64,000 nt of DNA from Pyrenula massariospora (taxonomy: Eukaryota; Ascomycota; Eurotiomycetes; Pyrenulales; Pyrenulaceae): positions 2,232,001 to 2,296,000 of the forward strand of contig JAGFMI010000005.1 of NCBI GenBank assembly GCA_021030905.1, read 5' to 3'. This document shows positions 1 to 64,000 of this stretch, piece after piece. Made by a program: the position numbers and the translations under genes. How positions within the stretch are numbered: position 1 is the stretch's first letter; every line of letters begins with the position of its first letter. The notes beneath the pieces were generated by a model. The model worked only from the letters and a program-made list of their open reading frames with translations, did no database searches and was not told the DNA's origin.

Positions 1-2379
1 AGGTTGGGGGCATTGCTTGCGGGTTCTGTCCTCATTACAAATGTGATTCTACTTGTGGTGGCCTCGACTTTGTACCCTCGCAAGCAAGCTGGTATTGTCG
101 CGCTTCAGGTAGGGTCCTGTGAAAGGGCTCGACAGGCGGGAAGATGGATACATTTGGCGATCAACATTCTCAGCACAGCCCTCCTCGGAGCGAGCAATTA
201 CGCCATGCAAGTTCTGAGCTCCCCAACACGTAAAGAGGTGGACAAGGCACATGCTCGTGGCCACGCACTTGATATTGGTATCCAAAGCTTCAAGAATCTA
301 TTTAGGATCAGCATGAAAAGAACGATCCTCTGGGTGATTCTGGCGTGCTCTTCTATACCCCTGCATTTGATGTGAGTGCGGCTAGGACCATATACAAGCC
401 TGACAGGAGCCTCTAGCTGACGATTGACAGGTACAATTCCGCTGTTTTTGAAGCCATATCCGCGAACGAATATTATGTATTTTTTGTGACGCCAGAATTT
501 GTCCAAGGAGGAACTTGGAACAGAACATTGGTAGACGATCCAGATTTTATTGGGATGGGGTGGAAAATTTCAAGAGACGATGTGATTTCTAGGCTGGAAA
601 ATTTCCAACGTAATATCACTCGTACCGAACGACTTAGTCCAGCGGCCGCCATTAGGACCTACGACAACGCCTATCTCACGAATCGCGGAGACCTTTTGAT
701 GGTGGTTGAAAACAAGACCAACTCCGACTCCAGCTTTCTTGGTTACACAGGAGCATCTCCTTCCATGAGCCGCTATGAGGATGGCCGTAGTGGAGGTCAT
801 ACGAATTATTGGATGTGCTCTGATCTGTCAACCACAGACAAGGGAGTCCAGCTTTGGACGTGCGACACTTCCAGATTGGATCCAAAGATTTGGACAGTCA
901 CAGGATGGAAGCCGGAATATCTCCTCAGTGCAGAAACGGACGAGTATTGCGAGCTTTTACTAAGCGAGTCTATTATGATTGTGGTCATAGTTTGCAATAT
1001 GCTAAAGCTTGCGGCCATGGTAACAACTCTGTTCACCAGCCTCCAAGCCCCTTTCGTAACTGTCGGGTAAGTCAACAGTGTGGAGTTTCTTTCCCTTTCG
1101 CATCCCATATTCCGCCTCCAATGTTCAAAATTTCCAAGGTTGCAAAAGCCCGCAAAGACGAAGATTTTCTCTAACGATTCTTTTCAGTGACGCAGCAGCT
1201 TCATTCATTACAAATCCCGACCCCTATACGGACCGGCTTTGCCTCTTATCCAAGGACTATGTTAAAAGGTACCAGATAAATACATCCTTTATCAATTCTG
1301 CTCTCCTCCAGCCTGGATTCGATCCAACATTCCTAACCGCGAGTATTAAACTCAACATCAACACCGGAGCTCAAGCGAATCGTTATCTTAATGACCCTTC
1401 CAGACCACGACGCCATGCGCCTATGCAATATCACGCCCGTCCCAGGCACTGGTCTACAACCATCAGTGGCACCCGCTGGTGGGTCTGTCTCGGCCTCAGC
1501 ACCCTGACCCTCATCCTCTGCGGGTTCCTCCTAGGCCGCGGCATCGACAGCCTAAAGTCATTTGGCCTCCCTACCAGCAGCAACGCGCTTTGGCACCTCG
1601 GCTTCGGGTCTTTGAACGCAAACATGCTCGTCAACCTCACAAACAAAACCGTCTTCGCCACGCCGGGCAATACCGCGGCCTTCATCCTCCTCGCCAACTC
1701 ACCACAAGTCATCTTCTCCTTCCTCTACCTCCTGTACAACAACATCTACACCTCCCTCGCGCAGGCCGGGGAGTGGGCAGACTTCGCCACCGAGCGCAAA
1801 CCCCTCCGCGTCACGGCCCCAAAGGGCCTGCAGCGCAGCACCTACTGGCTGCACCTACCCTACAAGTACGCCATGCCGCTGATGGGCGCCAGCGGGGTAA
1901 TGCACTGGCTGATCTCGCAGAGCCTGTTCCTAGCCAACGTCAAGCGGCGCACCGTGCCCATCGACAACGGCGACCCCCTCAGCAACACCTGCGTCACCTG
2001 CGGCTTCTCCATTATCCCCATCATCTTCAGCATCAGCCTCGGCGGCGCGATGCTGGTCTTTGTGCTGGGCTTTGCGAACTCGAAGAAGATCGACGGGAAG
2101 ATGCCGCTGATGGGGAGCTGTAGCGCGGTGATTAGCGCGGCGTGTCATACGGTGACGAATGAGGGGTTGGGGGATGGGGAGATGGCGCTCCTGCCGGTGA
2201 AGTGGGGGGAGGTGAGGGTCCCCGGGCAGGGGGATTGGGAAGGGGGGGACGAGGAGGGACATTGTGCGTTTTCGAGTGGGGAGGTTAGTGAGCCTGTGGA
2301 GGGCAGGATGTATGCTGGGTTGAGGACACGGGCTGGTAATATAGGGAACGAGAAAGGTGAGGATGTGAGGGATGAGTGA
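1..2379 (+). CDS. DUF6536 multipass membrane protein (5' end outside window)
   Basis: Three exons are visible: up to 371, 431-1066 and 1188-2379, with introns 372-430 (GTGAGT...ACAG) and 1067-1187 (GTAAGT...TTCAG). The frame is kept across both. The first part matches the start of the DUF6536 domain: a Cys-containing GSCERA segment, hydrophobic helix, then the signature SNYAMQ and SPTRKEVDKAHARG, followed by a helix ending near LHLMYNSAVF. The third exon carries several hydrophobic helices and the typical family end, including MPLMGSCSAVISAACH and LLPVKWGEV, then a low-complexity Gly/Glu/Arg tail. At least six membrane segments are suggested. The family is known only from fungi and has no established biochemical role, so none is assigned. 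The true start lies left of base 1. Codon use in exon 3 is very GC-rich at third positions, unlike exons 1-2. Confidence 0.85.
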
Positions 2380-2901
2380 TGCGTAATATTAGAATATTGA
2401 TACCCGAAATTTGATTTCGGCTGTTACATGGATGTCTGAGAATTTGTATATGATGTTACGCAGACTGATTGTACTTCTACATGCTTACTGATTCGCCTCG
2501 CTCATGCTTAGCAATCTCATTCCAAGACAAGTGAAACACATGGAATAAAGATAAATCGAGTGATGATTATGTAGAACTAGGTAGTAGCAATATATACAAT
2601 CTCGATGTGTTTCCGTCAGGGTAGAATGCCACGATCCCCACTCACGGTTCACAATCTCAACAGTCCACGCATAGTGTAGAACGAAGAGAGCAACGAATCT
2701 GTGTAACGAATGCATCATAGTCTAGGAAACAGCGGTGTAAGGGTATTAGATAGAATCTGCAATAGGGAGAACGCTCGGAAACCCGCCCATTCGATCGAAT
2801 TGTCTGAAAAGCTCGTCCACCGAATGCACTCGACGACCGTCGACATGCGGACCTCTGCGGCCAAATTGTGGCATTCGCAAGGCAAGTACTAGACAAATAC
2901 C
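2380..2901. other. Intergenic, convergent 3' ends
   Basis: This stretch separates the stop codons of two genes that face each other (DUF6536 gene and betaine-lipid synthase). It is AT-richer than the flanking exons and holds only short shadow reading frames. It probably contains both 3' untranslated regions. No repeat or RNA gene was seen. Confidence 0.6.
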
Positions 2902-5406
2902 CTAACCTCTTGAGGCGGTCGGGCTGTGCACAGGAGACTGGCTGCAGTCTTCCAACTTTGTGCAGATCCAGGTCGATGCGTACATATTCACCCTATCACA
3001 ACTATTGTTAGTGACTTTTCACTCATTCCAATAGTGATTCAAATAACATACCGGTCAATACAAGTCCCCGGCAGTCTCGCCGCGACCCTCTTAGTTGAGA
3101 AGCCAAGCTCCTGAAAAGTGGCAATATACCACGGATTCAGTCCCGCCGATCTCAACAGTACTCTTCCGCCCACCTGCAGAACTCGGTTCAGTGCCTTGAC
3201 CTGCCTCACTGCCTGCGACCCTTTCGGCAGAAACCAGTCCATCGAATCCATCACGACCGCGATGGTCAGTGTCTTTGGGGCCATCCTCGCAATGACTTCC
3301 TGCATCTCGTCCGTATGGATTCTCAGACCGTCGAAAGCGTTTGGATGGGAAAGCTTGGCGTGGGCTTTGGCGGAGAGGTATTCAGGATGGCTTTTGTGGG
3401 TATAGTGACCTTGCAGGGTAAGGAGGTAATAGTGATTATCTTCGCTGAGAAGGGTTGAGTTAACGACTGGCTCAAGAGTGTTGACTACATAGTCGTAAAT
3501 GGCATTGCCTGATGTGGAGTCTTGCTCAAGCATTTGCCGCTGTGCGGGCGGGACACCCATGACTTTCCAGAGCCATTTTTCGTTGCTGATTACGGTAGAG
3601 CTTAGGAGTCGACTCATAAGGACGCGGCGGATGCTGCGCTGCCAGATCTCACGCTGTTCATTCAGGGTCTCGGCCGTGCAGAGTTTCTCGGCTTCTGTTT
3701 TCAGTCCAAGAATACGGAAGAGCCAGCCAACGAGTTGGAGAGCGTGCCTTGACCGGCCCGTGTAATAAAATCCTTGGCCGCTGAAAGCTGAAAGTCCATG
3801 CTGAAGCCAGTATTGGAATGCCAGACTCGACATGTGGGGGCTTAGCTGGTGGACAAGGAGCTTGCGGAAGTTAGAGTGCTTTCCGTCACCAAACATTCTC
3901 CAGACATCATCTCTACCCAAAGCTGTAAATGCAGCAATCTTAAGTTCTAGGAGGTGATTTTGCATCGGACTGGTCGTCAGCACTGTGATGATCATCTTCA
4001 GGGTTAACATACTTTAGATCCACGGCATGTATGCATTTTGGTCTGTCCAACGCTAGGGACAGAATGTTATCGCCGGCGCTTGTGATGGCCAGGACAATAT
4101 CGTTTGGTTGGATCTTCAGCAGTCGCGAATCCACGCGGCTATCTTCCCAGGTAAAGGCATAGATGTACTCATTGTTGAAACGAGTATGCTTCTGTAACTG
4201 CTCGTCGTAGTATATGCGCCAGCTCTGGTTTTGATACCAGCTCGCAGGTAGAGGAAGCCTCGAAGACAAATTCACAAGTGCTGACTCGTATGCCTTTGAT
4301 CGCCGTGTAACAAGGATGGGCCGGTCACATTCGTAAGTAGGCGACTGTGTCGCTGTTGCATCAAGCGCATCGAGCTTTTGAGAGGGTACAAGATCCTTGG
4401 AGCATCCAATCCACGTGTAGTATGGAATTCTGACACCGAAGAAGTGATTTCGGGCGTTCATGCTAAGGACGGTGCCGAATCGGTATTCCAAATAGTCCTA
4501 CACTGTCAGCGCAGGAAATTATGGAGGTAAGCTACATACTCTTCTCGCAGGATCAAGATTTACCCTATCAACCTCAAACCAAGTCCTCCAGAAAATGCGT
4601 GACAACCAAGTACAGTGCCGGTTGAAAGCTCCTCCAGTGTAATTTCGACTCCTGTAATCCACCTCGCTCTGCACATAAAAGTCGCAAACTCCGATGACAC
4701 CAGTAGGAGACAACAGTGAAGCCATGGAATCTATCACGGGGTAGTAGTTGGGAATCATCGACAAGGCATAGCTGAAAGTGATCAACTCCGCGCTGGTCTT
4801 CTCACTAGATAGGCGAAAAGAGCGAGCATCTTCGCAGATAACGTAGACATTCTTCCACCCAAGCCGGTCGAAACGGCGCCTTGCTATGTCGCAAAGTGAC
4901 GGGGAAAGATCCACAAGGTAGACAGCCTCAAAGAATTCTGGCACAGACACAGATCTGCCCATCTCTTCGATGTTCCAGCCAGTGCCGCCACCAAACTACT
5001 TCGTCAGCGAAAGCTGTAGAGGCATGGACGAACGCACATCGATCCAGACGGGCTTCGTCTTGAGTATCCCACACCTGATCCGGTGTTTTAGTTGACCAGT
5101 GACCAAAGCCAACATGTCCTCTCTTCCACGCAGCAGCCGGGAGCGCGTAGCATCATAGGCCGCAGCTTGGGCGCGGTAAAAGCTTTCTAGGGCGTCCTGC
5201 TGGCTGCCATGGCGGTCTCCTGTGTGCGGTTTGATGAAGCATGTGTAGCAAAAGCTAAGAGAGGCATGAATGTCCTTGAGGGCTGGAAATTTATGTATCT
5301 TGTTTGGTATTCTTGTGAGCAATAGGATTAAGAGAGCAAGAAGAATGATGACGGCCACATCGAAGGTAGCAATTCCGTAGGGGTTACCGCCAACGATGTT
5401 CGCCAT
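2902..5406 (-). CDS. BTA1: Betaine lipid (DGTS) synthase, BTA1 type
   Basis: Five exons (5406-5038, 4995-4540, 4497-4013, 3969-3052, 2992-2902) give 772 residues; the four introns are 42, 42, 43 and 59 nt. Order of parts: one N-terminal membrane helix (about residues 15-31); a SAM-dependent methyltransferase with motif I WIDFGGGTGWN (about 120-130, formed across intron 1); then a DUF3419/BtaA-like half with SAGDNILSL and HAVDLNPMQNHLLELK (formed across intron 3). In fungi and Chlamydomonas this fused protein moves the aminobutyryl group of SAM to diacylglycerol and then N-trimethylates it, making the phosphorus-free lipid DGTS in ER-type membranes, usually induced on phosphate shortage. The last exon adds a short Cys/Ser tail. 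The start used is the ATG at 5406; an in-frame ATG at 5415 is equally possible. The symbol rests on family resemblance. Confidence 0.88.
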
Positions 5407-6292
5407 GGAAAACATAGGAACGATGGTGGTATGACGGGCCTAGATGAACAACAGAGAGATAGAGAAAAGCATAAGATAGAAATGATGCTGGTTGATGAGA
5501 CATTGTCAGGTAAGGTAGGAATCACCGTGTTGAAGGCGAATGAACGGAGACTGATGCAGTTTAATGTCAGCCTATCAATCTGAGCACATGGATGGAACAA
5601 GATGGAGATGAAGCTCGTGTTGGGAGAAGTGTTTCGGGTTTACGCGCCGGATCTCTTGGACAGAACGGTCTGGTGTCAACAGATTGCCGTAGATGGCATG
5701 CTGCAGAGTCCCTCACAGAGGGGTTCAAGGAACAACGTGGGGGAGGGGCAAAGGGATGGAGAAATTCAGAATCAATTGGCAAACCTATGAGATTCAGCTT
5801 CCTCAGCATGTGCTTCATACAACAGCATCTCCCAACGTGGCATGCACAAGTCGTTCGCTACCAATGCCAGGAGAGAATACGAGCATGCACGCCAGCACGT
5901 GGAGGTCGGCGGAACTCAAGATCAAGCTAATCCAAAAAGGGTTAGAAGTATCATTTGCTCGCTTTCTACCACAGAATGCCAGATACTCGTGATGATATAT
6001 ATGGCTACGTGCAGGATGGGAACAGCCCAGAATATTCTCTAATATTAGCGGTACGGGAGTCGCATCAAATAATCGAACGATGAAGTCTTCCCCTCTCTTA
6101 TCTCGTTGCGAGAGCATCTAAGATGGGACTATGTCGCACGATAAATCCTCTCAAAGACATTCCATTCTCACAATACGAAGCCTGGAATTCTCACCCGCGT
6201 ACATCACGTAGTATTCTCGGCACTATACAGCCTGTATGCACAATCTCCAGATAAGTGCCTTGTTGGAAATTTTTCATCCCTTCTCGTCCCAT
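5407..6292. other. Intergenic: BTA1 promoter side and GH92 3' side
   Basis: Upstream sequence of the betaine-lipid synthase followed by the 3' flank of the mannosidase. Several overlapping frames of 60-110 codons occur on both strands, but none shows domain resemblance or splice-compatible extension. I see no RNA gene or repeat here. Confidence 0.5.
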
Positions 6293-8758
6293 TCAGCTAC
6301 TTGTTGCAGGACTCGGCGGTAGCGTCCCAGTTGTCCAATTCTTAGCTTGCGACCCTAAAACAAAATCCATCGTGCCGCCATTAGCGAAGACGTCGTTCCA
6401 GGTCAGCCAAGACTGGTTCCAGTTCTGCCCATTGACTTTCAGTGATTGGACATAGTAGCTGTTTGAACCACCTCCACCAGTGCTGGTTACCTTCAAGGTG
6501 TTTCCCCCTCCAAGGTCGATGCTCAAGCTTTCAAACCGGGGTGACCCTATGAGGAATGTCGTCGTTCCTGTCAAAGGATACAGCCCGATGATGTTCCACA
6601 AGATCCAACTCTGCATGGCTCCTGCATCAGAGTTACCAGGTAATCCAGTTGGAGTCGCAGAGTAATAACTCGTGGCAATATACTTGCTCCGCTCGACGGA
6701 GAGATCCTGCCGATTCACAAAGTTGAAGTAATACGGACAGTTGAAGCATGGCTCGTTCCCTGGGTTGAAAATCGTGTTCCCAAATTGAGCGGTGTTACCA
6801 ACCGGGTTAAGATTTGGAGTGAAGAGAGTATCCAACTTCTCGACAAAGGTGCTAGATCCGCCGGCCAAAGATATCAATTTGCTCATGTCGTGGTAGGGGC
6901 TGAAGCTGTACTCCCATGGTGTTGCTTCGTAGAAATAATCTGGCCAATAACAACCCCCACAATTAAGCGGATCCTCGCTCAAAAATGCACCGTCCGCAGT
7001 CCTTGGTGCGAAAAATCCGTTGAAGCCGAGAGAAGTAGCGTTCGGATTCCAGTGGTTGCGCCAGTTGCGAGATCTCTGGAGGTATTTTGACGCTGCATCA
7101 TTGTTTCCGAGACCTTTGGCAACCTGATAGAGGGCAAAGTCGTTGAGTGCATACTCAGCCGCGCGATTGACCGAGCGGGTGTAAGTTGGAGTAATGTATC
7201 CGTATGTCTCCCAGTCCGGTAATGCGCCTCGGCCTTCATGATCGCTCGAGTCAGGGGCTTCTGGATCGACTGGAGAATTTGGTGGTTGGACCTCAGCATC
7301 TTGTACCATTGCTGAGTACCCATCATCCCAATTCACAGCACCTCGGACGCCTTTGACATACGCGTCTGCTAACACATTGTCCGCGTTGCTCCCCCCTTGG
7401 CTCCGGCCATTGAAATTAGATGACCTTCCGTCCGGCATCCACCCGTCATGCCGGTAGACATCAATTAATGAACGAATGTAGTCCTCATATACATTTGGTT
7501 GGAGGATGTGAAATAGAGGAGTTGTGCAGCGATGCAAGTCCCACAAGGTGAAGATGTCATCGTAATACGGCTCGCTTGATTGGTACGACGGGTTCTCACC
7601 CGTCTTATTCGTCGGGAGAAGGTGCATTCCATAGAGCATTGTGTACAGTAGCTGTAGATCCGTTTCATCCGTCTGAATACTGTTAGTTCTATTGTATCTC
7701 AGAATAGATTTTGCCCTACCGCAGATGTCGTGACTTTAGACAGTACTTCGGCATTCCAAACCTCTTTCGTTCCCTGTACATGAAGTTGAAAATCCGATCC
7801 ACTTGGAATCTCGCGATTAACGTTACTGCATGCCTGGGAGGTAGATATAAAGGAGATGCCAACTCGGGACGTGACCTGCCCATCTGTGATATTTGGAAAT
7901 GAAAAGACGGCTCCAACCCTTATTCCTTGGGTGGACCCATCGGATGTATTTGGAGCCGAGACCGTGCCCCCTCCGGGATATGTGTACGAGGTGTTGCTAC
8001 CAACAAAAGTTCTGCCTACCGCTCCTTCGAAATAGCCGCAGAAATAGATTGTCCATTCGGGTGCTATCAGTCATCAGCGATTGGTTACGACGTCGATCAT
8101 ACCATTACGTACCCAGGTTCCAACCATTGTTATATGTGCCAGATCCTGTGTAGCTACCATCTGAGTTGACTGAGATATCCCCTCCAGTGTAGTTTTGGCC
8201 AAGTCCAAGTGGCCGAAAGCTAGGTAGAACATGTGACACGTCCACCACAACATTTGCCGTAGCGTTTGGTGGAAAGGTATAGCGAAGAACCCCCGCGCGC
8301 TCAGTCGCCGCAAGTTCGGTCACAACACCAGAACTCAGAGTGGTCTTATAGTAGCCAACCTGAGCTTCATCGGCCGATGCTCGAGGTTGGGAGAGATCAC
8401 CAAGTGGATTGCTGATGTTTCCAGACACAGGCATCTGAGCCACGACTCCATATTTAGGCGCACCCCCAGTCCCACTCTCATGTGTCATGCTAAAGCCAAA
8501 GACGTTCCCATCAGGCAAATACCCAGAATAAGCATCGGTGGTGCCACTACTCAGATCAGGGCCAAGCTTGACCATGCCCCAGGGTCTCGAAACGCCAGGA
8601 AACATATTTCCGCCATTCTGTGTCCCCGTGCTACCCTCAGGTTTAGTGTTATTCGCCCAATTCTCACTCTTGACTCACAATGGTAGCACATATTGAGTGT
8701 AATCGGTTGATTGGGCCTTTGCAAGCCCAGCCAGACAGAGCAGAAAAAAAGAAAACAT
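6293..8758 (-). CDS. Secreted GH92 alpha-mannosidase
   Basis: Four exons (8758-8679, 8630-8113, 8063-7720, 7672-6293) with introns of 48, 49 and 47 nt yield 773 residues. The first exon encodes a signal peptide (MFSFFLLCLAGLAKA). The mature protein begins near QSTDYTQYV. The N-terminal beta-sandwich hallmark PFTGTQNGGNMFPGVSRPWG is built across intron 1; the catalytic (alpha/alpha)6 half shows SEPYYDDIFTLWDLHRC, NWDDGYSAM, and the family end GNSDAGAMQSWILWNIIGLYP. GH92 enzymes are calcium-dependent exo-mannosidases, commonly alpha-1,2, acting on N- or O-glycans and mannans outside the cell. Length is normal for fungal GH92. Exact linkage specificity cannot be told from sequence. It lies on the same strand as BTA1, about 0.9 kb upstream of it, with no sign of a shared role. 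Confidence 0.93.
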
Positions 8759-11319
8759 TGCTACTGCTTGGCAGGAGTTGTGGATCCTGAATTGGAAATT
8801 TTGCAAGCTACCGGAAGACTTGAAATTTGGTTGATTCGGAACGGTAAGTCATGGTACCGGTGTTCTTGTGAAGAGAGTAATAATGAATGACCGAAAAAGG
8901 AAAAACCTGATTACCATTCACAATTTAAGAAATAGAATTTCGTGGTTGACCCACCAGGGTTAGATCTCATGATATACTTTTTGAGCTGCAGGGATAGGCT
9001 ATTTCAGATCTACTGCAGAGGCTGTTCCTGGGTGGTCTTCCACGATGGAGGAAGGCCATGGAAGATCAGGAGACATTCCTCTGAACTTCGTCCGAGCAAG
9101 GGTCGGCGACACCGTTGAATCATAGCTGAAAGCAAGTCTCTGCGCTATTCCTGGGGTTTTAAAGTGTCATGAACGGCGAGCAAGATGGGTCTTGTGAGGG
9201 TAATCTAGAGATGATCCTAAGCCTCGGAAGGCGAGCTCTCTGCTGAGCCCGGCGAATGACCATGTGGGCAAAGGATGAGAACAAATATCGGCATCCACGA
9301 TGGACAGGATCGCGCACCAATTGTAGGGATCACGGTAGCCACGAGATGCAAAATAGAAATAGCCTCCGCCGGCTGCAGGTGCTCATGGGATTTTCGCGGT
9401 GTAGGGGCCGGGGCGAAAAGCCAATGGGGGCGGTCAGCCATGCACGCGGACAGCCTCAAACAGGCACTCGGCTACACTGGTAAACGACGATTCTCCGAAG
9501 CTTTTGCTAGAGGATTCTTCCAGCCAGGGCGACGAGGTGCGGAGGTGTAATGGTCGATGGGCAGCAGTCACACGTGCAGTCGGCAGAAGGATGCCACTGG
9601 TGCATTGAAATACCTGCCCCGCCTTTCGGCTACATTCACGGACTGCGTGGAAGTAAGCTACAGTTCCCTATCAAAATGGATAAAAGAAGCAAAATTCTCA
9701 CAACATCTCTACCAAAACATATAGTATAGACACGCTCATGCCCTCGAGAGTACCTGGTTTATTTGTACGAATACCCGCAGATCCTTTGCATGCTAATTGT
9801 ACCCGTTGAGCCTTTCCAAACACCACGAAATTTTCCTGTCCCTTCCAAATCCAGTCAGAAAAAAATCGACATCAGGCACCAGCGGCTCACAGTCAAGACG
9901 GCCCTATGAACCATCATCGATGAATAGTCTGTCAGCGTATAGCATGTTTTACCATTACATCTGAATGACCTCTTCGTCGTCTAAAATTTCTGGCGTGATG
10001 TCGTAAGTGTATTCGTAGCTGAAGCGGGATCCACCATCTGCGAATTCAAAGCCGCGTAGATAATCCTTATACCCAAGACTTTCTCGTCGAATTCATTGGG
10101 CAACTAGGGAGGCCGTAGGAGAATTGGAATCCTTCCACCCGAAGGGCTGGTCCTAATCACATTGCCATGATGATGCCCACAATCGGCGCCGGAGAGTGAG
10201 CAAGCACTGTCTGCATCTTACAGGCTAGTCATGGCTGAACAGTGTTCCTTGATATATTCCCGACTTTCGCTAAACCCACATGTGCTAGCGCGAGGCCTGA
10301 TATTAGCTACGTCAGGCTTAGCAGGCCTGTGACGTACGACATGGCACTGTCAATGGACTTAGATGCCAATAGAGCGAGAAAGCGCGTCCGCAGAAGAATG
10401 ACAAGAACAGCAGAAAAGGAGAAAGGGCGTAAAGATATCGGGCGAAATTTGAAGGAGATTATAGTGAGCATGTAAAAAAATGAGAGAAGAGAACATATGA
10501 GAGTGAAATGTTGTCGAAGTTAGCATTACTCGACGGATCGAAAGTGGGTAGCTAGGTCTCGGAGAGCCGATGCACCAAAGTTAAAACACTGAAAAGTGAT
10601 CTAATAAAGTACCGAGGCCATGGGAGCAAGACAAGTAACAGTCCTTACGCATGTCATCAATGTCGCACATAATTCACTGATTAAGTATAAAACCTCTGGG
10701 AGACACGTTGGGGGTTTTTTGACGCGCATTTTCGAGCGGATAAGGAATGCATGCATGATTTGCGGCACCTTCGTTTTTCTTCTTGCTTGGAAAGCCCCTT
10801 CAAGTTCTGCTTATGGAGGCTGAGAGGAGAATGATTGCGTCCTGCGCGTCAATGGTACCACTGCAGGAGGACTAGGGGGACTGGTATGTTCGTGATATGG
10901 CCGTCAGACGCGGTTTCGAATTACTAATTTTAGTCCCCGGTGAAGGCTAGAAAACGCCCTGCCATCATTCAACCGTGGGTGCTTACGGTGAGAAACTGAC
11001 AACACATGAACCGCATCCACCTCATTTGAGAATGGCATAAGTCCAGAGAGACGACAACCAACAGCTCAAAAGTTTTTAAGCTACCCGATTTAGCTAAGCG
11101 TGATGATCTTCAAGTGCATGATCCGAGCCTCGGCAAGCCATCAGGCGACGGGTACCCGTAACTGGCCGACAGGACTGCAAGGGTCCTGTGTCTCCTGAAC
11201 TCAAGCCACAGCTCAGTATTATATTTAATGATATCTTGCTCGGTATCCGTGAGGAGGAACATTGGTTCTATGTTCTTTTGCCGTTTCCCCCTTGCCATGT
11301 CGTTTTGAAACACAGCACT
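8759..11319. other. 2.6-kb gene-poor interval
   Basis: The largest stretch without a supported gene. It holds the GH92 promoter, scattered short frames (for example 9275-9550 plus strand and 10242-10475 plus strand) without family resemblance, and some AT-rich segments. I found no terminal inverted repeats, tandem arrays, tRNA boxes or transposase-like frames by eye. It may contain long untranslated leaders, a long noncoding RNA or decayed sequence. Confidence 0.5.
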
Positions 11320-12897
11320 ATGGACCCGCCACAACGAGCGGTGAGATTCATGAAGACTTAACGGTGGACGAGTGCCGCTTCAGCGATTCCAATCCTTCCG
11401 TTCGACCAGTATGGCGCCCTATGGGCCCTGGCCCGAAGCGCAAGGCTCCGTGGCTCCGTACTACAATCCAAAAACGAGGCGTACTTGCTCTTTCGCCAGG
11501 CTGATGGCTGTTACACGACATGGAACGTTGAAAGACGCGTTCCTAAGCGCAACGGCACCCTTCTCGCCAGGCGACTACACCTATGCCTTTGGCGGACATT
11601 GTTATGCGCAGGCTGGATGGGCCGCTAGTAGGACCGTAGAGGCTGGGATGTATCTACATGTAAGCAAGCATTCTTATTTCTTGCTCTCGTCAAATTCCTT
11701 CCTTTGCAAAATTGTTGGATGAGGAGTGTATATTCGGAACCGATACTACTGTATAAAGAGCTCTCGTATTTCTCAAGCTAAATTGAAGAATTTTCCTTCT
11801 TTCGATAGACGGCAAGACACCTCTAAATGTGCTTTTGTATTTTCATAAGTTCCTGGACTTAAACCTCCAATTAAGATGTTTCCATGAAAGTAACCTCACC
11901 TGCTCCACAGAACATCACCGGCCACTTCCTCCTCCCCGGCCGCATCGACGTCCCATTTGTCTACCGCATCCGCCGGACGCGCGACGGTGGCATCTACTGC
12001 CTCCGCCAAATTGACGTGTACCAGCTCGACGACCCGTCAAGGGAACTGGACCCAACCCGAACACCATGTTTCGTCGCTACCGCCTCCTTCAAGCGGCCGG
12101 AGAATTATGGCACTCTCCCAACACCCGACCTACCGGACAGACCCAAACCACCGCTGCCCTACGTGCCATGGCGCCATGAGACCCTGCCTAGCGACCATCT
12201 AATCCACAACTTTCCACAACTTTCTCAAACACCAACCTCTCACGACTACGCCCCAAGCGCCGACTTCTCGTGGTACATCTCGGCCGCAAAGAATGGCAGC
12301 ATTGAGGACACATCCCCCATCTTCCCCGGCGTGGAAATGCGAAAACCCGACCTCGACCACTGGCACGAGCAGAAAGGGGCCTTTGCCGGCATGACCCCGG
12401 GTCCCAGCGCATACAGACTCGTCCACGTCTATCGGATCATCGAAGACGACGGGGCCGAGCAACCAGACCGGCTGGGAATACCAGGCAACGAGTACTGGGA
12501 CGAGGTGAACCTCCACGCCGCTGCACACCTTTACTCCAGCGACAGAAACGGGCTGTTCCTCATTGCGCGGGCTCATGGTTTCGGGGGTGGAAACTTTCGA
12601 GTAACTTCTCTTTCGCATTCTGTCGTCTTTCATGCTCCGCCGGGGGAGTTTTTAATGACCAACGGTGACGGATCGAGGCGATGGTTCGTCCAAGAAGCGT
12701 GGAGTAGTGTTGGAGGTGGAAATAGGGGTATGCACGAAAGTCGGCTGTGGAAGTGGGATGAAGAAAGTAAACAGGGAGCACTGGTTGCTGGAACATGGCA
12801 GGACGGAATGGTGCGCCTTACCAAGAAGAATCTGTTTGGTGGCGGCGAGGAGGACGATGCCGATGAGGGTAAAAGGAAGGAGCGAGCAAAGATTTGA
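11320..12897 (+). CDS. Acyl-CoA thioesterase (TesB-like double hotdog)
   Basis: Proposed exons 11320-11340, 11384-11659 and 11911-12897 give 427 residues. Exon 1 is only seven codons (MDPPQRA); its 43-nt intron has a CTTAAC branch site. The second intron is 251 nt, about five times the usual size in this window. The exon 2/3 join restores a hotdog-fold core: YAFGGHCYAQAGWAASRTV, then NITGHFLLPGRIDVPF and RDGGIYCLRQIDVYQ. The second hotdog has LHAAAHLYSSDRNGLF, SLSHSVVFH and a C-terminal GMHESRLW plus GTWQDGMVRLT. TesB-type enzymes hydrolyse fatty acyl-CoA to fatty acid and CoA, often in peroxisomes; here the C-terminus (RAKI) is not a classical peroxisomal signal, so location is open. The tiny first exon is the least certain part. 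Confidence 0.82.
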
Positions 12898-13161
12898 TGT
12901 GGTAAATTTATGAAGGCATGGTATGTCTCCTGCATTTGACCAATCTAATAACCGGTAGTTGTGTACAGATGCATACGCGGACAAACAATATCTTTTAAAT
13001 ATTGGCTAGACTTTATTTGGAGCATATTACAATCAGCGTGGTTTTTCAAATGTTCATTACAATGGTTCTTACTTTGATCCACATTCCGGGTGGCCATCTA
13101 TATATTGATGGACCTCTTTACTCACAGTGACTCTGAGCGTAGGGTACATCGTATGAGGGAT

Positions 13162-14377
13162 TCACAGCATTTCCCCGCGGTTTTCGTTTGCTCCTTTCTT
13201 CAACGATAAGTCCCCCTGCTTAAAGCGGAGTTGGCACCACTACAGTTGTCAGCCGTCAATCTCGGGACAAATATCCTGACCTACCTCTCCGCATGATATC
13301 GGCTCGTATTTCGCAGGGTGCTCTTCATCAACGCAGCTCGGCAGAACTCCACACTTGAGGTTGAAGTTGAACCCAAAGAAGAATGGCATGCTGATCCTGT
13401 CCACCGTCGACCGGTTGAACGCTCGATGAACCGTGCTCTTGAAACGATCGTTCGACAGTCTCATGAGATAATCTCCAATGTTCACGACGAATGTACCCTC
13501 AATTGGCTGCGCCATGATCCACTGGCCCTCCTTGTTAAGCACCTGCAATCCGCCTTGTTGATCCTGCCAAAGGAGCGTGAAGCACTGAAGATCCGTATGA
13601 CTCCCAATTCCCACGTCTTGACTTGTCACTGCCTGCGCCGCGGTCATTGCAGGGTAGAAGTTGAACACGCCATCTGCGCCAGGATACGTAACCATCTCGT
13701 CGAAGTAAGTCTCTGGCAGGTCAAGACAGAGCGCAAAGACCCGTACGAGGCGACGAGCTAGGGTCAGGCACGCTTGCCAATATGTGATGCACGCTTCTTT
13801 GAACCCAGGGAGGTGAGATGTACCCTCCCAGACAAAGTCTTCATTTCTAAGCGAGGATTTGACATCGGCTGGGATGGCGTTTATGTCTTTAGGTGATGGA
13901 TCGTGCTCGGGGGAGTAGAGCCACATGAATGCTTCTCTGTAGTCTGTGCCCTTCAGCCGCGCGTTGTCAAGATCGGGTGATAGACCAACCTATGGATTCT
14001 GACGGGCTCGCGTGCCCTGTCCCTCTGGCGGAGAAGCCATTGAAGAACTTGAATTTTTCTTTCGAAACAATATTCTTCTTCTCTAGCGGCTGTTTAAAAA
14101 AGATCTTCGCCTGCTCATAGGCGGCTGCAATCACGTCTTCACTAATGCCATGATTCTTCGCATAGAAGAACCCGATATTCTCGGCAGCAACCTTGATAGT
14201 CTTTGCCAGCTCTTTCCTCGCATCTAAGTCTCCATATAGCCTGCTCAGATCAATCACAGGTATCTCATCATTTCTGGCCTTCCGTGGGCTTGAGGTGGAA
14301 ACTTCTCGGTACACGGGTCCGTACGCCGTTCGTAGCTCGAGCTTAGTAAAGGATGGGGCAGGCTCAACAATGGCCAT
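13162..14377 (-). CDS. 2-oxoglutarate/Fe(II) oxygenase (isopenicillin N synthase-like)
   Basis: Exons 14377-13990, 13943-13285 and 13239-13162, introns of 46 and 45 nt, 374 residues. The frame jump after SPSESI is explained by intron 1, giving ESIDYREAFMW; the third exon replaces an apparent in-frame stop with the family-typical CGEW plus a basic tail. Domains: DIOX_N (about 35-150, with IPVIDLSRL and GFFYAKNHGI) and the 2OG-FeII_Oxy jelly roll. Iron ligands read as H245, D247 and H302, and the 2-oxoglutarate-binding Arg as R312 (RISMPFF). Members hydroxylate, desaturate or cyclise small molecules in the cytosol; the substrate cannot be named. There is no neighbouring secondary-metabolite backbone gene, so a pathway role is not supported by context. 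Confidence 0.88.
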
Positions 14378-15179
14378 GGCGACGATACCAACTTCACGTC
14401 GCAGCTTACATTTTCAGACATTTGAATAGCACGAGTGCCTGATCAGGCTTCGGCGAGCTCCGCTGGTAAGAATGTAGGCTGACGCGTTGGTCAACCCTGC
14501 TGTTGTCATCCTTGGGCGGGGAAGAAATCCTCACAAGCCTATGAAGATAAAGCTCAAGCTGTGCGGGTGGCCTTTCACGGGCGGGAGTCCAGCGTCGAGG
14601 GCGTGGGCGGTCAATTGATTTTCCGCTTAGCCTCCAGCTCTTGAGTTTTGGCGTTCATGGAGTTGTGGCAGAGGTTGGGCCCTCCTGCAACATCTGAGCA
14701 ACACCCACTCTCCTCTTGAAGTATCTACCAACTTCTGATCTAAAGCATCGGCGAGCCTTGATATTCGTTGTTCAACACCGTAAGCAACTAGCAATCTGGT
14801 TTCAGAAACAGCTGTTCTCCGTTCTTGGGAACGCGAGCTTATGACCTAACTACTCCTAAAGGCTCTGAATACCATGGAATCTTTGATCTATGACTTGTTC
14901 GGGATAACCTCCTGCAAGTCCCAATAGCTGTTATGCGTTGTAGATTCTGTTCTGGCCAGGTCAAGATTGTGTTAGGGGATCTGTAAGTGCACTCTCTCTG
15001 AATTACTGGGTCTTTTTCTCCTTGCATAAAATGTCATGACCCAGCCATTACTCTCCCGTTGATTCAATTCTGCCCTCGCTGTTTCGAAATTACCCTGAAG
15101 AACTAGCATAAATCATCACGATCCGTGAAGCCCTACACATATAACACCCTAAGTATCTGCTCACTTACCGTCGTCAATA
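14378..15179. other. Divergent intergenic region
   Basis: Lies between the starts of the 2OG oxygenase (minus) and the small secreted protein (plus), so it should hold both promoters. A TATA-like CATAAAAT occurs near 15024. No coding frame of note. Confidence 0.5.
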
Positions 15180-15698
15180 ATGAAATCTGCGGCTCTTCGA
15201 CTTATCTTCGCCTTCACGCTCAGCTTCCTCACCAGCAGCGTCTCCGCTGCCACAATTACCGCCAGTGCCAGTACTTCCACCACCACTGGAATGACGTACA
15301 AATTCTCATACGACGCATATAAGGATGATCTGTCGAATTACATTGACAACACGCAGAATCCCAACGATGTTCCAAGCACCAAGCCCACTCCGATCGAGAG
15401 CTTCGCTATTGACCTTTCATCACCTCACTCCAACCCCCTCAAGTCGTTCTATGAGGTCGACGACCCTGGCGCCAAGACGTTTATCTTACAGCCCAGTGAG
15501 GGATTTACTGATGCGACCTGTCCGCCGGATATGATTACCGTCTATTTCACGGGGAGCGGTTGTTCAGGCCAGGCCAGTGTCACACCTCTTGTTGTAAGTT
15601 TCAAGGAGAACGGGAAGGAAACGAGCTATGATGGGTATCACGGGCTGCATGGTGAGGTTTTCAAGAGCTTTAAGATTGATAAGAGCCTTTGCAAGTAG
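15180..15698 (+). CDS. Small secreted protein, 172 residues
   Basis: Single exon starting at the first ATG of the frame. Residues 1-23 form a clear signal peptide (positively charged start, hydrophobic core, SVSA/A cleavage site). The mature part begins with a Ser/Thr-rich stretch suited to O-glycosylation, then a compact region with three cysteines (in DATCPPD, SGCSGQ and the final SLCK), which leaves one unpaired. No membrane anchor, GPI signal or KDEL-like end is present, so release to the medium is likely. I recognise no family; small secreted fungal proteins of this kind include effector candidates, antimicrobial proteins and wall-associated proteins. Calling it an effector would be inference. 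Confidence 0.75.
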   Translation: MKSAALRLIFAFTLSFLTSSVSAATITASASTSTTTGMTYKFSYDAYKDDLSNYIDNTQNPNDVPSTKPTPIESFAIDLSSPHSNPLKSFYEVDDPGAKTFILQPSEGFTDATCPPDMITVYFTGSGCSGQASVTPLVVSFKENGKETSYDGYHGLHGEVFKSFKIDKSLCK

Positions 15699-16465
15699 AT
15701 GCGCCGTGTGCCATGGTAGAGACTTTGAAGCCATAATCTAGGCCATGACGGGATTAGTGAATGTGATGATGCTTCGCTGTAGACTACCTCCTTGAATAAT
15801 AGACCTATCGTAAAGTCACGCCCCCTTCAATTCACGTCACGATGCTTGCCAAATTAAAGTGAGAGACCTAACCATGATTCGAAGTCGGTAAGAAACAGCC
15901 TTGAACAAGAAATCTATTGACGATGATGGTCAGGTGATATCGATGATCAAGGTACATGGAAGATACCTCGTCATGGGAAGGATGCGTAACACTTCGTCCA
16001 GTTCCCCCACGCGACCCACGTAGTATCTCGAACTAGAACGATATTTATCCACTTCCGCAACTTCCAAGGGTGTTTAGGCACGAAATGGCCTAGGCTTGCC
16101 CGGGAAGTGCTACTATCTACCAGAAGGATAGACCGCTCTCAACAAGCTAAACCCTGAAGTGAGACACGTTCAAAACCTTACTTTGCCATGAGTACAAAGC
16201 AACACGTTGTAGATAACGCAATACTGGGGTGTCTCGGTTATGTCCCGCCGCCTGCGTGAACTGATGTGCAGGCGGTGAGTACCGCGAACATCAAGGGGGC
16301 CAAAATTTCGACCTAAGGCAAGGCGGGTGCTACGCTGAGGCTGGAGCCTGTGAGTCACTGAGTTGGCGATAGATATCAACAAATGTAGGTGGCCGGAAAT
16401 CAACGTGAATTTTTTGACAACTACACTCTTGTGTTGTGTTCAGTCCAAATTGATATCGGACGGTT
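15699..16465. other. Intergenic, tandem gene gap
   Basis: Holds the 3' flank of the secreted protein and the promoter of the GNAT gene. Short frames only; nothing with domain resemblance and no repeat. Confidence 0.5.
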
Positions 16466-17368
16466 ATGGCCGATAATATACATCTCCATAATCTGACTAG
16501 GATCGAGGAAATCGACCCCCTCCCAGACATCCAAGCGATTGCGCTTAGCGACGACCCATTGCATAGCTATGTCCTGCTCGCAAACAAAGGCTTGCCTATG
16601 CAGCCCCTTCTCAGAAAAGGTATGGAAGCAAATTTCGCCGAAGGGCCAGACCATATCATGTTTCAGAGAGCCATTGGGAAGGACGAGAGCGGGGCGGAAA
16701 AGGTAGTCGGCTTCGCATGCTGGTATTTTGGGGAAGGGTATAAGAAAAGGGACGAGAGCTTCGAGAAGAACAGGGACGAAGAAAAGGCGAAGGCTCAGGA
16801 AAAAGCAGACGAGCCAGTGGTGGTTGACGCCGCACCCCCGGCGCTTCCAGCAGTGGAGCCGACGGAGATAGCTGAAGAAATGAAAAAGGTCATAGATGCC
16901 CAGCCAGCTCACAGCGCAGCCGAAGACGCAGAAAAAGAGAAGCAGAAACGAAGGGTCGAACGCGCCGAGAAATTTGTCCATGGCGTCTTTGAGCCATATG
17001 GCAAATACTACGACGAATTCGCCAGGGGCAAACCACATATTTGTAAGTACGAAACGGACCTTTGTAGGGTTCTAAAGCTCAAAGTAGGTCAAGATCTTCG
17101 GCAGATGTATGTACTACCCTCACATCAAGGGCGCGGTATCTCATCTAAACTCATGCGTTGGGGTGTTGAGAAAGCCGACAAAGAAGGCCTGTTCTGCTTT
17201 TTGATCGCTACTGAACGTGGCCATACGGTGTATCGAAGATACGGCTTCGAGGACGAGAAAGTGGTTAGAATGAACTTGCCTGACCTGGAAAGCGACGACG
17301 AAACCAAATTCCTGCAGTCCGAGTACAGGAACTACATCATGCTGAGAAAGCCGGCGGCGAAGAAGTAG
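16466..17368 (+). CDS. GNAT-family N-acetyltransferase with charged insert
   Basis: Single exon, 300 residues. The split GNAT fold is recognisable: an N-terminal strand-helix pair, a strand GFACWYFGEG (about 82-91), then the acetyl-CoA-binding motif LRQMYVLPSHQGRGISSKLM (about 210-230) with the QGRG pyrophosphate loop, and a C-terminal VYRRYGFEDEKVV typical of the last strands. Between the two halves lies an insert of roughly 80 residues, rich in Lys, Glu, Ala and Pro, predicted disordered or helical (about 92-172). GNATs move acetyl from acetyl-CoA to amines or protein N-termini or lysines; the substrate here is unknown. The gene converges on the PRCC gene with only 34 bases between the two stop codons. 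Confidence 0.85.
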   Translation: MADNIHLHNLTRIEEIDPLPDIQAIALSDDPLHSYVLLANKGLPMQPLLRKGMEANFAEGPDHIMFQRAIGKDESGAEKVVGFACWYFGEGYKKRDESFEKNRDEEKAKAQEKADEPVVVDAAPPALPAVEPTEIAEEMKKVIDAQPAHSAAEDAEKEKQKRRVERAEKFVHGVFEPYGKYYDEFARGKPHICKYETDLCRVLKLKVGQDLRQMYVLPSHQGRGISSKLMRWGVEKADKEGLFCFLIATERGHTVYRRYGFEDEKVVRMNLPDLESDDETKFLQSEYRNYIMLRKPAAKK

Positions 17369-17402
17369 AGTAGCCTATAGAGCAAGAGACCTTTCCGACA
17401 AC

Positions 17403-18602
17403 CTACCAGCCGTACTTGTTTCCTGCTTCTTTCTTGTTTCGCTTCCCGCTGGCAAAACTCTCTTCTAGTGCATCTCTCTGCCCGCTGGCTGCGGTTACCA
17501 GCTGTCTCAGACTATGTTTACCTGGCGCAATCGCCTTGACAGGGTTGTGCTGGACTTGCTCTCCAGTAGCACGAAGAGCTTCGTTGGCTGCATATTCGTC
17601 GTCGGTGTTGAAATTGACAACGTTCACTGCGCTGGCAGCAGACTTAGACCCATGCCGACCGAAAAGCTGCCGTCTAGCAGACTCGGACAGATTGAGATCA
17701 CTTGCAATAGAATCTAGAGATTGGTTACCTCGAGCATGGTCTGGCTCTCTAGGTGCTGCTGTGCTTGCGCCAGGCTGTGCACCCCATGATTCTAGCTCGT
17801 CAGGATCTTCCTCGTTTTCGTAGCTCTCCTGTTCTAGCTCATCTCGGCGTTCCATCATAGGCTCGTAAAGCTTCCCCTCACCCGATGTTGGGACTGCTTG
17901 AGACCCTGCCTGACTCAAGGAGAATAAGCTTACTTTCGGTGCCGGTTGCTGAACTTCTGATTGATTCTGAGATACTTCAATTCCTGTAGCTGTTGTAGTA
18001 TGCGTCTGACCTTTGCTGATGCTAGAAGCTTTCTTCTTTTTCGGATTTCTGGCGATACTAAGCGGCTTGAACATCATAGCATTGCCTCCATTCGAGCGGT
18101 TCACAGGTTCTGAGGAAGCGGGCAAAGGCCTTGCGTTGTGGTCGTCCATGCGACTCTCCCCCTTCTCGAAACTTAGTGTTGTGGCTTTGTTCCGGGTCAC
18201 CTGTTCCTCAGCAAACAGCGCCTTCAACTCTGCGTCTCCTTCTCTGTCGAAGCCCGGTTCAGTGCCTGTTTTGAGACTGAACACCTTCCTTGGAGTCCCA
18301 CTACCTGGACCTTTTCGCTCTGTGGTGGACCGCTTTGGCGCTGGTAGCAACGAATTAAACCCAGCGAAAGCTCCTTCGGTCGTACGGGCACGTTTCATAG
18401 GGGGCTCTTCGCTATTTACATCTGTTTGAGTAGCCTCAGGTTTGCTTTTGGACAGGTTCACTTGGATCTTTCGAGGATTTGATCTGTCGACGACTTTTTG
18501 AAAAGTTTCGGGTTTGGACGGTGCCGGGGCGGTGGTTTTTGCGGTCGCGGCGGGCTGCTCTTCATCTGAAGCTTCGGAGTCTGAATAAGTAACAAGAGTC
18601 AT
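17403..18602 (-). CDS. PRCC-family protein (splicing/MAD2B-interacting)
   Basis: Single exon, 399 residues. The N-terminus MTLVTYSDSEASDEE and the basic, Pro/Ser-rich disordered middle fit PRCC proteins. The C-terminal third holds the conserved block: LYEPMMERRDELEQE, FNTDDEYAANEALRATGEQVQHNPVKAI, GKHSLRQLVTAASGQRDALEESFASGKRNKKEAGNKYGW, the family's defining end. Human PRCC is a nuclear protein tied to spliceosomes and to the checkpoint protein MAD2B; a nuclear role is inferred. Basic clusters (PMKRAR, NPKKKKA, KRNKKE) could serve as nuclear signals. Its start faces that of OMA1 138 bases away. Confidence 0.85.
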   Translation of the reverse strand: MTLVTYSDSEASDEEQPAATAKTTAPAPSKPETFQKVVDRSNPRKIQVNLSKSKPEATQTDVNSEEPPMKRARTTEGAFAGFNSLLPAPKRSTTERKGPGSGTPRKVFSLKTGTEPGFDREGDAELKALFAEEQVTRNKATTLSFEKGESRMDDHNARPLPASSEPVNRSNGGNAMMFKPLSIARNPKKKKASSISKGQTHTTTATGIEVSQNQSEVQQPAPKVSLFSLSQAGSQAVPTSGEGKLYEPMMERRDELEQESYENEEDPDELESWGAQPGASTAAPREPDHARGNQSLDSIASDLNLSESARRQLFGRHGSKSAASAVNVVNFNTDDEYAANEALRATGEQVQHNPVKAIAPGKHSLRQLVTAASGQRDALEESFASGKRNKKEAGNKYGW

Positions 18603-18740
18603 CTTGACGTGATAGAAGAGAACAGAGCAGATGGGGCGTTAGGTAGTTCGCCTTGGTATGCTTGAGGAACTCAACAGCGCCTGTGCTTCCCCGGCGTGCC
18701 CAGCTCTAGGTGCACGGACCAGTCCATATCCCGGCCAAAA
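18603..18740. promoter_or_regulatory. Short bidirectional promoter (PRCC / OMA1)
   Basis: The start codons of the PRCC gene (18602, minus) and of OMA1 (18741, plus) are 138 bases apart. Both genes must therefore take their core promoters from this stretch or from inside each other. No clear TATA box was seen, as is common for divergent housekeeping promoters. If OMA1 starts at 18813 instead, the gap is 210 bases. Confidence 0.6.
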
Positions 18741-19853
18741 ATGACGCACCTGTCGATCGTCTACAAGCCCTTCGGTCCGCTGCAAAAGGGACCTTTATTG
18801 CCTGCCGCGACAATGGCCTTTAGATTGCCGACGCGCACTCTCTTCAGTCTCATCCAGCATGGAACACGAGCATCCTCACGTCGAATAGCCCTTTTCTCAA
18901 AGCCTCGGCAGCCACTGCAGCAACGGCTAGCCTCATACCAATCCTTTTCTAGTCGTGGACGACTGGATGGTCAATATCCCCACCCGAACCGTGGTCCGGC
19001 CCGTTTCTCAAGACGTGTCGTTGTGGTTGGAGCTGGAGGGCTATGCTTCTATCTCTACAATCAAGAGACGGTACCAGTCTCTGGCAGGAGGAGATTCAAC
19101 TGCTTCGACGAGGACTGGACAAAATCCCTGGCATCAGGTGAATACGGATCACTTATCAAAGAGCTGAAACCACGTTTGTTGCCCGCGCAACATCCCCTTA
19201 CCCAACGTGTCGCTCGAGTTGTCGAACGACTTCTCCCTTCTTCCGGCCTCTCCATGAACGAACAGTGGCGGGTACATGTGATCGACGCTCCGGATGAGAA
19301 GAATGCTTTCGTCCTACCTGGAGGCAAGGTTTTTATGTTCTCTGGCATGATTGATTTTGTAGGCGACGACAATGGGCTTGCGGCGGTGCTAAGCCACGAA
19401 ATTGCCCATAATGTCTGCAACCATATCGGTGAAACGTTTAGCAACAATCTCATCGGCCTCGGTGCCATCTATTTTTTGGCCTATAATTTGGACGTTTCTG
19501 GAAAACTTGCAACGCTACTCTTTGAGATGATCTACAATCGTCCCCAAGGAAGAACACAAGAAGCTGAAGCAGATGCTGTCGGTCTTTCAATGATGGCACA
19601 GAGCTGTTTCGATCCTCGAGCTGCTGTCAATGTGTTGAGTCGCATGGATCGAGCCGACAGGCACCAGCCTCCACAATTCTTGTCGACACATCCCAGTCAC
19701 CAAAACCGTATGGAAACTTTGCAGAAACTTCTTCCGCAAGCCGAGATGAAAGCAGAACAGAGTGGCTGTAGGAACATGGAAAGCTTTCAAGATAGCTTTC
19801 GATCTACTTTCCGCCAGCCGGATCACGACAGGCCAGATCAAGACTTCTTCTAG
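18741..19853 (+). CDS. OMA1: Mitochondrial metalloendopeptidase OMA1
   Basis: Single exon. Starts at 18741 (MTHLSIV) or, better fitting a mitochondrial presequence, at 18813 (MAFRLPTRTLFSLIQ, rich in Arg/Ser and free of acids). A hydrophobic segment VVVVGAGGLCFYLY follows, then the M48 peptidase domain: NAFVLPGGKVFMFSGM, zinc motif HEIAH (His at residue 219 counted from 18741), and the third ligand region in EAEADAVGLSMM, then STHPSHQNRMETLQ. OMA1 is an inner-membrane zinc protease that cleaves misfolded membrane proteins and, in animals, OPA1 under stress; the yeast enzyme works with the i-AAA/m-AAA system. All catalytic residues are present and length is normal for fungi. Confidence 0.93.
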   Translation: MTHLSIVYKPFGPLQKGPLLPAATMAFRLPTRTLFSLIQHGTRASSRRIALFSKPRQPLQQRLASYQSFSSRGRLDGQYPHPNRGPARFSRRVVVVGAGGLCFYLYNQETVPVSGRRRFNCFDEDWTKSLASGEYGSLIKELKPRLLPAQHPLTQRVARVVERLLPSSGLSMNEQWRVHVIDAPDEKNAFVLPGGKVFMFSGMIDFVGDDNGLAAVLSHEIAHNVCNHIGETFSNNLIGLGAIYFLAYNLDVSGKLATLLFEMIYNRPQGRTQEAEADAVGLSMMAQSCFDPRAAVNVLSRMDRADRHQPPQFLSTHPSHQNRMETLQKLLPQAEMKAEQSGCRNMESFQDSFRSTFRQPDHDRPDQDFF

Positions 19854-20843
19854 TGTACGAAGTCAACAGCTATCACCACTCACATAAAATTAAGCATTCC
19901 CCGTATCACCACTTAGACCCAGTGAGACGACTTCTCATGCTCTGATTTGATCAACGGGCGCCCTCGCTTCAAGACGAGTCAACAAGCACATCACCATTTG
20001 ACGCATGACGGGCATGACATATAAGCTGTTTGTCATAGGAATCTTCACTACAGTGGTTGAGGTTTATCCTGCCCTTTTCTACAACGCTTCATATGCGGTA
20101 CATGCTCTCTGAGAGATGGCAACAATACCTTCGAGCCACTTCGAGCCACTATGTTGGGGTAAAGCATTTCAGAGAAGCTCAGACTTCCCGTATTGGGAAA
20201 TTACATAAGAAGCAATGGGTTCATCGACTCGTTCATTGGCAGAAAGCCTTTCGAGTGTTGGTACTATAGTCCGAAAGGCCACCTAGATGTCGCTATGACA
20301 TGGCAAAGTAGAGCATCAGGGGAGATGTCTCATGTAAATGCTAATGTTCGATAGTCAACGAAAGGATTAATGGGTCGATGCTTAGGTAGACTCGACTGTA
20401 GCAGAACTCATCAATCTCCGATGGCTTTCTTATCTACTGGCTTTATACCCTATAAAACGAAGCCTTAGCACGAAATATGCTCCATGAACCGAGGCGCTTC
20501 CAAGATTTATTGGAGTTGACATTCTCCGCCCCTTTATTGATGCTCTGGCTCCAACTCCCAATGTCACATCCCAGGTCGTATCATTCATGCGCCGCTGCAG
20601 GCTTCCGTTTGCTGCCTGGGAGGCGCGTCAAAGTGCCGCAGGGAAGCGCGTCTTCACTTCACTGTTTACAGGCAACAGCAGATTTCCTAAGGGAAATCGC
20701 GAGTGGCCTTTCGATCACTTAAATGCTATCCTCCACTCAAGCCTAGAGATAACGATTTCAACGTGCCTTGATATTTGACTTTTCAATTTTCAAGCACACG
20801 AACACCAAGTCCCGAATTCCAGTCGGAGAACTTACTCGCTAAC
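19854..20843. other. Intergenic upstream of con-6
   Basis: About 1 kb between OMA1 and the con-6 gene. It contains a TATAAAA box at 20451-20457 and a small direct duplication of CTTCGAGCCA near 20130-20150. No frame has family resemblance. Such long leaders are common for developmentally controlled conidiation genes. Confidence 0.5.
20451..20457 (+). promoter_or_regulatory. Candidate TATA box of con-6
   Basis: A perfect TATAAAA sits about 390 bases upstream of the con-6 ATG. A TATA box fits a strongly inducible gene, but the distance would need a leader of some 350 bases, so the assignment is tentative. Confidence 0.3.
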
Positions 20844-21536
20844 ATGTCCACCGAACCTGCTAAAGACCAGTCCCACATCATCGGGGGTTACAAAGCGTAG
20901 GTCATCTCTTCCGTGGCCGGCAAAATTCCCACCTTCAACCTCCAAGTTGAGCTCACAAAGCACCCTTTTCCGTGTCCAAACAATATAGCTTCGTACCGCG
21001 GTGAACTGCTCACTGACCTTGCCTGGTAGCACCCTTACCAACCCTCACACCTCCGAGAAAGCCAAGGATCAAGCTGAAGCCATGCTCGATAAGCTCGAAC
21101 CTGACCAGCCCTCTGACGGCCTTGAGAACAAAGATCCAAGTCACGTTGTTGGTGGATTGAAGTCGTGAGTCTCGGTCATTCCTCACTGCTATCACAAAAA
21201 GCTAACAGCCATTCTCTAATCAGAGCAATTACCAACCCCAATACTTCTCTCGAAGCGAAAGAGCATGCTATCGAGAGTCTTGAGGGCATGGGCATCCAAG
21301 CGCCGGCACCTGGCGGTGCGCTCAACAATCTTAGTGACGCCAAGAACCCTGGCAATGTCGCTGGAGGCTTGAAGGCGTGAGTGACTCCGAGCTTTGGTCC
21401 ATATTCGCCTCTTCGATGACATGATTGAACCGCATGACTGACAAGACTGTTCTCTTGTGACAGAACGCTCAACAATCCCAAAGTTTCCCAGGAAGCTAAG
21501 GACAACGCCGCGGAGAAATTGGAGAATATGATCTAA
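20844..21536 (+). CDS. Con-6 family conidiation protein, three repeats
   Basis: Four exons (20844-20896, 21030-21164, 21224-21376, 21464-21536), introns of 133, 59 and 87 nt, 137 residues. Each internal boundary falls after the same motif: GGYKA, GGLKS and GGLKA, always after the second base of the last codon, and each next exon opens with (T/I)TNPxTS or TLNNPKVS followed by an EAK helix. This is the con-6 domain (about 35 residues) repeated. Neurospora con-6 is made during conidiation and stored in spores; its molecular role is unknown, though small, polar, repeat-type con proteins are thought to help dormancy or stress survival. No signal peptide, so cytosolic. The protein is nearly all hydrophilic. 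Confidence 0.92.
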
Positions 21537-21836
21537 GAGATTAGTTGACATATGGTCAAACATGGCACTGAAATGAGGTGCCCGGATGTCAAGTCTTCAG
21601 ATCGATATTATGGCATGACCGGAGGGCTTGACGTTTTGATGAACCAAAGAGCGAACGCTCTCTCGCCAAATATCTCAGGTACTATATGTACGCAGTACAA
21701 CTCTTTTCGGTGATAGTGGCCCGGAAAATGAATGGAACAGTCGTTACCCTAGATACAGACGATCACATGATGAGGGTGAACCACTAACCTAGGCATGCCA
21801 ATCTTACACTGTCCTCATCTTGCGACAGATCGATTG

Positions 21837-22519
21837 CTAGGCATCCTTCGGCGCATCAGACTGTGCCTTGGGATGCGCTGCCCGCGCCTCTGGGAGCTTC
21901 TCCAGTCCGTAATAAATTCTCTCGATTGTAGGTAAGTCTTTGAACAACATCTCCGGTGGCTCTACATTCCAAAGCGCCGGCAGCAAACATACATCCGCCA
22001 AGGTAACCTCATCACCCACACTAAACCTCCCCGCCGTCTTCGCACACAATCGTTCGTAGCTTTGAAGGCCCGCTTTAGCCACGTCCCTATCCAGACATTT
22101 CGGTCACCACCGATGTTTGTGACTCGAGAGAGGACTCGGCTGTTCATTAGCGGTTGTGTATCGGAGATGAGGATCATGCACAATTCGAGGACATTAGCGC
22201 GAGCAAGAGGTTCGGTTGGCAATGGAAGGAGACGGCGCATCTGTCCAAGCGGGTGGTCTTCAAGATACATGAGGGCGGCCCAGGACTGCCCTATGGTTAG
22301 GGTCGGTGAGGATGCAAGTTCGGACTCGATCACGAGAGTTGGGACGGAGTTTGAGACATTTAAGTCGGAATATGACGGCGTGTGGTGTTCTTTTGAACCC
22401 ATATCTACCGGGATGTACTTGTAAGGGATGCCTTTTAGACTTAGTGCTAAACGGACGCGACCCGAGCAAGAAGAAGCACAGTATGAGTACAGCGTAAATG
22501 TCACGTCTTGATCTCCCAT
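21837..22519 (-). CDS. Glutathione S-transferase (maleylacetoacetate isomerase type), apparent frameshift
   Basis: The first part (MGDQDVTFTLYSYCASSCSGRVRLAL, LKGIPYKYIPVD, SVPTLVIE, IGQSWAALMYLED) is the thioredoxin-like GST_N domain of the zeta class, including the SSCS-type active site seen as CASSCSGR. The second part (AKAGLQSYERLC, GRFSVGDEVTLADVCLLPALWNVE, AHPKAQSDAP) is the GST_C domain. The two lie in different frames and meet near 22085-22095, at a GGG run, with no intron of suitable phase nearby. Hence either one base is missing in this sequence (assembly error) or the gene has recently broken. An intact enzyme would isomerise maleylacetoacetate in tyrosine/phenylalanine breakdown or detoxify electrophiles. 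It lies head-to-head with adenine deaminase. Confidence 0.7.
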
Positions 22520-22978
22520 TCTTCCCAATGGAAAGATGAACAAGATGGACGAAATGAACAGGATGAACTTAGAGACCAAATATGAAAGCCGGAAAATCCT
22601 CCTTTCTCTTCGTTACCCAAAGTCACCGTAACTAGAGATTGACGTAGGGACGAGTACTCGGAAAAAAGAATGTAGTTTAACTACTTGCCCGTGGAAATCG
22701 AGTATTCGAGGACAGATGCCTACTTTCTTTCGAAAGATGCCTAAACATGCAGATCTTGCCGGCGTCCATCTCCCCGAGGAAAGCGTCTAAGTCCGTCTTG
22801 TTCCGAGAAACGCGATTAACCATTGCGAAAGAAACTTCCAACATATTTATTCAATACTTCATCAAATACCTGAATTGCTGAAAAGGTGGGCAGACATTTC
22901 ATTTCCACAAGTGTCGAATTGAACACTCTAAAGACAATCCCATATTGGCACCCTGCCTCGGTCTAGTCGGTCAACACG
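22520..22978. promoter_or_regulatory. Divergent promoter region, GST / adenine deaminase
   Basis: Shared upstream region of two genes reading away from each other. AT-rich in part (around 22840-22860) and free of coding frames. No specific binding site recognised. Confidence 0.4.
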
Positions 22979-23983
22979 ATGTCCTTGAGAAGCTTCGTCG
23001 AGGGCATGCCAAAGGCAGAGCTTCATATCCACCTAGAAGGCGCCCTTGACCCGAAGCTAGTTCGCGAGTTGGCAGCCAGGAATAAGATGACGGTCCCTTC
23101 GTCCCTCACTGAGCGAACAGAAGGATGGGACTTTCATGATCTCACGTCTTTCCTTGCCATATACTATCCAAACATGACGGTTCTTCAGACAGAAGCGGAT
23201 TTCTGCGATCTAGCATGGTCATACTTGAGTAAAGCTCATAGTCAAAATGTTGTCCATACAGAGATGTTCTTTGATCCCCAAGCTCATACAAGTCGTGGCG
23301 TTCCTTTCGAGGTCGTTATCCGCGGTTACCGGCAGGCTATCATCAAGGCTGAGAGGGAGCTTTCTATGTCCGCATCTCTGATCATGTGCTTCCTAAGAGA
23401 CATGGATGCGGGATTTGCCATGGCCACGTTGATGTCTGCTTTACCATACAAAGATTGGATCATCGGCGTTGGCCTTGATTCAGATGAACGCGGAAATCCG
23501 CCTACGAAATTTGCTGCTGTCTTTCAGCGAGCAAGGAAAGAGGGCTTTCTAATTACCGCTCACTGTGATATCGACCAGGACAGTAGCATAGAACACATTC
23601 GGCAAGCCGTGGAAGATGTTCAAGTTGACAGAATTGATCATGGGACAAACATTGTCGAGAGTCCTCAGCTGGTTGAGAACATTCGGCGTCGTGGCATTGG
23701 TTTGACATGTTGTCCAATTTCGAATTCTATTGTGATGAGCGATTTCAAGGGTAAGGAGATATGCTCACTGCTGAAGCAAGGAGTGAAAGTGACGATCAAC
23801 TCTGACGATCCAGCCTATTTCCGAGGCTACGTGTCGGAAAATCTAATCAAGATGGTCGAAGATGCAGGATTGTCCAAACAAGAGTTGATTCAGCTCCAAC
23901 GGAATGCATTCGAGATCTCTTGGGTGTCGACAGGGAAACGAGACAGATTTATCGAGGCTTTGGATCACTATACCACGGCTTGA
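22979..23983 (+). CDS. Adenine deaminase (Aah1 type)
   Basis: Single exon, 334 residues, full length for the family. Zinc and active-site motifs: AELHIHLEGAL (H16, H18), TEMFFDPQAH, ITAHCDIDQD, DRIDHGTNIV, and SDDPAYFRGYVSEN near the C-terminus. The DPAYF(R/G)GY form is typical of fungal and bacterial adenine deaminases rather than adenosine deaminases, so the reaction is most likely adenine + water to hypoxanthine + ammonia in purine salvage, in cytosol and nucleus. In yeast the enzyme is removed by Fbox-dependent decay when growth stops; nothing in this sequence shows such control. Promoter is shared with the GST gene. Confidence 0.9.
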   Translation: MSLRSFVEGMPKAELHIHLEGALDPKLVRELAARNKMTVPSSLTERTEGWDFHDLTSFLAIYYPNMTVLQTEADFCDLAWSYLSKAHSQNVVHTEMFFDPQAHTSRGVPFEVVIRGYRQAIIKAERELSMSASLIMCFLRDMDAGFAMATLMSALPYKDWIIGVGLDSDERGNPPTKFAAVFQRARKEGFLITAHCDIDQDSSIEHIRQAVEDVQVDRIDHGTNIVESPQLVENIRRRGIGLTCCPISNSIVMSDFKGKEICSLLKQGVKVTINSDDPAYFRGYVSENLIKMVEDAGLSKQELIQLQRNAFEISWVSTGKRDRFIEALDHYTTA

Positions 23984-25376
23984 CGAAATAGGGGCCTGTC
24001 ATTTGCCATGCTCTTTTCGTATCAAAGTAACAGGCGGGAATGTCCGCGAGCTAACAGCGATTTGATAAGTTTTAAATTGAACCCGGAAGTTCTGCAAACA
24101 CTTTGGGAAGTCTTATTTGGGAGGCATTCCCACATTACCAACATATCACGACTAGTGCGGACATTGGTTCTTCTATCTTCCAAGCAAGGATTCAAGACTC
24201 CAAGTTTCTGTCTTCGACAAGAACGGGACTATGGTTGAGCGAAGTTACGCTGGCTACGAATAGGAAGGTTATAGGAGAGGTCTTTCTGCGTCGGAACAAC
24301 AATACCCATGGTCGCTAATCCTTGACCAATCCATCGAAATGTGCCAAATACCCTTACTATCTTAAGTCATTCTATCGGTTTAGGCGGCAACATCTCTTTG
24401 AAATATTCCCTGTCTGTCTTCCCAGTCTGCGGGGCTGGTCGTTCTCGCATTTCACGTATTCGGATGTCTCAAGATGGACAAGCTTGTGCAGACACGGAGC
24501 GAGCTGAGATAGGAGAAGTGAGTCGCTTAGCTAATGAATGGGAAGGGTAAAGAAGGGCCGAGACGGGCTCGCTTTCCACGACAGTAGAGGTGGAACCTAA
24601 ACGGAACTCCTTTTTGTTCGCGGCTAGAGATCGTGGCTGCCAAGATGAAGACTTCTGGGTCACTGCGGACACCTTAGATGAGAGACTCCGTGTGTTCATG
24701 GCGAGGTTTATTTTTTGGACCCTTTGCTAGCTTCCTATACATTACTCACGGGATAAAGAAGGGCGGGCCTTTCTCAGAATTTCATCTCAACGTTTCGTTT
24801 CCACGTGACATGTTACGGGCGATGAGCCCCAATCCGAGGAGGAGAAGGTCTAAGTGTATCATGGTTTACCGGGAAAATAAATTTGTGGGATGAGAGCGTG
24901 TTGTCTTTACACTACGAGCGTAGACAGAAGCAATCCTAATTGAAAGGTACAATAAACCTCCTGCAAAATGGCGCTGGAGCACAAACATCTCGCTTCCGGC
25001 CGCATTACTAGGATCATAAGCGAGAAGCGCCTCGTCAGGCTGAACCAATCGCTGGCTACCATGGCTTGATGACGAGGCTGTGTAGCTTGGGCTGTGGCGC
25101 AATCTCTCGCTAGGTATGACACGGGCGGGCCCCCGCGCGTCATTGCCCAGTCGCATCCTGTGCACCAGACCAGAGGCAGGATCATGGTGATGATATGTCC
25201 AGCCCGACCATGCGCCACAGGGACCAGAGTATTAGAATCTCTCTCAATTCATCTTCCTTTTCATCGCAACGTGTCTTTTTCCTTGAAATTTGACAACTCT
25301 TTTCTGTGTTATTTCTACCAGAACACTACCCTCCACACAAGCAATCAACCTGACAGAGCTTCTTTTCCTTCAAACC
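23984..25376. other. 1.4-kb intergenic region
   Basis: 3' flank of adenine deaminase and 5' region of annexin. Short frames on both strands (for example 24008-24238 and 24866-25165) lack family resemblance and splice-compatible partners. CT-rich leader sequence precedes the annexin ATG from about 25240. Nothing else seen. Confidence 0.5.
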
Positions 25377-26745
25377 ATGAGCTATCCTCCAAACCAGGGC
25401 GGCTATCCTGGATACCCACCTCCTAGTCGTACGTACCCTCCTCCCTTATTTTCTGCTGCTAGATCAATATCACCTGACCAGCTCTATAGACTCTCCACAA
25501 CCTGGGTATGGTCCCCCTTCAGGGCAGTATGGCTCCCCATCACCGCATCCGCCTCAGCCACAGCAGCAAGGGCAATGGGGTCAACCGCCGGCCGGTTATC
25601 AAGGCGGTTATGGCGGCCCTCCATCACATCAAGGACAGCCACAGTATCCCTCGAACCAAGGATATAACGAGTATCCTCAGCAAGGAGGTTATCCACCAGC
25701 TCCACAGCAGCAAAACTTTCAGCCGCAGAATTTCGGTCCGCCCCAGGGGCAGTTCCAGGGCGGGTATAATGCGCAACCGGCCCATGCCTCTCCCGGCTAC
25801 GACCCACGCGTGGTAGCTCAAGGGAATGCGAGTGTCGACGCTGATAAGCTGCGCGGCGCAATGAAAGGCTTCGGCACGGATGAGAAAGCACTAATTGCCA
25901 TCTTGTCAAAACCTGATCCTCTCCAAATGCGACTCTTAAATCAAACATATTCCCAGCGTCACCCTGGCCGAAGCTTGGAACGTGATATCGAAAAGGAAAC
26001 CAGTGGCTATTTCCGTGAAGGTCTTCTAGCTCTCGCGCGGGGGCCTCTTTCTCAGGACGTTCACAATATGAACAAGTCAATCAAGGGCCTCGGGACGAAA
26101 GAGAGCGTGATGAACGATGTCTTGCTTGGTCGAAGTAATGCCGATCTCCGCGCAATCAAGCAGTCTTACTATGAAATCTACCACCATACCCTTGAAGCTG
26201 ATGTCAAGAATGATCTTAGCCTCAAAACCGAACGACTTTTCTCCATGGTTTTAGCTGCTAACCGCGCCGAGGAATCTGCTCCTATCATCCCTCACGAGAT
26301 TGATCGGGCTGTCGATGACCTGCACAGATCCATGGAAGGCCGTGTCGGCACGGACCAAATCACAGTCTGCTCGATCCTCAGCTCTCGATCCGACGGGCAA
26401 ATCCGCACAATCGCCCACGCGTTCCATTCAAAGTACCATATCTCCCTCGAAGATTCCATATCCAAAGAATTCTCCGGCCACATGCGCGACGCCCTTGTCC
26501 TCATGGTTCGACGGGCCACAGACCGAGCAATGTCTGACGCTGTGCAACTCGAAGACGCAATGAAAGGTATCGGAACCAAAGACGATCTACTGGTTAACCG
26601 CGTGGTGAGGGTGCATTGGGACCACGCACACAAAGATCAAGTGAAGAAGGCTTATGCACATCGGTACAAGAGAGATGTGATTGAGCGGATCAGAGGAGAG
26701 ACGAGGGGTGATCAAGAAAGGTTGTTGATTGCTTGTCTCGTGTGA
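25377..26745 (+). CDS. Annexin
   Basis: Two exons (25377-25428 and 25490-26745; donor GTACGT, 61-nt intron), 435 residues. The N-terminal ~125 residues are a low-complexity Pro/Gln/Gly/Tyr tail (NQGGYPGYPP, PPQPQQQGQWGQ, PPAPQQQNFQPQNFGPPQ), as in animal annexins VII/XI. Then four annexin repeats: MKGFGTDEKALI, IKGLGTKESVMN, MEGRVGTDQITV and MKGIGTKDDLLV, each followed by the helical DLRAI/QIRTI-type segment. Annexins bind acidic phospholipids with calcium and act in membrane organisation, repair and traffic in the cytosol. Repeats 1, 2 and 4 keep the G-x-GT calcium loop; repeat 3 has a one-residue change (GRVGTD). The Tyr/Gly/Gln tail could support self-association. Confidence 0.93.
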
Positions 26746-27689
26746 TGGATCAATCTGCTGACTTGTGCGGTGCGGAAGCTTTTATGTTGCATGTCTCACT
26801 TAACGATCAGACAAGGTGGTGCTCTATGGTCGAGCAATGGCGTTTCTGAGGGATCACGACTCAACACGGTCAATTTCTAGTTGGAGGGTGGTTTTCTATC
26901 TTTCATGGCGCAACAAATCCTACCCGAACGGCGTTTTACCTGTCATCTATCGATCCCGAAATGCGGCGGAATCCCTTCTACTTTCGGTATTGGACAATTT
27001 TCCATATGCTTCAAATGGACGAAGTGTTTTCATTCTCGGTGTTCACACCACCACGTCTGTCATATTGCAGACTTTAGTCGTCATTGAGAGATAATTGATG
27101 ACCTTCCTCCGTGCCTCGTCACGTGGATTCTGCATGTCTCTCAGATCCCTGGACATACGCACTACACTGTATCTTATCATCTCGCAAGCCCTTTTCTTCT
27201 CTATAAATTGACTTGCCTAATCGTATGTGTAAAGCGTATTGAACTTTTAAGCACCTACGCCTATGCTTCCTTTAAGTTTTTCCCACCGTGACATTTCCAC
27301 CACAACCTGGACCGCTGGCCTTGGTTTTTTAGGAGCTTTAATTGACCTCTTGAATTTAGATCTAGGGAAGAGGGTGCTCTTGAGCGGACCAAATCCCGGT
27401 TCTCCATTGCTGAGGTTATAGCTCGGAGTGAAGTTGCTGGTTTGCGATGTAGACTGAAGCTGATTACTGCGTGGTAGCGCAGAGATGCTCGAAGAGACCG
27501 GCCTCCTGAACAACAGCTTCGTGACTATACGATGAGGAGGTGGTTGTCCTGATCCGGGATGAGGAGAGAATTGATCAATTGATTGATCCTATCTGTATGG
27601 ATTCGTCAGCTGGGATCGACATCTCTCGATCCTGCACGCGCTCTAAGCTAGTCGGAGATTCTAAGCCCAACAGACGCACAGTCTTCTGC
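26746..27689. other. Intergenic with one possible small minus-strand frame
   Basis: Between annexin and the AAA+ gene, tail to tail. A minus-strand frame at 27247-27513 encodes 88 residues, Ser-rich then basic (PRSKFKRSIKAPKKPRPAVQVVVEMSRW). It has protein-like composition but no known family, no upstream ATG in good context and no visible splice partner, so I do not call it a gene. Confidence 0.4.
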
Positions 27690-29731
27690 TCAAGAAAAAT
27701 CCTTGTCCTTCTCAATAGCCATCACCTTCCTAACATGCTCCCTATTTACCACGCCTTTCTCATCCCACCTCGTGGCCAACATTCTCGCCGTCTTGAGCAC
27801 ATTCTTGATCTGCCTCCCATTCAGCTCCTCCTTCGCCAAGTCCGCCAAATCCCCTTCCGCCAACGCACTTCCCCCTTCCTGCGCGAACCTCCCCCAAATC
27901 TTCCGCCTGCTCTCAAACGTCAGCTCCGGATACCGCATCGCGACGTGAATCCGCGAATGGAATGCATCGTCGATATTCCTGATGCGGTTCGTCGTCAAGA
28001 ACAGAATCCCCTCATAGTACTCCAGCATGCGCAGGAAGATGCTGACCATCTTGTTCCGCTCGAGATCGTGCGTGTCGCGCTGCTCGAGAAACACGTCCGC
28101 CTCGTCGAGCAGCAGCACCGCGTTCCACTTGGCCACCATCTCCAGGATCGTGGACAGCGCGTCCTCGATCCCCGACGGGTCGAGGCCCAGGTCGCCGGCC
28201 GACATCATGTACAGGGGCACCTGCATGTTCTCCGCGACGGACTCGGCGGTGAGGGTCTTGCCGACGCCGGGCGGGCCGGAGAGGAGGAGGATCATGCCGC
28301 GGCCCTTGCCGGCGATGATGTCGTCGAATTTGTCTTTGTTGCGGACTTGGGACTCGACGAAGGCGAGGATTAGTTCTTTTTGTTCGGAGGGTAGGACGAG
28401 CGAGGAGAAGGCAGTTGTGGAGAATGTGATAGGCTGGATGATGTTGACAAAGAAATGGAGCCACTTCTTCGTTTTGAGGGCGTAGCCGCGTACGTATGGA
28501 ACGCAGAGCAGGAGTTCTTTTTCGTCGAGGGATCGATGGGCCGGTTTGCTAAGTGTCTCTTCGGGCTCGATATCCAAGTCGTCGTACATGTCCTCGTCTT
28601 CTTCGTTGGCGTGGCCGTTGACAGAGGATACGGGGTTGGCCAAAGGCGAGAAGGCAACGGCGTTATTCGGGAGGAATTTGTTGTGCGCGTCGGTATCGAT
28701 GATGATGCGTGAGTCGACTGAATGTTTGATCTGGACGCGATGAGAAGCGGCTATGTGATCTACATGACATAACTTACCATCCCACATTTTCCGTATCCAA
28801 GGGCAACACCTTTGTACGCCATGTAATGGTAGCCTTTGAATGATTCGAAGATCCGGCCGCGCTGGAGTAGTCGCATTTCAAGTTTCTCCTTCTCAGCATG
28901 AAAGTCCAGCGGATAGTATGGAAGGCGAGTGATCTTAATGGTTCCAGGAAATCCATAAATCATGAGATACTCATCTTTGCTCCCGAACTTATCTCCGTCC
29001 CAGTCCACGCACCAGCAGCGCAATTGTAGATATGGAACGCCATTGTTGCAGCCCTGCTGGTAGCTGTTCAGCTGGTAGGCACGTTCATAGCCATTTGAGG
29101 TTCCATAGACGAGGCAACCCGGCTCGAAAATGGTCCACATATACCCAAAGTCGATGACTCCGTTGGCCACAAGATCAAGCTTGGCGGCAATAGTCTCTTT
29201 CAATTCTTCTTTCAGTATCTCATAAAGAAGAGCAAGGTGCGCTTTCATTTCGCACTCTTCCATACTGTCAAGGACATCGACAAATTTGAGCCATCGGTGA
29301 ACAAAGGGCGCAAAGGGTGGATTGAAAGTTAGCTTTTCCAAACTGGTCGTAATGCCCGGATAATCTTCGAGAATGATGCCAAGGGCTTTACGCAAGAGCG
29401 GCGACTGGACCTGGATGGACTGGATCTGGAGCTTCTTCTTACCATCAAGACACTTGGTATTGCGGACGAGCAAAGCGTACTTGGCAGTCTCACTGTTCTC
29501 AACAGGGTCGGAGAGATTCTTGGGATACTCGTCGGTCCAGATCAAATTGCCGTCATCGTCCTTCTTTTGGTAGAGATCGATCTTATCGCAAATCATGCCC
29601 TTGGGCTCAGTCTTACCATTTTCGATAGCATCATTCAGCTCACCATTCGCTGGCTTTCTTTGGCCTGTGAGGACAATAGCATCGTCGCCATTTCTGTTGG
29701 ATGAACGGGCTGTTTGCTTGGTACGGACCAT
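27690..29731 (-). CDS. AAA+ ATPase with DUF7025-like region and histone H3-like N-terminus
   Basis: Two exons (29731-28778 and 28730-27690; GTAAGT donor, 47-nt intron), 664 residues. The N-terminal half (about 40-330) is the region found in front of many fungal AAA ATPases (WLKFVDVLDSMEECEMKAHLALLYEILKEEL, GVIDFGYMWTIFEPG, CWCVDWDGDKFG, ITRLPYYPLDFHAEKE). The C-terminal half is a single AAA module: Walker A GPPGVGKT (470-477), Walker B AVLLLDEADVF (522-532), sensor TTNRIRNIDDAFHSRI with the arginine finger, and a C-terminal lid. Members are thought to be remodelling ATPases; substrates are unknown. Oddity: the protein starts M-V-R-T-K-Q-T-A-R-S-S, nearly the histone H3 tail. This ATG is the first in the frame and follows a stretch without ATG, so the start looks firm. 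Confidence 0.9.
29699..29731 (-). other. Histone H3 tail-like coding segment
   Basis: Codons 1-11 of the AAA+ ATPase. If Met1 is removed (Val at position 2 permits it), the exposed end is V-R-T-K-Q-T-A-R-S-S, against A-R-T-K-Q-T-A-R-K-S in histone H3: residues 2-8 and 10 are identical. This covers the Lys4 reader, writer and eraser contact region. The identity is seen directly; any function is inference. Confidence 0.85.
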
Positions 29732-30475
29732 GTTGGATTTTTCTCTGTCTCGAAAGGCTATAATGAAAATGAAATGGGAAGAAAGAGGCAGATCACAAGG
29801 TTGGATCTAGGTCGTAAATGTATTGCTCGAATCCTAAGCAACGAAGACGAAGCCTTGTCCTCAGCGATATTCAATTTGAATGTTTGGAGGGGGATACGAA
29901 AGACGGATTAAAGAGTAGAGGAAAAGGAAAACTGAGAAGTCAGTCTGGGGGCGGATGATTTTTTATCGACTTGAGGGGTGCGAAAGATGGCCAATCTCGA
30001 CCAGGCTGCAGTTTGCCAAATGCTCGCAGTCCTCAACAGTTGCGCAGGCACCCGTTATTGTACTACCTACCATGTGTAATATAGTGCAAGGCAGAATCAG
30101 GGTCCGAAGCCCATCAAGTCGAGCCCCTATCTTCGCGGGCGGGGCGGGATGGAGGTGGCTGCCTGCACGCGGGGACTCTCCCATTCGTCGGAAGAAGATC
30201 AGTGTGTGCCTCTGGTTCCATGCAAAATGTCAATTCAGCCAATATTACATGGGCAGCGCCTAGTTAGTGGCACAGGCTGCTAGGATGACAGTGATAACGA
30301 GGACAAGGTGAGGCAGAGATCAGCGATCGTTGGATGTGCCCCTGGCAAGAAATTTAAACCCAAGCCCTAATTTCCGTATATAGAGTTGGAGGAACAACAA
30401 CGCAGCGTGTGAAACAACTCTGACTAGCATGAGCATCACATATGACAGAAGTGCCACCTGCGCCGTCCTATACAA
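29732..30475. other. Intergenic: AAA+ promoter side
   Basis: Upstream of the AAA+ gene and downstream of the small unknown gene. A CATTTTCATTATAG just before the AAA+ start on the minus strand looks like a 3' splice site, so a 5'UTR intron is possible. No coding frame is supported. Confidence 0.4.
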
Positions 30476-30990
30476 CTAAGGTGCCTTCTTCGTGACGGAC
30501 TCATCCCTACTATCGTTCACTATGACAAGGAGGTCCGCCTCAGCATTCTTTACATAGTCCGTCAGATGTAGGCTTGTATTCGTCCACCCAACGAAGACGC
30601 CATCCGCATCGTGCTCTAGAAAAGGATAGCCGTCCTCTTCTTTGACCAGCCAATCACTATCATAAATCACACAGTGCAATTTATGCACAACATCTTCAAG
30701 ATGTTCTCTCATTTTAGTGCCAGCCGGATCTTCCGGCCTACCGAGGAAGCTGTGGTAGCTGCCGTCGATCCGGTGACGGTACGTGGGATTTGCAGCATGC
30801 TAGGATGGTCCAAATTGGCTGCCAATGGTACCAATATGACACCCGGGTACGGAGCAGACAGAATTGTTAAACGGTGCCTAAGCTCAATCCAAGGATGCTC
30901 TAAACGCAGATTCTCCATTCGACAACCTGTGGCTTTGCAGGTTTCTAGGTCAAGTTTTATAGAACCTGGCATAAAGGAAAAGTAGTTCAT
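30476..30990 (-). CDS. Small unknown protein directly downstream of the NLR
   Basis: A minus-strand frame is open from 30799 to the stop at 30476 and reads as a sensible protein (ending ...LEDVVHKLHCVIYDSDW, EEDGYPFLEHDADGVFVGWT, DYVKNAEADLLVIVND). Just before it sits an acceptor-like CCTAG. An upstream frame starting at ATG 30990 (MNYFSFMPGSIKLDLE, LRLEHPWIELRHRLTILSAPYPG) can be joined in frame by a 41-nt intron 30800-30840, the size of other introns here, though its GTCATA donor is poor. The joined product would have 157 residues. I recognise no family. The ATG lies about 20 bases after the NLR stop on the same strand, an unusually tight tandem spacing for a fungus. A broken gene is the main alternative. 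Confidence 0.42.
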
Positions 30991-31011
30991 CCGCCTTCCA
31001 CACAAATGGTG

Positions 31012-34000
31012 TTAGAGAATGAAGCTTTGTTGGCCGCAATAGGGCCGATCTTTTTTCAATTTGACAGGAAGGGTCAGCACCTTCCTCGGCTTCCTCGCGG
31101 TCCCGAATATTTCAGATCCTGCTCCACTACTTTGTCTGCTTGGAGCGGGTTCTTCTCGCGGCACATCAGCTCGCCAAATCTCAAATGTGCCAAAAGGTTC
31201 TTTGCCTGGCTTTCCCCAAGAGCCTCCGATACATGTCCGCTTATTCAGATTCTCGTGAAGAAATCCGGAATAATGCCACACCCAATTGTGTTCCTTGTAT
31301 GTTTTGATCAAGCTGATCCGACTGTTACTCGTTACGATCCCTTCAAAGTCAAACTCTCCAATACCATCGGTGCCGATACCGAACAACGGCATGTGGTCTG
31401 TTTTTGCTACTTTCGCAAAGGAATTCGACGGAAAAAATCGAATGCGCATCCTAGCAGCGTTTTGCGTTTGGCCAGGGTAGCCAGGAGCCGTGGGAGATGC
31501 ATAGAAATAGCCAGTCCAAAAACCTCCCATCAGCGATTCAAGAGAAGATTCGCCGCGGAATTTGGAATCTGGAGTGATCGCTTCTTTTGGGGATTCTTTG
31601 GCCCCGTTCTGGATAAGGTAGTTGGCTATGGCCGTCGACCCGTTGTCTCTAGCTATTTTGAGAGCAGTGCCAAAATAGGACCCTCGAGCATTCACATCGG
31701 CGCCAGCAGCAACCAAGGCTTTTACACAGCCCAAACTTTTGCCCACCACCGCCGACCGTAAAGCTGTACCGTGAATTCCTGCAACGATGTTTACATCAGC
31801 ACCAGCCTTGATCAGTTTCCGCACATTAGTTAACAGTCCATGCTTTGCTGCGCCATTTAGTGCGGTTCCGTGCCCTCCGTGGATCTTGTTAACTTTTGCA
31901 CCAGCCTTCAAGAGATCCTGTAAAATTACATCGTATCCCCGGATAGCTGCTCCAGTCAATGGGGGCCCATAGTTCCACTTATTAACTCCATATGGTTTGG
32001 TAGTAGTTGACACTGTCTTAGCCTCTGGGTCAGGAGCAAAGTCGCTTTCGGAAGGAATGCGTCTTGGTCGCGCGAGATCTTCCGCAGAGAGAAGCCTCAA
32101 TGTTCGAGTGCGCAATTCTGTTTCAAGAACGGGTTCACCCCGTGGAGATCCTTCCTCATCGATGTCTTTTGCATCGACTTCCCACTCAGGATCTCCGTCG
32201 AAGTTGACATCTACTTTTTCTGCCAAAAGCATTCTGACAATGTCAGTTTTCCCAAGCCAGGTAGCAGTTTGTAGCGGCGTGCCACGCGTCGCTTGTATAT
32301 CTAGACTCACCCCATGGGCGAGCAAAACTCTCACAGCACCTATTCGGTTGTTGAAAATAGCCCGATGAAGCGGTGTCCCCCAGTCGTTGATTATATTGTC
32401 ATATTCTCTGTTCTTCACAACCTTCAGCAAACAACTCAAGGAGTCTTCTCTCCCGTCATTGGCAGCCCAGGAGAGCGCGTAGACTAGCTCACCACGGGCG
32501 ATAGTAGCTGCATACGATGACAAAAGATCCACTGGACCCACACGAGCAACGCACACGGCTCGTGGATAAGTGTACATCCAAAGACACTTTGTGCAATACT
32601 TGCGATACGTGTCAAAATATTCAGGCTCTTCTGTCCCTAGAAACCTTCTTAGAAGTGCGATTGGCCGATCCTTGGGGCTCGCATTAGATACATGGTCGAT
32701 CCAGTATCCAATAGCGTAGTTGAGAAAAGAATTGGAGTCCTTCCACTTCTGCATTTCAGCTTCGGTTGGCATGTCGAAGTATTGTTCGAACATCAGATAT
32801 TTCAGGCATCGAGTTGCCATTTGTGCGTGGAATTTGGACGTATCCAAATAGAAACCTTGGGTAGGGGAAGCACCAAGGCGACACTGTTCGGAGCGGAGAT
32901 AGTCAATGATCGATTGATGGGACACAGCAGTCTGGGAGGCCATATTTCGGGCATCAAATCGGACCAGCCTCCCACAGGCGGAGAGTATCACTCGAAGATT
33001 CGTTAGGGCTGACGGATTTAGCCGGTTTTGTGAGTCGTCAATAGCCAGCGCTTCTTGCAGCTGTCTCGCTTGTAATGCCTTGGTGGTTCTAGTACTCGCT
33101 AGTATTTGAAGCGTTCGCTGCGCGAGGGCACAGAAGACAGTGCCACGATCGGCAATGCCTTTGAGCATTGCCTGATATGTCGCGGACAGGTCTGGCGGGA
33201 GTTTATCGAGAGACCGACGCACCTCGACGGCATTCGGCAGGTAACTGATGTGGTCTATTTGGCAGACTGCCCATTGGAACATTCCGGCAGCGTCCTTCAC
33301 TATCCTTTCGGCAACCTCGTTGCGCAAGGTAACATTTGCCAGGATGCAGCAGTCGGGAAGCGCTGCCCGACGTGCTAATTCATTTACGACATACTGTCGA
33401 AGATCAGCTTGGTTGAGATCATTGATCCATAATCGTTGGCAATCAGCCATTTCCTTTTGTATGCCGGCATCTTCTCTACTGCTGAAAAGAAGTCGGATGT
33501 TTTCAGATTGTTTTGTGAGATCACGTAGTACCTTTGCAGCCTGTCCGGGGTTCACGCATTCATCCAGAGCGTCAACAACGACGTACATCATGCCATATCG
33601 CTGACAGATGGCAACTAAGAGATTGGAGAGTTTATTCTTGATATCCTCCAGAAGCTGCGATTCCCCCTCTTCGCTAAGCTCCCTTTGAAATTCTTTAGCA
33701 AACATATTGTACAGAGCAGAGTCTCGTGCTAAAAGGCAGCGGAGCAGGCCACCCAACACATTTTTCTCCGCCGTCGTTCCGGCGTCATTGAAATCACAGT
33801 AAAAGTAGGCGATAGCTGCCCCGGCGTCCACTGTATTGGAAGAATTTTCGGCAAGATAGTCAATTGCGCGGGAAGTCAGTACGGTCTTACCAGATCCAGC
33901 AATTCCAGATAACCAAAGAATTTGTTGCTTTCCCTTCGTCCAATCTAAGAATGTATTCCCCGTGATCATCCATTCACCAGTGCCTTTCTCCCGCTGATCT

Positions 34001-34614
34001 ACGACTGCCGCATGTTTGGCGGAAGGGTCCGCGGTACCAAGCACCTTTTTTAGCCGGCCCATCTTCTCAGGAACCAAGATTTGCTTGATCTCCTGGATAT
34101 CTGAGCTCTCTTGCGTGACAAGTGCCAGATTAAACGTCGATTTTATTCTTTCTAGTCGAGAAAGAATCTTCTTAATCTCTTCGATGCTCTCAGGCAACAG
34201 CAGGTACTTTGCAACCGTGCTGAGATCGATCGGTCCATCTTCTGAGAGATCTTTGGCTGTTTTCGATCTTTTTAAAAGACCATGCGCTATCGTTTTAACT
34301 GAATGATTGGACACCTTTTCGGCGTTGGCGAACAGTTTCTCCACATCGTCTAACAGTTCTTCACATTCCTTGAGATGTTTCTTGGACGCAGCGGCAAGTA
34401 GGCTTTCCTCCTCGTTTTCAAGGATCTCGTCCGCTTCCAGTAGACTTTGGACACCAAACAAAACTCCTCGGAGCATAGAAATTTCACTGATCAAACTGCG
34501 AAGCTCTCGGTGAGCACCCTTCACTGCCTTCACATATCTGCAGGTCTTGACAATAGCCCTCGTCGTAACATCGACAAGTGTTGAAATGCTTGCTGTAAGG
34601 GAAATTGGATCCAT
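31012..34614 (-). CDS. NACHT-ankyrin NLR (STAND) protein with C-terminal calycin-like domain
   Basis: Single exon, 1,200 residues. Residues 1 to about 190 are the fungal helical N-terminal domain (MDPISLTASISTLVDVT... with coiled, Leu-rich helices), of the helo-like/Fungal_N kind. NACHT domain: Walker A GIAGSGKT (237-244), Walker B MMYVVVDALDE (342-352), then SSREDAGIQ sensor region and a winged-helix part. About 740-1010 carry some five or six ankyrin repeats (TPLHRAIFNNRIGAVRVLLAHG, TPLQTATWLGKTDIVRMLLA, TALNGAAKHGLLTNVRKLIKAGADVN and others). Residues about 1030-1160 form a beta-rich unit (GGFWTGYFY, FGIGTDGIGEFDFEG, WHYSGFL, GGSWGKPGKEPFGTFEIWR) resembling calycin/lipocalin-like barrels of FBXO31-type proteins. 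Fungal NLRs sense non-self and can trigger cell death in allorecognition or defence. All key nucleotide-binding residues are present. Confidence 0.92.
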   Translation of the reverse strand: MDPISLTASISTLVDVTTRAIVKTCRYVKAVKGAHRELRSLISEISMLRGVLFGVQSLLEADEILENEEESLLAAASKKHLKECEELLDDVEKLFANAEKVSNHSVKTIAHGLLKRSKTAKDLSEDGPIDLSTVAKYLLLPESIEEIKKILSRLERIKSTFNLALVTQESSDIQEIKQILVPEKMGRLKKVLGTADPSAKHAAVVDQREKGTGEWMITGNTFLDWTKGKQQILWLSGIAGSGKTVLTSRAIDYLAENSSNTVDAGAAIAYFYCDFNDAGTTAEKNVLGGLLRCLLARDSALYNMFAKEFQRELSEEGESQLLEDIKNKLSNLLVAICQRYGMMYVVVDALDECVNPGQAAKVLRDLTKQSENIRLLFSSREDAGIQKEMADCQRLWINDLNQADLRQYVVNELARRAALPDCCILANVTLRNEVAERIVKDAAGMFQWAVCQIDHISYLPNAVEVRRSLDKLPPDLSATYQAMLKGIADRGTVFCALAQRTLQILASTRTTKALQARQLQEALAIDDSQNRLNPSALTNLRVILSACGRLVRFDARNMASQTAVSHQSIIDYLRSEQCRLGASPTQGFYLDTSKFHAQMATRCLKYLMFEQYFDMPTEAEMQKWKDSNSFLNYAIGYWIDHVSNASPKDRPIALLRRFLGTEEPEYFDTYRKYCTKCLWMYTYPRAVCVARVGPVDLLSSYAATIARGELVYALSWAANDGREDSLSCLLKVVKNREYDNIINDWGTPLHRAIFNNRIGAVRVLLAHGVSLDIQATRGTPLQTATWLGKTDIVRMLLAEKVDVNFDGDPEWEVDAKDIDEEGSPRGEPVLETELRTRTLRLLSAEDLARPRRIPSESDFAPDPEAKTVSTTTKPYGVNKWNYGPPLTGAAIRGYDVILQDLLKAGAKVNKIHGGHGTALNGAAKHGLLTNVRKLIKAGADVNIVAGIHGTALRSAVVGKSLGCVKALVAAGADVNARGSYFGTALKIARDNGSTAIANYLIQNGAKESPKEAITPDSKFRGESSLESLMGGFWTGYFYASPTAPGYPGQTQNAARMRIRFFPSNSFAKVAKTDHMPLFGIGTDGIGEFDFEGIVTSNSRISLIKTYKEHNWVWHYSGFLHENLNKRTCIGGSWGKPGKEPFGTFEIWRADVPREEPAPSRQSSGAGSEIFGTARKPRKVLTLPVKLKKDRPYCGQQSFIL

Positions 34615-36808
34615 TATGAATATCTTATTTAGAGTAATTTCATGTCGGAATATTTCAAGAACATTGTACCACGGCCGCTGGTTTTTATCCTCCTGACATG
34701 CTCGACGGTTGAAAGCCTCGTAAGCCGTTCACTATCGGACTAGTTCATGTCTGAAGTCCTGGATCACAGTCATTACCCAACTCGGAGTATGTGCCATTTA
34801 TATCGTATGTGAAACTGCAAGCTGCAGATTTTGAGGCACTGTGCCAGGTCTCCAAAACGCCAGAGAGCCCTGCCGTCGGCAAATTCGGGCGATTCTTGTG
34901 ATGCTGCAGGGATGCAACAGGATAAAACAGGGATTGTTGCGCATTGGGCGTATCATTTCTGCTGGGCGGGGAGGCGGTCCAGAAGCCAGCCAGGCCACCC
35001 TGGAGCTTATGGGCCGTTGATCTGCAGCGGCATTGAAGAAGCTTAACCGTCCGCCTCCCTGGACTGGAGCTTCATAAGCGTGAGTGGCTCCGGAGAATAA
35101 TGACACTGCACTGATGAGGCCTCTGCAAGGTACACATGCCGGAAAGTTGTCGTTGCTTAAGGGAGAACATGCATAGAGTCACGCAACAGCGGCATTGAAA
35201 AGATGTCGAGCCTCGATTGTGCTAATAACGAGCAGACCCGCTGTTTCATGGCCTCGACCGTCGGCGATGTAGACCCATCCGAGGATATGATTGATGAGAA
35301 CATCGTAAATCTTCTCAGCCGTGAGCATTTATTGGCGCCGTGGAGCCGCCGAAACCCGAGATTTAGCTTGTGTTGGCTTCAGCCTTGCTACATTCTCTTT
35401 TGTAATTTCCGATGTCACAAATCTATTCTACCGCCTGCCTCTCGCTTCCTGACAGCAATCAAGGTACTTGTGCCAATTCAACGCCTAGCGATTTTCCGAC
35501 ATAGGTCTTGAGTATGCTTCGACAGACCGGACTCTAGAGATTGTGAGACGCTGCCTAAAAATTTTCAGAACGGTATCGCGTGGTCGATGGGAATTGACAG
35601 CCCAAATCACGACAAAGATGCATAATAATGTCTTGCCATGATTAGAGTCAACGTGCGATAGAAGTCTGATGCGCCTCTACGCGTCTCTCTTCTAGGAATC
35701 CGGCTTCTCTATTGTCTTAAACTTTTCTTCCCTCTTCTGGTCTCGACCTCAACCCCTGCCTCTCTAGGAGTTCGTGCAAAGTTATTCCCAATTTCGTCAA
35801 TTTTCCAAAGGCGTCCGTCTGTCAGCAACGTGCATCTCACACGAAGCGATTGCTTATCACTTCCCGGACCTCCTACTCACTTAGATCCGATTCCACGAGT
35901 CCGATTCCAGGATTGCGGTTGCGACAATTGAGTATTTCTAAACGAAAGTTTCGACTGTGGCTCAATTGCGCTGATGAAAACTCGAGCTTTCTTCTATCCG
36001 TGGAAGCGTTCAACAGTAATTGATCAGTCCTACCTCTTTAATTCTAGATGATTCTTTATGAGCTATTCTACCCGTAAGACCAGACTAGTCGCCCTCTACG
36101 CTGAGAGATACGTCAAGCCTGCATTATCAATGAATCTTTAACTCCCTATAATTTTGGATGATTGCGGCAGATCATGTTCTATCATGGCAATAGAAATTGA
36201 TCAATACTTGCAGTGCAATTAATACTCGAACGAGCGGATCGCTAGCGATGGATTCGAAGCCACGGCCACCGTAGGCTTTGCATCCTCCCTAACCCCTACG
36301 CAAGATTTTCCTTACGGAAGCACTCGCGTAGTCATCGATTCAGCACCCTGGTATCATCGTCCAGCTCTGGGGTCAAGATCTCATTCGGCCGTTGTCGAAC
36401 GTACCACACGTCGCCGAGGGGGAATACCTAGAAGCAAGCTGCGTTGATTTTGCAAGCCTAGACCTTCACCTAAATGTTTAGTTTGTCGTGTTGCATATTC
36501 GGTCTCCACAAAATACGAAGACAATGCTAAAACACGTCTTGTTACTTATTGAAAGTCTATGACTACGCGCCTTCCACGTTCACGTGAGATACGGACCTGG
36601 ATAGGCAACGAGCAAACGATGGTGATTGCCATGTTTGTTCACTATACCTGCATCTTGCGGGCTATGAACAAAGCTTGTCGACAATCAAATAACGATTTTT
36701 CCATCAGACTTCCATGATTATACTTTATGCCACCGTCAGCTAGTTCCGGGATCTACTTGTGAGCTTCTCAATTGAGTCTATCCTGACAATATCATTCTTT
36801 TTGTAAGC
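34615..36808. other. 2.2-kb gene-poor region upstream of the NLR
   Basis: Contains the NLR promoter and the 5' side of the zinc-ribbon gene. A plus-strand frame at 35203-35511 has no recognisable relatives. The motif CAGCGGCATTGAA occurs twice, near 35025 and 35187. The part from about 35900 to 36700 is AT-richer with short repeated TA-containing words but no terminal repeats or transposase remains. I see no RNA gene. Confidence 0.45.
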
Positions 36809-37697
36809 ATGAACGATTCTCATGCACCACGGTCCCCACCAGGCAGACCAGGCGAGAGCCCATCTGGCTCACCTTTAGATGAACAATACCTGACACACGT
36901 TTATGCGAAGCTCGTCGTCGCATCTGGAAGCTGGATTTGCGGACAATGTGGCGCTCAACTTCGACATCCAAAGTCCTGGCCAATGACCGATTACGCTCGG
37001 ATCTGCAGTCACTGTGGGCTATACAACGCTTTTCTTTCTGCTGATCTGTGGGTCCATATCGTTCGTTCAGTCGTTCAGTGACTCTCGTCTTCTCTGTTGA
37101 AGGTCACATGTGCTGACTCTCTTGCACATAAACAGCAATTTGGCTGAGCGCTCCTTTAATAACGCCCAGCAGTGGTGGATCAGTCAGCTACCTATCCACG
37201 ATGAAAAGTCCGATGATGCCCTCTCAAGCTCAGATAAGGAGAACGCTGATCCGCTCATCAACCTCCTGGCCCTCTACGAAAACTTGCCTAGCAGCGAGAG
37301 ATTTACATCGCAAACATTTGATGGGGATAGCGAAGATGATCAAAGCGATGCAGCCGAAACTGCATGGCAACCACGCCAGCCATTGAGCGAGCTTGATCCT
37401 TGCTCGCTAGAGCCACTTGAAGCTTTACCCGAGACTCATTCGGATTACCAAGACGCTGTCCATGGACTTGCTGCGGACCTGCCCAGGGACCGATATGGCC
37501 AAGAATTCAGCATCCGAGAAGATGATGGCAGTATACTTTCTACCAGCGACGAAGCTGGACAATCTTTGAGGGACACGCCGGTTGAGTCTGAAGCGAACGG
37601 TACAAATGGCAAAATCCTCAACGATCCATCTTCGGCATCATCTAGCAGCGCCTCTTTCTGCTCGTCAAACTCGGATGATGAGTTTCACAGAGCATAG
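36809..37697 (+). CDS. Zinc-ribbon protein of unknown function with acidic Ser-rich tail
   Basis: Two exons are proposed (36809-37047 and 37136-37697, 88-nt intron, donor GTGGGT), 266 residues. The N-terminal 25 residues are Pro/Ser/Gly-rich. A four-cysteine knuckle pair follows: C44-x2-C47 and C66-x2-C69 separated by 18 residues (ICGQCG ... ICSHCG), the spacing of a small zinc ribbon. After a short helix (ERSFNNAQQWWISQLP) the rest is acidic and Ser-rich, predicted disordered, with an end of repeated Ser and Asp/Glu. I recognise no named family. The acidic tail and zinc ribbon would fit a nuclear or protein-binding role, which is only inference. The intron donor is the least certain point; the reading frame supports it. 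Confidence 0.65.
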
Positions 37698-38736
37698 GTT
37701 GCCTGTGGCCTGGAAACATTGCTACGAGTGTACGACTTAGCAGACGACCCCGAATCATCACCACACGAGGAGTCGGAGAATGTCGGCGAATGAGATAGCA
37801 AATACTCGTCTACTGGGTGGAAGATTACGTGAAGGGCTTACGGTCTTGAAGTAAAAGAGGCGTGATAGCTGCAAAGGACTGGCCGAATATATTGACGTGG
37901 GGTATGGGCGTTTTATGTAGAGGAAGCTGTTGATTAGTAATCTGACTCGGACTCTAATTATTCTCTCTTAAAATATACGTCTAGCCCTGCGTTTAAGTAA
38001 TCTCTGCCTCTAACATCACAAAATGGAAATCTGATGTATGCCACGTCAATACATGCTGCATTATTCATCCCCGAGCCACCAATGGACATCTACTCAGCCA
38101 CCTCGCGTATAGAAGAAATCTACACTCAACGATCCATCCTCCGCCACCCTGTCCAGCACCCCAATCCACATTGATGACAGAGAATGCCACGCATTTCCCA
38201 GCGATTTCCAGAAAGGCTACCTCGACAGCAACACTTCAATCGACAGAAATACCATGCCTGCTCCACTGCGAACGTAGATGGCACCCGTCCGTCAGGTTAC
38301 CACCATGGTTGATGAACCGTCTGATGATAGACCGTCCGTCAGCGCCGAGGACGACGCAGTTAGCGAACTTTGTGAACCACGTTTACAGGGGACGAGCAGA
38401 TGCCGTGAGCTCGCAGGGTGTTCGTTTTGGCTCGGGGTAGAGGGAAGGAGGCGTTGGGAGGATCGGAAGGGTGGTTCTCAGAGAGATACGCGTAGACTTG
38501 ACGGGGTTAAGGAGAGTAATGATTCTGAGAGGCAGCGCTTTCGTAGGTTGGGTTTCAGGACATCGAGCCCCATTGATGAAAGGTTTCACGGAAACGACAG
38601 CTAGATGCCATTATACCTAAACAGGATTGACGACGGGCTATGAGATGGTCGAATCGAGCCGGTGTATTTTGACTGCGCCAAGTGTTGAAATGTGTTCCGT
38701 TGTAAATGGAAGACTTTTATTCTTGATATCCAAATT
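37698..38736. other. Convergent intergenic region
   Basis: Between the stop codons of the zinc-ribbon gene and of dihydroxy-acid dehydratase. A plus-strand frame at 38278-38604 (108 codons, Arg/Asp/Ser-rich) starts with ATG but shows no family resemblance, so it is left uncalled. An AT-rich patch lies at 37930-38000. No repeats seen. Confidence 0.45.
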
Positions 38737-40655
38737 CTATGTCGCAGTGTCTGTTATACAACCTCGACTCGCATCTCCAACTAACTTGGCGTATTTACCC
38801 AATGTTCCTCTCGTTACCCTGGGCTGCATTGGCTTCATCTCCCACTCCGCTTTCCTCCTCCCCATCTCTTCCTGTCCGACTAAAAGATTTACTTCCCTCT
38901 TCACTGCATCTATTTCGACTTCATCGCCATCTTTTACAAGAGCAATCGGACCACCCTCAACCGCTTCTGGGACCACATGCCCAATCAAGAATCCGTGACT
39001 TCCTCCGCTGAAACGCCCGTCTGTAATCAACGCAACATCTTTGCCTAGACCCGCGCCCATAATCGCAGAGCTAGGTTTCAGCATCTCGGGCATTCCTGGT
39101 GCGCCCCTAGGACCCTCATGTCGGATGATGACGACGGTCTTCTCGCCCTTCTTGAACCGATTTGATTCAAACGCCTCAACCATGGCTTCTTCGCTGTCGA
39201 AGACTCGGGCTTTGCCACAGAAGCGCAAGCCTTCTTTGCCGGTTATTTTTCCTACGCAACCGCCGGGCGAGAGGGTGCCGCGCAGAATTTGGATATGGCC
39301 TGTCGATTTGATTGGAGCGGTCAAGGGGCGGATGATGGATTGAGTGGGCTTGGAACTGTCTGAAGGAAAGAGGTCTGGGGCGTTGGCGACATTTTCGGCA
39401 AGGGTTTTACCCGTGACGGTCATGGTGCTGCCGTCGAGGAGAGATTCGGAGAGGAGGTACTTAATTAAGCTTGGGGTGCCACCGATGGCATAGAGGTCGG
39501 CCATAACATATTTTCCTGAGGGTTTCAGGTCAGCAAGGAATGGAACGCGGTCACTGACTCTTTGGAAGTCATCAATAGTCAGGGGCACGTTGACTGAAGA
39601 GGCAATGGCTAGAAGGTGGAGGACCGCATTTGTAGAGCCTCCGGTGGCCATAACGAGAGTCATTGCGTTTTCAAAAGCAGTGCGCGTGAGAATATCGCGA
39701 GGTCTTATGTCTTCTTTCAGGAGGTTCGTGATGGCGGAGCCTGCGGCAAGGCACTCAAGCTGTTTTGCTTTGGATTCTGCTGGGTTGGAGGAGGAGCCAG
39801 GGAGAGTAAGACCCATCACTTCGATGGCGCTGGCCATCGTATTGGCCGTGTACATTCCACCGCAAGCACCACCTCCAGGGCAGGCGTGGCGGATGACGTC
39901 GAAGCGCTGCTCTTCAGTCATTTCTCCGGATAGGAACTGGCCGTAGGACTGGAAGGCAGAGACGATATCTATGTCAGCATTATTCTGAGTCTTTGCGCAG
40001 CCGGGGGCAATTGAGCCGCCGTAGACCATTATTGAAGGCCGGTTGACACGGCCCATGGCCATAACCACGCCGGGCATGTTCTTGTCACAGCCTGGAAGCG
40101 AAATGTTGGCGTCGTACCATTGGCCTTGCATGACAGTCTCTACTGAGTCGGCGATGATTTCCCTTGACTGTAATGAATACCGCATCCCCGTTGTGCCCAT
40201 TGAGATGGCGTCAGATACGCCAATGCTATTGAATTGCATTGGGACGAGGCCTGCCTTTGCGACACCTTCCTTTACCTTGTCCGACAAACTCATCAAGTGC
40301 ATATTGCACGGATTTCCGGCATACCATACTGAGGATATGCCGATTTGTGGTTTGTTCATATCTTCATCAGAGAGCCCAGTGGCATAAAGCATGGCCTGAG
40401 AGGCGCCTTGTGACTTGGGTTGTGTGACATGGCGGGAGACTTTGTTCAGACCGGGAGGGAGATCAGAGGGCGAAGCTTGACTATGACCTAACGCTGTCGA
40501 GAAGAGACGCGTCGGTCTATTGGAGGTCAGCTTGATCGACTGCTGGCGTAAATTTAAGTGGGTTCCTAACTACAGACGACTCACCTATAGTAACTTGGAT
40601 GTGCTAATTTTGAGCACTTGGGTGCTCTCAGAGCCACGACTCCAAGCCGTAACAT
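38737..40655 (-). CDS. ILV3: Dihydroxy-acid dehydratase, mitochondrial
   Basis: Two exons (40655-40585 and 40516-38737; GTGAGT donor, GCTGAC branch, 68-nt intron), 616 residues. Exon 1 plus the start of exon 2 give a mitochondrial presequence rich in Arg, Ala and Ser with the likely cleavage region [11 protein letters not shown]. The mature protein carries all IlvD/Edd hallmarks: the iron-sulfur cysteines in [18 protein letters not shown] and [16 protein letters not shown], then [14 protein letters not shown] and the C-terminal swivel domain with [21 protein letters not shown]. The enzyme dehydrates dihydroxy-isovalerate and dihydroxy-methylvalerate to the 2-keto acids that give valine, leucine and isoleucine. 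Without the intron the frame would lack a presequence, which supports the model. Symbol by orthology with yeast ILV3. Confidence 0.95.
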
Positions 40656-41138
40656 AACCGAGCCCAGGAGGAGAAGTCCCGCGGTCACCGCATACAGTCG
40701 AGTGTTGAGAAAGGGGAACTTTCTCACGGTGAGCTCTTACAATGCCCATCGGTGATTTGGAGCGCAAATTTTGAGTCACAAATTCCTCGAGTCTGGGGAA
40801 ATTCTGCCGCTCTACTCCGCTTTCGCTTGGGACCAATGGCATGAAGCTGAGGGTCAGCAATTTGGAGGAGCGGGGGAAGGGAGAGCGAGCCAGTCAATTG
40901 AGTGGGAAAGGACCTCCAGCGTTTGTCTGAACATGGTGATGGGTCATTGTTATCATGCCTGTAATGTGTTTTCTAATTTTTGAGCTCGCATCTTCTGTGC
41001 CCCGGGCACGCTGTATGCTTTCTTGGCTATGTCAATGGAATTCATGTGAATGCAGACAGCGTGATTGACCAATTCAAGTGTGACCTTCCTAAGAATTCAG
41101 CATTCAAACATAATACATTTCAAGCACATCATAGATAT
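40656..41138. promoter_or_regulatory. Promoter region of ILV3 and 3' flank of the kinase gene
   Basis: Both flanking genes read leftwards, so this 483-base gap holds the kinase terminator and the ILV3 promoter. A TGAGTCAC sequence at 40772-40779, matching the TGACTCA-type Gcn4/Cpc1 site in core (TGAGTCA), lies about 120 bases upstream of the ILV3 start. General amino-acid control of this gene is therefore plausible. Confidence 0.45.
40772..40778. promoter_or_regulatory. Candidate Cpc1/Gcn4 site upstream of ILV3
   Basis: TGAGTCA is the palindromic core bound by the fungal bZIP factor Gcn4/CPC-1 that induces amino-acid biosynthesis genes on starvation. It sits about 120 bases upstream of the ILV3 ATG. 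A 7-base match can occur by chance, but the position and the target gene fit. Confidence 0.45.
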
Positions 41139-43251
41139 TCACAGAACCTCCTCTTCCACTCGTTCCAAGCCATCTGGAACATCAATGCCGCCATGTACCC
41201 AATGCATGGCACCCACCTCTTCAAGAGATATGCGTCGACTATTACGTTTGAGCAGTCCCTCAACACAGAGTCGAGCTCCTTCTAAATCCTGGCCCTTTTC
41301 TGGGTCCCACTCTGTGTCCTCGTCTCCGTACTTGTACCATGCCCATTCGCAACGCGCAATGCGGTGGGGAGTTCTAGCCCTCAGCTTGATCGGATCGCCT
41401 CGCGCATTGGGTAACGGATCGAAAGGTAGCCTTCCTTCCATTATTGCATACAGAAGAACACCTAGAGCCCATGCATCGGTTTGCCGTCCATCATATGGTT
41501 GGCCCATCAGAAGTTCTGGTGCCGCGTAATCTTCAGAGCCACATCGAGTCTCGAGGAGCGGGCTTTCAGGTGGCTTGGGGAATCGACGGGAAAGGCCAAG
41601 ATCGGTGAGTGTGACAACTGGACGATCAATCTTTTGCCAATCCGAGACGGCAGGTAGAACCGTGAGAGGCAGATTGAAGAGTACATCTAGGACAAGTCAG
41701 CAATGGGTCGGCGGTCAAAGGACAATCACACCCACTCTCAAGCTTTATGTCTCGGTGAACGATAAAATTGGCGTGGAGATATCGCACAGCCGAGACAAGT
41801 TCTGAGAACATCCGTCGAATCAGACCAGGGCTGAGGTATTGTGACCTTTCCGTCGCGAGATCAAACAAATCGCCACCCGGACAATAGTTGAGAACTAATA
41901 ACGAACGCTTTTCTTCTTGACCAATTGCCTTTAGGTGTACCAGACATGGATGGTTGATGCTTTTAAGAATGTCAACCTCTCTCTTTAGCGACACCTCTAT
42001 CCTTTCTTCGTCTGCACCGCCCGCTGGTCCGTGTTCAACAACCTTGACGGCAACAGCTCTAAGAGATCTCGCTCTTGCGCCTATTAGCGTTAGGCTTTCT
42101 CGATTCCAATCGATGTCGTCTTGACCGCTCTCTACTTGTCTGACAGCCAGATAAACCTTACTAAACGTCCCTTGACCAAGCAATCTTATCGACTTGTATC
42201 GCTTATGGTGGCCAGAAGCTACCGAGATCGCCGTGTAGAATCCTTGCCGAGTTGACTTTGGCGGCATAGCAGAGTCATCATCGCCGCTCAAGACGTCACC
42301 ACTCGAACTTTCAGGCGGCGTTGGAGGCTTCTGTATTGGCGTAGCGACTCCTCGCTTCTCCCCAAGGTATTCTTCTCGCTGCAGACCTGCTGTTGCTGGT
42401 GCTTGGTCAGCGGGAGGAACCGAGGTCGATACCGCGAGATTTCTCGGCCTGGGACTATTGAGGGGATCTGGCACATAGTCACTAATACTTCGATGGCCAG
42501 AGACGTTGTTGGAAGCGATGGACTTTATTATGCCTGGTGGAGAATTCTGAGTGTCGGCAGATGATGGTCGGAGGCCGTGGTACTGTTTTCTCTTTGGAGG
42601 AGAAGACAGAGTTGTCGTTCTCGCGGTTATGTAGTCGCCCTGCGCCTCCGTTCTCGAAGCTGCCGAGGATGCTCTGGACCGCGAACGTAGCGCAAGCCCA
42701 AATGGATCTTTTCCCACCCCGACAGGCGAGGGGAGAGGTGTGATATCCATCATGGCGGCTAATTGGGGGGATGATATGGTAGACCCTGGCGAGATGGAGC
42801 CAGCAGTAGAATATAGGGTAGTCCGGATGCTGGGCGTGCGACGGGGTAGACTGGCGGTAGAAGTGCTCCGACGGAGGTAGCCATCGGCATCGGATGAGGG
42901 AGAAAGCGTTGGAGGTTGAGAGGAAGGAGTGTCTGTTTCAACTGGAAAGGCTCCGGTGGTATTGGAGTTCTGGGGAATTGGTGCTATGGAGGCGTTTGCC
43001 TGCCGTGCTGCGAAATTGTGTTTGAGTAGGGTGTTGTAGTCCAAGGGTAATGACGGCTTGGAGCTGTCGAACCTGGCGGCTTCATGGCCGAATTTGAGAG
43101 GGGGAGGGCTTGCTTGGAGGCCTTCTTGAAGCATAGCCGGAAAGTCTTCGTGATTGCGACCAACATTGGCGGACGTGGGCTCGAGAGGTGTTCGAGGTTC
43201 TTCTTGCGGAGGGGCGCGTGTCAAGTTCGTTGCAGCATGTGGAGCCGCCAT
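41139..43251 (-). CDS. Serine/threonine protein kinase with DLG activation motif
   Basis: Two exons (43251-41736 and 41686-41139, 49-nt intron), 687 residues. Residues 1 to about 345 are Ser/Pro/Thr-rich and disordered. The kinase domain follows: Gly loop LGQGTFSKV (from about 358), Lys AVKVV (K403), alpha-C Glu (E425), catalytic HRDIKLEN (D501, formed across the intron), metal site LTDLGLS (D534) in place of the usual DFG, CGSEDYAAPELLMG, and the lower-lobe AWALGVLLYAIMEGRLPFD. The layout fits CAMK-like fungal kinases such as yeast PRR1/PRR2, but I cannot fix orthology. All catalytic residues are present, so activity is expected. It has long Ser/Pro stretches (SPTL-type and TPxSP sites) that could be targets of CDKs or MAP kinases. 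The start is the first ATG of the open frame. Confidence 0.9.
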
Positions 43252-44252
43252 TGCTGGGCAGCGGGCACTCCAACAGCGAGCCTTTCGCGAATAGATGCAG
43301 ATTGCAGCTCGTCAATAGCGAGGACATTCAAGTCGGCCTTTGGTGACGGTATTCGTGAAAGCACGTTGAGGATGTGCCTGAGGTTATGGTGGAGGGACCA
43401 TGGATAACAACGAGGATACCTAACAAGGGTCAAGGATCGGGGATGGTGTAGCTGTTCCTGTTAGTCCTAGGGGCGGGAAGGGCTGGACCAGCCGAGGGCA
43501 TCGACGTTGGTAGATACGAATCATCGAGGAGGGAATCTGTCCGATGGAGCCTTCCAGGCACGAGCTGCAGGCCGAGCCTGTTACTGGTCCATTGATCTTA
43601 TCAACCATGTCTTTGCGGCTTTGTGTGTCCGAAAGCTTGCTCGAAATAACCCTCCCGGCCACTATCACTCTTTGGGACACATCAACATCTCAACACCGAC
43701 ATCTTTCACCCCGGCAAAAACGGGTCTATACGAGTTTATGAAGCCCATTATTCGGCCAACATGAACGAGTCGCCACTCTTCATCACCTGAAGCTCCGGCA
43801 TTATGAGATTCTGTACTTGATCGCACAGTGATAAAGATCGTGAATTGGACGGCGAGCCTTCTGCATTATAGTACTGTAGGGTAAATGAAGCTTTTCACTG
43901 ACATAAGGCCCGGCGGTGAATTTCCTTGCGATGATCAATCCGCTCCTTCCGTCAGCAATGATCATCCTGTGAAATTTACATACGATCTCATTGACTGCAA
44001 TCACTAGCAAAGACCGCCGGATGGCACCGCGCATCTTGAACACCGGGATAAGTGAATGATTTTGATTGTCACGCGGTCTGCTGATCGTACCTGCTTGGTA
44101 TTTGTGAGGCAGTTCCAGTTTACAGAGACAGTGCCATGAAAATCAGCGCGTGAACGCTCGGTGCACCCTGCCTAGATTCTCTCTGTAATTGTTTATAGGC
44201 ATCCACCTTCACTTACCTCTTTCATCAAGCCCACCATGCTGTTCTCCACTCG
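43252..44252. other. Divergent intergenic region
   Basis: One kilobase between the starts of the kinase gene and the orphan gene. It contains only shadow frames and should carry both promoters. No repeats or RNA genes were recognised. Confidence 0.5.
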
Positions 44253-45086
44253 ATGTTCATTCCACTACTAAGTAAAAACCAGGTACATGTCAAGCTAACA
44301 TTTGTGAACATGCCTCTTGAGTCAGATACACCCTCCAGAGATCCTTCGCAGCTCGTGATCTGTGTTATCAGTGATACCAATCCCTTCATGATCGGAAAGG
44401 AAGAGCTACATCTACCAGTGGCATCTACCTTTGCAGACTTCAAGCAAACAGTTGCGCAGAATCAGTGGGTCCGGCACATCATCGATACCGGTACACAAGG
44501 TGAATACAAGCGGTCCCTGCTCCAGGATGACGATGTTTTCCCGTACAAAGACAATATTGTCACCCCAAAAGGAGGATGCCCCTACTTCGAATGGCTGAAG
44601 GATTGGAACGATACTTTGCGTGCGGTACGACCTGAGGATGTTCGAGCTGGGTGGTTCAAGCCAATAAGTTCTCGCACGTGGAGAAATATCGAAAGGGACT
44701 ACTACAAAGGGCATAATATAGGGAATCCAGAGACTGCCCAGGTTGGAAGGTCGATAGCCGAGTTCTACGCCTCGAGTAACCTAGATTCAGACTATGACGA
44801 GCCGGTTAAAGGATGGCTAGCACTGCTCACGACACAGAATTACCCACAATCTTCCTCTCACCTACGTCGACAAGCAGGCTGGATTCCAATTAATGACGAA
44901 AGAGACTGGCAAAGGCTGAAAAAGGACATGACGCAAGATGCCAAAGTTGGTGTTGAAATGATGCATCAGTCGAGCCGGAAGCGGATTGATTTCCTTGACA
45001 AGAGACACCAAATGGAGATGGCGATTCAGGAAGCTGGTGGAATGGTCCCAGTGAGCAATGTTGAAGAGCTACCCGAAAATAAATGA
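44253..45086 (+). CDS. Uncharacterised protein, 277 residues
   Basis: Single open frame starting at ATG 44253 or, more likely by context, at the in-frame ATG near 44310 (MPLESDTPSRD). It is soluble, with no signal peptide or membrane helix. The middle is rich in Trp and aromatic residues (CPYFEWLKDWND, VRAGWFKPISSRTWRNIERDYY, GWLALL, QAGWIPINDERDWQRL), suggesting a folded globular domain, and the C-terminus is a charged helix (SRKRIDFLDKRHQMEMAIQEAGG). I recognise no family. Codon use resembles that of the neighbours, so it looks like a true gene and not a shadow. It could be lineage-specific. A possible small 5' intron near 44271-44300 (a GTAAAA donor) cannot be excluded. Confidence 0.6.
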   Translation: MFIPLLSKNQVHVKLTFVNMPLESDTPSRDPSQLVICVISDTNPFMIGKEELHLPVASTFADFKQTVAQNQWVRHIIDTGTQGEYKRSLLQDDDVFPYKDNIVTPKGGCPYFEWLKDWNDTLRAVRPEDVRAGWFKPISSRTWRNIERDYYKGHNIGNPETAQVGRSIAEFYASSNLDSDYDEPVKGWLALLTTQNYPQSSSHLRRQAGWIPINDERDWQRLKKDMTQDAKVGVEMMHQSSRKRIDFLDKRHQMEMAIQEAGGMVPVSNVEELPENK

Positions 45087-47592
45087 AAGACGCCCAAGCC
45101 TCGTGAAGATATTCCAGTCACACGACCACACGTCTAACACATCATATAGTAGCGGAAATCGCATGTTGTCGGTGGCAGAACCACACAAACTTCTTGGTGG
45201 CCCTATCCTTTGCGTTGCACGGACGGAAATGGAAATGCTTTGAGATGGGGAGCGGGCCTTCTTGATACGGCGTCGGACCGCCACCTATCTCTACTATTGT
45301 ACTGTCTATTCTTGTCCGGCTAAAAGCCCCGGCAAAAAGAAACTGCGCTTCTCATATAGAAGTAGAGTAATCCGATCGTTGATACTGGCTGCTACCGAGA
45401 TCTTATTCAACCGGCTGCTATGTTCCTATATACATTCGCGTCAGGAACGCACTTCTTCACGAGTCTCTGGGACCGAAGCTCACGTAGAGGGGTGTTGATT
45501 AGTTCGCCTAGCTGTTATACACAAACTAATAGAGTACTCAAATCTCTCCAAACCGAATGCAGTGTCTGCACTTTGTAGGGGAAGTCATTGGTGTTTGCAT
45601 AGCAAAGGCTCGTACTAAGGAGTCCATTGCGACCGGTAATTACACAGCCTTCTGGTCACACCACAAACTTGGTCATGTTCTCGAAATGACAAAGATCTTG
45701 ATTTTCCTGATCCTCATCCAGACAATGAGGGGATGTGTAGGCTGCGCTGGAGGCTGCATCGGAAGTGGAGGGTGATGTTTCACGGTACTAGATCCAGCCG
45801 TTGTTGACCTAATGCCCATGGATTTCATCCTCTAGAAATTGTAAGCTAGAGAATAATTGGATCAATGAACATTCGGATCGCCACAATTTGCGGTATAGCT
45901 TTTTGCCTTGTCGTGGGAGGGAAGACCGCTATCTATGATTCTTCGGGGAAAGCAATCCGATATCCGTCTTCTAGAATCCAAGAGCGGCATCGGATGAAGC
46001 GTTCGCAAGTGTAGAACTAAGAAGTGACGTTGTGAGAAGGGATTGGGTTTCTTGGCATCAATTGAGACAGCCAGGTCTAGACCACTCTTCGATCTTGGAA
46101 GGCTTTATGTGGTGGCGTTCGCTAATCGGCTTCAAGCTGATGGCTTCAACGTGGTAGCGGTAAAGACCCAACAGCGGTATTTAACGTAGTTTGCCGAGTG
46201 GGAATTCAAAGACCAGGTAAAGAAAGGAAAGTCCAGAGTACTGTCTGTGTGCAAGGTTTTCGATCAGCCGCAAAGCATGCCTCGATCTGTGGGTCATTTA
46301 AAAAGGAGACCTGGAGATCGCGAGGAGAAGGACGACATCACCACGTTGCCGTGCCTGACGATCTTAGTGAGATGGGGAATTTGCCGAGCAAGGAACTCGC
46401 TGTATAGAGGGCCTCAGGAAACTGCCACTGTAACGTAAAAGGATATGGTACCGTAACAGATCTCAAATCATTTTTAATCCTCCTGTCATTTCTGCAGATG
46501 GCATCGCCGCAACCCGGCAGCCCAAAAGCCACGTTGCTCAAAGACCCTCAAGCCCAAGAGGCGCGGTTCACTATCATTTTACGTCGGGAGAAGGCCGGAG
46601 GTCCCACTATACTAAAGTAGCTGCGCTTATTAGAGTTTCTTTCAAACCCGATCGCTCGGGACCCAGTCTTCATGAAATAGACTGCGTAAGATCTGGCAGG
46701 CTGTCACACGATGGCATCCGGAGTTCTCTCCTCGAGGCAGAACAGAAGTAATAAATCAAGCGCGAGTAAAGATGAAATGTGATGGTTGACATCACTCATT
46801 AGACGCCAGGGACCTCAAATGGCAAATTGAGAAATAGAAGATGATCAGTACATCCCACAAGGTCGTGAGTGGCGGTCGGCAGATGCACTCCGGCGGCCCA
46901 GTATCATTGTGCGAGGCCTTAGTCATGAGTATGCTACATAGGAATGGTTTCCACACCCGAGACACAGCTCTGCCTGCATATCTAGCACCCGCTAGCCCTG
47001 GTTCACTGGGCCAATGTAAAGAGTCAAAGATGTTCCGAACATCCGCATGATGAATGTTTAAGTAAAGCCACATTTTGCTAGAGTAGCAGAGCCTCCACTG
47101 TATCCTCCGAACGAAGTGATTGCTTCTGCTATGATTATAGGACAGCCGGAGAAATGGACACTCTCAGCCTTATTCCTTGGAACGACAATTGCCGTCCCTT
47201 ATGGGAAGAATTTCCTTCTAGAGTTCTTTGATTTTGTGGCTCACTCATGTTGAACAATAGTCCCGGAGGAGCATGTTTTCGGCGAGCTCAGCCATTACGC
47301 TGGCTTGGTCTGACCCTCCATCGTACGCTGAGTATTCTAGAGGCGGAAATATAAGAGACCTGATATTCCAGTATATTCATTCCGAAGAAGTAAGATATTT
47401 GAAAACTAGAGCAAAAGAGAAAGATCCAAAGAAGCAGAGCTCGCACATTTGTCTAAATTCCTACTTACGAAGCTGGATGGGATTCGTCTTTGCGGTCCAA
47501 GCATACGAAGATATCTTCATGAGACAAGAACTTATGAGACAGAAATTACTCCTCAAGCGCAAGTACAACATCTGCAAGGAGAACAAAGAGGT
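45087..47592. other. 2.5-kb gene-poor region
   Basis: Between the orphan gene and the velvet-like gene. Short frames (45557-45775 plus, 46198-46407 plus, 46792-47073 minus) show no family resemblance. A plus-strand frame at 47273-47596 (107 codons, Lys/Arg-rich) overlaps the start of the velvet gene in another frame; it might be an upstream exon or leader frame. No repeats or tRNA seen. Confidence 0.4.
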
Positions 47593-48271
47593 ATGACGAG
47601 CGACGCATCAAATCTTGAGCAGAAATTTGAGGAGACTTACACGTGGAGAGAAGTGATGGCGGAATCCGAAGCCGAGGTGCGCGAGAGGTGGCCATTTGCG
47701 TTGGAAGTCCTGATGCAGCCTCCAAGCGCTGTTCGACCTCTACAAGTGTTCCAATCACCTCTTGTTGTGGCGGCGAGATTAAAGAACAAAGAAGATTATA
47801 AGCTGACAGAGGGTGCCTCTTGGAATACTGCTGGCATCTATGCGCAAGCCCATTTGGTTATGGCTGATAATCCGGAAGTTCCGGTAGGAGAGGATATCGG
47901 TCTGTTGAGGGGCCAGGCGGCAAAGACAATTCAAGTCCTGCGAACACGTCCCAACGTTGCCGACTCCACCATTGGATATGTGATCTTTGCAGGTCTTGCA
48001 ATAGCGGAGTGCGGTGAATATTTGCTACGGATCAGATTCATCGACACGGACAGCAATGGATCCCTGTGGGGTCCTCCACTCCGGAGTGGAAATTTCGGGC
48101 CGACATTGTTTTCTAATGTCATCAGAGTCTTCCCAGAGGCTGCCAATGTGCCTTTAGGTAAGGCTAAATCTGAGCGGGTGCCAAAAAACTGAGAGTCGCT
48201 GATTGAAATGACTAGACTCCAGAAAAGCCCGCATTATTAGCCATCTCCAGAGCGAGGGCTTATTGAATTGA
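47593..48271 (+). CDS. Velvet-domain-like protein (divergent)
   Basis: Exons 47593-48157 and 48216-48271 (58-nt intron, donor GTAAGG, acceptor ACTAG) give 206 residues. The pattern follows velvet factors: WPFALEVLMQPPSAVRPL answers the Y-x-L-x-V-x-QQP-x-x-AR start, SPLVVAARL the PPPIVQL strand, then STIGYVIFAGLAIAECGEYLLRIRFIDT answers the GYF-x-F-x-DLxVRxxGxYRLRFSLFE block, and VIRVFPEAANVPLDSRKARIISHLQSEGLL the F-PG-x-ES-x-L end, the last part completed only by splicing. Velvet proteins (VeA, VelB, VosA, VelC) bind DNA through a Rel-like fold and steer development and secondary metabolism. This copy is short and has drifted from the consensus, so it may be a pseudo-velvet or a fast-evolving paralogue. 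The 5' end is uncertain. Confidence 0.6.
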
Positions 48272-49066
48272 TCTTCCGCAGCCGACTTGTGCGTTGACGT
48301 GATAACATTGGACGTGGGAGGTCTTTTAGGGGTCGAGGAGAGCGTGGTTTTGCTAGACGGGTGTGTGGCGACGGGTTGAATTGACCTGTGTGGTATGAGT
48401 CTACCGGATTCATCGACAGTGAGGTGGCTGGGGGTTTACTAAGTAGTAAAATCACCAAGAATGAACAACAAGTGGGATAGTTGACCGTGTTTCTGAAAGC
48501 ACTGGTGCGGTGGCCAATCTCGGTGCAGCCTCATATTGAGATTGTTCTTGGTCTGATCCATCGTAGATTCCGCGGTGCCTGTATCCGCATCAGACAATAT
48601 TGCTGGGCCGGTATGTGAAATGGACAAGGGAATGGGTATGCCGGGCTCATGGTCCTTGGGCGAGATGGTGTTTGAGGAATCGACATGTGAAGATCCTGAT
48701 TCTGATATCGATAAAGAATTCCGCGGGACACGTGACGGGATGCCCCTCAGTGGGTCCTTCAGTCCCTCGCCCCAAAGCTCAACCCTGGCGGCCGTCGGTG
48801 TGCCCTGACCACCCACATTCTGCACCTTGACCATCCCCCCCACTGCTCCTCTGCAAGCTGCATCTCCCATCTCACTTTGCTCCCCACACCACCCCGCCCG
48901 CCATTTTGTGTCCTTCTCCTGCGTCTGCATCTTGCCCCACGTCTGCCCCCGGCCTGCTGTGCATATCATCCCACCATCTCTTCTCTCACACCTGACAACC
49001 TCGTCGGAGTTAGATGTTGCATATTCACCCTACTGACATCGGGTCACTGCAGATAAGAGCCTCGTT
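48272..49066. other. Intergenic region
   Basis: Downstream of the velvet-like gene and upstream of the coiled-coil protein. A C-rich stretch (about 48830-48990) gives artificial Pro/Ser frames on the plus strand and a 176-codon shadow frame on the minus strand. No supported gene. Confidence 0.45.
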
Positions 49067-50598
49067 ATGACTCCGCAGACAAAGAATGCTGGTTTCACTC
49101 AGTTCCAGCTCGCCCATTTCCGCCCGGATTCATTGACCGATCATCGACCACGAATCCCGTATCCGCGTTGATTGCCTCGAAGCTTCGTTGCCTTCAGAAA
49201 GCGCACCGAGCGCGTCAGGTCGTGGAACAGACGGCACTCGGCCTGCGTTACCTGACCAAAGCAACGCCATGTATCGCCATGCACCCTCCCTGGCGGTCGC
49301 GCAGTTGCCCTCGCCTTCCCCAGAACGCCATTCGGACACTAGTAGCGTGGACGTGACTGAAGCTCTGATCCGGAAGAGGAAACAAGTGGATGCAGAGATC
49401 CAAGAGTTCCGAGCGCGGAAGGAACAAGAGTTCAGGGACTTTGAACGTGACCTGCGCAACAGAACAGGCAACGGTCGCCGCCCACCTGTTACAGGGAACT
49501 CTTCCATCCTCACACGGTCATCTTTATTGAGCTTTTTGACTGGTCCAGTCATCAAACATGCTGTCCGGCCAGTAGCTGATAAAGATCAAGATGGAAGCCC
49601 CAAAAATGACCCAATGCAGGTGGATGGACAGAGCGAGCCTGCTGCCGTGGCCCGTCGCCACGCCCCTTCCATGTCCCACGTGCACTGTACAGCCTCTCAC
49701 AGCAGATCCCCTGGCGACGATGAACCGCACTTGATGTTTCAGGCTGAAGACACGCACACCGATCCAGGCGGATCTTCGCTCAATAACCCCCAGTCTGGCA
49801 GGTATTCAACACAGCATAACGACAATCACTTAGATTTTGTCTCCCCTACAAATACTCTACCTTCTCCTCCAATCTCCGCATCCAAGGCCACCACTTCGAG
49901 TTCAATTGCTTACGATCGGGACGGCGAATTGCAAGGTCTCTTTACACCACGTTATCTCTCTCTGCTTGACTCGAAGCACTCCTCGCTACCCGAGAGCTCT
50001 CACCAGATCTCCCAATCCGGCTCAAGCCCTACCTTTGGGTCTTCTCATCCTTTGATCCTACCATCCACGTCTTTGCCCAGCGCCATACGCCGCTCTAGTT
50101 CCGAGCCAAAAAAGCCCAAACACGTCCTCTTCCGTCTATCTGATACTGCTATTGTTGAGCCATCTTCGAGCTATGAGGAACGGCCAAGCATGTCGTCTCC
50201 AAAAGAAGTGAGTCCACTTCGTCAGAGAATGCTTGATGACAATGCTGCTGGATATTCAACGCCTGTAAGAAGTTCAACTCCATCCTCGAAAGTACACAAG
50301 GGATCTACGCCTTTGAGAGATGCAAAAGGCACAGAAGACAGCGATGAGGACATGTTCGCTCTTGATGAGGAGTATATTGGAGAGCAGACATCAAACGCTA
50401 ATAAGCCAAAGGTAAAATTTCTTCATAACCCTGATCAGGTGCATTTGCAGAAGCTTACGGTAATTATAGCCTAAAGATGAGGATTTGATGCTGGACTTGG
50501 GCACGGAACTCGAAGAGGACAGAGATGGAGAGAGCAGTGCTGGTTCGCCCGCAGCTGGTTCTCTCCCCATCGACATTATCAAACCTCGCCAGCCTTGA
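49067..50598 (+). CDS. Disordered protein with short coiled coil, unknown function
   Basis: The main frame runs to 50411, then an intron 50412-50469 (58 nt) leads to the last exon 50470-50598, which ends GSLPIDIIKPRQP. The main frame has no ATG until about 49269 (MYRHAPS). A better start is ATG 49067 (MTPQTKNAGFTQFQLAHFRPDS), joined by an intron near 49157-49208 whose exact borders I could not settle. The product, about 460 residues, is Ser/Pro-rich and mostly disordered, with one charged coiled coil (ALIRKRKQVDAEIQEFRARKEQEFRDFERDL), a basic patch (RRSSSEPKKPKHVLF) and an acidic C-terminal part (DSDEDMFALDEE, DLGTELEEDRDGE). No named domain is seen. Proteins of this build are often nuclear scaffold or chromatin-linked, but no function is claimed. 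Confidence 0.7.
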
Positions 50599-52231
50599 GC
50601 AGAGACTTCATTCTTCACTGAACCTCTTTTCTTGATTGATAAGGTTTCTAAACCCCTGTGTTGATATCTTGGAACTTTGAAGTGTCATTCCTTAGACATC
50701 TTCGTGGCATCTCCAGGTATCTGAATTTTAATTGGCCCTTCCCATACACAATGGAAGTAGTTAAGATACGGCAGTCTTCTAAAATGCTGGACTAGATTGC
50801 CTAATGCTTCTATAGGTTGATGCGTTTCACAGATCCTCTGAGCCGGCGAATAGGCTTCGATATTGCCATATTAAATGGCTCCTGTATCGTTGAGTTTTCG
50901 GTTTTCCAACTTTTGGCTTCGCTGCATTGTGAATTCGACTTCAGAGTAGCCAAGTCCCTCCGTTGTTTGTTTTTCCATTGGTTAATCCTACTGCAAAATT
51001 TCTTTTTCTATGTTCTAAACCCTTTCTGGTATCGGCATTGTCGGCTCTCAAATTCTTGACATAGGACAAGAGACTCCGGAGCTCGAAGTTTACGTCTGCT
51101 CTGTTCTGCGGATGCGAGCATGCTAGCACTGAATGAAGATAATGATTATCCCAGGTTACGAACAGGGATTTGGTGCTTAAGAGGAGAAATGTCTCTTTCA
51201 AGGCATAGTTCAGGTGAAGAGATGAATGGTTCTGCTGCCGAGTCGCTTCTCAAAATGTGTCCGGCGTTGCTCATCGAACTGCGGTTTGGAACCCACAAAC
51301 AACTGGGTCCGTGCTTCATTAATTCCCAAAGTCCTAGGATAATGAATCATTAGATGGACGTCGCTGACGCTGCACGTTGTTAGCAGCATGTGCCACAGAA
51401 ATATAACTTATCTTTCAAATCTGCAAAGAGAATTGAATTCAATTTGTATTTACTTCTGGTCACGTTTGGGCAGATCTTCGCACAGGACAACTTGGGGGCT
51501 TGCAAAGACATTAGAGAGGCTCGATCGATTTCTGACACCAAGCTCGACCGATATCTTACCGACAATGGTCTAGAAAGTCAAGAACAAAATCTCTAACCAC
51601 GATTGGATGCCTTCGCAGACTCTTGACATTGTAAAGGATCCACCACAAGTTATGCAGGGCCGATGCGAAATTGTGCTTGCCAAAATTGCTCTCTACGCAG
51701 CTTTCATAAGGCTAAGTCACTCCGGAGCATCAGGCTTCTTCTCGATCGTGGAGATTATGTGGTAGTGTCTGGAGTTACCCAGACACTGAATTGGTATGAT
51801 CTCGTTCTTGGTCTTCTGGAAGGCTAGCGGTGCGTCAACGACAGCCATGACTATCCGCTGACGAACGATGACATGCTAAGGAAGAAGCTCTTGAAAGCGA
51901 ACTCGAAGATTTAATACCCCAGAAGGTAGCCCCCCTTAGGAGCTATCTGATTGTTGGGGGGTAAGAATCAGAGTGCCCCTCTCACTATCATCAATTTCAC
52001 ATACTCGAGGCGAGCATCAAAGGGTAGGATTTTGGGTTGAGCTTGCTTGCCAATTGTTACTGCTCCATGGATGCCGAGCCTCTTACACCGGCCAATGGCT
52101 AACAATCGTGTTTTAAGAGGTTCTGTTAATTGCTCAAAACGAATTAGAACCCTAATTAAAAATGTGCAATGAGAGCTTGGTTTCTATATCCAACAACTAT
52201 CTGCCTTCATTCAAAGAATGCTAGAAACCCA
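50599..52231. other. 1.6-kb convergent intergenic region
   Basis: Between two convergent genes, much longer than needed for untranslated tails. Frames of 60-86 codons occur on both strands (51390-51596 plus, 50941-51201 minus) without family resemblance. A CCCCCC / GGGGGG pair near 51931-51960 could form a small hairpin (AGCCCCCCTTAGG ... TTGGGGGG). No transposon ends found. Confidence 0.4.
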
Positions 52232-54064
52232 TCAAGTCCAGTCAGTCCATGGTTGGCTAGGATCCTTTTCTTTGTGTACGATCTTCAGATCCCACCACTT
52301 CGTCGGCGTCGCCTTGGGTCTGTCCTCCCTCCAGCTTGGTACCGGCGTTGACACTGCTCTTGCTCTCGGCAACTGAGGCTCTTTTCTCGGAGTTGGTTTA
52401 CCAAATTGGATAACTCTTCCTCCGATTACCTTATATAGTACCCTTTTCTCTGCCACTACTTGTTCTTTCGCTTTCCGTTTGCCCTTGTTCACACCTGTGT
52501 CCCTCTGATCGTCATCGGAATCCGCATTGACAGCTTCAACAATCTCAAAATCCCTCGTCATCCGCCGACTTAACTCTTCCAATACATCGAACCCAAGGCT
52601 CTCATACATCTCCGTCCATTCATACAGTTTGGTAAAAGTCTCCTCATACCACTCAACGTAACGGTCCAACTGCTCATCATCCCAGCCTACGTGCATCTCG
52701 GAGCTAATCTCTTCCGTCTTCAAGCGCCAGAATTGGCAATCCTTTATGAATTCTTTGTTCATGGAACGGACATAAGCAGAGTATTCGAAGCCGGAGGGGT
52801 CAACTTGAAGCTGTAACAATTTTCCTTCTTTGCCGAAGTTGGACGCAAGTTTGGGAGGATCAGGACGCATACGTTTGGATGGAGGGGCATTTGGGTCGCG
52901 CTTGCTCTTGAGCTTTGTGCTAGAGGAGCTTTGCGTTAGAGCAGGCTCAGGGCGGCGCTCAGGTTCCAATCGTATTTTCTCGGATTTGCGAGCGGTATCA
53001 GCACTAACTGAATGCTTGCGTAAGTTCTTCGCTTCTTTGGTATCTGAAGACGGCTTGGGAATTGCACTGGAAGACCCTGATGGGATGGGCTCGGTGTAGC
53101 GCTCAGCCTGCACGTGTCTTTTGTCGTCAACACGGTCTGTAGAGTCGCCAGATAAAGCTTCGCGTGGACGCCTGACCAAGTTCAGTTCCGAAGATGGCTT
53201 GTTCATCTGTTCAGAGCTTTGAGGCAATCTCGATGAGCTAGGCTCGTGCGGTGGGCGCATGCTAGTCCAGATTGATTTGAACGGTGGTTTTGGATTTGGT
53301 TCAGAAACGGGTTGAGAAGTTGATTGAACAGCATACGGGGGAACTGATCGTTGGACTAGCTGTGGGACTGGTGGTGGCTTCGGCTGCGGGACTGGTTGCG
53401 AGAATGGCTTCGAGCTCGGTTGGGAGACCGATTTTGGGCGAGAGAATTGGCCTTTCGGAGGCTTGGGAGCGTCTGATGACTTGAGGGGAGGAAAGCGGCC
53501 CTTTGGCGGTTTGGGAGCGTTCGATGACTTGGGACGAGAGAATTCGCCTTTTGGGGGTTTGGGAGCGTCTGATTGCTTGGGATAAAGGTCTTCGTATTTG
53601 TGCGCTTTCGGATTTCCGAAGCTCGACAAGATACTTCGGTTATAATTGGCGGTACTGTACTCTGGCCAGTCATCGGTGAAGAAGACTTTTTCAAATCGGC
53701 GGTTCATCGCCTTGAACAGTCGTTGCGTTTTCTGAACAATGAGGCCAGCAGTATGGACCTGATAGACGAGAACTTTTGGGACACCAGAGTCAAAGGCCTC
53801 AAGAAGCTTTTGCGGCATTTCCCAGCCGAGAGGAGTAAGGATGTTCATCATATAACTGCGGTTCCCATCGGTAGACTGCGTCCGCCATTCCATAAAATTC
53901 AAAGCTGTGAGTTGCTTGGGCAAGATCTCAGGGTCAAAGGAAGGAGGGAACTTGATTAAGTCGGGCTCATCTTCGTCAGGTCTGTGGAGGTCCGCTGGAG
54001 CGACGAATTTATATGGAGGATGTATAGGTTGTGGATATTCAATGAATTTGGCCGGCCAGACCAT
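52232..54064 (-). CDS. Large unknown protein with internal PKPPKG repeats
   Basis: Single exon, 610 residues, opening at the first ATG. Three zones: a conserved-looking globular N-terminus (1-160: FIEYPQPIHPPYKFVAPADLHRPDE, LTALNFMEWRTQSTDGNRSYMMNILTPLGWEMP); a long Pro/Ser/Lys linker (about 165-400) including three 16-residue tandem repeats (165-212); and a C-terminal helical part rich in acids and aromatics (FEYSAYVRSMNKEFIKDCQFWRLKTEE, WDDEQLDRYVEWYEETFTKLYEWTEMYESLGFD) with a basic tail. I recognise no family. The Lys-rich clusters (SKRMRPDPPK, GKRKAKE) suggest a nuclear place. The SYMMNILTPLGWEMPQKLL segment and the helices look like folded interaction domains. Confidence 0.8.
   Translation of the reverse strand: MVWPAKFIEYPQPIHPPYKFVAPADLHRPDEDEPDLIKFPPSFDPEILPKQLTALNFMEWRTQSTDGNRSYMMNILTPLGWEMPQKLLEAFDSGVPKVLVYQVHTAGLIVQKTQRLFKAMNRRFEKVFFTDDWPEYSTANYNRSILSSFGNPKAHKYEDLYPKQSDAPKPPKGEFSRPKSSNAPKPPKGRFPPLKSSDAPKPPKGQFSRPKSVSQPSSKPFSQPVPQPKPPPVPQLVQRSVPPYAVQSTSQPVSEPNPKPPFKSIWTSMRPPHEPSSSRLPQSSEQMNKPSSELNLVRRPREALSGDSTDRVDDKRHVQAERYTEPIPSGSSSAIPKPSSDTKEAKNLRKHSVSADTARKSEKIRLEPERRPEPALTQSSSSTKLKSKRDPNAPPSKRMRPDPPKLASNFGKEGKLLQLQVDPSGFEYSAYVRSMNKEFIKDCQFWRLKTEEISSEMHVGWDDEQLDRYVEWYEETFTKLYEWTEMYESLGFDVLEELSRRMTRDFEIVEAVNADSDDDQRDTGVNKGKRKAKEQVVAEKRVLYKVIGGRVIQFGKPTPRKEPQLPRARAVSTPVPSWREDRPKATPTKWWDLKIVHKEKDPSQPWTDWT
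53429..53572 (-). repeat. Coding minisatellite, 3 x 48 bp
   Basis: Three tandem copies of a 48-base unit encode S-(D/N)-A-P-K-P-P-K-G-x-F-(S/P)-(R/P)-x-K-S (residues 165-180, 181-196, 197-212). Copies 1 and 3 are nearly identical, the middle one has drifted. A further degenerate Pro/Gln/Ser-rich stretch follows. The unit length is a multiple of three, so copy-number change keeps the frame. Confidence 0.85.
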
Positions 54065-55872
54065 TGTGCTTTAGACCAAGCATGTGGTCAGGAAAGTAGG
54101 TAGAGCTATTGGCGAACAGTGCATTGCAAACGAATTCGGGTTCAGAAGGCTCGTGTGTATCGATATAGTGGTAACATTAGCGCGCTAAGATGCAGTCATA
54201 GCAGTACAAGATATGCTCAATGAAGGAAATAAAATCAATGAGACGATCGAGAAACGGGACTAAAGTATTTCGAAGGATACGCAATTTTGAGTGGCAGTCG
54301 CAGCTACTAGCAACATCGCTGGACGGTGCCAGTAAGTGCATCGTGCGATCGCAGTTGGTATGAACAGCGTAGTTGCCCTCTCACCGTTCAATCTTTTACC
54401 ATTGTTCACCTTCACGGGTAAGTTCGTCCGGCTGCGGTTGGGCAGGTAACGACACGAAATAGCCATCATAGCCAACTGGCAATACGCTCCGAGGTAAATT
54501 CATGCATTCGTGCAAGAACGGAGAGGTCTGGACTCTCCATAAGTGCAATTCATGACACTTTCAATGAGGGCCTAGGAAGTCGGTGGCTTCTAACGTGTAG
54601 AAAGGGTCGAAAAGCGAGCCAAAGCTCATGTTGACGGTAGATGCTTACTGTCAACGTTAGAAAACTTAAATCTGGTAGACTCGTGTCGGATTCCCTTGCG
54701 CTATTGGAAGCATGAGAAACGTTCATAATTCTTTCTGCCGTAGCACTCCAAAAGAAGGGAGAGCAATCTTGAGAGATCAGGAAGCGAAGCTGAGGCCGTG
54801 AGTACGAATTTCTCTCCCGAGCTGAATGCACAATGTAGAGGCTGGAACCGTCTCATCATCAAGACATCACAGGCGTGGCTCATGAATCTCAGATTTGGGT
54901 TAGCAATCGTAGTCAGCAACGCTGTTCCATTAGAGCCGCAGAGGCTCTTCAGGGCCACGTGGATCAGGAGATTTTGTATTACTGGGCTGTATCGCTCAGC
55001 TCTGAGAGGTACCTGCCGCGTCGAGGATTAAGATGCATTGCATTGCAGCGCGTTAGGTGGTGGAACGGTCGATCTGGATATACGATGCTGACCAAGACGA
55101 AAGTCTGCCCCGAACCGAGATTACCATGTCCAGCATGAAAGCTAGATCAATCGTAAGACGGTTCGGAATCAGATACAGGGTTGATGAGTGGTAGAAAGGG
55201 GAGGGTGAGCTGCGATTATCTAAGAGCGCGCTGACTGTGTGGCCGCCAACCCTGAAGGGGAAACAGCATTTCAGCCCCCAGATTTGGACCACCACGATTC
55301 AAGACTTCTCGTGAGTTTCTCAGCCCTCTCCGTCAGGCCAGATCAGGAGATAAACTAAAGTTTGCATCCTTGACGGCCACGCACATGGAACGATCCGGTA
55401 CCTGAGCTAATCCTCAGCCCCTGGAAGGTCGACCTGCCTGGCCTCCCCTTCGAGCCAATCGACGAGTGACCTACAGCCGTCCCCCATGCTGACAATTCAA
55501 CGCTCCGCCACCGTCGAACGGATTTCATGAACTTGTCTCATGTTGCAACCCTTGAGAGGCTTTCAATTACCCTCCTCATTGGCTTTTTCTAGTATCGCCC
55601 CATTCGTCGAGTTCTCGCCATGGCCCTCCCACTTACACCTGGCGAGCTGTATCGTGACGGCACTTGGACCCGCCAGAGAACGCGTTCATGGACAAATTTA
55701 GAGAATGAGGTGGGATAAGGTGGGATAGGGTCCTGGACCTTATGCTTGTAAATGATATAAGAGAGAGCTTGATCTCTTCAGGCCTCCAGGATGCTCCATT
55801 GTTTCAAAGTCTCTGTCTCACGGTTTTGACCCAAAATTTGCTCCACATAATATTTCCTAGATCATTGGCAAG
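54065..55872. other. 1.8-kb divergent intergenic region
   Basis: Between the starts of the repeat-bearing gene and the second secreted protein. Short frames around 54550-55140 on both strands are not supported. The segment 55690-55735 contains a direct repeat GGTGGGATA(A/G). Promoters of both genes are expected here; no RNA gene seen. Confidence 0.45.
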
Positions 55873-56448
55873 ATGTACTACCAAACCCTTCTTCAAGCGT
55901 CAGCCCTTGTCCTATCTCTTTTACCTTGTACCTTCTCACAGCCTTTCGATCCCGCAGACCCCTCCGTCACCGCAAAAGCTGCTATTACCGCCGCTCCTGA
56001 CCCAGAATTGAAGCCAAGATCGCAACTGCCAGGAGGTCCAGGCACGTGCGTAGTCTATGTCAACGCCAGAGACATCGGCTCCTCTACAACTCGCAAAGTC
56101 TTCGTGCTACCCAAGCCTGGCGACCCTGAACCGACCCCGTGTGAGGGAGACCCTGGCGCCGTAGCCAAAAGAACCGTCTTCGTCGACCCTGAAAGCATCA
56201 CCGCCGCCCTGATTCCCGAACCAACCCCCGAGCCCGCAGTCGTGCCCCGTCAGCTGGGAGAACATCCCATTGACCAGGGGCGTGCCGTTGAGACTACTCT
56301 TGCCACTGTCATCCGTGGATCTGCGCGGGTGGAGGAGAGACAGGAGGAAGATCCAGCTGCTACTCCTTCGACTACGACTTCGACGACAAAGCTGCATACG
56401 AAGATGCAACCTACTGATTGGTTGAACGCGAGAGCAACAGTACTATAG
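55873..56448 (+). CDS. Secreted protein with Kex2-like sites, 191 residues
   Basis: Single exon. Residues 1-22 form a signal peptide (MYYQTLLQASALVLSLLPCTFS). The rest is Pro/Ala/Thr-rich with two cysteines (GTCVVYVNARD and TPCEGD) that could pair. A stretch of basic Kex2/other protease sites occurs at regular spacing (LKPR, VAKR, VPRQ, EERQ), dividing the chain into four pieces, as in Kex2-processed repeat precursors, though the pieces are only loosely alike (VYVNARDIGSSTTRKVFVLPKPGDPEPTP and KRTVFVDPESITAALIPEPTPEP share a VFVxP...PEPTP pattern). No GPI or membrane end is visible. Function unknown; a wall-associated or processed secreted peptide is possible. Confidence 0.72.
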   Translation: MYYQTLLQASALVLSLLPCTFSQPFDPADPSVTAKAAITAAPDPELKPRSQLPGGPGTCVVYVNARDIGSSTTRKVFVLPKPGDPEPTPCEGDPGAVAKRTVFVDPESITAALIPEPTPEPAVVPRQLGEHPIDQGRAVETTLATVIRGSARVEERQEEDPAATPSTTTSTTKLHTKMQPTDWLNARATVL

Positions 56449-56997
56449 AGGGTTGATGGCCCAGCTTCAAGACATTACCCAGTTACTTTGTCGGAAAGAG
56501 GACCCGGAACTCATGTGATTGCAGGATAGCTTCCAACAGGCATGCTGGAGAGAGACGTATTGGAGTCAGACCCTGCGTTGACAATGATTGCCTCCCTTAC
56601 ACGGTGTGGCCGGCGCATTGCAAGGGAGTTCTAATGGACATGGCGAAATGGTGGAGTTGGTTTGAATTTGGGAGCGTTGTTGGCCGTTCCTGAAGGGGGT
56701 TTTTTCTAGAGCCGGTAATTCTTATGTAATGTGAGCGAGGCATGATCATGGTAACGGCGTTTTCAGACCTTGAGCGAAGTCGCATTGCTCGATTTTTGTA
56801 CAAAAGTTGTCTTTCTATGTAGTTCTGACAATATGATATATTGAAATAGAACCCATTCATAATGATCTCCTTGCTTACGTAAATCGTTTAACAAAAAGCA
56901 GTTCCTGCTCTGTGAAGTCAAGCATACCAGAAACTAGAGTCTCTACCGCCAGCCTCGTGCCTCGATCCAAGGAAAATTTACGTTCAAACTCAAGCTC
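56449..56997. other. Convergent intergenic region
   Basis: Holds the 3' ends of the secreted protein and the membrane protein. AT-rich from about 56700. No frame of note. Confidence 0.5.
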
Positions 56998-58011
56998 TCA
57001 GGCCTTTGATCCAGAATTTTTATCAGGTGTCGGAGCAGCGCTTGAGCTCTGCGCCATAGCCCCATCATAGCTGGGCGGCCGGTCTTCCTCATCCTCCTCT
57101 TCTTCATCCCCATCGAAAACGACGACCTCTCCAGCATCTTCATCAATAAAGGCGCCCAGCTCATCAACGTTACCATCGACTTCCCCAGAGCTTCTGTCTT
57201 GCAACTCTTCCTCGTCTATGTCCATCTCTCCAGTCAAACAGTACCGTCTCTGACAAGCTTCCACAACGCTCGTACCCAGGACGTACACAACGAGTATAGG
57301 AGCGCACACGATCATGAAAGCAGCCTGGAAGACACCCACCGTCTTGACCCTCCACCCGCACACCTTGGCTAGGAGCGCGAGCCAATGGCAGCCGGCAATC
57401 ACACCAAGTACGACTTGGGCCACGCCAAAGACCAAAAAGCAAAGGATAGCTAGCGCGGTTGGTCTGCTGATCGTGTGTTGATGTTTATGTTTGCTGGAGC
57501 AGAAAGCGATGTTTGCGATGGCAAGACAGAAGACAGAGAAGGTTGTGAGACTGAGGAGCTCGAGGAGTGTTGCTTGAACGAATTTGGGAACGGAGGATCG
57601 TTGTGTGGAGGGGGGAATACGACGTGCATTGAATTTCGGAAGAGGAAGGACGCGAGGAAGCCAAGAGAACGGCTGTTGGTGATAGGACTTTGAGGATGGG
57701 CACGCAGAAGACGCGGCGGTGTCAGCGTCGTTGACGAGGTGATAAGGACCATTTCGTTCAACAGATGGCTGTTGAGGTTGTTCAGTCTCTTCATGGGACG
57801 GGCGCCTCTGTCTGGATTTCCGTCTCTTCCCAGCTTGGTTGTTGAGGGCGATGACAAAGGCGAAGGCGATGGAGTTGACTATGAGACTGAGGGCCATAAA
57901 TATGACCGTCCATACCGTGTTCCAAGAGTACGTGACCTGGGCGTAGTGGAGGCATTTGTGACTGGGGGCTTTGCGGGGCAGGAGATAGTCCATTGCGCCT
58001 AGAAATTGCAA
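56998..58011 (-). CDS. Four-helix membrane protein with acidic tail, unknown
   Basis: Single exon, up to 337 residues, starting at 58011 (MQFLGAMDYLLP) or at the in-frame MDYLLP 18 bases later. Helix 1 is about 29-58 (WTVIFMALSLIVNSIAFAFVIAL), followed by a basic, Gln/Pro-rich cytosolic loop of about 90 residues, then three more helices (LLELLSLTTFSVFCLAIANIAF, ALAILCFLVFGVAQVVLGVIAG, FQAAFMIVCAPILVVYVLGTSVVE). The last 80 residues are strongly acidic (EEEEDEEDRPPSYDG) and hold a PPSY motif that could bind WW domains of Rsp5/NEDD4-type ubiquitin ligases. I recognise no family. The layout suggests a small integral protein of the plasma membrane or endosomes, by inference only. Confidence 0.75.
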   Translation of the reverse strand: MQFLGAMDYLLPRKAPSHKCLHYAQVTYSWNTVWTVIFMALSLIVNSIAFAFVIALNNQAGKRRKSRQRRPSHEETEQPQQPSVERNGPYHLVNDADTAASSACPSSKSYHQQPFSWLPRVLPLPKFNARRIPPSTQRSSVPKFVQATLLELLSLTTFSVFCLAIANIAFCSSKHKHQHTISRPTALAILCFLVFGVAQVVLGVIAGCHWLALLAKVCGWRVKTVGVFQAAFMIVCAPILVVYVLGTSVVEACQRRYCLTGEMDIDEEELQDRSSGEVDGNVDELGAFIDEDAGEVVVFDGDEEEEDEEDRPPSYDGAMAQSSSAAPTPDKNSGSKA

Positions 58012-59289
58012 GATTCGAGGGCGTCGACCGGTAGGCTTAGTAAATGAAGGGGGTTTGTTGAAAGTACGCTCCCAGATCGCAAAAGGTAGTGGTAATTATT
58101 CGCTCGCGCTCTTCGCTCGTCCACTCTTTTAGAGCCAAAGAAGACTGTTGGGATCCTAAGCTGATAGAATGGTGAATGAGTGTCTGGTAAATCTACTGCG
58201 GGATGACAGGCGGTTGGAGGATTCGACGCACTGGTTAAGGGCTCACATGGCTCTTATCATCATCGCTGTGGGAGGCTTGCGTGGACGAGGCTGAAAGGAG
58301 GCTGATTTGGCGGGATGAAAGCGTACGAGACGTCGTCACCGCCTAACCCCAACCTGGCATTTCGATGCGATTCTTCCCAGTGTTCCCAACTGCTCTTCAT
58401 AAACAATGGCAGGATGGTCAAAGCCTCGATCAGATCTAAGTGACCTCTACGACTGTCGTGCGATGCGCTTTGAAATAAGGAAATAACATTCCATGCGATT
58501 ACTCCAGTTCAAAGCAAGCAACGGTCCACAGCTTTGGCTATTTGATAGTAGCGCTGCCAGAACAACCATTTCCAAATATTCCCCAGCTATCTGAACCTGC
58601 GCCAAAATGCAGCGAGATATCTCGTACCCTCGGCGATCTTCCTTATCCTTGTCCAGCTACTGCTCGATTTCCTAGTTCTGCTGCCGTTTGGGCCCGTGAC
58701 GCGGTTGCACCTCTCATCATTACTGTCTTTGATTGTGTAGAGCCTCCGACAACAATGGCTTGAGCTCCAACACGACGCTAGAGACCTGTATAAGCAACTC
58801 AAATACTGACAAAACCTTTGGACTTCTGCTCACCAGGTAGTAAAGCCGTCCTATGCTCAGCGCGTAGCCGATGATGCCGCAGAAGAGAGCGACGAGCAGA
58901 AAGGCAAGTAATACTGCGAGATTCTCACGCATCTTCGTTTTGATACGATTGAGAGCACCGCAGGACAGGTGTGTGGGCAGTTAGGGCAGATGGTGAATCC
59001 GGAGAGACGGACTCGTGCAGTTGAGGTACGGCTCTGGGAAGATTAGGTGTTTCCTCGATATTGGAACATGAGAGAATCTTCTGCGACTGGGCCTGAATCC
59101 GAAATGGCTCGGATTAATCAAGAATTTCACACTACTGATTCAGATGTTCACGGTCGGTTCATTGTTTGTTTTGATGCTTATATTTCCCTACGGAGCTGGA
59201 CTTCACTCGGCTCAGGACGGACTCCCCGTGTTGATACACCATTCGAGGAAGGCGCGCAGCCAAATGTTGGTGAGTAGACCCCTGTAGGT
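58012..59289. other. Intergenic region with a possible micro-gene
   Basis: Besides the promoter of the membrane protein, a minus-strand frame at 58720-58932 (70 codons) begins with a convincing single membrane helix (ENLAVLLAFLLVALFCGIIGYAL). It contains a 48-nt segment with GTGAGC...ACAG ends that could be an in-frame intron, which would give a 54-residue protein. The rest of the interval shows no supported gene. I rate the micro-gene as possible only. Confidence 0.35.
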
Positions 59290-62200
59290 TCAATCGAGGA
59301 GCTTTATAATGGCTGGGTGAAAATCAAGGTCCTTGGTAGCATTCTTGAGATCGGCAATTTTCTTTCGAATAGAAGCCATCGCTTGAGGCTGGCCATTCAT
59401 CTCTTGACCGACTGCGCTCCAAGATAGCAGGACATTTGCTGTCCAAAGAAGCTGAACAATCAAGACGACCAAGTCCTCACCCAATAGCAAAGGCCCCTCG
59501 GCTCCTAATTTGAGCTTCACCATACAGTCTAGGCCCTCTACTACTCCACTTCGTATCGAGAAAAGTTCAGTCTCTTTCAGAACAATGTCGGGAGCACCGG
59601 CCTGTATGAGCACATTACCCCAGCGTTGGCATTCTCTAATATCATCGCGATAGAGGTTCTGCTTCTCTATTTCGAAAAGGATGTCTTTATTCTTCTCCTG
59701 AATTCTCCTAAGGCAGGCTTTGAACCCCTCCGGATGATAGGGATAGGCGCGGAGACGATTTAGTGCAGTATCATACAGGCACCTTGCTCCTCTAAAACGG
59801 TGTACAAGCATGTCAAGAATATCCGAAGCAGCGGCTGGGGGTGCTGGACGCCAGTGTTGATACCTCACTTCAATGTTGGAAGTTGAGTCCTTTCCATCGT
59901 TGCCATCAAACGTTGGGAACCCGAGAAGAGTCGCGGACACTGTGGAAGTAGCGAGATCGCGAATCTCTTCATCGTCGTCATTCGTCAGGTCATAAAGTGA
60001 CACCATGGAATTGAAGAGATGCTTTTCAGGCATGGACTTCCAATTTGCTTTCAACAGAGGTGCAAGAGATTCAAGAGCCTTCATGCCGCTACGCCTAGTC
60101 CAAACATCGTTATCTTCACAGATCGCCCAACGTAAAAGACTGTTGAAATGACAGAACCCGCAGTCCGCCCCATCCGATCTTCCAACACAATCTCTTGCAT
60201 CCTGATCCCTGAGTAATGCGGCTCTCAATAGCAACTTTGCGTTCCAAATCGATCTTCCGCCAGTTCGAGAGGAGACCATCGTTTCTCTATCCTCATCAGC
60301 GCGTGGATCCATCCATTGCTGCAAATTGTTGCGAACAATTAAGGGCAGGAAATCTTCGTCGAGCTGTCCATGCAGCAGATCAGCCAGGTTGATGGCAGCT
60401 ATAGAAGTGACGTCATCACAGCATTCTCCTAGGACGAAATGAACATTGAGAGCGATTTGCTTTTTCTTGAATCTTGGCAGTTGAGCCTTTTTCAAGCTGG
60501 TGAGAGCAAAACGCAAGGCGTCTGAATCTCTCAACATCGAGACACAAAGATTCCGGCTTATTGTGAAACAATCGGCGTTCTCTGACAATTTTGTAGTTTG
60601 TACATTTATCAGGAATTCTAGAATTTCGTTGAAGATCTTTGGCCCGAGTGCAGCTGCTTGGACTTGTATAAGAGGGTAATTTCGTACCGAAAAGGCTTTA
60701 GTCAACACCAAACTAACATAGTCGTCATTATTATGCCGAATTGTTTCCAGCAAACAACGATTCATAAGATCAATGACGGCTGCTTGGATGAGATCTGGGT
60801 TAGGTCTGTTAATGACTAAGCAGAGATCTTCCATGAATTTCCACGAAAGGAGGTCGAGGGTATCCATGGTAGTAGACGCTGAATTGGCCTCAAAAATCTT
60901 GCTCACGATAAGCTTTACGCAAACAAATCGACCATGTATGAGATTGAAGTCTCCCATGTCGACAAGACGAAGGTCTACCAACTGGCTAATGGCCTCTGGG
61001 AGTGTGGATTGGTGGAAAACAAGCGATCCAGTTGTGCGAGCAGTCTGTTCTCGAATGAGCGAGACGCGATGCCCTAGTAGTGGCGCTATGAGTGGCCATA
61101 GAGCACCAGCATCATCGCGCGATATGTTGGATTGGTTAATGAGATTGAGACCAACACACAGGCGTTCGGGATCGAGCACAAATTCCTTCAACGTAATATC
61201 TAATCCTTCGGCCGTGGACTTTTTGATAGTCGCTTGAAATAACTGAGTGATAGTGTCACATTCTGCTAAAGCATCGAGCATGGAAGTGTCTAGAAGAATT
61301 AGTTTCAAGGCCAATTTGCAGATCTCAGATGCTCGGTCTGGGGAAATATTGTCTTCGTTGTCGACAAGTCCGAATGTTGAACTCGCATACTGGCTATTTC
61401 CGTGTTTGCCCATGCGATTGATGACAGCTCGAAGCAGCATCAGACCGCAGTTCGCTATTGCCCAGTTGTCCGAAGTGAGGCATCGTGCTCCAACTCGTAA
61501 TCCATCTGATAGCCATTGTGTTGACCATGCCCGAAATCTAGAATCAATGAAGACTTCTCTAAGACAGTTTAGGTAATGCACTTGCGCAAGCGATGTTTCG
61601 CTTGTCGTGGGTCTTTGGAAGTGAGGATACAAGGCTTTTGCGCAAAAGTCCTGCATGAATGCATTGAAAAACGTGTAATCCCGAGCATTCAGAACAGCAG
61701 CCATCATTGCTGGAATACCGGCGGAGCGTCGAGTAACATTGTAATCATTCCGCTCAATATTTGCCACGGCTTGCCAGTACCAGACGTCAAGTAATCTATA
61801 GACTTCTCCTTGCTCTGATGCAGCGCATCGTTGACAAAATGCCGAGAACGTTGACGAGACTGCTGAGAATGCACCTCTGTGTCTCAAGCGCGACATCTGA
61901 TCCATGCAAAGGTTTCCAACTGCTTGAAAGTGTTCGATTTGAGGGCCGCTATCTGTTCGATTGGAGCGAAACCATGTTGTCGAAATTAATGAAAACAACA
62001 ACTGACTCGAGTCCCTTAGCGCTCTCCAGGAATAAGAAAGCATGTCTTTTGGTCCTGCAGACGAGCCGTCAAAGACGTCCTCCGTCTCTCGCTCTGGCGC
62101 GTCTACGCACAGGGCTTGTTGACATTTCTCCCACACAGTCTGACAGAGAATGATTAATCGAAGTCCTAGAGATCTACTCGCTGTATCTTGAACGCCAAAA

Positions 62201-64000
62201 AGCATCTCATTACTGCTAAGGCGAACACAGTAATGCAGGCCGTTGAGTAAGCCGTGCAGTGGAACTGGCTCTGTAGAGGTAGCGAAGGCATCGTCGACCC
62301 CAGAAAGCACGCTTTCAAGGGATTGAAGGAGCATACCAAAGAGTTCAGGGTGTGAGGAGTGGACAAGGCTGCAAAGTCTGCCAAAGCCATCTGCATGATC
62401 GGCCCTGTTGGTTCGAGAGGACAAATCGGACGCGCAGTGGAACAAATTAGCAACTGTACATGGGGCATTGGATAAAATTTTCAGCGTACTGTATTCTATT
62501 ACGCTAGATTTTTTGCTGTCAACCGTAAGTGGCCAACGCAACTTAGAAAGAGCCTGTAAGGCGAGGTCGCGCACATCATCGTAGGGATCGAATAGAAGAT
62601 CAACGAGAAGCCTTGCGAAAGACTTTTTCGCCGAAGAGATGTCAATGCCCATATCGGCACCCGTGCCGTCCGGAGAGTCTCCATTCAAGTCTATCAGAAA
62701 GAGCAAGATGTTCAGGGCAACCACATGACGCTGGTAAGGGGCAGATGGGTAAAGTTCAGCTTGTATAAACGAAAGATAGTTCTCAAAAAAGGAAGAGTAT
62801 GCACTGAGCCTCGATAGAGAGTCTCGTGGGGATTCGTCCTTACGACTTTTCTGCAAGCCTGCTCGCAGGCGACCTATCATATCTTTAGTCAGCGAAATTA
62901 GCACACCTCGAATATGAGGGTCATTCGCATCATGAAGACAGCCCAAGCTGCGATAAATGCAGAAAAGCAAGGCTTCGCATATGTCTTTAACTTTTTTCAC
63001 TGAACAGATAACGACATCAAAGGTCTGGATACGAATGATAGGATTACAGTGCTGAAGCAGCGCTTCGGTTGTCCCAACTTGAGCGGCACCTGCAGGCTGA
63101 GATCTGTTTCGAATAGGGTACAATGTATTGAGAGTCTGATCCAGATCTGATTCCATTAGCATCATGGAGCATTCTTTAAAGAGCTGAAACATACTTTCTT
63201 CCAGGACTTTCCCCTTTCTCTTTAAGAATCCGGTTGCAGAAAGTCGGAGCAAAAGTTTGGAATCAACAGATTTGGTTGGATACATTTCAGGCCAAGGAGT
63301 CAGCCTACTAAACAAAGCTATGAAGGCAGGCGGGTCAATCTCGTACAATGTCGGGAAAAGATAAGTGGCCAATTTCCCAACTGCTAGTGGATGGCGTTCA
63401 AGTACTTTCTCCGTGACAGTCACCCACATCGGCAGCTTGTCAGTAGATCCATCGATTACATCAAAGAAAGGATCAACGGTATCTGTCGAACGGAGGGCGG
63501 AAGATATAGTCTTCACCATCTGATTACTAGCTCCGGGAGATTGGCTCTGTATTAGTGACAACAACGCTGTTGCCAAAAGGGAGTGGAGGTTGGTCAGCTC
63601 TGCTGCGGTGAGAGCAAGAGATTGGACTCGACTATCTGCAGCAGCTCCATTATAAACACGATATATCTGATGCTTATAAACGATCCAATCATGGAGGCAC
63701 TGGTCTGAGACAACTTGAATGAATTCGCAGAGTTTTTGTATTGAGAGCCCCGTATTTAGAACCTTTCCAATTATGAATGAACAGATGTTGACCTCTTGAG
63801 AAGGGTGACCTGTTAGAATTGTCTTGATTGCTTTCTGGATCATAAATCCTTGAGCATCCAAGGCTCCTTTGAGAGAGCTGATAGATAATAGCTTTTTCAA
63901 AAGCTCTCGGGCTAGCTTTGACCTTCCACGTTCTGATAACTCCAAAGCGATGTTGAAGGCGGCTGTGAAGACCTCTGATGAAGTTACAAAGTTCCTGACG
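59290..64000 (-). CDS. Trm732/THADA-like protein (DUF2428), 5' end outside window
   Basis: One long frame of at least 1,569 residues, open to the right edge; the TTG at 63945 is not a start, since in-frame codons continue (NFVTSSEVFTAAFNIALE). The protein is alpha-helical throughout in ARM/HEAT style. DUF2428 marks are present in the middle: SYSWRALRDSSQLL, LRHRGAFSAVSSTF, TRRSAGIPAMMAAVLNARDY, VHYLNCLREVFIDSRF and NWAIANCGLMLLRAVINR. The yeast relative Trm732 partners with the methyltransferase Trm7 for 2'-O-methylation of position 32 in tRNA anticodon loops; human THADA is the same family. The gene is convergent with nothing nearby and has no intron in the visible part. The C-terminus at 59290 is complete. 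Confidence 0.9.
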   Translation of the reverse strand, partial: VRNFVTSSEVFTAAFNIALELSERGRSKLARELLKKLLSISSLKGALDAQGFMIQKAIKTILTGHPSQEVNICSFIIGKVLNTGLSIQKLCEFIQVVSDQCLHDWIVYKHQIYRVYNGAAADSRVQSLALTAAELTNLHSLLATALLSLIQSQSPGASNQMVKTISSALRSTDTVDPFFDVIDGSTDKLPMWVTVTEKVLERHPLAVGKLATYLFPTLYEIDPPAFIALFSRLTPWPEMYPTKSVDSKLLLRLSATGFLKRKGKVLEESMFQLFKECSMMLMESDLDQTLNTLYPIRNRSQPAGAAQVGTTEALLQHCNPIIRIQTFDVVICSVKKVKDICEALLFCIYRSLGCLHDANDPHIRGVLISLTKDMIGRLRAGLQKSRKDESPRDSLSRLSAYSSFFENYLSFIQAELYPSAPYQRHVVALNILLFLIDLNGDSPDGTGADMGIDISSAKKSFARLLVDLLFDPYDDVRDLALQALSKLRWPLTVDSKKSSVIEYSTLKILSNAPCTVANLFHCASDLSSRTNRADHADGFGRLCSLVHSSHPELFGMLLQSLESVLSGVDDAFATSTEPVPLHGLLNGLHYCVRLSSNEMLFGVQDTASRSLGLRLIILCQTVWEKCQQALCVDAPERETEDVFDGSSAGPKDMLSYSWRALRDSSQLLFSLISTTWFRSNRTDSGPQIEHFQAVGNLCMDQMSRLRHRGAFSAVSSTFSAFCQRCAASEQGEVYRLLDVWYWQAVANIERNDYNVTRRSAGIPAMMAAVLNARDYTFFNAFMQDFCAKALYPHFQRPTTSETSLAQVHYLNCLREVFIDSRFRAWSTQWLSDGLRVGARCLTSDNWAIANCGLMLLRAVINRMGKHGNSQYASSTFGLVDNEDNISPDRASEICKLALKLILLDTSMLDALAECDTITQLFQATIKKSTAEGLDITLKEFVLDPERLCVGLNLINQSNISRDDAGALWPLIAPLLGHRVSLIREQTARTTGSLVFHQSTLPEAISQLVDLRLVDMGDFNLIHGRFVCVKLIVSKIFEANSASTTMDTLDLLSWKFMEDLCLVINRPNPDLIQAAVIDLMNRCLLETIRHNNDDYVSLVLTKAFSVRNYPLIQVQAAALGPKIFNEILEFLINVQTTKLSENADCFTISRNLCVSMLRDSDALRFALTSLKKAQLPRFKKKQIALNVHFVLGECCDDVTSIAAINLADLLHGQLDEDFLPLIVRNNLQQWMDPRADEDRETMVSSRTGGRSIWNAKLLLRAALLRDQDARDCVGRSDGADCGFCHFNSLLRWAICEDNDVWTRRSGMKALESLAPLLKANWKSMPEKHLFNSMVSLYDLTNDDDEEIRDLATSTVSATLLGFPTFDGNDGKDSTSNIEVRYQHWRPAPPAAASDILDMLVHRFRGARCLYDTALNRLRAYPYHPEGFKACLRRIQEKNKDILFEIEKQNLYRDDIRECQRWGNVLIQAGAPDIVLKETELFSIRSGVVEGLDCMVKLKLGAEGPLLLGEDLVVLIVQLLWTANVLLSWSAVGQEMNGQPQAMASIRKKIADLKNATKDLDFHPAIIKLLD

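Follow-up and report, generated by a model that had tools for sequence, protein, structure and literature searches.

Histone H3 tail mimics and their readers

N-terminal mimics of the histone H3 tail are already known as a kind. The start of PAF15 (PCLAF), a small PCNA-binding protein, shares only VRTK with H3, and the FOG-1 motif, RRKQ, is N-terminal, although a free alpha-amino end is not what chiefly defines it. PAF15 residues 2-11 (VRTK...) bind the UHRF1 PHD finger with a Kd of 2.2 uM vs 1.5 uM for H3, and a crystal structure has the VRTK end bound by this finger in the manner of H3 (PMC7060239). For the ATRX ADD domain, the IC50 of H3(1-11)K9me3 is 4.3 uM with the A1V substitution vs 7.6 uM with Ala, while values of at least 100 uM and of 94.8 uM are given for H3(1-8) and for unmodified H3(1-10), respectively (PMC7181051). 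Given this weak ADD binding of the two shorter peptides, residues 1-8 alone are not enough for every reader, which tells against any general claim. The RbAp48/Caf1 protein reads unmodified H3K4 at ~600 nM, and FOG-1 uses the same pocket, which also binds the H3 tail (PMC10148413).

The candidate considered here is the product of an AAA ATPase gene within a 64,000 nucleotide stretch of the fungus Pyrenula massariospora (contig JAGFMI010000005.1, positions 2,232,001 to 2,296,000), the whole of which is referred to as the window. As in PAF15, a free V-R-T-K end is predicted after removal of the initiator methionine; unlike PAF15, the protein is a large AAA protein whose match to H3 runs on to R8. 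It has a basic motif in common with FOG-1-type motifs but differs from RRKQ. Among the literature matches listed there was neither a protein other than a histone that copies the free H3 end beyond residues 2-8 nor, with few subscription papers covered, a fungal N-terminal H3 mimic, and the ATPase would, if the mimicry is real, be a new protein class for one.

The ATPase gene and its domains

The two predicted exons (Table 1) encode a protein with DUF7025 (PF22942) at residues 185-278 (99.3 bits vs a Pfam cut-off of 27) and AAA (PF00004) at residues 466-583 (69.5 bits vs 21.2), together with the ATPase motifs Walker A GPPGVGKT at 470, Walker B VLLLDE at 523 and a sensor-1-like FLTTN at 562. With both domains above the curated cut-offs and both Walker motifs intact, the protein is a DUF7025 AAA ATPase like those of other fungi, in which this is an expanded family. 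No other Pfam domain, and no histone fold, was found above cut-off in the 664 residues. The protein begins MVRTKQTARSSNRNGDDAIVL, and a polar linker reaches to about residue 46, within exon 1. The fold index is negative in every scoring interval that covers residues 1-46 and in most of those up to residue 115 as well, and as a sign of a mimic tail the negative value over residues 1-46 is weak evidence. Alignment-free structure prediction for the exon 1 part was of low quality (mean pLDDT 37.7) and carries no weight here.

Among the best 60 of 176 matches in the PDB set, the chains nearest in sequence to the AAA part are those of NVL and of the p97/CDC48 type. Among PADLOC models the best match, of residues 422-657 at 59.1 bits, is to IetA of the IetAS anti-phage system, followed by TRIP13 (residues 424-607, 31.3 bits); the DUF7025 and H3-like start of the ATPase lie outside the matched part. 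Assignment as an IetA anti-phage ATPase was rejected, since the score to the NCBIfam model "anti-phage ATPase IteA" is 52.9 bits vs the NCBI cut-off of 510. No relative of the whole protein was found in the IMG/VR viral contigs, and DUF7025 turned up in none of 2 genomes and none of 14 controls, a count that does not show absence.

Table 1. Features of the ATPase locus, in window coordinates
Feature	Position	Strand	Basis or remark
DUF7025-AAA ATPase gene	29731..27690	minus	two predicted exons, 664 aa
Exon 1 (318 codons): H3-like start, N-terminal region, DUF7025	28778..29731	minus	sequence, Pfam
47-nt intron GTAAGT...CGTCCAG	28731..28777	minus	predicted model; links DUF7025 frame to AAA frame
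Exon 2: AAA domain	27690..28730	minus	TGA stop 27692..27690
H3-tail-like N-terminus M-VRTKQTARSS	29699..29731	minus	sequence
Leader/promoter region, free of ATG; rich in pyrimidines at ~29886-29940	29732..30070	minus	sequence

Whether the H3-like residues are truly terminal depends on the start codon. The ATG at 29731 is the first in its own frame after a stop, the closest upstream ATG in any frame is 342 nt off at 30073, and the start lies in the context CCAACATGG, with an A at -3 and a G at +4. An enumeration of upstream exons, restricted to common donor forms and allowing introns between 40 and 400 nt and exons no longer than 600 nt, yielded two in-frame models, both from one GTAGGT donor with a 264-nt intron. 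Transcript evidence of an upstream start that buried the motif had been named in advance as fatal to the original prediction, and neither of these models is convincing. From the first in-frame ATG, the want of a near upstream ATG, the few upstream-exon models and the good context, the Met at 29731 is probably the real start, with no convincing upstream coding exon. That the true start lies elsewhere, leaving the motif internal or untranslated, is very improbable: an acceptor-like site TTTTCATTATAG 26 nt 5' of the ATG would allow a 5' UTR intron, but within the enumeration limits no donor and upstream ATG yield an open frame through that site, the two upstream-exon models use another acceptor with their 264-nt intron, and the context of the ATG at 29731 is good.

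The H3-like N-terminus

The first eleven codons (ATG GTC CGT ACC AAG CAA ACA GCC CGT TCA TCC) encode M V R T K Q T A R S S. Aligned in register with the H3 sequence ARTKQTARKS, 8 of 10 residues are identical, i.e. R2-R8 and S10, and RTKQTAR forms seven consecutive identities. H3 R2-T3-K4 thus follow a small residue, Val2, in the H3 register, the feature looked for in a PAF15-like mimic. The original claim of a near-copy of the H3 tail at the exact N-terminus of the protein is borne out, the match beginning at the first in-frame ATG. The codons of the H3-like start are ordinary for the window, a point against functional mimicry.

The likeness ends after about ten residues, nothing beyond residue 11 being H3-like. 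Unlike histone H3, the ATPase has Val for Ala1, Ser at the K9 position (ARSS, residues 8-11), no K14/K18/K23/K27 region or other later part of the tail, and no histone fold; residues 12-25, NRNGDDAIVLTGQR, include no Lys. Searches of the PDB set by phmmer with the first 45 and the first 21 residues, queries too short for a fair test, returned no H3. The 45-residue query gave eight weak matches with E values of 0.55 to 0.95; every one was to ribosomal protein L24, and they were taken as chance.

Expected frequency and controls

Per-gene probabilities were calculated both from the composition of the window (14 ORFs, 6,814 codons) and from an assumed basic-tail composition. By window composition, the exact in-place 7-mer has a p of 2.2e-9 and a match at 8 or more of the 10 positions a p of 9.3e-9; by the basic-tail composition the corresponding values are 8.4e-8 and 3.9e-7. 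The H3-like start is also the sole ATG with more than 4 of 10 matches among the 899 ATGs in the window that are followed by at least 30 residues. If 2e6 genes are assumed, 0.004 to 0.17 chance matches to the H3 tail are expected, and in 3e7 fungal genes (~3000 genomes, likewise assumed) 0.07 to 2.5, the upper values being those for the basic composition. Chance is thus unlikely for any given gene but not dismissible for a large scan. The original statement that seven residues would hardly match by chance accordingly holds gene by gene (p ~2e-9) but does not dispose of chance over a large scan.

Prokaryotes, without chromatin, provided a control in which a DNA pattern for M-x-(R/S)TKQTA(R/S) was sought in 84,980 genomes. 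It was found in 39 stretches vs ~30 expected at equal base frequencies. Strict RTKQTAR occurs in 18 of the 39, and seven of these 18 go on as MARTKQTARKSTGGK, i.e. as H3 or an H3 fragment, and are probably eukaryote contamination; one that has MARTKQTARKSTGGK and then diverges (L008) is counted as an H3 fragment, and two that read MARTKQTARK and then diverge (L002 and L010) are counted with the non-H3 stretches. Ten of the other 11, all but L023, are each fully contained in a longer open stretch of a different frame or strand, and these ten are probably not gene starts; a gene start was demonstrated for none of the 11 (ten examined, L023 left out). The L018 ORF in this control is antisense to a 286-aa ORF. 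Six entries filed as bacterial with MAG titles (L006, L013, L022, L029, L038 and L039) hold H3 reading frames, some of them partial, and are probably eukaryote contamination.

A scan of 2.9 million viral contigs gave one match, on a contig (L040) of an uncultivated virus. Two ORFs of 36 and 25 aa both start MTRTKQTARL, at 8017-8042 and 8420-8445, about 400 nt apart, and each start overlaps the stop of the preceding ORF (7721..8020 and 8124..8423, respectively) as ATGA. The first of the two is also contained in a 48-aa frame. The stop overlap, as in coupled phage genes, suggests that these ORFs are real, coupled genes. Since the pair has this appearance, RTKQTAR starts may arise without H3 readers or any obvious use for a histone mimic. 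The paired MTRTKQTARL starts perhaps reflect a duplicated start region.

Mimicry and alternative readings

The reading preferred here, at a probability of roughly 0.43, is that the ATPase bears a short functional N-terminal mimic of the histone H3 tail. A small Val2 permits removal of Met1 by an established rule, and such removal would leave a free V-R-T-K-Q-T-A-R end able to enter pockets that read H3 residues 1-8. The likeliest of these would be the pocket of an H3K4me0/me3-type PHD finger, or the one that takes H3 in a WD40 protein of the RbAp48/Caf1 type. The ATPase may in this way be tethered to a chromatin complex, or may compete with H3 for the pocket, and Lys5, the K4 equivalent, could serve as a methylation switch. 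A more far-reaching proposal is judged unlikely: that in the course of evolution the ATPase acquired a copy of the free H3 end which is unusually long for a protein other than a histone (residues 2-8) and which docks in H3K4 readers or is methylated by Set1/COMPASS, tying ATP-driven remodelling or removal of reader complexes to the H3K4 code.

Two readers, UHRF1 PHD and ATRX ADD, tolerate valine where H3 has Ala1, and this measured tolerance removes the main objection to such binding. The range of partners is nevertheless narrower than originally envisaged. The start keeps the residues that R2/K4 readers probably contact and not those that K9 readers need, so that mimicry, if any, would be of the H3R2/K4 reading surface; neither the H3K9 surface nor the import signal of yeast H3 would be imitated. 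The Ser at the K9 position, together with the loss of K14 and all that follows it, disfavours readers and writers of K9 and also LSD1-type enzymes, which need a longer H3 tail. An H3K9-type mimic (ARKS, the HP1/chromodomain ligand) was rejected as a description of this start, the Lys of A-R-K-S/T being absent. The earlier proposal is thus supported in part: the valine is acceptable to two readers and the list of partners shrinks, while recruitment, modification and competition are inferred.

Counted in favour of the mimic are the exact in-place 7-mer at the first in-frame ATG, the prokaryote control, the published tolerance of Val and the use of one RbAp48/Caf1 pocket by both H3 and FOG-1; counted against it are the loss of likeness after about ten residues, the lack of any other chromatin or nuclear signature in the protein, the ordinary codons, the paired virus ORFs, the 0.07 to 2.5 chance matches expected over ~3000 fungal genomes and the weak binding of short H3 peptides by ATRX ADD. 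No orthologue turned up in the collections searched, and with it no sign of purifying selection. The main competitor, which carries a sizeable probability short of even odds, is coincidence: the N-terminus would be short, basic and probably disordered, would read RTKQTAR by accident and would play no part connected with H3. Many N-termini are scanned in such work, and the expected number of matches rises further if any famous peptide would count; the identical 7-mer begins two small ORFs on one virus contig, the likeness to H3 is gone after residue 11, and the admittedly short phmmer queries found no H3 in the PDB set. Against coincidence stand the per-gene chance of 2e-9 to 8e-8, the singular score of this start among the ATGs of the window, and the exact register with the free end, for which chance does not call. 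It is the very low per-gene rate together with the exact terminal register that produces a weak lean to the mimic over chance, a lean that derives from a rough prior and not from conservation. The prior puts mimics at 1e-4 per gene and the chance that a mimic matches this closely at 0.1-5%, and treats the selection of this locus by the original prediction as acting equally on mimic and chance; under it mimicry would equal or exceed chance. Should the match be due to chance, it would be a useful calibration of the trust to be placed in short N-terminal matches.

Two further origins of the peptide are given much less weight. Capture of the first codons from a histone H3 gene, by way of a 5' exon or duplicated start and with no or only partial retention of H3 function, is improbable: the identity is contiguous from the ATG, as a 5'-end capture would give, but in the gene model one exon continues with no intron after codon 10, and the codons CAA and ACA are frequent across the window and do not clearly point to a highly expressed histone gene. 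Also quite improbable is a basic sorting or import signal, for karyopherin nuclear import or other targeting, that only resembles H3. Three basic residues do fall within the first nine, the pI of peptide 1-12 is ~12, and in yeast the H3 tail is an import signal (PMC5677370); however, K14 and K23, through which Kap123 recognises H3 in that report, are absent here, neither of two basic-NLS patterns, K-K/R-x-K/R and four consecutive basic residues, occurs anywhere in the protein, and inspection reveals no hydrophobic face of the kind used in mitochondrial import. A Kap123-type H3 import signal was specifically rejected, the K14 and K23 equivalents being missing from a region whose residues 12-25 have no Lys.

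If the H3-like start is conserved and functions as a mimic, free-N-terminus histone-tail mimicry would enter a little-studied fungal ATPase family, and the ten-residue peptide would offer a direct handle on what these enzymes act on.

Neighbouring features of the window

The gene content and the short intron of the window fit a fungal origin, and Rfam and tRNA scans of the whole window gave no matches. The upstream neighbour of the ATPase gene, on the same strand (31012-34614, minus), encodes an NLR-like fungal protein of 1200 aa in which NPHP3_N/NACHT is combined with ankyrin repeats. Its PigL_N-like start is just under cut-off (26.1 vs 27.2 bits), and PADLOC PDC-M72A is matched at 70.5 bits by its residues 886-1008, which are probably ankyrin repeats. 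Between the two genes is a 107-codon open stretch (30476-30799, minus; RIDGSYHSFLGRPEDPAG...) that is coding-like by eye and has no Pfam match; it is perhaps an exon or a gene remnant. Elsewhere in the window a DUF3419 protein is encoded at 3039-4013 (minus; 374.7 bits), and beside its gene is an open stretch at 4519-4995 (minus) that is methyltransferase-like by inspection.
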